Below, piece after piece: positions 1-38,632 of a DNA stretch of 38,632 nt (positions are counted from its first letter, which is position 1; each line of letters begins with the position of its first letter). Origin of the DNA: Bacteroidota bacterium (GTDB lineage Bacteria > Bacteroidota > Ignavibacteria > Kryptoniales > JAKASW01); the NCBI GenBank assembly GCA_021825585.1, contig JAKAGT010000035.1, forward strand, positions 2,376-41,007, in the 5' to 3' direction. The notes below the pieces were generated by a model. It did not search any database and was not told the origin of the DNA. It saw only the letters and a list, made by a program, of their open reading frames with translations. Made by a program: the position numbers and the translations under genes.

Positions 1-239
1 CACAAGCGGGATGACCTCTGCGTGGGCTCTATCCCGCACAAGCGGGATGACCTCTGCGTGGGCTCTATCCCGCACAAGCGGGATGACCTCTGCGTGGGCT
101 CTATCCCGCACAAGCGGGATGACCTCTGCGTGGGCTCTATCCCGCACAAGCGGGATGACCTCTGCGTGGGCTCTATCCCGCACAAGCGGGATGACCTCTG
201 CGTGGGCTCTATCCCGCACAAGCGGGATGACCTCTGCGT
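1..239 (-). repeat. Tandem array of 36-bp tRNA-Val-like units
   Basis: Six complete identical 36-bp units (24-59, 60-95, 96-131, 132-167, 168-203, 204-239) and the last 23 bp of a seventh (1-23) run without spacers and continue off the window edge. On the minus strand the array follows the 3' end of the tRNA-Val gene with no gap. Each unit has the same length as the tRNA 3' half (240-275) and shares its outer parts: GGGCTCTA, the acceptor 3' strand, and GACCTCT. The T-arm is replaced by a hairpin of 7-bp stems (ATCCCGC/GCGGGAT) around a 4-nt loop, followed by GAC. This hairpin resembles the REP-like elements at 2471 and 29073. The repeated 12-residue ORFs here are a by-product of the period being divisible by 3. 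Confidence 0.95.
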
Positions 240-313
240 GGGCTCTACTGGACTCGAACCAGTGACCTCTTGCGTGTGAAGCAAGCGCTCTGAACCGACT
301 GAGCTAAGAGCCC
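239..313 (-). tRNA. tRNA-Val (anticodon CAC)
   Basis: The minus strand folds as a full cloverleaf. The acceptor GGGCTCT pairs with AGAGCCC. The D-stem is GCTC/GAGC. The anticodon stem CTTGC/GCAAG holds the loop TTCACAC, which places CAC at positions 34-36 (reads GUG, valine). The T-stem ACTGG/CCAGT carries the loop TTCGAGT. The discriminator is A at 239. CCA is not encoded: the next bases are CGC, the start of the first repeat unit. The transcript would run straight into the tandem array. Confidence 0.93.
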
Positions 314-523
314 TCAGATATCATAAATACGCTAAAAAATTCAAAGAACAGGCCGAATCTGAGGCAAATCCTATCAGTTAATCTAACCAATTCGGCGCTC
401 CCAATCAAGAAAAGCACCTCACGAGCACCTGCTATGTATCGGTTCAGTTCCGGCATTATCAACGTGCCTGCTTCACCGCAAGTTTCCAAAAGAGACGTGC
501 TACCTGAAGTATCGGTTTAACCC

Positions 524-2347
524 CTAAGATGCTGATTTTTCGAGGACTTGTACGGCAACCTCGTATTTCTTGAACGGCGGCAGAAAGTAAGCGCCAGCTA
601 CACTTTTCCTTACTTCACGCAGAAACTCGGCCGAAATGTCGACTCCCATCTGTGCAGCGTCGCTCCCCGCCCGGAACAGCTGCTCCCTGAGTTTGGACGG
701 AATGTCGATTCCCGGAATCTCATGATGTAGAAACTCGGCGTGCTTATGGCTCCTGAGCGGCAGTATCCCGACCACGACGGGTAAATTGAATTGCTCGACC
801 GCTTTAAGGAACCTCTCGAAAATCTTCACTAGAAACATCGGCTGGGTAATAACTACCTCGGCGCCCGCTTCAATCTTGCGTCCCAGCTTCTCTATCTCAT
901 ATTCAAATCTCTCGGCAGATGGGTTCGCAGCACAAGCTATAAGGAAAGAAGTCGGTTCGCCTATCGGATTCCCCACCGAGTCCTGACCGTTGTTCATATT
1001 TTTGACAATTTTCACGAGCCCGACCGAGTCGACATCGAAAACGGATTTTGCCTGTGGCAGGTCCCCGATTTTGGCGGGGTCGCCGGTTATGACGAGCACA
1101 TTGCGGAGGCCCAGCTCGTGTGCGCCCAGAAGCTCAGCCTGCAGTCCTATCATGTTCCTGTCCCGGGTCGTCAGGTGAGTTATCGTTTCAATTCCGATGT
1201 CTCTCTGGATGACGTGTGAAATTGCAATCGAGCTCATCCTGATCCTGGCACGGGCGCCGTCAGTGATATGGACAGCGTCGAAGCCGTTCTCCTTGCAGAA
1301 TTTTGCCCCTTCGATGACGCTTGATATATCCAGTCCCCGCGGGATGTCGAGCTCGACGGTAGTGATGAATTTATGGCCGAGTTTCCCCGACAACTCCGAC
1401 CGGGTGACTACCTTTGCCTCCGCCGCTTCCTCCTCCACGGTTGTCTTCCGTCGTACCAGAACCGGCTTGCGCTCGATTTTTACACCGCGGACCGCTTCTG
1501 CAATTGCCTTTATGTGAAGTGGAGTCGAGCCGCAACAGGCGCCTACTACGGTGACGCCCGCTTCCACAAGCTGTTTGGCATAGGTGGCGAGATAGTCCGG
1601 AGTGGCGTGATAGATTGACCTGCCGTCGACAAGGGTTGGGATTCCGGCAGCCGGCTGGGCTGAAAGTACAAGGTCTTCCGAAGAGACGGATTTGATTATG
1701 CCGTACATTCTCTGCGGACCGACCGTGCAGTTGGATCCCACGACGTCGACGCCCTTCGATTTTATGTGGTTTACCACCTCGATTGGAAAATCAGTCGCCA
1801 GGATGGCTCCGTCCTCGGAGAATGTCTTTTGAGCGATTATCGGAATGTCGGAAGAAATCTCCTTGGCCGCTTCGATTGCCGCGTCGAGCTCGTTCAAATC
1901 AAGGAATGTCTCGAGTATCAGAAGATCCACGCCGCTTTTTACCAGGAATTCAATCTGTTCCTTAAAGACGGCCTTCACATCGGAAAGTCTGGTCCTGCCG
2001 AGCGGTGCCAGGAGCCTGCCAGTCGGTCCGACTGCTCCGGCCACATACACCATATCCTCCGCAGCCCTCAGCGCGATTTTGACCGCGGATTCGTTTATCT
2101 CCCTGGTCTTGTCGGAGAGATGATACGCATCGAGCCGCATCCGGTTTGCGGAGAAAGTGTTTGTCTCGATGATTTCGGCGCCCGCCTGAATGTACTCCCG
2201 GTGAGCACGTTCCACTATGTCCGGGTTCTTGATGTTGTGAATCTCCGGCGGCCGCTCGTCGTACTCGTATAGCTCGAGAAGCGTGCCCATGGCGCCGTCA
2301 CAGACGATAACACCGTCTTTCAGTCTTTCCCGAAAAGGCTTTTTCAT
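524..2347 (-). CDS. Bifunctional homocysteine S-methyltransferase / methylenetetrahydrofolate reductase
   Basis: The 607-aa protein joins two one-carbon enzymes, as in Bacillus YitJ. Residues about 1-290 are a homocysteine S-methyltransferase barrel with the opening DGAMGT motif and the zinc-ligand cysteines in GSNC (C207) and GACCG (C271, C272). Residues about 320-600 are a MetF-type FAD-dependent methylene-THF reductase. It would make methyl-THF and methylate homocysteine to methionine in the cytoplasm. The B12-binding and activation domains of full MetH are absent, so a separate corrinoid subunit may be needed if the methyl transfer is B12-dependent. The start MKKPFRERL matches the family. 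The upstream bases show no clear Shine-Dalgarno site, and I saw no SAM or cobalamin riboswitch in the 215 bp upstream. Confidence 0.92.
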   Translation of the reverse strand: MKKPFRERLKDGVIVCDGAMGTLLELYEYDERPPEIHNIKNPDIVERAHREYIQAGAEIIETNTFSANRMRLDAYHLSDKTREINESAVKIALRAAEDMVYVAGAVGPTGRLLAPLGRTRLSDVKAVFKEQIEFLVKSGVDLLILETFLDLNELDAAIEAAKEISSDIPIIAQKTFSEDGAILATDFPIEVVNHIKSKGVDVVGSNCTVGPQRMYGIIKSVSSEDLVLSAQPAAGIPTLVDGRSIYHATPDYLATYAKQLVEAGVTVVGACCGSTPLHIKAIAEAVRGVKIERKPVLVRRKTTVEEEAAEAKVVTRSELSGKLGHKFITTVELDIPRGLDISSVIEGAKFCKENGFDAVHITDGARARIRMSSIAISHVIQRDIGIETITHLTTRDRNMIGLQAELLGAHELGLRNVLVITGDPAKIGDLPQAKSVFDVDSVGLVKIVKNMNNGQDSVGNPIGEPTSFLIACAANPSAERFEYEIEKLGRKIEAGAEVVITQPMFLVKIFERFLKAVEQFNLPVVVGILPLRSHKHAEFLHHEIPGIDIPSKLREQLFRAGSDAAQMGVDISAEFLREVRKSVAGAYFLPPFKKYEVAVQVLEKSAS

Positions 2348-2470
2348 ATTCTAAACTTGTGGGTCCTTCTTACCGGGTAATTTGAATTAAAATTTATCAA
2401 TTTTGCAGCCGAATTCAAAAGAAGCGGTCCCCGTCAGGTCCCGCATGTTTTCAGCGGGAACCTATTTATG

Positions 2471-2499
2471 GATGCCCGACAAAAGCACTCGGGCATGAC
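2471..2499. repeat. REP-like hairpin ending in TGAC
   Basis: A 7-bp stem TGCCCGA/TCGGGCA around a 9-nt loop is followed by TGACA. The same plan (short G/C stem, then TGAC) occurs at 29073-29096 and in each unit of the array at 1-239. It lies between two minus-strand genes. Confidence 0.55.
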
Positions 2500-2507
2500 A
2501 CGATACC

Positions 2508-2535
2508 TCGCCGCTTGCGGCGACGTGGTTCATTC
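2508..2535. repeat. Palindromic repeat CGCCGC-TT-GCGGCG plus GGTTCATT tail
   Basis: CGCCGC TT GCGGCG (2510-2523) is followed by A, three variable bases and GGTTCATT. A second copy with AA in the loop and the same tail in the same orientation is at 29795-29820, which makes this a dispersed repeat and not a chance palindrome. Confidence 0.6.
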
Positions 2536-2562
2536 GAGCCGGAATTATTTCAATTCCGAAAC

Positions 2563-3165
2563 TTAAACGTATTTCCTTACGTCGAATATTTCCCCGTTGT
2601 GCTTCCCTTCAACGCTCTCTCTGTATGCAGCCGCAAATTTCGCCGCGGGTATCCCGATGCTTTCGTCCATTCCGAGCACCTTCAGAGTCTCGGTGGCGAA
2701 TGGGGGGCTCACGACGTTTATTCGAATTCCCCGTTTCATCTCGAGAGCGACGGCCTTTCCAAAGCCGTTGAGTGCGGCATTTACCATGCTGAACGACGAA
2801 GTCCCGAGCATCGGTTCGTTGGCGAGCGAACCGCTGGTCAGGGTGAATGAACCGTTGTCGTTGATGTATTTCATACCAAGCCTGACGAGGTTCACCTGAC
2901 CCATCAGTTTGTCTCGCAGCCCTATCAGATAATCCTCTTCCGTCATGCTCTCCATGTTTCCCCCCTTCGCCTGTCCTGCTGCGCTGACCAGGGCATCGAA
3001 ACGGCCGACTCTTTTATAGAGGGTCTCGATGGAATCGGCCGAAGTGATGTCGACACGGACGTCGCCGCTCTTATGGCCTGCAATTATTACTTCGTGACGC
3101 GGTGACAAATCCTTCACTATTTCCCTGCCTATCAACCCAGTTGCGCCTACTACGATTATTTTCAT
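2563..3165 (-). CDS. Short-chain dehydrogenase/reductase, small NAD(P)-binding type
   Basis: The 200-aa Rossmann protein starts with MKIIVVGATGLIG, where GATGLIG is the dinucleotide-binding loop. It carries VSAAGQ (NNAG-like) near residue 65 and a serine-containing TLTSGSL strand with a downstream SFSMVNAALNGF segment where the catalytic Y-x-x-x-K would lie. No tyrosine is visible there, so catalysis may be atypical. The frame stays open far upstream to 3732, but start 3165 is chosen because GGAAGGA sits just before it and the homologous sequence begins there. The substrate cannot be told. It points away from the DUF5686 gene across a 400-bp intergenic region. Confidence 0.8.
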   Translation of the reverse strand: MKIIVVGATGLIGREIVKDLSPRHEVIIAGHKSGDVRVDITSADSIETLYKRVGRFDALVSAAGQAKGGNMESMTEEDYLIGLRDKLMGQVNLVRLGMKYINDNGSFTLTSGSLANEPMLGTSSFSMVNAALNGFGKAVALEMKRGIRINVVSPPFATETLKVLGMDESIGIPAAKFAAAYRESVEGKHNGEIFDVRKYV

Positions 3166-3339
3166 ATTCCTTCCCACCATTGAATTTCCGGGATTGTGTC
3201 CGGATTGAGCATTGAGAGGCGTATCTCCTCTCAAACCGTTCCGGGTTCTCCGCAATTTATCGCGGATTGACGTAAGACCATATAGATGAACAAAACTCGT
3301 GAAGCATCGGGTTCCATCCACCTTTGAAAACTGCCATGG

Positions 3340-3518
3340 TTGTCGCTGCCAAAGTTTGTTGGGTCTGCGACAAAAATATAATGTGGCATCGGCATCCATT
3401 GAAAATGGATGCCTGGGAAAGATCCCGAAACCCCGAACGGGGTTTTGAGCCTCTTTTGAGCCGTTCATTTTAATGAATGGCAGTGGTTTCACAAATTTGT
3501 CGCACACCAAAGTTTGTT
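3340..3518 (+). repeat. Direct repeat pair enclosing three consecutive hairpins
   Basis: TTGTCGC-TGCCAAAGTTTGTT at 3340-3360 and TTGTCGCACACCAAAGTTTGTT at 3497-3518 are near-identical direct repeats. Between them lie three perfect or near-perfect hairpins: a 9-bp stem at 3392-3412 (GCATCCATT), AAACCCCG/CGGGGTTT at 3428-3445, and CCGTTCATT/AATGAATGG with one G-U pair at 3461-3480. The rest of 3166-3568 holds no gene that I can support. The start of the gene at 3569 lies 50 bp beyond the second repeat. Confidence 0.6.
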
Positions 3519-3568
3519 TTATCCGTAACATTTCTTGTTCCAATTCAGTATTATTATCTAATTCTCTA

Positions 3569-5950
3569 ATGTCAGCATTCAGGGTATGTGCCGCCATTCT
3601 AACCTTCGTGGTTACCGCGTCCGCACAGCAGACGTTCACGGTAACCGGTCGGGTTACGGACTCGAAGAACGGGGAGGCTCTCGGTGCGGCGAACGTCAGG
3701 GTGGCGGGTACTTCGAGAGGCACGATTACCAATCTTGACGGTTCTTACCTCATGTCTCTTCCCCCCGGAGATTACACATTCATCTATAGCTACATAGGTT
3801 ATCAATCGGATTCGGTCCGGATCAGACTGAGCGGCGATGTCCGGCGAAATGTGAATCTCGAGCCGGCAGAGATAATTCTCCCGGAGGTTCTGTCCATCGC
3901 CGAGGACCCGGCATATGCAATCATACGGAGGGCGATTGCCAGGAAGCACGAATGGGCCAAGCTTCTTAGATCGTATGAGTTCAAGGCCTTTACCAGGTTG
4001 ACGATCTATCGCGACACCTCGCTTGCCGGCATAACCGAGTCTTACACAGACGGCTACTGGCAGCAGGGGGACTCGATTCATGAGGTGGTTGTCCAAAAGC
4101 GAGAGACGAAAAACCTCCCCGAAGCGGCATTGATACCTTCGGTAGGTGAGATAGTGAATTTTACGGACGACGTGATTGAATACTCGGGCTACAAATTTGT
4201 CGGTCCCATCGCAGAAAACGCTTTCGATTATTACAAGTACAGGCTCATCAGGACTTTCAGGAAAGACAATGTCGATGTGTACGAGATAGAAGTTATACCT
4301 GAATCCAGGATAGTCCCACTCTTTTCCGGAGAGATTTCGATTGCCGATTCCTCATACGCGGTAATGGGGGCGAGCCTGCAGCCGAACCAGGCATTCACAA
4401 TACCTTTCGTAACGGACCTCGATGTCAAATTCAGCCAGCGCTATTCGTTGTATGAAAACAAGTTCTGGATGCCCACGGACATCATAACCGACTTTGGAAT
4501 GAAGATAGAGTTCGCCGGATTGTCGCTCCCGAGGCTCAGCATCAACGAGATTTCAGACATATACGACTACAGGCTGAATGCCGCCGTTCCCGATTCTATT
4601 TTCCGGAAGCCTGCGCTGGTCGTCGATTCGAGTTCCGCGAAATTCGACTCGACCTTCTGGATGACGCACGAAGTGCTTCCGCTGACATTCACTGAGCAGA
4701 AGGCTTATAGGACACTCGACAGCACGCAGACCCTGGAGAAGCAATTCAAGCCGACCGGAGCTACAGCCAGCCTCGTCAGTGAAGGAGGCATCCTTTCGAG
4801 CCTCAAATATGTCGATGTGAGATTCGACAGAGTCGAAGGGCTGTTCCTCGGAGGGAAATACACTTACTCTCCAGGCAAGAGGAGGACCAGCCTGACGCTT
4901 TCAAACGAGGGTGCCGTGATCTCGCGGGGCTATGATGCCTGGCGGCTCAACCTGGCCGCGGGTTACGGAATATCGGACAAGATATTCAAGTGGCGGGTCG
5001 GTGCCGCATACCCGTTCGGCGGCGCCGCAGATTCGAAAGAATTCTCGATCCGTCATGAAATAGGCTTCGACGTCTTTCGGGATATCAGGCATTATCCCGA
5101 GGACAGTTTCTTTTCATCCTTCACGGCCATGATAACTTCCTTAATCGGGCGCAGCGACTGCTACGACTATTACATGGCATCGGGATGGAAGGCCCACTAC
5201 TCCGTCATTCCTGTCAGAGAATTCCACATGACGCTGGTCTATCTGTCTGAGAACGAAACAATCGTCGTGAACCACACGAACTTCAGCATACTTTCTCTGG
5301 GAAACACTTACCGATCAAATCCGCCGATAGCGGCCGGTGCGATGCGCAGTCTGGGATTATCGATCGGCTACGGGGACGATCCGTCGATGTTCCAGATAAT
5401 GCCTGTGAATACGGTTGAGTTCACTTCGGAATACTCGTCGCCGTCGCTCCTGGGGAGCGACTTTCACTTCGGAAAGTACGAGCTGAAGGCATCATACCAT
5501 TTCGACACATTCCTGAGCAGCTATCTCTTTCCGCCGCAGACACAGGTGATGCTCTCGGGCGGGATTTCGACCGGCAACCTTCCGGTGCAGAGGGAGTTCG
5601 TGCTCGACTCGCAGACCGGCGGGCTTGCCCCTTTCGGAGTGCTGAAGACAGCTCAGCCGCTGCAGTTCATCGGTGACCGGTTCTTCATGGCATCCGTTGA
5701 GCAGAACTTCCGGACCGTTCCGTTCCTCCTCGCGGGGATCCCGTATCTTTACAAGAAAGGCCTGGAGCTTCTCGTGGACGCATCGGTGGCTCAGTCCTGG
5801 CTCAACGGGAAATCGACGACGAACGGATGGTACTACGAGGCTGGAATCGGTATCGGCAAGATACTCGGCCTGATTCGCATCGACTGGACTTATCGCCTGA
5901 GCAGGCCGCACGCATCGTTCCTGAGTATCGGAATGAGCAGCATATTGTAG
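3569..5950 (+). CDS. DUF5686-type outer-membrane protein with carboxypeptidase-like regulatory domain
   Basis: A signal peptide (MSAFRVCAAILTFVVTASAQ) is followed by a carboxypeptidase-regulatory-like beta-sandwich, residues about 25-105, with the typical VTGRVTDSKNGEALGAANV opening. The rest, about 690 residues, matches the DUF5686 architecture common in Bacteroidota and relatives. Its C-terminal half has alternating aromatic strands and a final aromatic-poor strand (FLSIGMSSIL), consistent with an outer-membrane beta-barrel. The molecular role is not established. Start 3569 is chosen over the in-frame codon at 3473 because the signal peptide begins there. No Shine-Dalgarno is visible; the leader is A/T-rich, as often in Bacteroidota. 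Confidence 0.85.
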   Translation: MSAFRVCAAILTFVVTASAQQTFTVTGRVTDSKNGEALGAANVRVAGTSRGTITNLDGSYLMSLPPGDYTFIYSYIGYQSDSVRIRLSGDVRRNVNLEPAEIILPEVLSIAEDPAYAIIRRAIARKHEWAKLLRSYEFKAFTRLTIYRDTSLAGITESYTDGYWQQGDSIHEVVVQKRETKNLPEAALIPSVGEIVNFTDDVIEYSGYKFVGPIAENAFDYYKYRLIRTFRKDNVDVYEIEVIPESRIVPLFSGEISIADSSYAVMGASLQPNQAFTIPFVTDLDVKFSQRYSLYENKFWMPTDIITDFGMKIEFAGLSLPRLSINEISDIYDYRLNAAVPDSIFRKPALVVDSSSAKFDSTFWMTHEVLPLTFTEQKAYRTLDSTQTLEKQFKPTGATASLVSEGGILSSLKYVDVRFDRVEGLFLGGKYTYSPGKRRTSLTLSNEGAVISRGYDAWRLNLAAGYGISDKIFKWRVGAAYPFGGAADSKEFSIRHEIGFDVFRDIRHYPEDSFFSSFTAMITSLIGRSDCYDYYMASGWKAHYSVIPVREFHMTLVYLSENETIVVNHTNFSILSLGNTYRSNPPIAAGAMRSLGLSIGYGDDPSMFQIMPVNTVEFTSEYSSPSLLGSDFHFGKYELKASYHFDTFLSSYLFPPQTQVMLSGGISTGNLPVQREFVLDSQTGGLAPFGVLKTAQPLQFIGDRFFMASVEQNFRTVPFLLAGIPYLYKKGLELLVDASVAQSWLNGKSTTNGWYYEAGIGIGKILGLIRIDWTYRLSRPHASFLSIGMSSIL

Positions 5951-6060
5951 CCGCGGGAGAGACTGGCAAGTAGTATTAAACCGGTGGAACGATGGGTTGA
6001 TGATTCATGACGAAGACCATGCGACAGGTTGGCGATAAGTGAATCCCAGGTTTATGATAG

Positions 6061-6089
6061 TTGACTGTTGAGCGGGATATTCATAATCT
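6061..6089 (+). promoter_or_regulatory. Possible sigma70-like promoter before the 6118 gene
   Basis: TTGACT and TAATCT are separated by exactly 17 bp and lie 29 bp upstream of the start codon at 6118. The -35 box is good and the -10 box is mediocre, so this is tentative. Confidence 0.25.
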
Positions 6090-6117
6090 AGACTAAAAAA
6101 AGTTAGCAGGTGCCAAA

Positions 6118-6489
6118 ATGCCGACAGGTCAAGATAAGCCTTATGCAGTCGAATACTATTACAAGGTGCAGTGGGGATACGCCGACGAATTCCTGAAGTT
6201 ATATAAGAAGAATCATCACCCGGTCCTGAAGAAACAAATGGAGATGGGGCGGATACTGAGCCTTACTTTGGCCAGGCCGCGGCTTCACGGTACGGAGGAC
6301 GGGCGCTGGGACTTCAGGGTAACGATAGTCTGGAAAAACATTCAGACGACGAACGACGGCTACAGCGAAGAAGCTCTCGTGCGTCAGCTTTATCCGGACA
6401 TCGAGACGCACAAGAAAGAGGAGCAGAGAAGGTTTGAGGTTCTCGCGGCGCACTGGGACGTGCCCATCGTCGATGTTGACATCGAGTAA
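6118..6489 (+). CDS. Small conserved-looking protein of unknown function
   Basis: The 123-aa soluble protein has no signal peptide or membrane segment. It is rich in charged and aromatic residues: EYYYKVQWGY near the N-terminus, KKNHHPVL at about 30, a WDFRVTIVW strand at about 62-70 and a KKEEQRRFEVLAAHWD helix near the end. Alternating strands and helices would fit a small alpha/beta ferredoxin-like or dimeric barrel fold, but I do not recognise the family. It stands alone between the DUF5686 gene and the IS element. Coding character is supported by length, composition and absence of a better frame. The ribosome site is weak. Confidence 0.6.
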   Translation: MPTGQDKPYAVEYYYKVQWGYADEFLKLYKKNHHPVLKKQMEMGRILSLTLARPRLHGTEDGRWDFRVTIVWKNIQTTNDGYSEEALVRQLYPDIETHKKEEQRRFEVLAAHWDVPIVDVDIE

Positions 6490-6514
6490 GTACGGGCGGT
6501 TGGAACATCGGGCC

Positions 6515-7900
6515 GATAAGAACACGAGTTTATCCAATTTCAGGGGAAAGGGGTTAAATTTAGAAGGTGCGAGTTGTGGAGAGGAGAGGCAGGCGTAAGG
6601 AATCAGGAGGATTGGGATGGAGGGAATATTTGTATCAAAGTCAGAGTTGATATCGGAGAGGAGCCGAAGTAGGTATGATGTGTTCATGAAAGGGGTAACG
6701 TTGGGGATGCACAAGGCACAAAGGCGAGTGATGGAAGAGATAGTGTGGGGGATATTGCAAAGTGGGACGGTGAGATTAAGTGAGATAGGTCGATGGATAG
6801 GAGGAGTAGGGACAAGGTTGCTGAGCCGGATCAAGCGGATGAGTCGGCAATTGGGAGATGACTGGGATAATACGCCACTGAGGGAGAATCACTTGCGAGG
6901 GATAGGAAGGATGGTAGGCCGAGAGACGAGTGTGGTAATGGATACGAGTGACATCAGGAAAGACAGAGGAAGGAAGTTCGAGTACATGTCGCGAGTGTAC
7001 GACGGAAGCACAGGAGAGACGGCATTAGGATACAATCTGCTGACGATAACGGCGGTGTTGGGGAAAGGTCGACAAATGCCGTTATACATGGCGCCGTTCA
7101 GTGTGGCAGCGCCAGGATACGAAAGCGAGAACAAGGAGATTATTCGGGGAGTGGACACGGTGGTAAAAGAGATAGGGAACAATGGCGTGTGGGTAGCGGA
7201 TAGGGGTTTTGATAACAAATGGTTATTCAATGAGTTAGCAGAGCGTGGTTTGCGATTCCTGGTGTGTGGATTTCGGGAACGTCGATTGAAGGTAGATGGG
7301 GTAGAACAAGAAGTGCACGGAGTGGTTGGAGGACTAGAACTAAATGGATCGATGTATGTTGGGAGACGTGGAAAAACGAGAAGACCGGTGACAATTCGTT
7401 ACGGTTCATGCCGGATTGTTTTACCCGAGTGGTGGGACGGGACTCGCCACCGGCAAGTTCATCAAGAGCTATGGCTGCTTGTTGTTGAGGGATACGGTGA
7501 TAAGGGGAACAGGTCGTTCTTTTACACGAACGTTCCATTGGCCAGTGATTCTATAACGCGTCAGATGGCGCGCCGGTATTCCGACCGCTGGGCTATAGAG
7601 GAAGAGTTGCAGTTCTTAAAACAGCGTCTACAATTGGAAGACATTAGAGTTCGACATTGGAAGGCGATCGAGCGGTTGTGTCTGTCCGTCATGCTTGCAT
7701 TCGCTTTCCTCGTCCAGTTTGTTGAGTACATCTGTGCCAAGAGAAAGCGCCTCTTCCCGATTTTATGCGGAACGCAATCTGAACTCGACCCAGATGCAAA
7801 GTTTGTCTACTACAGAGTCCTTGATGCATTACAGATGGCCACCGCCTTTGTCTTGGCCCTTAATCTCTGGCTAAAAAGTAGGTAAACTCGTGGATAAGAA
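6515..7900 (+). mobile_element. Complete IS4-family insertion sequence with 8-bp target duplication
   Basis: The element spans 6523-7892 (1370 bp). Its ends are inverted repeats that start CACGAGTTTA on both sides and match at about 15 of 18 positions. It is flanked by perfect 8-bp direct repeats GATAAGAA at 6515-6522 and 7893-7900. Intact ends, a perfect duplication and one unbroken transposase frame point to recent and probably still competent insertion. It landed in an intergenic region 11 bp before a TTGACA box that may belong to the hydrogenase operon. Confidence 0.93.
6617..7885 (+). CDS. IS4-family DDE transposase
   Basis: The 422-aa protein carries the DDE triad: D109 in VVMDTSD, D195 in VWVADRGFD, and E328. 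The last is set in a perfect IS4 signature Y-(2)-R-(3)-E-(6)-K at Y321, R324, E328, K335 (YSDRWAIEEELQFLK). An AGGAGG site at 6605-6610 fixes the start. The reading frame is intact and ends 7 bp before the right terminal repeat edge. The first two thirds are unusually G-rich compared with the neighbouring genes, as expected for a mobile gene. Confidence 0.93.
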   Translation: MEGIFVSKSELISERSRSRYDVFMKGVTLGMHKAQRRVMEEIVWGILQSGTVRLSEIGRWIGGVGTRLLSRIKRMSRQLGDDWDNTPLRENHLRGIGRMVGRETSVVMDTSDIRKDRGRKFEYMSRVYDGSTGETALGYNLLTITAVLGKGRQMPLYMAPFSVAAPGYESENKEIIRGVDTVVKEIGNNGVWVADRGFDNKWLFNELAERGLRFLVCGFRERRLKVDGVEQEVHGVVGGLELNGSMYVGRRGKTRRPVTIRYGSCRIVLPEWWDGTRHRQVHQELWLLVVEGYGDKGNRSFFYTNVPLASDSITRQMARRYSDRWAIEEELQFLKQRLQLEDIRVRHWKAIERLCLSVMLAFAFLVQFVEYICAKRKRLFPILCGTQSELDPDAKFVYYRVLDALQMATAFVLALNLWLKSR

Positions 7901-8244
7901 TACTTGACAATCGCTCGTGCGAGGATTAAATTTTCGCGGAGGCGGGAAATGGCATGCGGGTTTCGCCCATGAATCCAGAAGCTCCGTTCTCTTTACGCAT
8001 AGCACTTCACTTTTACGCACCCTAAAACTCCTGCGCCCCGTCCATTGCCATCTCCACTGACATGATGCAAGCAATGATGCATCCTCGACGCCAGTTGCAG
8101 TGAAACAAATTGCTTCCTAGTCGTGAAAGCGAGCGTTGACCGTGGATGGCAGACTCGTCGACTGTAGGGAATTCGCCTTGCACTAGTAAGGATACCAGGA
8201 AGGCATGGTCGGGACGTGTAATTCACAATGATGGGGCTAGAGAG
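7901..8244 (+). promoter_or_regulatory. Leader region and possible promoter of the hydrogenase operon
   Basis: TTGACA (7904-7909) and TAAATT (7927-7932) are 17 bp apart, a plausible sigma70-type promoter about 310 bp before the first gene of the operon. The leader holds a small GATGCA/TGCATC stem near 8070-8090 and otherwise nothing I recognise. An alternative upstream in-frame start for the next gene at 8146 lies within it but has no support. The IS4 element ends 11 bp upstream of the -35 box, so native upstream control sites may have been displaced. Confidence 0.35.
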
Positions 8245-9435
8245 ATGAATACTTTAGCTGTACCAGGATTTGTGGTGGAGTTGCGCAAGTACGGCACATT
8301 CGACGCCAATGCATGTCTCAACTGCGGGAGTTGCACGGTTGTGTGTAACCTTTCAGACGGCCAGGCATCGTTCCCGCGAAGGCCGCTTCAGCTTGCGCTG
8401 CTGGGATTGAAGGAGCCGCTACTGGCCGGACTCGAGCCCTGGCTTTGCTATGATTGCGGCGAATGTTCGCTCACATGCCCGCGGCAGGCAGAGCCGCGCG
8501 AGTCAATGATGACTCTACGGCGTTATCTGTCGGCCGCGTATGATGTCACGCGCATATCGTCGAAAATTCTCACTTCGAAGATATGGGAGATCGCCTCGCT
8601 TGTCTTCGTTGGCCTGCTGGTTTTTGGTCTCGCGTTCTTTTACCATCTGTATTTTGTGGAGCTTTCCGTGAGCGACCTTATCTCCACACCTATGGGCCTG
8701 GAGCACATGTTCAACATCATTATCTACTTCACGTATGCAGTCTTCGCCATCCCGGTGCTCATCCTGATTTTGAAGGCGGTCCGCATGCAGAGGCTCACGA
8801 TGCGAAATGCCGGGGCAAGAGCGCCGATTCGATTGTACCTCATTGAAGCAAAAACCTTTCTGCTGCACCTGATGTCGCAGAAGAGGATGAGGGAATGTGT
8901 GGAGCCGATTCAGAAAAAGAGATGGGCGAAACATTGGTTAATGGTGTTAGCGTTTGCGGCGAAGTCCTTTATTGTCATCTTTTTCTTGAAGTGGTTTCAA
9001 ACCGATAGTATTTATCCTCTCTGGAATCCTCAGCGATGGGTGGGTTATCTCATCGCGGCAATTTTAATCTTCTTTCCTTCTGAAATAATAGTCAGCCGGG
9101 CGCGGATACGGCAAGCGATGCACAAGTTTTCAGAATTGAGCGACCTTACACTTCCGGTCATGCTTCTGCTTACTGCGGTCAGCGGCATCGTGGTTCACGT
9201 TTCCCGGTACCTTGAATTCTCAATGGCGTGCCACTATGCGTATGCAGTCCACGTCGGTGTTGCAACCTCCCTTGTTCTTGTCGAACTACCTTTCGGCAAG
9301 CTGTCTCATGTCATGCTCCGCCCCTTCGCACTTTACCTGCAGGCCGTGAAGGAGAGGGCACTGGGGGAAGCGAAAATACCGGTCGAGAGGAAATCGTCAG
9401 AGCAGTTAATCCTCAAAGGAACACAGCCAGTATGA
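8245..9435 (+). CDS. HdrC-like iron-sulfur / six-helix membrane subunit (QmoC-like)
   Basis: The first about 85 residues hold two [4Fe-4S] motifs, CLNCGSCTVVC (C24, C27, C30, C34) and CYDCGECSLTC (C68, C71, C74, C78), in the HdrC pattern. Six hydrophobic segments follow (about residues 105-375), with histidines in VVHVSRYLEF and CHYAYAVHVG that could bind heme as in NarI/HdrE-type cytochromes. This HdrC+HdrE arrangement is that of QmoC, which passes electrons between quinone and a soluble Hdr-like complex. Here it would anchor the complex to the inner membrane. Start 8245 is preferred to 8146 because family similarity begins there. The stop overlaps the next start by 4 bp (ATGA). Confidence 0.85.
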   Translation: MNTLAVPGFVVELRKYGTFDANACLNCGSCTVVCNLSDGQASFPRRPLQLALLGLKEPLLAGLEPWLCYDCGECSLTCPRQAEPRESMMTLRRYLSAAYDVTRISSKILTSKIWEIASLVFVGLLVFGLAFFYHLYFVELSVSDLISTPMGLEHMFNIIIYFTYAVFAIPVLILILKAVRMQRLTMRNAGARAPIRLYLIEAKTFLLHLMSQKRMRECVEPIQKKRWAKHWLMVLAFAAKSFIVIFFLKWFQTDSIYPLWNPQRWVGYLIAAILIFFPSEIIVSRARIRQAMHKFSELSDLTLPVMLLLTAVSGIVVHVSRYLEFSMACHYAYAVHVGVATSLVLVELPFGKLSHVMLRPFALYLQAVKERALGEAKIPVERKSSEQLILKGTQPV

Positions 9436-10325
9436 ACGAACGTCTACGCAATGAAATGGTGGGCGCTGCACTTGTGGTGGGTGGCGGGATTGGAGGAATG
9501 CAAGCTGCCCTCGATCTTGCTGAGTCCGGCATTAAAGTGTATCTGGTGGAAAGGAAGTCATCCATCGGTGGAGTAATGTCTCAGCTTGACAAAACGTTCC
9601 CGACAAACGATTGCGCTATGTGCACGATCGCTCCACGACTTGTTTCTATCGGCAGGCACAAAGACATAGAGCTTCTCACTCTTTCCGAGGTTGACAGGAT
9701 CGAGGGCCAGCCGGGCAATTTTAAAGTAACGCTCAGGCGAAAAGCCAGACACGTCGACGAAAGCAAGTGCACCGGCTGTGGGGCATGCGTCGTCAACTGT
9801 CCCACGAGAAACATCGTCCAACCTATGGAACCCGGCACAGTGGAACTTGCCCCCGAGTTTAAGGCTAAAGTAACTGAAGTTGTTGAGAAGCATGGGAAGA
9901 GAGACGGTCCGTTGATGCCGATTCTTCAGGAGATCAATGCCGCTTTCAACTATCTCCCCGAAAATGCACTCCGCTACGTTTCCCAGGAGACTGGCTACTC
10001 GATGACCCACATTCTGAGAGTGGCAACGTTTTATAGCGCGTTTAGTATCGTTCCCAGAGGAAAATTCATCATCAGCGTCTGCTTGGGGACAACGTGTTAC
10101 GTGAGGGGTAGTGAACGCCTGATTGAAAAATTTAGCGACGTGCTGAATTTGAAACCTGACGAGACCACCCATGATATGACCTTCACGTTGAAGAGTGTCA
10201 GGTGCATCGGCTGTTGCGGATTGGCACCTGCGGTCATGGTCGGTGACGAGGTTTTTGGGAAACTATCGATCAAGCAGATTCCGGAAATCATCAAGAAGTA
10301 TCAAACAGGACAAAAAAATGCCTAA
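9432..10325 (+). CDS. HdrA N-terminal half fused to NuoE-type [2Fe-2S] domain
   Basis: Residues 1-125 are the front of HdrA: FAD loop GGGIGGM (17-23), the family hallmark TFPTNDCAMC (C61, C64), and one ferredoxin motif CTGCGACVVNC (C113, C116, C119, C123). The HdrA part stops there and the rest of the flavin domain is missing. From about 137 to the end the protein is NuoE/HndA-like, with thioredoxin-fold [2Fe-2S] ligands C217, C222, C258 and C262. The missing HdrA half is encoded 6 kb downstream, inside the 16573 gene. NuoE should pair with the NuoF domain of the 10706 product. It overlaps its upstream neighbour by 4 bp and its downstream neighbour by 8 bp. Confidence 0.88.
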   Translation: MNERLRNEMVGAALVVGGGIGGMQAALDLAESGIKVYLVERKSSIGGVMSQLDKTFPTNDCAMCTIAPRLVSIGRHKDIELLTLSEVDRIEGQPGNFKVTLRRKARHVDESKCTGCGACVVNCPTRNIVQPMEPGTVELAPEFKAKVTEVVEKHGKRDGPLMPILQEINAAFNYLPENALRYVSQETGYSMTHILRVATFYSAFSIVPRGKFIISVCLGTTCYVRGSERLIEKFSDVLNLKPDETTHDMTFTLKSVRCIGCCGLAPAVMVGDEVFGKLSIKQIPEIIKKYQTGQKNA

Positions 10326-10701
10326 ACTCACAATTGACGAGCTCAGGAAGAAAAGAGAAGAGGCACGCAAGAGTATTTACTTGAGGGAAGGTGAGTTCAG
10401 AGGGAAGGTGACCGTCCACATGGGAACATGTGGGATCGCATCTGGCGCAAGAGGAATCGTTTCGACGCTGCTCGAAGAGATGGAAAAAAGAGGATTGAAG
10501 GATATTCAGGTGACGACTTCCGGTTGCGCTGGGCTATGTTCAAAGGAGCCGATGGCTACCGTCGAGATGGTGGATGCACCTCCGGTAAAATACGGGGAGC
10601 TCACCCCCGATAAAACTAGAAGGATCTTCAGGGAACACATTCTCGGAGGCAATGTCGTGATCGAGTATGCCCTTGGAATCGGTTCAGAGATGGGAGGATA
10701 A
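10318..10701 (+). CDS. HndB-like [2Fe-2S] ferredoxin-domain protein
   Basis: This 127-aa protein belongs to the small thioredoxin-like [2Fe-2S] family found beside NuoE and NuoF in NADP(H)-dependent hydrogenases (HndB). The signature MGTCGIASGARG holds C38, and SGCAGLCSKEP holds C70 and C74. The usual fourth cysteine five residues after C38 is not present, as in HndB relatives I recall, so cluster ligation may be unusual. It overlaps the preceding gene by 8 bp, and a GGGAGGA at its 3' end serves as ribosome site for the next gene. Confidence 0.85.
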   Translation: MPKLTIDELRKKREEARKSIYLREGEFRGKVTVHMGTCGIASGARGIVSTLLEEMEKRGLKDIQVTTSGCAGLCSKEPMATVEMVDAPPVKYGELTPDKTRRIFREHILGGNVVIEYALGIGSEMGG

Positions 10702-10705
10702 ACGG

Positions 10706-13700
10706 ATGGCAGTCGCAAGAACGGAAGTCATGTTGTGTACAGGAACCGGATGCGTTGCCGGAGGGGCGTTCAGGATTAAACAGACACTCGAAAGGGAAAT
10801 CGCCGACCACGGTCTTGAACGTGAGGTTTCTGTTGTCCCAACTGGCTGCAATGGTTTTTGCGGGCAAGGGCCTCTTCTGGTGGTGAAACCAGAAGATATC
10901 TTTTATGGGTGGCTCAAACCGGAAGAAATCCCATTCCTTGTTCAAGAGCATTTCTTGAAAGGAAGACCGGTAAAGAAGCTGATGTTCGTTCCAAGAGAAC
11001 GGAAAGAACCAATCCCCTTGCTGTGGGAAATACCGTTCTTCAGGAAACAACTGCTCATTGTGTTGCGAAACAAAGGAATGATAGATGCAGAAAAAATTGA
11101 TGATTACATAGCAAGGGATGGCTACACGGCATTGGAGAGGGTGCTAACGTCAATGTCCCCCGAAGGAGTTATAGAAGAGATCACTAAGTCGGGACTCAGG
11201 GGCAGAGGAGGTGCTGGATTCCCCACAGGAACAAAGTGGAGGATTTGCAGGAATGAGAAACGAGTCCCTAAATATATTATCTGCAATTGTGATGAAGGTG
11301 ATCCCGGCGCTTATATGGATAGGAGCGTGTTCGAGTCCGATCCGCATTCTGTCGTGGAGGGCCTAGCAATCGCAGCGTATGCCATAGGCGCGTCCTGGGG
11401 ATATATTTATGTGAGAACGGAATATCCTTTAGCGATAAGACGCATGCAAACTGCTCTTCAGCAAGCAAGAGATTATGGTTTGCTGGGTGAGGACATCCTT
11501 GGTTCTGGATTCAATTTTGACATAGAGATTAGAGAAGGTTCCGGCGCGTTTGTTTGCGGGGAGGAGACATCGCTCATTCGTTCCATTGAAGGAAAAACTC
11601 CCGAGCCCAGACAGAAGCCGCCGTATCCCGCTCAAGTCGGTATATGGGGCTGTCCAACGGTTATAGACAATGTCGAGACGCTGGCAAATGTTCCAGTAAT
11701 CATAAATAGAGGGGCCGATTGGTTTTCAAAGATCGGCACTGACACAAGTAAAGGAACAAAAATATTCTCACTGGTAGGGAAGATCAATAATACAGGCTTG
11801 ATCGAAGTTCCGATGGGCATGACACTCCGTGAGATTATTTATGAAATCGGTGACGGCATTCCTGAAAATAAGAGATTCAAGGCTGTGCAGACTGGGGGAC
11901 CATCCGGGGGCTGCATCCCGGCAAGTCTTATGGATATTCCAATCGATTACGAAAGCCTCGTTGGCGCAGGGTCGATGATGGGTTCAGGGGGTATGATTGT
12001 GATGGACGAAGATACCTGCATGGTCGATGTGGCTAAGTTCTATATTCAATTCACAAATGACGAGTCCTGTGGCAAATGCACTACCTGCAGAGATGGTAGC
12101 ACTGCATTACTTGAGGTTCTTACAAGAATAACAAACGGAGAGGGTCAGGAGGGAGACATAGAGTTTCTTGAAGAACTCGGCTCGGTAATTAAAGATGCGT
12201 CCATGTGCGGCCTGGGAACAACTCTCCCAAATCCGGTTCTTTCCACCATACGATACTTCAGAGAGGAATACGAGGAGCACATAAAATACAGAAGATGTCC
12301 GGCAGTAGTATGTCGAGGAATAATATCTTCACCGTGTCAGTACATGTGTCCGTTGCATACGGATGTTCCGGCATATATCACGCTCGTTGCGAAGGGAGAG
12401 TTCAAGGAAGCGCTGGATGTAATTCGGAAAACAAATCCTCTTCCATTGATTTGCGGAAGAGTGTGCATGGCGCACTGTGCGCTTAGGTGCAGATCAAGGG
12501 AGACTGGCGATCCGATAGCGATCAAAGAACTGAAGAGATTTCTAACAGATTTGGAGCTGAACGCGGGTGAGATGCCGGAAGTTTCCCCTTTCCTTCGAAC
12601 GTATGACGAGAAGGTTGCTATCATCGGCTCGGGACCCGCGGGACTAACTGCGGGATATTATCTTGCTCGGAAAGGATATGCAGTAACCATATTTGAAAAG
12701 TTTCCAATAGCTGGCGGCATGCTGGCGGTGGCAATTCCTGAGTATAGATTGCCGAAAAGATTGCTGCAGATGGAGATCGATGCGATCAAGCAGGCGGGAG
12801 TCACCATAAAGACGAATTCACCCGTGGAAAACATCGATGCTCTGTTCGACGATGGCTACAAAGCTGTCTTGATAGCAGTGGGTGCGCACAAGAATCGCAA
12901 GTTGGAAATACCGGGAGAAGATGTGGAAGGTGTAATCGACCCCATTACGTTTCTCCGAAACGTGAACATAAGGGAACACGTGGCACCGCTTGGTGACAGG
13001 GTAGGAGTAATTGGTGGCGGTAATACAGCCGTCGATACCGCGCGAACCGCACTGCGATTGGGTTCAACGGGCGTGACGATATTTTACAGAAGAACACGCG
13101 CAGAGATGCCGGCAATTCCAGAGGAGATAGAAGCCGCTATCGAGGAGGGAGTGAAAATAGAATTCTTGGTCAATCCAACAAGAGTTATCTCGGAAAATGG
13201 AAGGTTAAAGGGTGTTGAACTTGTTCGCACGAAACTCGGTCAGCCCGACGCTTCCGGAAGAAAACGCCCAATACGAATTGAAGATTCGGAGTTTGTCGTC
13301 GAACTCGACTCTCTCCTTCCGGCTGTATCGCAAGATACGGAAATCCCGGGTGGATTCGGTGTAGCGGTCTCCAGAGGAAACGCTGTTGTAGTCGACAAGG
13401 AAACTTACCTGACGAATCGCAAAGGGGTTTTTGCGTGCGGGGATGCTGTTACTCTTCCTACGGATGTTACAAGGGCCATGGCTCAGGCTCAAATCGTTGC
13501 AGATCTTATCCATAAGTATTTGCGTGGTGAACCTCTCACCAGACGATATCAACCAATCATTCCCTCGGTTGTTGTGGAACCCATTGGGGTCGAAGAGGTA
13601 ACAGAATTTACAAGACCGACTATGCCAAAGCTTCCCCCGGATGAAAGAATGAACAATTTTCACGAGGTTGACCTCGGCTACACCAAACAGGCGGCTATGA

Positions 13701-13804
13701 AGGAAGCCAGGCGGTGTCTCAGATGTGACTGGGAAATGCAAAAAATAAGGCAGAAGGAGGGAAGAGAAAGTCTTGATGTCCCTGAGGCTATTCAAGTTGA
13801 CTGA
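10706..13804 (+). CDS. NuoF/HndC-like NADH module fused to NfnB/GltD-like NADPH module
   Basis: The 1032-aa protein joins two flavin enzymes. Residues 1-95 are a [2Fe-2S] thioredoxin-like domain (C11, C16, C48, C52). Residues about 130-540 are NuoF: FMN/NADH loop GRGGAGFPTG (166-175), CGEET motif, and the N3-type [4Fe-4S] ligands in CGKCTTC (C455, C458, C461) with a later cysteine near 500. From about 545 the protein is like the GltD, NfnB and SfrB family: an iron-sulfur front (CQYMCPLHTDVPAY, CGRVCMAHCALRC), FAD loop GSGPAG near 641 and NADPH loop GGGNTA near 770. It could therefore handle both NADH and NADPH. A GGAGGA ribosome site fixes the start at 10706. Confidence 0.9.
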   Translation: MAVARTEVMLCTGTGCVAGGAFRIKQTLEREIADHGLEREVSVVPTGCNGFCGQGPLLVVKPEDIFYGWLKPEEIPFLVQEHFLKGRPVKKLMFVPRERKEPIPLLWEIPFFRKQLLIVLRNKGMIDAEKIDDYIARDGYTALERVLTSMSPEGVIEEITKSGLRGRGGAGFPTGTKWRICRNEKRVPKYIICNCDEGDPGAYMDRSVFESDPHSVVEGLAIAAYAIGASWGYIYVRTEYPLAIRRMQTALQQARDYGLLGEDILGSGFNFDIEIREGSGAFVCGEETSLIRSIEGKTPEPRQKPPYPAQVGIWGCPTVIDNVETLANVPVIINRGADWFSKIGTDTSKGTKIFSLVGKINNTGLIEVPMGMTLREIIYEIGDGIPENKRFKAVQTGGPSGGCIPASLMDIPIDYESLVGAGSMMGSGGMIVMDEDTCMVDVAKFYIQFTNDESCGKCTTCRDGSTALLEVLTRITNGEGQEGDIEFLEELGSVIKDASMCGLGTTLPNPVLSTIRYFREEYEEHIKYRRCPAVVCRGIISSPCQYMCPLHTDVPAYITLVAKGEFKEALDVIRKTNPLPLICGRVCMAHCALRCRSRETGDPIAIKELKRFLTDLELNAGEMPEVSPFLRTYDEKVAIIGSGPAGLTAGYYLARKGYAVTIFEKFPIAGGMLAVAIPEYRLPKRLLQMEIDAIKQAGVTIKTNSPVENIDALFDDGYKAVLIAVGAHKNRKLEIPGEDVEGVIDPITFLRNVNIREHVAPLGDRVGVIGGGNTAVDTARTALRLGSTGVTIFYRRTRAEMPAIPEEIEAAIEEGVKIEFLVNPTRVISENGRLKGVELVRTKLGQPDASGRKRPIRIEDSEFVVELDSLLPAVSQDTEIPGGFGVAVSRGNAVVVDKETYLTNRKGVFACGDAVTLPTDVTRAMAQAQIVADLIHKYLRGEPLTRRYQPIIPSVVVEPIGVEEVTEFTRPTMPKLPPDERMNNFHEVDLGYTKQAAMKEARRCLRCDWEMQKIRQKEGRESLDVPEAIQVD

Positions 13805-13812
13805 GAGAGAAC

Positions 13813-14172
13813 ATGAAACTTGATCAGATAGTGAATCTTCTCGGAGCGGAAGTGATGGGAGGGCGAGATAAACAGGATATCGATGTGGAAATGGGATGCG
13901 GGAGCGATTTGATGAGCGATGTGCTGTCGTACGCAAAGCCCGGCGCAATGCTTTTCACCGGTCTGAATACAGTCCAGGTGATCTATACCGCAGAGCTGGC
14001 TGATATTAAAGTGGTCTGTTTTGTAAGAGGAAAGAGACCCTCCGATGATACCGTCAGAATTGCTGAAAGCAGAGGAATTGTCGTGCTGAGAACAGATTTG
14101 TCGATGTTTGAAGCATGCGGAAAGGCTTATGAGCTTGGCCTCCGAGGTTGTCAGGCAAATGAAAAGAAGTGA
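13813..14172 (+). CDS. DRTGG-domain protein, first copy
   Basis: The 119-aa protein is a stand-alone DRTGG domain. The segments DLMSDVLSYAKPGAML, NTVQVIYTAELADI, VVCFVRGKRPSDD and TDLSMFEACGKAYELGL follow the family pattern, although the name motif itself is altered. Such proteins, with ATPases and PHP proteins, often sit in hydrogenase operons of anaerobes and are thought to be regulatory; their biochemical role is not settled. It begins 8 bp after the NuoF fusion and overlaps the next gene by 14 bp. Confidence 0.83.
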   Translation: MKLDQIVNLLGAEVMGGRDKQDIDVEMGCGSDLMSDVLSYAKPGAMLFTGLNTVQVIYTAELADIKVVCFVRGKRPSDDTVRIAESRGIVVLRTDLSMFEACGKAYELGLRGCQANEKK

Positions 14173-15091
14173 GATCCCTGGCATTCCGCAGTTGACGAAA
14201 ACCCAGGAACTCGTGTATGAGCTGCGAGTCGTTGAGGCGATGAAAGTACATGTTTTCACGATCACGCCGGAACAGACCATGGAGGACGTGAGGAATCTGC
14301 TGAGAGACAAGCGAATATCGGGGTTGCCCGTGCTGGAGGGAGACAATCTGGTCGGAATAATCAGCATCGAGGACCTCTTAAAATGTCTCCGTGAGGGGAA
14401 GATAAACGACAAGGTCAAAGATAGAATGACGAGGAATATTGTGACGGTTTACGCCGACGAGCCGCTCACGAGCGCGATAAATAGATTCGGCGTGCACGGC
14501 TTCGGGCGGTTCCCGGTGATCGACAGGCAAAGCCAAAAGCTCCTCGGAATCATAACCAAGGGAGATATCATAAGATGTCTGCTTTCAAGACTTGAGGTGA
14601 GTCATCGCGATGAGGAGATCAGTAGATATAGAGCGGGCCACCTGTTCGAAGATATAGTTTCCGACCGGTCTGTCCTTGAGTTGAGGTACAGGGTAGCCGG
14701 TTCGGATTTTCAGAAGGCCGGCGAGCAGAGCAGCAAGCTAAAGAAGAACCTTTTTCGGCTAGGCGTTCCCCCAGAGGAAGCACGCCGCATCACGATCGCC
14801 TCCTATGAAGCCGAGATGAATATCGTGGTCTTTACGCCCGGCGGCGAGTTGATCGCTCACATTGAGCCCGAAAAGGTGACCGTGACCGCCGTGGACCAGG
14901 GACCGGGTATCCCGGACATAAATCTTGCCATGCAACCTGGATATTCCACTGCCCCCGATTGGGTACGGGAACTCGGCTTCGGCGCAGGCATGGGTCTCCC
15001 GAACATCAAGAATTGTACAGATGAGATGAACCTCAAATCCGAACCCGGAAAGGGAACGAATCTCGAATTCACGGTAATCACAAGACAATGA
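14159..15091 (+). CDS. CBS-pair protein fused to RsbW/SpoIIAB-like ATPase domain
   Basis: Two CBS motifs occupy residues about 25-150 (EAMKVHVFTITPEQTMEDV; DRMTRNIVTVYADEPL), a module that usually senses adenine nucleotides. The C-terminal about 150 residues are a GHKL ATPase of the anti-sigma-kinase type, with an N-box helix (EEARRITIASYEAEMN), G1 box VDQGPGIPD and G2-like GAGMGLPNIKN. The product could read energy charge and phosphorylate or bind a partner; its target is unknown. The start at 14159 follows a GAGG and lies within the previous gene's end. An in-frame ATG at 14108 is possible. Its stop overlaps the next start (ATGA). Confidence 0.83.
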   Translation: MKRSEIPGIPQLTKTQELVYELRVVEAMKVHVFTITPEQTMEDVRNLLRDKRISGLPVLEGDNLVGIISIEDLLKCLREGKINDKVKDRMTRNIVTVYADEPLTSAINRFGVHGFGRFPVIDRQSQKLLGIITKGDIIRCLLSRLEVSHRDEEISRYRAGHLFEDIVSDRSVLELRYRVAGSDFQKAGEQSSKLKKNLFRLGVPPEEARRITIASYEAEMNIVVFTPGGELIAHIEPEKVTVTAVDQGPGIPDINLAMQPGYSTAPDWVRELGFGAGMGLPNIKNCTDEMNLKSEPGKGTNLEFTVITRQ

Positions 15092-15423
15092 AGCTGAAAG
15101 ACATAACAGGAAGACTGAATCTGGATATCAAGGCGGGCCAGAACGCGCTGGAAGCAGATGTCACCGGAGGTTACGTGGGGGACTTGCTGAGCGACGTACT
15201 GGCAAATGCAAAAAAAGGAAACGTTTGGATCACACTCCATACCCACTTGAACATTATCGCCGTCGCGAGTTCAAAAGAAATCTCGGGGATCATCATTGTG
15301 AACGGCAGAGTGCCGGAACAGGAGACATTGAAGAAGGCGGAGGACGAGGGAATTCCCATCTTGGTTACCAAAATGTCCGCCTACAATGTCGTATGCAGGC
15401 TTCACGAACTGGGGGTGAACTAG
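15088..15423 (+). CDS. DRTGG-domain protein, second copy
   Basis: A 111-aa DRTGG-domain protein. The segments ADVTGGYVGDLLSDVLANAKKG, IIIVNGRVPEQETLKKAEDEGI and MSAYNVVCRLHELG align with the first copy at 13813 but diverge strongly, so the pair is an old duplication and may form a heterodimer. Its start overlaps the CBS-ATPase stop by 4 bp, and the PHP gene follows after 1 bp, so these genes are very likely translated together. Confidence 0.83.
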   Translation: MKLKDITGRLNLDIKAGQNALEADVTGGYVGDLLSDVLANAKKGNVWITLHTHLNIIAVASSKEISGIIIVNGRVPEQETLKKAEDEGIPILVTKMSAYNVVCRLHELGVN

Positions 15424-15424
15424 C

Positions 15425-16147
15425 ATGAAAGAATTCAGGGCCGACCTGCATATTCACACCTGCCTTTCTCCCTGCGCCGATCTCGAGATGTCACCGCAGA
15501 ATATTGTGAGAGAGGCAAAGAGGAAAGGTCTGGAGGTTATCGGCATCTGCGATCACAATTCGGCGGAGAATGTCCCGGCGGTGGAGAAGAACGCGAGGAA
15601 GGAAGGGATAGGAGTCATAGGAGGTATGGAAGTGACGTCGAAGGAGGAAGTGCACATCCTGGCACTGTTCGACGTGGAAGACAAACTATTCTCACTTCAG
15701 GAAATTGTGTACGACCAGCTTAATGGTACGAACGACGAACGACTTTATGGCGAGCAGGTCGTCGTAAACGAAAATGAAGAGGTTGTCGGATTCAACAGGA
15801 AGCTTTTGATCGGCGCGTCGGAAATAACTCTGACGAGGCTCGTCGATTTGATACACGAGCGCAACGGGCTGGCAATTGCCTCTCATGTCGACAGAGAAGG
15901 TTTCGGCATTATCGGTCAACTCGGTTTCATTCCCCCCGGCTTACCCCTGGATGCGCTGGAGATTACTGATCCTTCAAAGAAAGGGGGCATTCCCCGGAAT
16001 GAGTCTCTTCCTTTTGTCACATCGTCCGATGCGCACAACCTCGCAGATGTCGGAAAGAGATACACTTCCTTTCTCATGAACGGAATCAGCATCGATGAAT
16101 TGAGAAGGTGTCTCCACGGGGATGAGGGAAGAGAAGTGAGGATATAG
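15425..16147 (+). CDS. PHP-domain metal-dependent phosphoesterase
   Basis: The 240-aa protein has the PHP metal-binding motifs: DLHIHTCLSPCA (8-19), CDHNS near 39, GMEVT near 64, ASHVD near 147 and SSDAH near 204. Family members hydrolyse phosphoesters or nucleotides with two or three metal ions. This subgroup appears next to DRTGG proteins in hydrogenase operons, with no defined substrate. It starts 1 bp after the DRTGG stop and is followed within 2 bp by the GHKL ATPase. Confidence 0.88.
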   Translation: MKEFRADLHIHTCLSPCADLEMSPQNIVREAKRKGLEVIGICDHNSAENVPAVEKNARKEGIGVIGGMEVTSKEEVHILALFDVEDKLFSLQEIVYDQLNGTNDERLYGEQVVVNENEEVVGFNRKLLIGASEITLTRLVDLIHERNGLAIASHVDREGFGIIGQLGFIPPGLPLDALEITDPSKKGGIPRNESLPFVTSSDAHNLADVGKRYTSFLMNGISIDELRRCLHGDEGREVRI

Positions 16148-16149
16148 AG

Positions 16150-16566
16150 ATGGAAGATCTTTCCCTGCATATTCTGGACATCGTTGAGAATTCTTTGCGG
16201 GCGAACGCGAAACATATAGAGATTAAACTGATCCAGGATGAGAAAAAGGATAGACTCACCCTTGAGATAATAGATGATGGAGAAGGGATGAGCGAAGAGA
16301 CAAGGAAGCAATCCCTGAATCCTTTCTTTACGACAAGAGAAGGCAAAAAGATAGGACTGGGATTGTCGTTTCTTGCGCAGTCGGCTGAAGAAGCTGGCGG
16401 GAAGCTGGAGATTGAGAGCATGAAAGGGAAAGGGACAAAAGTCACGGCGGAGTTTACCCTCAGCCACATAGATAGAAAGCCCATTGGAAACATAGAGGAA
16501 ACAGTTCGGTGTTTGAAAGCGACGCACCCGGATGTCTGTTTCGATTTTGAAAGCCTGAATAATTGA
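16150..16566 (+). CDS. Stand-alone GHKL (histidine-kinase-like) ATPase domain
   Basis: The 138-aa protein is only an ATP-binding domain: N-box LHILDIVENSLRANAK (6-21), G1 DDGEGM near 42, F-box-like PFFTTREG near 58 and G2 GLGLSF near 70. It has no sensor or phospho-acceptor domain. With the CBS-ATPase upstream it is the second GHKL protein of the insert. It may act as a serine kinase or a nucleotide switch on a partner. It lies 6 bp before the large HdrA fusion gene. Confidence 0.85.
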   Translation: MEDLSLHILDIVENSLRANAKHIEIKLIQDEKKDRLTLEIIDDGEGMSEETRKQSLNPFFTTREGKKIGLGLSFLAQSAEEAGGKLEIESMKGKGTKVTAEFTLSHIDRKPIGNIEETVRCLKATHPDVCFDFESLNN

Positions 16567-16572
16567 TGACCG

Positions 16573-19500
16573 ATGATTAGCCTGACTATCAATAATCAGA
16601 ATTTTGAAGTCACAGAGGGAACAAGTCTTCTCACGGCAATCGAAAGGCTTGGCATGAAAGTTCCGACTCTCTGTCATCATCAGGCATTGACTCCTTACGG
16701 CGCGTGCAGACTTTGTGTTGTCGAGGTTCAAACCCCCGGCAGGCCGCCCACGCTTCAGGCCTCGTGCTCCTACCCTGCGCTCACGGGGCTGATCGTGCAG
16801 ACCGAGACCGAGAGAGTTCGGAGAGCGAGAAAAATAGTTGCTGAACTTCTTCTTGCCCGGTGCCCTGATTCGGAAGTGATACGGAGAATTGCCAGCGAGC
16901 AAGGAGTCCGCGAGCCGAGGATAAAGCCCAAGAATGACGACTGTGTCTACTGCGGGCTCTGTGTCCGGATGTGTGAAGAGAGAATGGGAAGAAATGCTAT
17001 AGGATTTACGGGACGAGGTCCGAAAAAGAAGCTCGAGCCGCCCTACGGAAAGTACAACGAAATGTGCTGGACATGCGGAGCCTGCGATTTCATCTGTCCC
17101 GTCGGAAAGAAAGTGAGGATGCTGACGTCCCCCGATTCCCCGATTCCGATTCCGAATGCCTACAACCTTGGGCTGAACGAGAGATCGGCGGTGAGCATTC
17201 TTTATCCCCAGGCGGTTCCAAACAAACCTGTGATAGATAAGGAACACTGTCTACATCTGAGTGCTGACGTCTGCGGCATCTGTGAAGAGGTTTGTCAGGC
17301 AAAAGCGATAGACTACGGACAACAAGACAGCACCGTCGAGCTTAACGTCGGTGCCGTACTCTTGTCACCGGGGTATGAAATTTTTGACCCGACCGCCAAG
17401 AAGGAATTGGGATACGGTCACTTCCCGAACGTTGTGACAGCTCTGCAGTTCGAAAGGATATTATCTCCATCCGGACCGTACGCAGGCGAAGTACGCAGGC
17501 CCTCTGACGGCAAACGGCCACAAAGAATTGCTTTCATCCAGTGCGTAGGGTCCCGCGACAATGAGAGAGACTACTGCTCGTCCGTCTGCTGCATGTATGC
17601 GACCAAGGAGGCGATTATCGCCAGGGAACATGCCGGTTCGGACGTGGCGTGCGACATATTTTTCATGGACGTTCGCGCCTTCAGCAAGGGTTTTGAAACG
17701 TACTTTGAATCCGCTAAGAAACAGGGAGTGAATTACATTCGATGCCGTGTGCCGGGTATTGAAGAGATACCGGAAACGAGGAACCTGAGGATCAAGTATC
17801 TTGACGAAGACGACCGCAAGGTATCGCGTGAGTATGAACTCGTCGTTCTGTCAGTTGGGATGCAGCCTCCCCGGAATGCGAAATCGATTGCCGAACTATT
17901 TGGCTTTGAATTGAACCAATTTGGTTTCTGCAAGACTTCAACTTTCAATCCGGTCGAAACCGCACACCAGGGAATCTACGTGGCCGGTCCGTTCGTCGAG
18001 CCAAAAGATATACCTGAAACGGTCATCGACGCTTCAGCCGCTGCATCGAAGATCTTGGCACTCTTGCAGGATGTGAGAGGAAGTTTGATCATCCCGAAAG
18101 AGTATCCGCCGGAAACCGACGTTAGCGGCCAGGAACCGAGGGTTGGGGTTTTCGTCTGCCACTGCGGGACGAACATCGCAGGTGTGGTGAATGTTCCTGA
18201 AGTTGTTGAATACGCGCGAACACTCCCCAACATCGTCTATGCAGAGAATAATCTCTACACGTGCTCGAACGATACCCAGGAGCGAATTCGGGAAAAGATA
18301 AAAGAGCACAAGCTGAATCGTGTTGTGGTGGCATCTTGTACGCCAAGAACGCATGAGCCGCTCTTCAGAAGCACGATACGTGAAGCCGGACTTAATCCGT
18401 ATCTGTTCGAGATGGCAAACATCAGAGACCAGTGTTCCTGGGTACACATCCATGAACCGGAAAAGGCAACGGCAAAATCCAAAGACCTTGTACGCATGGC
18501 AATTGCAAAGGTGAGACTCAACGAATCGCTCTATTCGAAACCTCTGGAAGTTGTCCACGAGGCTCTCGTCATTGGCGGCGGTCTTGCAGGCATGACCGCG
18601 GCGCTTGGACTGGCTGACCAGGGCTACACGGTGCATCTCGTTGAAAGGGAACCTGAGCTTGGCGGTTACATGAGGCGAATCCGCTACCTCCTGAACGGCG
18701 ATGATCCACAGCCCAGACTCCGCGACCTCGTTTCGCGCATCAAGGGGCATGGGAGTATCCATGTGTACACGAATGCTAAACTCGTGGAGATGGGAGGTTC
18801 CCTCGGGAACTTTGCATCGAAGATTTCGATCGCTGGGAATGGAGCGATTGTCGAGGTAAAACATGGCGTTGTGATCGTCGCGACCGGTGCCGATTCTCTA
18901 AAGCCAGACGAATACTTATATCAGCAGGATCCGCGAGTTCTGCTTCACGATGAATTTGAGAGACAGTTGGCGGCCGGCAATTTTGAAGGGAATTCTGTCG
19001 CTTTCATCCAATGTGTCGGATCAAGAAATGCGGAACGTCCGTACTGTAGCCGCACCTGCTGCTCCGAGACAATTAAACATGCACTGCAACTGAAGCAGCG
19101 TCGTCCCGAGGTCCAGGTTTATGTGCTCTACCGGGAGCTTCGGGCTTACGGTTTCCGCGAAGCCTACTACTCGAAAGCGCGGAAACTCGGGGTGACCTTC
19201 ATCCGCTTCGCTGATGATAAGCCGCCGACAGTGGTAGGTCATAACGGAAAACTTTCCGTGATTGTTCATGCGGAGACGGTCCATCAGACAGTGCAGCTGT
19301 TGGTGGACAATGTGGTTCTTGCTACGGCTACCATTCCGCTTGAAAGCAACAAGGAGTTGGCGCAAATCCTGAAAGTTCCGCTCAGCGAGGAAAGGTTTTT
19401 CCTTGAAGCGCATAGGAAGCTTCGCCCCATCGATTTTGCAACGGACGGTATTTTCCTCTGCGGCAATGCGCACTCGCCGCTGGGAATCGAGGAGACGATC

Positions 19501-19824
19501 TCTCAAGCTCTTGCCACATCAGCTCGTGCGGCGACCATTCTCTCGAAGCAACACATCGAGCTTGAGCCGACTATCTCACACGTCGTCGAGGAGAACTGCG
19601 ATGGATGTGCCTACTGCGTTGAACCGTGCCCGTTCAAAGCGATCACACTAGTCGAATACGTCGTGAATGGTGAAATTAAAAAGCGCGTGCAGGTGAACGA
19701 GTCGCTCTGCAAAGGTTGCGGGACTTGCATGGCAACGTGCCCGAAGAAAGCAATTTACGTTTGGCACTTCCGGCCTGAGATGCTTTCTGCCGAGTTGAAA
19801 GCCGCATTGGGAGGAGTAGGATGA
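16573..19824 (+). CDS. NuoG-N / HdrA C-half / complete HdrA triple fusion
   Basis: The 1083-aa protein has three parts. Residues 1-180 are NuoG-like: [2Fe-2S] ligands C34, C45, C48, C65 and two [4Fe-4S] motifs (C124-C134; C165-C175); the His-ligated cluster of NuoG is absent. Residues about 195-510 match HdrA from the stretch just after its first ferredoxin (LYPQAVPNKPVIDKEHC) through the QCVGSRD motif to its end, without the FAD loop; that loop lies in the 9432 product. Residues about 520-1083 are a second, complete HdrA: VGVFVCHCG, FAD loop GGGLAGM near 668, QCVGSRN, and two terminal [4Fe-4S] motifs near 1009 and 1046. It is the likely electron hub, and possibly the bifurcating flavin site, next to MvhD. 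Confidence 0.9.
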   Translation: MISLTINNQNFEVTEGTSLLTAIERLGMKVPTLCHHQALTPYGACRLCVVEVQTPGRPPTLQASCSYPALTGLIVQTETERVRRARKIVAELLLARCPDSEVIRRIASEQGVREPRIKPKNDDCVYCGLCVRMCEERMGRNAIGFTGRGPKKKLEPPYGKYNEMCWTCGACDFICPVGKKVRMLTSPDSPIPIPNAYNLGLNERSAVSILYPQAVPNKPVIDKEHCLHLSADVCGICEEVCQAKAIDYGQQDSTVELNVGAVLLSPGYEIFDPTAKKELGYGHFPNVVTALQFERILSPSGPYAGEVRRPSDGKRPQRIAFIQCVGSRDNERDYCSSVCCMYATKEAIIAREHAGSDVACDIFFMDVRAFSKGFETYFESAKKQGVNYIRCRVPGIEEIPETRNLRIKYLDEDDRKVSREYELVVLSVGMQPPRNAKSIAELFGFELNQFGFCKTSTFNPVETAHQGIYVAGPFVEPKDIPETVIDASAAASKILALLQDVRGSLIIPKEYPPETDVSGQEPRVGVFVCHCGTNIAGVVNVPEVVEYARTLPNIVYAENNLYTCSNDTQERIREKIKEHKLNRVVVASCTPRTHEPLFRSTIREAGLNPYLFEMANIRDQCSWVHIHEPEKATAKSKDLVRMAIAKVRLNESLYSKPLEVVHEALVIGGGLAGMTAALGLADQGYTVHLVEREPELGGYMRRIRYLLNGDDPQPRLRDLVSRIKGHGSIHVYTNAKLVEMGGSLGNFASKISIAGNGAIVEVKHGVVIVATGADSLKPDEYLYQQDPRVLLHDEFERQLAAGNFEGNSVAFIQCVGSRNAERPYCSRTCCSETIKHALQLKQRRPEVQVYVLYRELRAYGFREAYYSKARKLGVTFIRFADDKPPTVVGHNGKLSVIVHAETVHQTVQLLVDNVVLATATIPLESNKELAQILKVPLSEERFFLEAHRKLRPIDFATDGIFLCGNAHSPLGIEETISQALATSARAATILSKQHIELEPTISHVVEENCDGCAYCVEPCPFKAITLVEYVVNGEIKKRVQVNESLCKGCGTCMATCPKKAIYVWHFRPEMLSAELKAALGGVG

Positions 19825-19875
19825 TTCAAGATTCAGGGCTTCGAAAGCGCGCCTTAACTGGAGAGAAGGATCAAT

Positions 19876-20310
19876 ATGAACTTAAAGACTGATTCTTTCG
19901 AACCGTTGATCATCAATTTTTGCTGTTACTGGTGCTCTTATACCGGAGCCGATCTCGCGGGGACCTCGCGAATTCAGTACCCGACGAACGTCCGTATTAT
20001 TCGTGTTCAATGCACTGGGATGATTCATCCCAACCTGGTGATTGAAGCTCTAACGAGCGGGGCAGACGGCGTTCTGGTCTGCGGCTGCCATCCAGGCGAT
20101 TGTCATTATCTTGAAGGTAACCTTCGTGCCAAAGCTCGCGCAGAGGCAATTGAGCTGATGCTCCAGGACTTTGGACTGGAGCCGGAGCGCTTCCGCCTGG
20201 AGTGGGTCTCGGCATCCGAGGGACCACGCTATGCACAAGTGGTAACCGAGCTGGTTGAGCAGGTGAGGAAGGTCGGACCAAGTCCATATCGGGTTACAGT
20301 GCAGACTTAA
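19876..20310 (+). CDS. mvhD: Hydrogenase iron-sulfur subunit MvhD
   Basis: The 144-aa protein has the family pattern: FCCYWCSYTGADLAG near the N-terminus, VQCTGMIHP, then CGCHPGDCHY and GN. Its cysteines hold the [2Fe-2S] cluster that carries electrons from the [NiFe] hydrogenase to HdrA in Mvh-Hdr complexes. It sits between the HdrA fusion and the hydrogenase small subunit, exactly where this electron path would place it. An AGAGAAGG ribosome site precedes the start. Confidence 0.92.
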   Translation: MNLKTDSFEPLIINFCCYWCSYTGADLAGTSRIQYPTNVRIIRVQCTGMIHPNLVIEALTSGADGVLVCGCHPGDCHYLEGNLRAKARAEAIELMLQDFGLEPERFRLEWVSASEGPRYAQVVTELVEQVRKVGPSPYRVTVQT

Positions 20311-20345
20311 TTAAATAAACTTTTCATCATGAAAGGAGGATCATC

Positions 20346-21287
20346 ATGGCAACTCGACTAGCCCAGGAGTGGTTTACCATTTGCGGGGGATGCGAAGTGA
20401 CCATCCTCGACGTTGGCGAGCCGCTGCTGGACATTTTACCGAAGCTCGAGATCGTCCACATGCCCGTCATTATGGACCATAAGATCTATGGTCAAACTGG
20501 CGAAAAGACGGCAATGGAAATTCCGGAGGCAGATGTAGGCATCATCACGGGCGGCATCCGTAGCGAGGAGCACAAGCAACTCGCTCAAGAGATGCGAAAG
20601 AAATGTAAAACGCTTGTGGCAATGGGTTCGTGCGCATGCTACGGCGGCATCCCGGCTCTTGCCAATCTCTCAACGGTGGAAGAATTGTACGAAAAAGTCT
20701 ACCATGGATCTGTCTCAACTGAGTCGAACGGGATTCCGAACGAGCAGGTCCCACCGCTGACTGACCGCGTCTATGCCATCCACGAGGTGGTTTCGGTTGA
20801 TGTGAAACTTCCCGGCTGTCCGACAACACCGGAACTTTTTGTCAATGCGGTCACAGCTCTGTTGGAGGGGAAACCTTTTGCCCTGGGCGGCAAGAGCGTG
20901 TGCGACGAATGCCCGTTTGTTCGCGAGAAAAAAGCGGTTTCCGCACTCAAGCGACCCCTGGAGCCAATTGCCTTCACGCCTGGCGAGCCAATGAACACCG
21001 TCCGCTGCATCATGGAACAGGGCTTCCTGTGCTTGGGACCGGCGACAAAAGCCGGATGTGGAGGAGCCGAAGGCACGCCACGATGCATCCGTGCATATAT
21101 GCCCTGCCGCGGATGCTTTGGGCCCCTCGCTGAAAACGCAAATCCTATGGTCGACATGATGGGAGCGCTTGCATCGATCGGTCTCGATCCAAAGCAGATT
21201 CCCGACCGGGCGGCCACATTTAACCGTTTTGCAGGTGCACAGGGCAGATTGCGCCCCGTCCCAACGAAAGGAGGAAAGCCGTCATGA
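20346..21287 (+). CDS. mvhG: [NiFe]-hydrogenase small subunit (MvhG, group 3c-like)
   Basis: The 313-aa protein is a short cytoplasmic-type small subunit with no Tat signal. Cluster ligands occur in ICGGCEV (C13, C16), GSCACYGG, LPGCP, VCDECPF, AGCGG and MPCRGCFG, enough for three [4Fe-4S] clusters that wire the active site to MvhD. A strong AAAGGAGG ribosome site marks the start. The last 4 bp overlap the large-subunit start (ATGA), which couples synthesis of the two halves of the enzyme. Confidence 0.93.
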   Translation: MATRLAQEWFTICGGCEVTILDVGEPLLDILPKLEIVHMPVIMDHKIYGQTGEKTAMEIPEADVGIITGGIRSEEHKQLAQEMRKKCKTLVAMGSCACYGGIPALANLSTVEELYEKVYHGSVSTESNGIPNEQVPPLTDRVYAIHEVVSVDVKLPGCPTTPELFVNAVTALLEGKPFALGGKSVCDECPFVREKKAVSALKRPLEPIAFTPGEPMNTVRCIMEQGFLCLGPATKAGCGGAEGTPRCIRAYMPCRGCFGPLAENANPMVDMMGALASIGLDPKQIPDRAATFNRFAGAQGRLRPVPTKGGKPS

Positions 21288-22726
21288 CAAAAACTCTTGT
21301 TATCCAGCCTGTGAGCCGCATCGAAGGTCATGCGAAAGTTACTATCCAGCTCGATGAAGCGGGAAACGTCCAGGACACTCGCGTGAACGTCATAGAGCTT
21401 CGCGGATTTGAGAAATTCTGCGTCGGCCGACCCGTTGAGGAAATGCCGCGAATCGTGACCCGCATCTGCGGTGTCTGTCCGTGGTCGCATCATCTTGCTT
21501 CAAGTAAGGCTTGTGACGCTGTGTTTGGAGTTGAGCCGCCCCCGACAGGGAGGAAACTCCGGGAACTTTGCAACAGCGTCGCTTACATGGAAGAACATAT
21601 CCTCCATTTCTTCATCCTTGCGGGAGCTGATTTCGTCATGGGTCCCGATGCCGATCCTGCAACCCGCAACATCATTGGTATCATTGGAAAATACCCGGAC
21701 GTCGCCACGAGAGTCGTCAAAGTGAGGCACATGTGCGCTAAAATGCTGGAGGTTCTTGCCGGAAAGGCGATCCACCCCGATGCTTCAGTGCCAGGTGGGT
21801 TCAGCAAACCTCTCCTGGCCCCCGAACGGGATCAGCTGAGAAAGATGGCTGATGAATGTCTCGAGCTTGCAAAATTTGCCATCGACTTCGCCAAGAAGAA
21901 TATCTTCCCGCAATATCTCGATGTGGTCAAATCGCTCGGGGTAATTGAGACAGGATTTCTCGGCACCGTGAAGGACGACGGTGCGTTGGATCTGTACGAT
22001 GGGAAACTTCGTCTGATGTCGAAGGATGGAACGTTCGCCGATTTTCCTTATGACAAATACACCGACTACATCAGCGAACACATCGAGCCGTGGAGCTATT
22101 TGAAGTTTCCTTATGACAAACGGGCGGGGAAGTTTTCGATGGAGCTGGATAGCCCGAACGGTATTTACCGAACCAATACTCTCGCGAGAATCAACGTATG
22201 CGATTTCATAGATACTCCGCTCGCTCAGGCAGAACTCGAAGAATTCAGGAATAACTTCGGGCGCCCGGCGCAGCTCACTCTCCTTTACCACTGGGCGAGG
22301 CTGATCGAGCTACTGTATAACGCAGAGAATGCGATCCGTCTTCTTGACGATCCGAAGATCACGAACTTCGAGACACGCAGGAAGGTCGAGCCGAGAGCCG
22401 CACACGGCATCGGCTGCGTCGAGGCTCCCCGTGGGACTTTGATTCATGATTATACCACCGATGCAAACGGAATTCTTACAGACGTGAACCTGATCGTCGG
22501 GACGACTCACAACAACGCCCCGATAAACATGTCGGTCAAGCAAGCCGCAAAGGCCGTCATAAAGGATGGCAGGTATGATCAAGGCATACTCAACCGTGTC
22601 GAGATGGCAATCCGCGCGTATGATCCATGCTTGTCTTGCGCCACGCACAAGTTTGACGGTACGCTGGCGGTGAGAATCGACATATATAATCATGACGGTC
22701 GACTTATTGACTCGATGGCTAACTGA
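21284..22726 (+). CDS. mvhA: [NiFe]-hydrogenase large subunit (MvhA, group 3c-like)
   Basis: The 480-aa protein carries both active-site motifs: RICGVCPWSHH near residue 62, and DPCLSCATH near the C-terminus, whose cysteines bind the NiFe centre. The 25 residues after the final His form a C-terminal tail of the kind removed on nickel insertion, and a matching protease is encoded next. The opening PVSRIEGHA is typical. It oxidises or forms H2 in the cytoplasm. The group 3c assignment rests on these motifs and on the MvhD/HdrA neighbours. No Hyp genes for cofactor assembly lie in this window. Confidence 0.93.
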   Translation: MTKTLVIQPVSRIEGHAKVTIQLDEAGNVQDTRVNVIELRGFEKFCVGRPVEEMPRIVTRICGVCPWSHHLASSKACDAVFGVEPPPTGRKLRELCNSVAYMEEHILHFFILAGADFVMGPDADPATRNIIGIIGKYPDVATRVVKVRHMCAKMLEVLAGKAIHPDASVPGGFSKPLLAPERDQLRKMADECLELAKFAIDFAKKNIFPQYLDVVKSLGVIETGFLGTVKDDGALDLYDGKLRLMSKDGTFADFPYDKYTDYISEHIEPWSYLKFPYDKRAGKFSMELDSPNGIYRTNTLARINVCDFIDTPLAQAELEEFRNNFGRPAQLTLLYHWARLIELLYNAENAIRLLDDPKITNFETRRKVEPRAAHGIGCVEAPRGTLIHDYTTDANGILTDVNLIVGTTHNNAPINMSVKQAAKAVIKDGRYDQGILNRVEMAIRAYDPCLSCATHKFDGTLAVRIDIYNHDGRLIDSMAN

Positions 22727-22811
22727 TCGGAATTGAGTCACTCGGTCGCCATTTTTCTCTTCGGCACAAACATTCGGTGTCAGAGCAAACCGATGAAGAT
22801 CTCGATTACTG

Positions 22812-23321
22812 ATGGCTGACGAAAGCGCCTGTGTAGTTCCACAATTCTGCGCCAAGCGCACGCTGGTTCTTGGGTGTGGTAATCTCTTGTTCGGGGACGA
22901 CGGGTTCGGTCCTGCGGTGATAGAATATCTTGAGGGCAACTATTTAATTCCCGAGGATGTGTGCGTCATGGATGTCGGAACGGGCGTGAGGAATTTACTT
23001 TTCACACTGGCCCTCGATCCGACACTTCCGCAAAAGATAGTGATCGTAGACGCCGTCGACAGGGGAATGAGACCAGGAGAAATTTTCGAATTGCCGGTGG
23101 AGAATCTTCCACCGGAAAAAACGGACGACTTTTCCCTCCATCAGGTACCGTCGTCAAATCTGGCAAGAGATCTGGTTGATGCGGGTATTGAGGTCCATGT
23201 CGTGGTTTGTCAGATAGATGCCATCCCTCAAAGCGTCAAACCGGGGTTGTCCCGCGCGCTTATGGATGCGGTCCCTAGGATGTGCAGCCTCATCGTGAGT
23301 AGATTCTTCAATCAGGATTGA
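22812..23321 (+). CDS. Hydrogenase maturation protease (HyaD/HycI/FrcD type)
   Basis: The 169-aa protein opens its core with LVLGCGNLLFGDDGFGPAV, where the acidic residue after GNLLFGD is the nickel-sensing ligand. It has VDAVDRG near 85 and a conserved HQV histidine near 116. It would cut the C-terminal tail of the large subunit after the DPCLSCATH motif once nickel is in place. It follows mvhA by 85 bp. The ribosome site is weak, but the start fits the family. It is the last gene of the hydrogenase operon. Confidence 0.9.
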   Translation: MADESACVVPQFCAKRTLVLGCGNLLFGDDGFGPAVIEYLEGNYLIPEDVCVMDVGTGVRNLLFTLALDPTLPQKIVIVDAVDRGMRPGEIFELPVENLPPEKTDDFSLHQVPSSNLARDLVDAGIEVHVVVCQIDAIPQSVKPGLSRALMDAVPRMCSLIVSRFFNQD

Positions 23322-23438
23322 AGCTTATTCAGCTTTGAGAGAAATCTGAGGGGGCAAGTGTTCCGCAAGACACTGCCGACGCGGGATATATATTTCCGGA
23401 GCCAACGGGGCGGAAAGATAGCACAAACCACCTTCACT

Positions 23439-23470
23439 TTTGAGTTTTTTGCATTCTCAACGTATCTTTG
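23439..23470 (+). promoter_or_regulatory. Bacteroidota-type promoter TTTG-N20-TATCTTTG
   Basis: TTTG (23439-23442), 20 bp, then TATCTTTG (23463-23470) matches the Bacteroidota -33/-7 consensus TTTG and TAnnTTTG exactly at the fixed positions and within the usual spacing. It lies 19 bp before the Yip1 gene, just upstream of its AAAGGAG ribosome site, and would give that gene its own transcript separate from the hydrogenase operon. Confidence 0.6.
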
Positions 23471-23489
23471 AAAAAAAGGAGTCGGCACG

Positions 23490-24266
23490 ATGGAAGAACC
23501 CGTTAGTGGACAACAGCCTCCGTCCGCAGAATCAGACGGACAAGAAGAACTATCCTTCATGGATAGGGCCGCGGGCGTTTTTTATGAGCCCTCCAGAGTC
23601 TTTAACTCGCTGAAAGTGTCGGGCGTCAAGTCTTCTGACTGGCTTGTCCCCGTCCTTCTGCTTGCTATCTTCTCCTCGATTTCTCTTTATGTCAGGTTCA
23701 GTTCGCCCGATCTTCGGTTCCAAATGCTCCAGGTGCAGGAACAGGCAATCGACAAGATGGTTTCGAACGGAAAGCTGACGGCCGACCAGGCGCAGCAGAG
23801 GAAGGAAGCCCTCGAAAGCGGCTCCGCAGGATTCAGGTGGATCGGAATATTTGGAGCCTTCGTCGGGGCGTTTGTCCTCTTCTTCATTATCGCCGGTATA
23901 TGGCTCCTCGTCGGGAAATATGGTCTGAAGGCGGAGATGAACTATACTCAAGCTATGGGAGTCGTGGGTATCTCGGAATGGATCGTGATAGTGGGAGTAA
24001 TCGTGGGAACCGTGCTGTCCGTTGCGCTTTCCCGGTTGGACGGCGGCCTGCAGCTCGGCCTCCTCACGCAGATGAACATGCAGAGCAAGGTCTACATGCT
24101 GCTATCGAAAGTCGACCTGTTCACAATCTGGAGTCTGGCAGTTATTGCGATAGGTTTGGGAGTCCTGTCGGGAAAAAAGGCCGCTCAGTCAGCTGTTTGG
24201 GTGTTTGGGATATGGATAATATGGGAATTGATAAGTGTGCTGGGCATAGGGAGTTTGTTTAGCTGA
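23490..24266 (+). CDS. Yip1-family integral membrane protein
   Basis: The 258-aa protein has a soluble acidic N-terminus, a FMDRAAGVFYEPSRVF segment typical of bacterial Yip1-domain proteins at 23-38, and about five hydrophobic helices (near 51-68, 116-143, 158-178, 205-226, 233-255). A charged helix (75-105, QEQAIDKMVSNGKLTADQAQQRKEAL) lies between the first two. The function in bacteria is not known. A strong AAAAGGAG site precedes the start. It is bounded by its own promoter and a clear terminator, so it is a single-gene unit. Confidence 0.8.
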   Translation: MEEPVSGQQPPSAESDGQEELSFMDRAAGVFYEPSRVFNSLKVSGVKSSDWLVPVLLLAIFSSISLYVRFSSPDLRFQMLQVQEQAIDKMVSNGKLTADQAQQRKEALESGSAGFRWIGIFGAFVGAFVLFFIIAGIWLLVGKYGLKAEMNYTQAMGVVGISEWIVIVGVIVGTVLSVALSRLDGGLQLGLLTQMNMQSKVYMLLSKVDLFTIWSLAVIAIGLGVLSGKKAAQSAVWVFGIWIIWELISVLGIGSLFS

Positions 24267-24291
24267 AGGTCTTTTGAATGTGAAACTTCTC

Positions 24292-24319
24292 AAGGCAGGA
24301 AGACAATCCTGCCTTTTTT
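24292..24319 (+). terminator. Rho-independent terminator after the Yip1 gene
   Basis: A perfect 9-bp stem AAGGCAGGA (24292-24300) / TCCTGCCTT (24307-24315) with a 6-nt loop runs into a T tract ending at 24319. It is 26 bp after the stop codon and directly in front of the group II intron, which is the preferred target type of class IIC introns. Confidence 0.92.
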
Positions 24320-24322
24320 GTT

Positions 24323-25380
24323 GTGCGCCCGGCAGGGCGCATCTGCTTGGAGATGAACCTGCGAGAGCAGGTAAGTTCTTTACACGCCCGATAGGGGGAA
24401 GTGTTAGTTGGACGGTAAGGGTGCCTATCGTGAGATAGGATCTGAAGGAAGCCGCAGTCCCGACATACAAATAATTTTGACGGGAAAGGCAACTATCTTC
24501 GAAGTCCGATACCTGTACCGCGTGGCGCGGCAGGCGCTACGGAACATGCAGACGTATATGCGGCGGGCATAATGGTAGATGGGCTGGAGACAGTCCGCAC
24601 AGAAGGCACACCACAGGGTAGCCCACTATCCCCGTTGTTGTCGAACATCATGCTTGACGACCCGGACAAGGAGCTGGAAAGACGCGGGCACACATTCTGT
24701 CGGTATGCCGATGACTGCAACATTTATGTTCGGTCTGAGGAAGCAGGGAAGTGTGTAATGACGTCGATTACAAAGTTCCTTGAGGGAAAGCTGCGACTGA
24801 AGGTGAACAGGAAGAAGAGCGCCGTAGACCGACCGTGGAAACTGAAGACGCTTGGTTACTCGATGACGGGAGAAAGCAAGCCGAGACTTCGGGTTGCACC
24901 CCAGACGGTGAAGCGGCTTAAAGATAAACTGCGGGATATGTTCCGCAGAGGCCGAGGTCGTAACATCGTCAAGGTTATTGAGGAACTCAGCCTGATTCTT
25001 CGGGGATGGATTCAATACTTCAGACTCTGTGAAGTGAAAATTGTCTTTGAAGAACTCGACCAATGGATACGCCGAAAATTGAGGTGTACCCTATGGCGGC
25101 AGTGGAAACGGCCTTACACGCGAGCGCGTAAACTGATGAACCGAGGACTGGACGAAGCCCGTGCATGGCAATCTGCAACCAATGGACGAGGTGCCTGGTG
25201 GAATGCCGGTGCATCGCACATGAATGCAGCCTACACCAAACTGGACTTCGACCGGATGGGACTCGTCTCGCTCCTCGATACAATGCTCAAAATCCAGAAT
25301 CATTCACGAACCGCCGTATACGGAACCGTACGTACGGTGGTGTGAGAGGACGGCGGGAATAATCCCGCCTCCTACTCGAT
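24323..25380 (+). mobile_element. Internally deleted group IIC intron
   Basis: The 5' boundary GTGCGCCC fits the GTGYG start rule and is followed by typical domain I sequence. The 3' end has a domain V-like stem (CCGTATACGGAACCGTACG) and finishes in CCTCCTACTCGAT. It lies 3 bp beyond the T tract of a terminator, as class IIC introns do. At 1058 bp it is far shorter than an intact copy of nearly 2 kb. About 250 bp at the 5' side are joined to the second half of the reverse transcriptase, so much of domains I-IV and the front of the protein gene are missing. It cannot splice on its own in any expected way. Confidence 0.85.
24572..25345 (+). pseudogene. 5'-truncated group II intron reverse transcriptase/maturase
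   Basis: The remaining 257 residues start inside the RT palm (GIMVDG; EGTPQGSPLSPLLSNI), keep the catalytic YADD near residue 49, and continue through RT6-7 into the maturase domain X (LRGWIQYF, WIRRKLRCTLWRQWKRP). The fingers and first palm motifs (RT0-RT3), including the first catalytic aspartate, are missing. The frame is open further upstream (VYAAGIMV) but turns into unrelated intron sequence. No frameshift occurs in the retained part. Confidence 0.88.
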
Positions 25381-25670
25381 TGTGAAAAAGGTTCATGGCC
25401 TCGAAGATGAGGGGTAATTGCAGCTGAGCGCCGGTCAATAATATTCGCACCCGGTTTGATCCATCGAATCGCGCGGCTCTCTCCGGTTCTGTGCCGTGTG
25501 ACACCGGCGAGCCGTCTTCATAAACCGTGCTCCATATTGACAAACTTCTCGAGAAACCGGCTGGATGCGGGCAGGGCGGCAACCAACATGAAACGTTATG
25601 CATGGTGATTTATGTTACATAATTAGAGCCAGGAATCGAGCCGGCGGCTAACTAAAAAAGGAGCATACTC
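25381..25670. other. Intergenic region between the intron and rpiB
   Basis: I see no gene here. It contains a lone TTGACA near 25535 without a matching -10 box, and a ribosome site AAAAAAGGAG just before rpiB. It represents the 3' exon side of the intron insertion. Confidence 0.5.
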
Positions 25671-26123
25671 ATGCGAATCGGCGTCGCTTGTGATCACGGT
25701 GGGTTTAATTTGAAGGAGGAGCTTGCCGCCAGGCTTAAAATGTCCGGATACGAGGTCGTAGATTTCGGTGCCGATGAGATGAAGCCGGACGATGATTATC
25801 CCGATTATGTCATACCGCTCGCGCGGGCGATTGCGTCCGGGTCAGTCGATCGCGGGATCGCGGTCTGCGGGAGCGGCGTTGGGGCGTCGGTGGCCGCTAA
25901 CAAAGTAAGACGCGTTAGAGCGGCGCTTATCCACGACTGCTTTTCAGCCCGACAGGGCGTTGAAGACGACAACTTGAATGTCATTTGCCTCGGCGGACGG
26001 GTCATAGGTGTCGAACTGGCATGGGTTATAGTCAACACATTTCTGAGTTCTGTTTTCAGCGGTGCGGAGAGACATGTACGCCGCTTGGCAAAAGTGGCGG
26101 CCGTATGGGAAGACCTCCGGTAG
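25671..26123 (+). CDS. rpiB: Ribose-5-phosphate isomerase B (RpiB/LacAB family)
   Basis: The 150-aa protein has the family marks: ACDHGGFNLK at 6-15, VDFGAD at 31, and the catalytic cysteine in AVCGSGVGASVAANK near residue 66. It interconverts ribose-5-phosphate and ribulose-5-phosphate in the pentose phosphate pathway. The next gene encodes a transaldolase-PGI fusion of the same pathway, 44 bp downstream, which suggests a joint unit. A strong AAAAAAGGAG site marks the start. Confidence 0.92.
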   Translation: MRIGVACDHGGFNLKEELAARLKMSGYEVVDFGADEMKPDDDYPDYVIPLARAIASGSVDRGIAVCGSGVGASVAANKVRRVRAALIHDCFSARQGVEDDNLNVICLGGRVIGVELAWVIVNTFLSSVFSGAERHVRRLAKVAAVWEDLR

Positions 26124-26138
26124 CAGACCGGAGGCCGA
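26114..26138 (+). terminator. Hairpin at the end of rpiB (attenuator or weak terminator)
   Basis: A perfect 8-bp stem CCTCCGGT (26114-26121) / ACCGGAGG (26127-26134) with a 5-nt loop overlaps the rpiB stop codon and is followed by CCGATTTTG. The short T run makes it at best a partial terminator. It may lower expression of the downstream gene or protect the rpiB mRNA end. Confidence 0.4.
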
Positions 26139-26167
26139 TTTTGTAATACAGAGAAGGAGAAGAACAT

Positions 26168-28999
26168 ATGAGGACTAATCCGTTATTAAGACTTGAAGAA
26201 CTCGGACAGAGTATATGGATGGATTTCATCCGCAGAGGAACGATCATCTCAGGGGAACTTCAAACGATGACAAGCGAGGACGGGATATCCGGCGTAACGT
26301 CGAACCCATCGATTTTCGAGAAAGCAATCGCCGGGAGTCACGACTACGACGAATCGGTCCGTGCGCTTGCCCTGGAGGGAAAATCGGTCGAGGAAATTTA
26401 CAGGGAGCTGACCGTCGACGATATAAAGAAGGCGGCGGATGTCTTTCGTCCGGTTTACGAGAAGACGAAGGGAGGAGACGGCTATGTGAGTCTCGAGGTC
26501 TCGCCGAATCTGGCCCACGACGCGGAGGGGACAATAGCCGAGGCGATGCAGCTCTGGAAAGCCGTTCAACGTCCTGACATCTACATCAAGGTTCCGGGCA
26601 CGCGCGAGGGCCTGGTTGCCATTCGTGAGCTGATCAGCCAGGGCATTAACGTGAACGTCACACTTCTGTTCGCGCTGCCGCGCTACCGCGAGGTTGCGGA
26701 AGCATATGTGGCGGGCCTCGAAGCAAGGGCAGCCAGTGGAGAGAGCATAGACTCCGTCTCGTCCGTAGCGAGCTTCTTTCTGAGCAGAATCGACGTTCTG
26801 GTAGATAAGGCTCTCGATGGAATTATATCGGGAAAACAAGGCGACGCCGAACAGGCGGCCCGTGCGAGAGGCCAAGTGGCCATTGCGAGCGCAAGAATCG
26901 CCTATCAGATGTACAAGGAAATCTTTTCGTCGGACAGGTTCAAAAAATTGGCGGCACGGGGAGCCAGGAAGCAGAGGCTTCTCTGGGCAAGCACAAGCAC
27001 GAAGGACCCTTCCTACAGCGATGTCAAGTATGTTGAATCGCTGATTGGACCGGAAACCGTCAACACTCTCCCGCTCGAGACAATTCACGCTTATCATGAT
27101 CACGGCAATCCCGCTGCGAGACTGGAAGAGGATATCGAGAGCGCACGGGCTGTCCTTAAATCGCTCCCGTCTTTGGGAATAGACATCGACAAGGTGACAC
27201 AGATGCTCGAGGACGACGGGGTGAAGAAATTCGTAGATGCTTACGAAGCGCTGCTCAAGGCTTTGCGCGACAAACGGGAGGCGGCGATGCATGAACCGGT
27301 TGATTTACAGTCGATGTTGCTGGGAAGTTTCAGCGAAGCGGTAAAAGGTCGGATTGCCACGCTCGATCGAAGCAAAATTGTGGTCAGGCTGTGGGAGAAG
27401 GATCCAGCCATCTGGAAAAGTGACCCGGCGAGTCAGAAGATAATTAAGAATTCACTTGGATGGCTTCATGTGCCCGAGAAGATCGAAGAAGTGGTCGATG
27501 AGTTGACCGGGTTTGCTTCCGGCGTCAGGAAAGCCGGATTCAGACACGTCGTACACATGGGAATGGGCGGGAGCAGTCTCGCTCCTCTGGTATTCGCCGA
27601 GTCTTTCGGCCGGACCGATGGTGGTATTCCGCTGACCGTGCTCGATACGACCGACCCCGCAACCATTCTGAAAATAGAAAACGAAGTGCCGCTGTCCGAG
27701 ACTCTGTTCATCGTCGCCAGCAAATCGGGAACCACCGCCGAGCCGAATGCTTTCGGCGATTACTTTTACGAGAAGGTAAGGAAATTGAAGGGCGTCGGCG
27801 CGGGGGAGAATTTCGTTGCTATCACTGATCCCGGGAGCAAACTGCTCGACGTGGCCGCGGAGCGGAAATTCAGGAAGAATTTCCTGAATTTCTCCGATAT
27901 CGGCGGACGATATTCGGCTCTCTCCTATTTCGGACTTGTGCCCGCAGCACTCCTCGGAATAGACGTACCGAAGCTCCTTGCCAGGGCCCTCCGTATGGCG
28001 CGCGCCTGCGACTCGTGCGTCGCTGCGGACATAAATCCCGGCCTCTCGCTGGGAGCGGCCATTGGGGAACTCGCGCTCAAAGGCAGAGACAAGCTTACAT
28101 TCGTGGTCTCTAAGGAAGCATCCACACTCGGGTTATGGCTCGAGCAGCTCGTCGCGGAAAGTACGGGCAAAGAGGGGAAGGGAATTTTACCGGTCAGCGA
28201 TGAGCCGTTGCTTGGCCCGGAGGATTATGGCAGCGACCGGTTCTTCGCATACATAAGGCTCAAAGGATCTTCGGATACGGAGACGGAGGAGCGCATACGC
28301 GGGTTGAGCGGAGCGGGCCATCCTGTCATCACCGTTCAGATGACCGACCTTCTCGATATTGCGCAGGAGTTCTTCAGATGGGAGATTGCGACCGCGACGG
28401 CGGGAGCCGTGATCGGCATAAACGCTTTTGATCAGCCGAACGTTCAGGAAAGCAAGGACAACACGAACAGGTTCCTTGCCGGGGTGAGATCGACCGGCAA
28501 GCTGCCGGAAGAGAGGCCTTCTCTGCAGGACGGCACAATCAGGGTATATGGAGATGCGACCGGAAAGACTCTGGTTGAAGTTCTCAAATCATTTTTTGCA
28601 TCCTCAAAGCCGGGCGACTATGTCCCTTTCATGGCTTATGTCCCGGAAGGGGGCGATGTCGATAGCCACGCCGCTTCGATGCGAGCCGCAATACAGCACG
28701 GACTGCATCTCGCGACGACCTTCGGATACGGTCCGCGGTTTCTTCATTCAACCGGTCAGTACCACAAAGGCGGTCCGAATACCGGACTGTTCGTGCAATT
28801 GACATCGGAAGATACAGTGGATGCGCCGCTGCCGGGTCAGCCTTTCGGCTTCTCCGTGTTCAAGAAGGCCCAGGCGCTCGGTGACCTCGAAGCCCTGAGA
28901 AAACACGGCAGACGCGTAATCCGAATTGATCTCGGAAAAGACTTGGCCGGCGGGCTCGAGAGGCTCGATCGTGCGGTCAAAGAATCCGTGAGCGACTGA
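26168..28999 (+). CDS. Bifunctional transaldolase / glucose-6-phosphate isomerase
   Basis: The 943-aa protein joins two sugar-phosphate enzymes. Residues about 1-370 are a transaldolase (GVTSNPSIFEKAI at 42-54, IKVPGT with the Schiff-base lysine near 140, VNVTLLF near 162). Residues about 385-943 are a phosphoglucose isomerase (MGMGGSSLAP near 466, ASKSGTTAEP near 518, GGRYSALS near 579). It links glycolysis and the pentose phosphate pathway on one chain. The GAGAAGGAGAA ribosome site supports the start. It follows rpiB, and no frameshift is seen across the fusion. Confidence 0.93.
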   Translation: MRTNPLLRLEELGQSIWMDFIRRGTIISGELQTMTSEDGISGVTSNPSIFEKAIAGSHDYDESVRALALEGKSVEEIYRELTVDDIKKAADVFRPVYEKTKGGDGYVSLEVSPNLAHDAEGTIAEAMQLWKAVQRPDIYIKVPGTREGLVAIRELISQGINVNVTLLFALPRYREVAEAYVAGLEARAASGESIDSVSSVASFFLSRIDVLVDKALDGIISGKQGDAEQAARARGQVAIASARIAYQMYKEIFSSDRFKKLAARGARKQRLLWASTSTKDPSYSDVKYVESLIGPETVNTLPLETIHAYHDHGNPAARLEEDIESARAVLKSLPSLGIDIDKVTQMLEDDGVKKFVDAYEALLKALRDKREAAMHEPVDLQSMLLGSFSEAVKGRIATLDRSKIVVRLWEKDPAIWKSDPASQKIIKNSLGWLHVPEKIEEVVDELTGFASGVRKAGFRHVVHMGMGGSSLAPLVFAESFGRTDGGIPLTVLDTTDPATILKIENEVPLSETLFIVASKSGTTAEPNAFGDYFYEKVRKLKGVGAGENFVAITDPGSKLLDVAAERKFRKNFLNFSDIGGRYSALSYFGLVPAALLGIDVPKLLARALRMARACDSCVAADINPGLSLGAAIGELALKGRDKLTFVVSKEASTLGLWLEQLVAESTGKEGKGILPVSDEPLLGPEDYGSDRFFAYIRLKGSSDTETEERIRGLSGAGHPVITVQMTDLLDIAQEFFRWEIATATAGAVIGINAFDQPNVQESKDNTNRFLAGVRSTGKLPEERPSLQDGTIRVYGDATGKTLVEVLKSFFASSKPGDYVPFMAYVPEGGDVDSHAASMRAAIQHGLHLATTFGYGPRFLHSTGQYHKGGPNTGLFVQLTSEDTVDAPLPGQPFGFSVFKKAQALGDLEALRKHGRRVIRIDLGKDLAGGLERLDRAVKESVSD

Positions 29000-29032
29000 A
29001 GCGTGGTCGTCCAAAAACAACGAATGTCGTCA

Positions 29033-29096
29033 TGCTGAACTCGGTTCAGCATCTCATTCGAGCGGGTTTTGGACCCCGAAATAAATTCGGGGTGAC
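29033..29096. repeat. Paired hairpins of the REP-like family
   Basis: Two hairpins stand side by side: TGCTGAAC/GTTCAGCA (29033-29051) and ACCCCGAA/TTCGGGGT (29073-29093) followed by GAC. The second has the same plan as the hairpin at 2471 and the core of the array at 1-239. The pair fills the gap between the transaldolase-PGI fusion and the HAD gene. Confidence 0.6.
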
Positions 29097-29155
29097 AAGG
29101 ATGGGCTTCTAAGACAACCATAACAACGATCGGCATTGACAGGAGGAGAAGAACA

Positions 29156-29773
29156 GTGGATAATAGAATACCCTCGACATTGTTCCTGGACATCGGCGGC
29201 GTGTTGCTGACCAACGGATGGGATCACAGGTCCCGTCAGGAAGCCGCGAGACAATTCAATCTGGACTACGAGGAGATGAACGAACGGCACCACCTTACAT
29301 ACGATACTTACGAATCCGGAAAGTTGAGCCTGAATGAATATCTGGAGCGAGTGGTGTTCTACGAGGAGAGACCGTTTTCCGTCGAGGACTTCCGGGAGTT
29401 TATGTTCGGCAGGTCGAGATCCTTTCCGGAAACGATCGATCTGGTGAAGAAGCTGAAGAAGAAGCACGGCCTTAAGGTGGGCGCGATCAGCAACGAAGGG
29501 CGTGAATTGACCGAATACAGGATCAAGAAGTTCGCGCTGGGTGATTTCATGGACTTCTTTGTATCGTCATGCTTCGTCCACTTCAGAAAACCCGATAAGG
29601 ACATATACAAAATCGCGCTCGACGTAGCCCAGGCCGAGCCGGAGGAATCGGTATACGTCGACGACCGGGCAATGTTCGTAAGAGTGGCAGAGAGCCTCGG
29701 GATAAGAAGCGTTATTCATATTGATGATCATAGAACAATGAGCGTACTGGGGTCGTATGGACTGACTCTTTGA
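29156..29773 (+). CDS. HAD-superfamily hydrolase, YihX-like
   Basis: The 205-aa protein has motif I LFLDIGGVLL (nucleophile D13), motif II ISNEG near 100, KPDK lysine near 145, and motif IV YVDDR near 165. In motif I the second aspartate is replaced by glycine, as in the YihX-type subgroup, which includes sugar-phosphate phosphatases. It starts with GTG after a strong AGGAGGAGAA site. Downstream of sugar-phosphate genes, a role on phosphorylated sugars is reasonable but not proven. Confidence 0.85.
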   Translation: MDNRIPSTLFLDIGGVLLTNGWDHRSRQEAARQFNLDYEEMNERHHLTYDTYESGKLSLNEYLERVVFYEERPFSVEDFREFMFGRSRSFPETIDLVKKLKKKHGLKVGAISNEGRELTEYRIKKFALGDFMDFFVSSCFVHFRKPDKDIYKIALDVAQAEPEESVYVDDRAMFVRVAESLGIRSVIHIDDHRTMSVLGSYGLTL

Positions 29774-29794
29774 ATCGCTGAGGGGTACATTCCC

Positions 29795-29820
29795 CGCCGC
29801 AAGCGGCGAGGCGGTTCATT
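29795..29820. repeat. Palindromic repeat CGCCGC-AA-GCGGCG plus GGTTCATT tail
   Basis: This is the second copy of the element at 2510-2535: the same CGCCGC/GCGGCG stem and GGTTCATT tail with AA in place of TT in the loop. It follows the HAD gene stop by about 20 bp. Confidence 0.6.
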
Positions 29821-29952
29821 TACATCGAGTGAGATAATGGAAATCGAGGCGGGACATTCGACCGGCGGGCACGCCATATTAGCTCATGAAGCCCGCGCCG
29901 TATTTAGCGAATGAAGGAGATTCGTTTACAGATAAACCGATAAAGGCATCTA

Positions 29953-30321
29953 ATGACTATTGTGACAGAGATAGCGCAGGACGTCTACCGCATTTCTACG
30001 TATATGTCCGAGCGCAATTTGCAGATAAATCAATTCCTCGTAAGGGACGACGAGCCGCTACTGTGGCATACCGGACATAAGTTTCTGTTTCAAACCGTTC
30101 GGGACGCGGTGGCAAAGATATTGGACCCGGCAGGCGTCCGCTGGATCGGGTTCAGCCATTTCGAGGCCGATGAATGCGGCTCCTTGAATGGATTGGCGGC
30201 GCTCAACCCGAAGACGCTGGCAGTCATGCACGGCTCCAGTTTCTCAGGCGATTGCAGCAGGAGCCTTCGCGAGCTTGGCACGGTGATCAAGGATGTCGTA
30301 GGACGGAGCGATATCGGATGA
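29953..30321 (+). pseudogene. Internally deleted ODP-type metallo-beta-lactamase-fold diiron protein
   Basis: The first about 78 residues ([37 protein letters not shown]) are the N-terminus of the oxygen-binding diiron protein family, with the H-x-E-x-D ligand motif. The text then jumps directly to the family's C-terminal end ([21 protein letters not shown]), which holds the last ligand histidine. Roughly 130 residues, including two further metal ligands, are missing in frame. The protein can hardly fold as the usual sandwich. Its stop overlaps the ClC start by 4 bp, so translation may persist for coupling. I call it a pseudogene, but an expressed mini-protein cannot be excluded. Confidence 0.78.
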
Positions 30322-32135
30322 GAGACGTTCAGGCCACGACGGAAGAAAGCGGAGCAAGACTTCTATACATATCGATCCTTGCCGCCATCATAGGAGTCGG
30401 GACAGGTCTGATTATGTATGTCCTGTACCATCTTATAGCATTGATTACAAATCTCGTCTTTTACCACCGCGTTTCGTTCCTGTTTGTCAGCGAGGTCGGC
30501 ACTCAAATCGGCCTCCTCGCGATTCTGATGCCCGTCATAGGTGGTGTCCTGGTCGGGTTGATGTCCAAGTACGGGACCAACCAGATCCAGGGTCACGGGT
30601 TGCCCGAAGCGCTTGAGGCGGTGGTCTCGAACAAGAGCCGCATACCCGGAAAAGTGGCGATCTGGAAGCCTCTTTCAGCGGCTATCGTGATCGGGACTGG
30701 CGGCCCGTTCGGAGCCGAGGGACCGATCATCCAGACCGGAGGGGCCGTAGGTTCCTTTATCGGGCAGATACTGAACACCACGGAATCCGAACGGCGGATC
30801 CTTCTGGCGTGCGGATCCGCTGCCGGTCTAGCCGCCACCTTCGGCACACCGATATCGGGCGTCATCATGGCTATCGAAATATTGCTGTTTGAGTTCAGGA
30901 CGAGGTCGTTTATACCACTCGTGATAGCGAGCAGCCTGGCGACAGCCGTCCGTTTCCAGCTCATACAATCGGGCGCGATGTTCCCGATCGGGTCGTTGGA
31001 TTTTAATCTTCCATACGCCTTGCCGTATTACGTCATCCTCGGAGTCATTTGCGGGTTGACGGCTGTATTCTTCATAAAGACGCTTTACTGGGCCGAAGAT
31101 CAATTCGAGAAGCTTCACCTGAGTCCGTACGTTCTCCCGTCGGTGGGGGCGCTTGGCGTAGGAGTCCTCGGCTATTTTGTCCCTCGAATTTTCGGGCCTG
31201 GGTACGACACGATCGGTGCCATTCTCGAAAACCAATTTGTGTTGTCGGCACTTCTGGTAATCCTTGCCTTCAAATTCATCGCGTTGATACTCTCTCTCGG
31301 GACTAGAACTTCGGGAGGTCTGCTGGCACCAGTTTTCATGATTGGTGCTGCGATCGGAGGACTCTTTGCGATGGTAGTCAACCACCTGATCCCCGGGGCG
31401 AACCTGTCGCCCGGTGCGTTTGCGCTCGTCGGGATGGGCGCAGTGTTCGGAGCCTCCGTAAGGGCGACGTTTGCATTCATCATCTTCCCGCTTGAAATGA
31501 CGCGCAACTTCAATTCAGTCCTTCCTCTCATGCTCGTCGGAGTAATAGCATCGGGCGTTGCCTATGTACTCTACAGGAATTCGGTAATTACCGAGAAGCT
31601 CGTGCGTCGCGGGCTGCTGATCCCTCAGGATTACGAGGCGGATATTTTTAAGCGGGTTCCGGTATCTGATGTCATGGACACGGACGTTCCGACAATCGGC
31701 ATGGGCATGACGATCCGGGAACTCTCGGAGAAGATTCAACGTGGGGACCCCGACGTGAATCGCCACAAGGGCATCCCGATAGTCAACGCCGAAAACAAGC
31801 TCGTCGGAATCATCACGCATAATGACGTTCGAAAAGCCGTTCAGGCCGGTCTTCAGGACAAAACGGTGTCGGACGCGGGGAGCAAGGAACTCGTCCTCGC
31901 ATTTCAGGCCGAGCCGCTTTATGAAGCCGTCGTCAGGATGCTGAACCATGATATCGGAAGGCTGCCGGTCGTAAAGAGGGACGATGTCCACACAATTGTC
32001 GGATACCTCGGCAGGGGCCAGGTAATTTCCGCCCGGCTCAAGAAGCTGGCCGAAGACGGCATCATACCGCCGGAGGTAGCTGAGGAAAGGCTGGAAAAGA
32101 CGAGGCGGCCGACGGAGGACATTCAGGCATCGTAA
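30318..32135 (+). CDS. ClC-family chloride channel/antiporter with C-terminal CBS pair
   Basis: The 605-aa protein has about ten or more membrane helices in residues 15-440 and two CBS domains in about 460-585 ([37 protein letters not shown]). ClC motifs are visible: GHGLPEA in place of the classical GSGIP near residue 95, GPFGAEGP with the gating glutamate near 134, GTPISG near 180 and [13 protein letters not shown] near 330. The gating glutamate suggests an ion/proton antiporter. Start 30318 overlaps the ODP remnant (ATGA); the in-frame extension to 30174 lies within that gene and is rejected. Confidence 0.9.
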
Positions 32136-32198
32136 TCTTCTAAATCGAAACGGTAATGAGCTTTGCACGAATGTCGGCAATAAGGAGGTGGATGCAAG

Positions 32199-32564
32199 CT
32201 GGCAAAAACTAAAGGGAGACTTAGGACCAAGCGGGTCTATGAGTCCGTTTCGGACGACGACGGATTTCGGATCTTCGTGGAGAGGCTGTGGCCCCGTGGC
32301 ATCTCGAAAGACAGAGCGGCGATCGACCTGTGGTTGAAGGAAATAGCTCCGAGCACCGAACTGCGGAAATGGTTCAGCCATGATCCGGCAAAGTGGGCCG
32401 AGTTCAAGAGGCGATACCGCGCGGAGATCAATGGCAAAGAAAGCATTCTCAAGGAAATTAAGGCGAGACTTGGCAAGGGAAACGTCACGCTGCTGTATGC
32501 GTCACGCGAAGAGGAATACAACGCCGCATCTGCCCTCGCCGGATTTCTAACGGATCGCGACTAG
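32199..32564 (+). CDS. DUF488-family protein with CTG start or frameshifted start
   Basis: The family opening (TKRVYESVSDDDGFRIFVERLWPRGIS) begins well upstream of the first in-frame GTG at 32277, so the true start is earlier. The only candidate in that frame is CTG at 32199, 10 bp after a perfect AAGGAGG (32182-32188). An ATG at 32192 has a matching ribosome site but is one base out of frame and stops after six codons. Loss of one base near 32200 would join it to the gene. The 121-aa product has the DUF488 marks LWPRGIS and LYASREEEYNAA. Its function is unknown. Confidence 0.8.
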   Translation: MAKTKGRLRTKRVYESVSDDDGFRIFVERLWPRGISKDRAAIDLWLKEIAPSTELRKWFSHDPAKWAEFKRRYRAEINGKESILKEIKARLGKGNVTLLYASREEEYNAASALAGFLTDRD

Positions 32565-32871
32565 AAGCGAGTCGCGTAGCCTGTAATGCCGATTGTCTTT
32601 GATCCCGTTTTCTTCGGATCTCGGTTCATCGATGTGAAGGCCCTTCCAGAGCCCGCCGGAAGCCCTTATGTGCGCATCCGGCAAGCCCGTGCAGCTTCCG
32701 TGTCATTTCAAAGGTGGCCGAAATACTCGTTCATTTCTGCCGAAAACGTCCTCTTCTGAGCGGCAAGACTCTCCTTATTCACAGCTGAACTTTCCGCCGG
32801 AACCAATCTGGATCTGGATTCGTTCTAAATAGCGGATGAAAAAGTCTGAAATATTGCCGAAAGGAATTGAT
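32565..32871. other. Intergenic region without a recognised gene
   Basis: I see no credible gene, terminator or promoter motif here apart from AAGGA at 32861-32865, which serves the next small gene. An in-frame ATG at 32836 would extend that gene by 12 codons but lacks a ribosome site. Confidence 0.5.
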
Positions 32872-33120
32872 ATGAGATACATGGAATCAGAAATCGACCC
32901 GAAGATAAAGAGACAGATAGACGAACAGATCGATCATTTCCTCGATGAGTTCATGGCCGAGGAGTACAAAGGCGGGCAGCACATTGTAGCCAGAGAACAC
33001 TACGATAAAGTCTTCCACGAACTTCTCCCGAAATACCTTCGGGTGGCTGCGCTTATCGTCAGCGGATCGGTGAATCCTGTCGAGACCCGGGAGGAACAAG
33101 ACGATGCCTATCACATATGA
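32872..33120 (+). CDS. Small helical protein of unknown function
   Basis: The 82-aa acidic protein is probably all-helical (KIKRQIDEQIDHFLDEFMAE; YDKVFHELLPKYLRVAALIVSG). The start at 32872 follows AAGGA. The frame overlaps the NADH dehydrogenase gene by 17 bp, which argues for translational coupling and for a functional link with it. I do not recognise the family. Confidence 0.6.
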   Translation: MRYMESEIDPKIKRQIDEQIDHFLDEFMAEEYKGGQHIVAREHYDKVFHELLPKYLRVAALIVSGSVNPVETREEQDDAYHI

Positions 33121-34399
33121 GAATATCGCCGCCGGGTCGACGCTTGAAGATGTCCCGGTCCACCGCTATGATGGGAAGCCGACCCTTCTGATACTCGGAA
33201 CCGGATTCGCATCGTTCAGCCTTTTGAAGCAAATAGACTCAGAAGCGTACCATGTCGTTGTCGTCAGCCCGCGGAACTATTTCCTGTTTACACCGCTGCT
33301 GCACAGCTCGACGGTTGGAACGGTAGAGTTCAGGAGCATCATCGAACCGGTTCGCAGGGTAAGGAAGGATATCGGTTATTTTCAGGCAGAGTGTACGGAA
33401 ATCGACCCGGCCCATAATCTGGTGACCTGCAAGTCTGTCGAAGGCGGGAGACTGTTCAAGATCGCGTACGATTTCCTGGTGATTGGCATCGGGGCTGTCA
33501 ACAACACTTATGGAATTCCGGGCGTTACCGAGCACGCCCTGTTTCTGAAGGAGCTTCCGGATGCAAGGAAGATACGCCAGAGGATTCAGACCCGGTTTGA
33601 GCAGGCGAGCGTCCCCGGTCTTACAGAGGCGGAAAGAAGGACCATGCTCAGCTTTGTGATAGTCGGGGGCGGACCGACGGGAGTGGAATTCGCCGCCGAG
33701 TTGAACGACCTGATCGAACACGATATCCGGAAGGCGTTTCCGTCATTGTTCAGGCTGACAAGCATAACCCTCATCGAGTCGAGCAGCCACATACTGGGCG
33801 CGTTCGATCGGAACCTTGCCGAATACACGCTACGGTTATTTGAAAGGAAGAATATAAGAGTAATCAGGGGATTTGCAGTCACCAGGGTTCTCAAGGATGT
33901 CGTAGTCCTGCATGACGGCAGGCTTGTCCCGTTCGGTGTCCTTATCCTGTCGACGGGAATCGGCCCGACCAGGCTGATGCGGGGTTTAGATTTTCCGAAG
34001 GACAAGTCGCAGCGCATCCTGACGGACGAAGAGTTGCGGGTAGTCGGAACAAAGAACATTTTTGCCGCGGGCGACTGTGCCACGATCGAGACTAAGCGTC
34101 TCCCCGCCACGGCCCAAATTGCGCAGCAGGAAGGCCGATTCCTTGCGAAGCGCTTCAACTCGTTAATGAAGGGAAAAGAAATTGGCGGTTTTCACGACAG
34201 GAACATGGGCCTGCTCGCGTACATAGGGAGCCGGCGGGCTTTGCTGGACCTGCCGAAAGTAAAAGGGAAAGGGTTCGGCGCTTTTCTTCTCTGGAGATCG
34301 ATTTACCTTACCAAGCTCGTAAGCATGAGGAACAAGATTCTCGTGTTGATGGATTGGTTCAAGGCGATGGTGTTCGGCAGGGATATGAGCAATTTCTGA
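33104..34399 (+). CDS. ndh: Type II NADH dehydrogenase (NDH-2 family flavoprotein)
   Basis: The 431-aa protein has the two-dinucleotide-fold plan of NDH-2: FAD loop ILGTGFASFS near residue 31, FLFTPLLHSSTVGT near 60, NADH loop VIVGGGPTGVEFAAEL near 186, and FAAGDCA near 322. The C-terminal region (GFGAFLLWRSIYLTKLVSMRNKI) matches the amphipathic membrane-contact helices of the family. It oxidises NADH with a quinone at the inner membrane without proton pumping. The GGGAGGAACAAG site supports the start. The first glycine loop is GTGFAS instead of GGGxxG, a known variation. Confidence 0.9.
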   Translation: MPITYENIAAGSTLEDVPVHRYDGKPTLLILGTGFASFSLLKQIDSEAYHVVVVSPRNYFLFTPLLHSSTVGTVEFRSIIEPVRRVRKDIGYFQAECTEIDPAHNLVTCKSVEGGRLFKIAYDFLVIGIGAVNNTYGIPGVTEHALFLKELPDARKIRQRIQTRFEQASVPGLTEAERRTMLSFVIVGGGPTGVEFAAELNDLIEHDIRKAFPSLFRLTSITLIESSSHILGAFDRNLAEYTLRLFERKNIRVIRGFAVTRVLKDVVVLHDGRLVPFGVLILSTGIGPTRLMRGLDFPKDKSQRILTDEELRVVGTKNIFAAGDCATIETKRLPATAQIAQQEGRFLAKRFNSLMKGKEIGGFHDRNMGLLAYIGSRRALLDLPKVKGKGFGAFLLWRSIYLTKLVSMRNKILVLMDWFKAMVFGRDMSNF

Positions 34400-34578
34400 A
34401 GGCCGGGCGCCACTGAGTTTCCCCGGATGGTAGTGCTCCGGGATTCTGACGGCTTCCCTTCTGTTGCAGCGGCTGTGTCGATTGGAAATTCATTCCGTCG
34501 CGGATAAATTTCATAAACGATGGCACATCAGAAATTACCCGTTTGCCCCATCTTTGCGTTCTTGTTATTTGGGACACC

Positions 34579-35262
34579 ATGAGGGAGTCCACCGAATTTC
34601 TTCGGCAGGTCCCGCTTTTTGAAAGACTGAGCGCAAGCGAGCTCGGCCTCATCCGCGGACTGGGCGGGCTGAAGCACTACGCGAAGGACCGGATCATATT
34701 TCTGGAAGGAGACCCGTTTACGGGTTTCTATGTGGTAATGAGCGGCACCGTGAAGGTCTACAAGCTGTCGGACGAAGGAGACGAGACGGTGCTCCACATT
34801 CTTAAACCTTATAAGAGTTTTGCAGAGACGCCGCTCTTCACGGAGCTGAATAATTACCCCGCGTGCGCCCAGGCCGTTGAGGACTCGACGCTTTTTCACA
34901 TTCCCAAGGCGGAATTCAGAAGGCTCATGGAGCAGAACTCGTCTGTAGCGATTAAGATTTCGGAGGCGTTCGCGTCGAGGCTTATGGAGCTTAACAGGAA
35001 ATTCGGCCAGCTCTCAGCAAGCGCTGAGGGGAAGCTCGCGCGCTACATGATGAACGAGGTCATCGCCAACGGCTCAATAAACAAGCCGGAGCCGTCTTTC
35101 GTTCTCGCGATCAGCAAGAAAGATCTGGCAGCGCAGCTGGGTATCGCCGTCGAGACGCTTTCACGCAACCTGAGGAAGATGAAGGATGACAGGCTGATCC
35201 GGGAGAGCTCGAAGAGGATATTCGTGACCGACCTCAAGCGGATGAGGGACATGGCGGGATGA
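34579..35262 (+). CDS. Crp/Fnr-family transcription regulator
   Basis: The 227-aa protein has an N-terminal cyclic-nucleotide-binding-type beta-roll (about 10-130; DRIIFLEGDPFTGFYVVMSGTVKVY) and a C-terminal winged helix (about 150-225) with recognition region ISKKDLAAQLGIAVETLSRNLRKMK. The cysteine pattern of oxygen-sensing FNR is absent at the N-terminus and the cAMP-contact residues are not clearly kept, so the ligand is unknown. A TTG 36 bp upstream is in frame but less likely than ATG 34579. It follows the NADH dehydrogenase gene by 180 bp and may control redox genes nearby. Confidence 0.87.
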   Translation: MRESTEFLRQVPLFERLSASELGLIRGLGGLKHYAKDRIIFLEGDPFTGFYVVMSGTVKVYKLSDEGDETVLHILKPYKSFAETPLFTELNNYPACAQAVEDSTLFHIPKAEFRRLMEQNSSVAIKISEAFASRLMELNRKFGQLSASAEGKLARYMMNEVIANGSINKPEPSFVLAISKKDLAAQLGIAVETLSRNLRKMKDDRLIRESSKRIFVTDLKRMRDMAG

Positions 35263-35561
35263 TGCCGGGGATTGGCTCCGTCCAAAACGGAATACGGATT
35301 CAACGGACAGCACGGTTTTTCACGAATCAGGCGCGTTATTTGCGCAATTCATTTTCGAATCCCGCGTTGCAGGACGAGGAATCTTTTGTGGGATTTGCCA
35401 GTGCGGGCGTGTCAGTAATTTCACCGACTTGCGGAAACGGAATTGAGGTATTAGCTTCTTCTGTCGTGGCTCTGTGATAGAATCGAACCTGAGCGCCGGA
35501 AGCACAAAAGGGGCTTGGGGATCTTCAAGAATAGATACAGACAAGAAAAACGGAGGCTGAA
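35263..35561. other. Intergenic region without a recognised gene
   Basis: I find no supported gene. There is no obvious terminator after the regulator gene and no clear promoter match. An ACGGAGG site at its end serves the next gene. Confidence 0.45.
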
Positions 35562-36767
35562 ATGAAGTACCATCTTAAGCAAGCAAGCAAGCAAGGAGTA
35601 TTCTTCTTAATTCTTAGCTTGGCATTGTTCCAGTCGTGCAGTCAAAAGCTCAACCAATCAGAATCGCCGACGGCGCCGAGCGCGTCGGAGAAGGCGGATT
35701 CAACATCGAAAAGCGCCGCAGGAAAAGGTAAGGTGGTATCGGGTATCTCCCCCATGATACAATACTTTTCCAACGGCGCAACTGTAACGGGCGGCACCTC
35801 CTGGTTTCTTGTTAATTACGTACCTGCTACTTCTCGCAACGGGACTTACACGATGTTCGCGACTAGTAATATAAGTACTGACAAGTTTACGACACTCTAT
35901 AATCACTACGCGTTCAGGAGGGTGGTATGTGGGGATGGTGATGTTGAGTCACTTGAAGCGGCAGGTTTTAATGAGAACTCCCTTCTCATCACTTTGCCCG
36001 ACGGGACAGCCGACGAGTGTGGTAACGTTGGCGGTCTTCAGTCGGGGTGGCAGCAATTGGTTGACAAGTATAAGGGCTCAGTTCTAGGCTATTTCATTGA
36101 CGAGCCATCAGGAGACATTGATGGAGAGACCATGTCGGGGGTTGCCTCTTATGTGCACACTGCCGGCTCGACTCTTTGGTTGGACGATTACGACACGGGG
36201 GTGATATCCTCAATCCTTTATTTCACTTTCCACAATTGCCACCTTGCAGATGCTGTCATGCTCCATTGGGGAGATCACATCATGTGCGATGCTGACAATG
36301 CAAAGGCCACCAACGGATGGGATGGGATTGGGTGCTACTTGGCTCAGGATTACAATGAATTCCAAGGCTGGTTCGGCAATTCATTCAATACAATTTGGAC
36401 TGAGAACGGTTTCCCAAATGGGGCAAGTCTAGTAAATTGGTTGGAATCGGATGCCGGTATTTCTAATTTTGCCCTTTTTCTTAATCCTAATTGGTCTTGG
36501 GCCGATGTCGACGATTTTGCGGCCTACGCTTACCAAGCGGGGTTCTTAGGGTCGTACCAGGTTCTCAAGCAAGCCCAATATGTGTGCGAGCAGAATAACG
36601 TCGCATTTTCCCCCGGATCTTCGGGCATTGCTGGTTCGTATTATGGGGTCTTGTCCAATGGTTACTATACTGGCCCGGTTGACCCTTCGACGCAAGGAGC
36701 AGTGCTTTGTTGGATGGAAAACGGTTGGGTGTCGCTAAATCAGTACCAGACTGTATTCGCGAAATGA
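35562..36767 (+). CDS. Secreted lipoprotein of unknown function
   Basis: The 401-aa protein has a lipoprotein signal with lipobox LFQSC (cleavage before the cysteine near residue 26), then a Ser/Thr/Ala/Lys-rich linker to about residue 58. The body is rich in W, Y, G and D, with strand-helix stretches such as YFIDEPSGDID near 182, STLWLDDYD near 207 and ADAVMLHWGD near 227. These recall TIM-barrel glycoside-hydrolase-like folds, but I do not recognise a catalytic motif with certainty. An acidic pair may sit in YFIDEP. An ACGGAGG site precedes the start. It stands alone, and its codon use is more A/T-rich than the metabolic genes. Confidence 0.75.
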   Translation: MKYHLKQASKQGVFFLILSLALFQSCSQKLNQSESPTAPSASEKADSTSKSAAGKGKVVSGISPMIQYFSNGATVTGGTSWFLVNYVPATSRNGTYTMFATSNISTDKFTTLYNHYAFRRVVCGDGDVESLEAAGFNENSLLITLPDGTADECGNVGGLQSGWQQLVDKYKGSVLGYFIDEPSGDIDGETMSGVASYVHTAGSTLWLDDYDTGVISSILYFTFHNCHLADAVMLHWGDHIMCDADNAKATNGWDGIGCYLAQDYNEFQGWFGNSFNTIWTENGFPNGASLVNWLESDAGISNFALFLNPNWSWADVDDFAAYAYQAGFLGSYQVLKQAQYVCEQNNVAFSPGSSGIAGSYYGVLSNGYYTGPVDPSTQGAVLCWMENGWVSLNQYQTVFAK

Positions 36768-37018
36768 ATCGCTATTAACGTATTCGAACAAAACAGTGCT
36801 TCCTGTACGCTTCGTCTATTGCTGCGAACTCTGCAAGGCTTCGCTGGTGCAACTAACGCAGGGCTGCCCCGGTCGATATTCTAGGAGCCTGCCGGAGACC
36901 TTCATTTTTCAGATTCGACCATCGAAACTAAATTGGGTTCAAAGAAGATTTTTTGAAAACCATGGTATTCTGATGGCCTCCTTGTGGAACTAATTATAAT
37001 TAGTGAGGAATGGAATTC

Positions 37019-37675
37019 ATGAAGAGAGATAAAACAACTCGATGGGGTAGGATGGCGCTTGGCTTTGCGATTCTATCCTGTTTCTGTAACCTAGCGGCAG
37101 CCCAAACTGATACAACGCGTGCGGCTCATGCGGGCACAGTCGTCTACGGCTTCGAGCAGTTGTCGTCTGCGTGGAGATGGATGTCCAAGTATGTTGGCGG
37201 AGACCTGTTTCTCGCCCCTGGCTACTACAGACTGCACCTGACGGGTGGAGACCCCCTAATCTGGGACCTTGGTCCGGGCGCTGAACTGAGAATCCATCCG
37301 GTATTTGTGGGGGGAGAGGCCGGGTGGTGCGGGAACGATGGCATCCCAAGTCTAGATATGTACAGCTCTTTCTACCTAGGTGTGATGGCTAAGCAATGGC
37401 GCATTGAGCTGGGTCAGATTAATGCTACGGGTCACGATGACAAAGGCAATGAAACGGGAGCTTACGTAGCAGATTTTTTGGGGGTCGGCAGAAGATTCGG
37501 GAGAGGTCTCTTCTTTGAACCGGAGGTGAAAATCATGTATCCGATCGTTTCGCATTCCTGGAATTACGCTCCGGGGAATTACGCTAATGGATCGTCCGGG
37601 GTCACCACTCAAGAATACCACCTCAGGGACCTTTACTTCTCACTCAGCCTCAAACTCGGTTTCGGGTTCAACTGA
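37019..37675 (+). CDS. Secreted outer-membrane beta-barrel-like protein
   Basis: The 218-aa protein has a signal peptide of about 29 residues ending at LAAAQ. The mature part alternates polar and aromatic residues in strands (YYRLHLTGG, AELRIHPVFVGG, QWRIELGQINATG, FFEPEVKIMYP) and ends in LYFSLSLKLGFGFN, an aromatic-terminal strand typical of outer-membrane barrels. Start 37019 is chosen over 37010 because GAGGA is correctly spaced only from it. No function is assigned. Confidence 0.75.
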   Translation: MKRDKTTRWGRMALGFAILSCFCNLAAAQTDTTRAAHAGTVVYGFEQLSSAWRWMSKYVGGDLFLAPGYYRLHLTGGDPLIWDLGPGAELRIHPVFVGGEAGWCGNDGIPSLDMYSSFYLGVMAKQWRIELGQINATGHDDKGNETGAYVADFLGVGRRFGRGLFFEPEVKIMYPIVSHSWNYAPGNYANGSSGVTTQEYHLRDLYFSLSLKLGFGFN

Positions 37676-38054
37676 GAGGTATAGTTCTCGGAGTGTGTTA
37701 GTGAACCTACGGAATTTTGATTCATTCACACGTTCGGAATATTGTTCACTCAGCAATTGCGGAGTGACAAGGAGACACAGGCCGGAAGTCAGAGGACAGA
37801 GGTCAGAAACCAGAACTCAGAAGCATGCCGTGAGATAATGCAAGTGGAGAAGGGTCAAAAGGGTTGAGCGGTTGTATCAAATCCAAACACATAATGTCTC
37901 GAAACCGGACACTTCACGGATTCTTGAGATATGATATTGCAAATTTGGGAGGATTTGACAGGGGGGCCATGGTTTTGGCAGGCACTGTAGTTGCCCTACA
38001 TCTGGCAGAAAAAGAACAATTCAAGGGTGAAGCACATGGTATCGGAGTTGGTAG
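37676..38054. repeat. Non-coding stretch with degenerate short repeats
   Basis: A run of imperfect 7-8-bp units of the form gtcagag/gacagag/gtcagaa lies at 37787-37823, preceded by CACTC/GAGTG stem material and GTGACAAGG near 37760-37772 that resembles the REP-like tails elsewhere. No supported gene is present; a 75-residue frame starting with TTG at 37864 has no ribosome site or recognisable content. Confidence 0.5.
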
Positions 38055-38321
38055 AACCCAGGGTTCATCCCCGAATGGGCGAAATCCTTAAGCGGCAAGC
38101 AAGCGAGAATTATGCAACTCCTTGCAAGCGGTTTGAATAGGAAGGAAATCTCGGAAGCTCTGAACATCAGTCTGCATACGGTAAATACGCACGTCGAGAG
38201 AATTTATAAGAAACTCGGCGTGCACAACGCGGCTTCGGCGACAGGAGCGGCATTCCGGGAGAACCTGTTGAGGGATGACCACGGGGGACACGTGCGAGAG
38301 GCGAATGCTGCATGTCGGTAA
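38055..38321 (+). pseudogene. Remnant of a LuxR/GerE-type regulator (HTH domain only)
   Basis: The frame from 38088 encodes LSGKQARIMQLLASGLNRKE and continues as a perfect GerE helix-turn-helix (ISLHTVNTHVERIYKKLGVHN). Homology starts upstream of the first ATG (38112), and an in-frame TAG at 38052 cuts off any receiver or sensor domain. It is best seen as the 3' end of a lost response regulator, although a short HTH protein started at 38112 is conceivable. Confidence 0.75.
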
Positions 38322-38381
38322 TTCCACCGACTTGCGAAGACAAGTCCGAGCCGTTATCTTTGTTTAGTCCAACGTAGAAAC

Positions 38382-38632
38382 CCACTGCCTGAGGCAGTGG
38401 TGATGTAAGGATGGCTTCGCCGGATGAAATGGGATAGATTGAAGAGGAATGGGCAAATACCGGAAGCTGTCACATGCGATCTACTACTGGAAGTATCACA
38501 TAGTATGGGTGCCGAAGTATCGTTACCGAATATTGAAGGGAGCGATAAAGGAAGAGTTGCAACGGGATATAAAGGGGATGAGCGAGTGGTTAGGCTGTGA
38601 AGTGGAAGAATTGAATATACAGGAAGACCACG
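38382..38632 (+). mobile_element. Left part of an IS200/IS605-family element (cut by window edge)
   Basis: A perfect 8-bp hairpin CCACTGCC/GGCAGTGG with a 3-nt loop (38382-38400) lies 48 bp before a TnpA gene, as the left-end recognition hairpin does in IS200-type elements. The right end is beyond the window. Confidence 0.8.
38449..38632 (+). CDS. tnpA: IS200/IS605 TnpA transposase, N-terminal part
   Basis: The 61 codons present read MGKYRKLSHAIYYWKYHIVW followed by VPKYRYR, the unmistakable start of the HUH single-strand transposase TnpA, and run to QEDH at the window end, just where the HUH histidine pair begins. GAGGA precedes the ATG. The catalytic tyrosine and the rest lie outside. Confidence 0.9.
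   Translation, partial: MGKYRKLSHAIYYWKYHIVWVPKYRYRILKGAIKEELQRDIKGMSEWLGCEVEELNIQEDH

Follow-up and report, generated by a model that had tools for sequence, protein, structure and literature searches.

The 36-bp repeats that directly follow tRNA-Val(CAC) in this Ignavibacteria genome are probably a satellite of tRNA-associated GIY-YIG nuclease elements, a family that we propose here: one that lacks an ORF, is reduced internally and has multiplied in tandem. In its full form such an element comprises a tRNA gene, a small GIY-YIG gene just behind it, and an incomplete copy of that tRNA, one arm or loop of which is occupied by a TC...GA palindrome. This anatomy is found at many tRNA genes. The link between nuclease and tRNA is specific to one clade of nucleases, whose active-site residues are conserved and whose lineages track tRNA isotype, and at tRNA-Val(CAC) itself some relatives have sites that are free of any copy. 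The array has the tRNA-copy part of this anatomy—its units are partial copies of the adjacent tRNA with an arm exchanged for a palindrome—and lacks the nuclease gene: a 36-bp unit has no room for a GIY-YIG ORF. We class it, accordingly, solely as an ORF-less satellite, comparable with one at tRNA-Pro(CGG) described below. The 38,632-nucleotide stretch of DNA that was analyzed is referred to throughout as ‘the window’.

The tRNA-Val(CAC) gene is intact and occupies positions 238–313 of the reverse strand; its CCA is not encoded. It is identified by ARAGORN and by Rfam (RF00005, 72.2 bits), and is the sole Rfam match at the array locus. Immediately behind it on the same strand come six identical units, CGCAGAGGTCA-TCCCGCTTGTGCGGGA-TAGAGCCCA (23–238), the first abutting the tRNA at 238, and then a partial seventh (1–22, also reverse strand) that is cut by the window edge beside a 10-N scaffold gap in the parent contig. 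Tandem Repeats Finder reports period 36, 6.9 copies and 100% matches for positions 1–247. Each unit corresponds to the stretch of the tRNA between the anticodon-arm end and the discriminator base, except that a 16-nt hairpin, TCCCGCTTGTGCGGGA, stands where the tRNA has its 15-nt T arm; in the first unit this hairpin lies at 212–227 (reverse strand), and it recurs every 36 bp. Window positions 240–275, within the tRNA, read GGGCTCTA, T arm, TGACCTCTTGCGT; the unit reads GGGCTCTA, hairpin, TGACCTCTGCGT. Both are 36 nt long, because the anticodon-stem remnant of the unit is 1 nt shorter. The unit can also be read as GGTCA-TCCCGCTTGTGCGGGA-TAGAGCCC, that is, with an arm exchanged for a TC...GA palindrome.

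The initial annotation had described tRNA 3′ halves of equal length and common outer sequence, six full copies without differences, and zero spacer between tRNA and array, and in all of this it was correct. It had placed the array at 1–313; the array there is real, but the window begins inside it. The repeats continue for 340 bases past the window edge (parent contig G000:C6:2036–2375), where nine further units start, and the whole array (G000:C6:2036–2612) contains 16 readable unit starts, the 10-N gap and two 40-bp units. The copy number, with a scaffold gap inside the array, is at least 16. Outward from the tRNA the unit steps are six of 36, the gap, three of 36, one of 40, three of 36, one of 40, and the last unit. 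The 148-bp block [36,36,36,40] is therefore present twice, which suggests that blocks of several units were duplicated together. A decayed tRNA copy bearing hairpins follows the array (L009, about 1900–2035); its anticodon arm reads GGCGCG-TTT-CGCGCC, and two hairpins fill its T loop. The array has no spacers, and we rejected the possibility that it is a CRISPR. Elsewhere in the window, group II intron domains occur on the forward strand at 24424–25380 (RF02001 at 24424–24496 and RF00029 at 25309–25380).

The hairpin belongs, as had been proposed, to a class of palindromes dispersed in the genome. Its core, TCCCGC-n-GCGGGA, occurs at 57 sites, compared with one for a reversed-pattern control; 15 of the sites are in the array and 42 outside, and in this dispersal over many genome sites the array hairpin behaves as REP palindromes do. 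The proposal had the hairpin type end in GAC; the GTC-flanked form is confined to the array (15 of 15 sites in this genome). A REP flanked on each side by inverted GTC/GAC was also considered, and occurs nowhere in the genome. Nor is the complete 36-mer present in the genome outside the array; its scattering at places unrelated to tRNA genes, which had been named as a refuting result, is not seen. Across the genus, about 12 of 20 double hairpins lie away from tRNAs, which counts against the satellite reading and indicates that the palindromes are a separate, dispersed class. One double hairpin, TGCGCCnnnGGCGCA-TCnGCC..., is found in the genus also without a tRNA nearby.

No terminator-like site was found between tRNA-Val(CAC) and the array, or within the array, and the two plausibly share a transcript. 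Could the array, then, be a functional RNA—a trailer, a processing decoy, or a source of small RNAs in the manner of rtT? The hairpins are strong (fold z –3.2 to –3.7; –3.2 for one unit, predicted), and in the predicted fold the AGAGCCC of the unit is able to pair with the 5′ acceptor strand of the tRNA. We nonetheless regard such a function as quite improbable. Among 100 genomes searched, the 36-bp array occurs in its own genome only, with one partial match in G003; a conserved role would hardly fit an array confined to one species, and in relatives, where there are zero copies or one, sequence and position differ between species. The array itself is probably without host function, tolerated because tRNA-Val(CAC) is intact.

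Twelve other genomes of the genus were compared, and tRNA-Val(CAC) together with the next conserved ORF was located in nine. In four (G001, G004, G005 and G007), 116–191 bp separate tRNA from ORF, with no tRNA copy between them. In three (G010, G011 and G003), the distance is 297–322 bp and there is one copy, with a hairpin for its anticodon arm. In the genome studied here it is 869 bp. The copy count in these seven relatives, a check suggested at the outset, runs from none to one arm-swapped copy. The G003 copy also has T-loop hairpins and, at its acceptor end, a hairpin, GTCGTCCCGCTTTTGCGGGATAGAGCCC, that comes close to the array unit; loss of the stretch between its two AGGTC motifs would, judging from the sequence, yield that unit. 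In G010 the functional tRNA and its copy have a common, unusual acceptor, AGGGCCC, a sign of exchange between them. The assembly comprises 88 contigs and has its 10-N gap within this very array, features that might suggest an artefact, and yet synteny with relatives holds on both sides of the array, single-copy forms occur independently in other assemblies, and the 40-bp variants give the array an internal order. We scarcely credit an artefact.

Incomplete tRNA copies in which a palindrome replaces one arm or fills one loop adjoin intact tRNA genes elsewhere in this genome, in the genus, and in many other phyla; at least 14 isotypes are represented among the intact genes. Tandem cases include tRNA-Arg(TCT) (75 bp, three copies), tRNA-Asn (105 bp, three copies) and tRNA-Val(TAC) (140 bp, five copies). 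In G001 (L267, G001:C26, 1490–1960), five 96-bp copies of tRNA-Gly(TCC) lie upstream of the intact gene, and in each unit the anticodon arm CAGCCTTCCAAGCTG has become TCCCGCAAGGCGGGA. A scan of 84,980 genomes for the T-loop double hairpin GGTTCnGCGCCnnnGGCGCnTCnGCC returned 76 contigs. Of these, 56 have a regular second hairpin and extend the pattern beyond the genus; 47 of the 56 lie within 500 bp of an intact tRNA gene on their own strand, and none of one on the opposite strand. The search pattern selects T arms by itself, not the presence of an intact neighbor. These regular contigs represent 14 isotypes, nine are multi-copy, and in 13 a GIY-YIG gene lies no more than 700 bp away. In the second hairpin the variable pair is C-G in 57 cases and A-T in 20, and mispairs are few, so that the palindrome persists through changes of sequence. 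Several further arrangements were noted in passing. In G005 (L059, about 1480–1540) the intact tmRNA gene adjoins a copy of its own 3′ end that carries the same kind of T-loop double hairpin. Behind a tRNA-Arg(TCT) of the present genome (L156, G000:C33), 3′ copies carrying T-loop palindromes form an array that has no ORF and is likewise broken by a 10-N gap. Three stretches (L128, L060 and L035) contain a degenerate Lys-like (TTT) tRNA copy with a T-loop double hairpin, and no intact tRNA.

Integrases that target tRNA genes duplicate tRNA 3′ ends. The copies here are likewise tRNA 3′ ends, and might be taken for attachment-site debris. This we consider highly improbable: no integrase gene was seen by eye in the stretches near the copies, the units hold a GIY-YIG gene or no gene, and the arms are swapped rather than conserved as att cores. 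The double-hairpin pattern, moreover, has no match in 2.9 million viral contigs. A viral origin was set aside on the same search; the GIY-YIG proteins of the elements are weakly similar to phage ones.

A gene often found between a tRNA and its copy encodes a GIY-YIG protein of 75–110 aa, and commonly starts 0–10 nt past the tRNA. GIY-YIG domains are nucleases; those of related elements match PF01541. The present genome has ORFs of about 80–100 aa with this domain a few nucleotides behind three tRNA genes. At tRNA-Pro(TGG), the GIY-YIG ORF and a Pro copy with a swapped anticodon arm are present twice over, the stop codon of the ORF falling inside the D arm (GGTTAG) of that copy. At tRNA-Arg(CCG), the ORF and a 3′ copy with T-loop palindromes are likewise present twice, and at tRNA-Gln(TTG) the ORF is followed by a single copy of the same tRNA, with a swapped arm or a filled loop. 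A fourth locus, tRNA-Pro(CGG), has three units of 133 bp that retain the ATG of the Pro(TGG) ORF and its 3′ end but not the middle; here an internal deletion has turned the nuclease unit of tRNA-Pro(TGG) into an ORF-less array. The array contig, C6, has no match to the GIY-YIG profile (PF01541), and at tRNA-Val(CAC) the genus yielded no GIY-YIG gene. What speaks for descent of the 36-bp array from an ORF-bearing unit is, therefore, the precedent at Pro(CGG), together with the anatomy that they share.

The small GIY-YIG genes of the genus divide by sequence motif into clade A (the HNxG..STK type) and clade B (the GFTKRY type), a division with which the tree largely agrees. Across the genus, 32 of 47 clade-A genes lie within 500 bp of a tRNA on the same strand, and none near one on the opposite strand; for clade B the same-strand count is 1 of 24 (A versus B, Fisher p = 1.2e-7). 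The other 15 clade-A genes have no tRNA nearby, some of them being at contig ends. Where a clade-A ORF has a tRNA upstream, it is followed in 22 of 29 instances by a copy of that tRNA which scores above every control tRNA, a conservative figure, since a few controls were themselves miscalled copies. On the protein tree, which has few columns and many open forks, isotype changes 17 times, versus a minimum of 24 in 200 shuffles. The active-site residues Y, Y-x-G, R and H are invariant (48 of 48), and E is present in 47 of 48. Mirror forms also exist (L208, L186 and L102), consisting of a crippled 5′ copy, the ORF, and then the intact tRNA; a simple model of insertion at tRNA 3′ ends does not predict them. 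One contig (L206, G007:C20) carries several clade-A paralogues, with no tRNA found near them.

Plain slippage offers another explanation of the Val array: the tRNA tail was duplicated, a dispersed palindrome happened to land in it, and replication slippage did the rest, the GIY-YIG elements at other tRNAs being unrelated. The shortness and identity of the units suit this account, as do the duplicated 148-bp block and the dispersal of the hairpin core. But tRNA genes of many isotypes, in many phyla, also have arm-swapped copies next to them, and Pro(CGG) shows units that bear an ORF turning into arrays that do not. We judge slippage unlikely as the whole explanation. The initial annotation had offered a slippage product or an rtT-like RNA, and the recurrence of such copies in the genome, the genus and other phyla, often with GIY-YIG genes, is something that neither predicts on its own.

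If the array is instead a satellite of the nuclease elements, it may have arisen as follows. By analogy with phage SegB, the GIY-YIG nuclease would cut tRNA genes, and breaks there, repaired between tRNA copies, would duplicate the unit in tandem. Dispersed TC...GA palindromes, by replacing arms or filling loops, would leave the extra copies neither tRNAs nor, perhaps, targets. Loss of the ORF would leave satellites, of which the 36-bp array is the smallest seen; its units would have lost the ORF along with most of the tRNA copy before multiplying by unequal recombination or slippage. More broadly, and more tentatively, the elements could constitute a class of selfish chromosomal element: a tiny, isotype-bound GIY-YIG gene behind a tRNA, self-protected by arm-swapped copies, that sheds expanding ORF-less satellites in Bacteroidota/Ignavibacteria, Patescibacteria and other phyla. 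We would place this somewhat below an even chance.

These tRNA-hugging repeats are apparently a widespread and undescribed family; the literature searched, which included little subscription or preprint coverage, yielded no description of chromosomal tRNA-GIY-YIG elements or of arm-swapped tRNA copies. The array is tied to a recurring, apparently unnamed structure, small GIY-YIG genes behind tRNA genes together with crippled tRNA copies, which accounts for some of the pseudo-tRNAs and assembly gaps seen in uncultured bacteria. Should the nuclease cut tRNA genes, these would be selfish elements resident at loci that are among the most conserved in bacteria, and their arm swaps a readable record of a copy becoming immune.

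Several known systems invite comparison. In Escherichia coli, tandem repeats of about 178 bp containing the 3′ end of the tRNA gene lie behind tyrT, the source of rtT RNA. These resemble the array in position and in including the tRNA end, and differ in that the tRNA tail is unaltered, no arm is replaced and no nuclease gene is known to be present. The RPE of Rickettsia are short palindromic elements dispersed in the genome. REP sequences (PMC3733652) are likewise short dispersed palindromes. The palindromes here differ from both in lying exactly in the loops or arms of tRNA copies, and in being multiplied within tandem units. To our knowledge, hairpin elements of mitochondria have no link with GIY-YIG genes or tRNA 3′-end arrays. 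The double-hairpin, or repetitive hairpin-forming, elements of mitochondria (PMC2800124) are similar in that hairpins are inserted at many genome sites, and different in being organellar.

The closest parallel is with SegB and related free-standing GIY-YIG homing endonucleases. According to passages of PMC13096335, SegB, an enzyme of T-even phages, is thought to cut in tRNA genes, and drives recombination-dependent tandem amplification of a tRNA-segB unit in phage T6; within the amplified unit segB is truncated at a microhomology with the tRNA, which removes the C-terminus of the nuclease. Both systems place a nuclease beside tRNA genes of many isotypes, and both produce tandem repeats of tRNA plus nuclease. 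Those SegB passages contain no arm-swapped tRNA copies or ORF-less satellites, both of which are present here (PMC13096335). SegB belongs to phage genomes, whereas the elements described here are chromosomal, encode proteins of 75–110 aa, and occur in many phyla; the similarity between these proteins and those of phages is weak, and cleavage is proposed here by analogy. With that qualification, the elements would be a bacterial counterpart to SegB-driven amplification.
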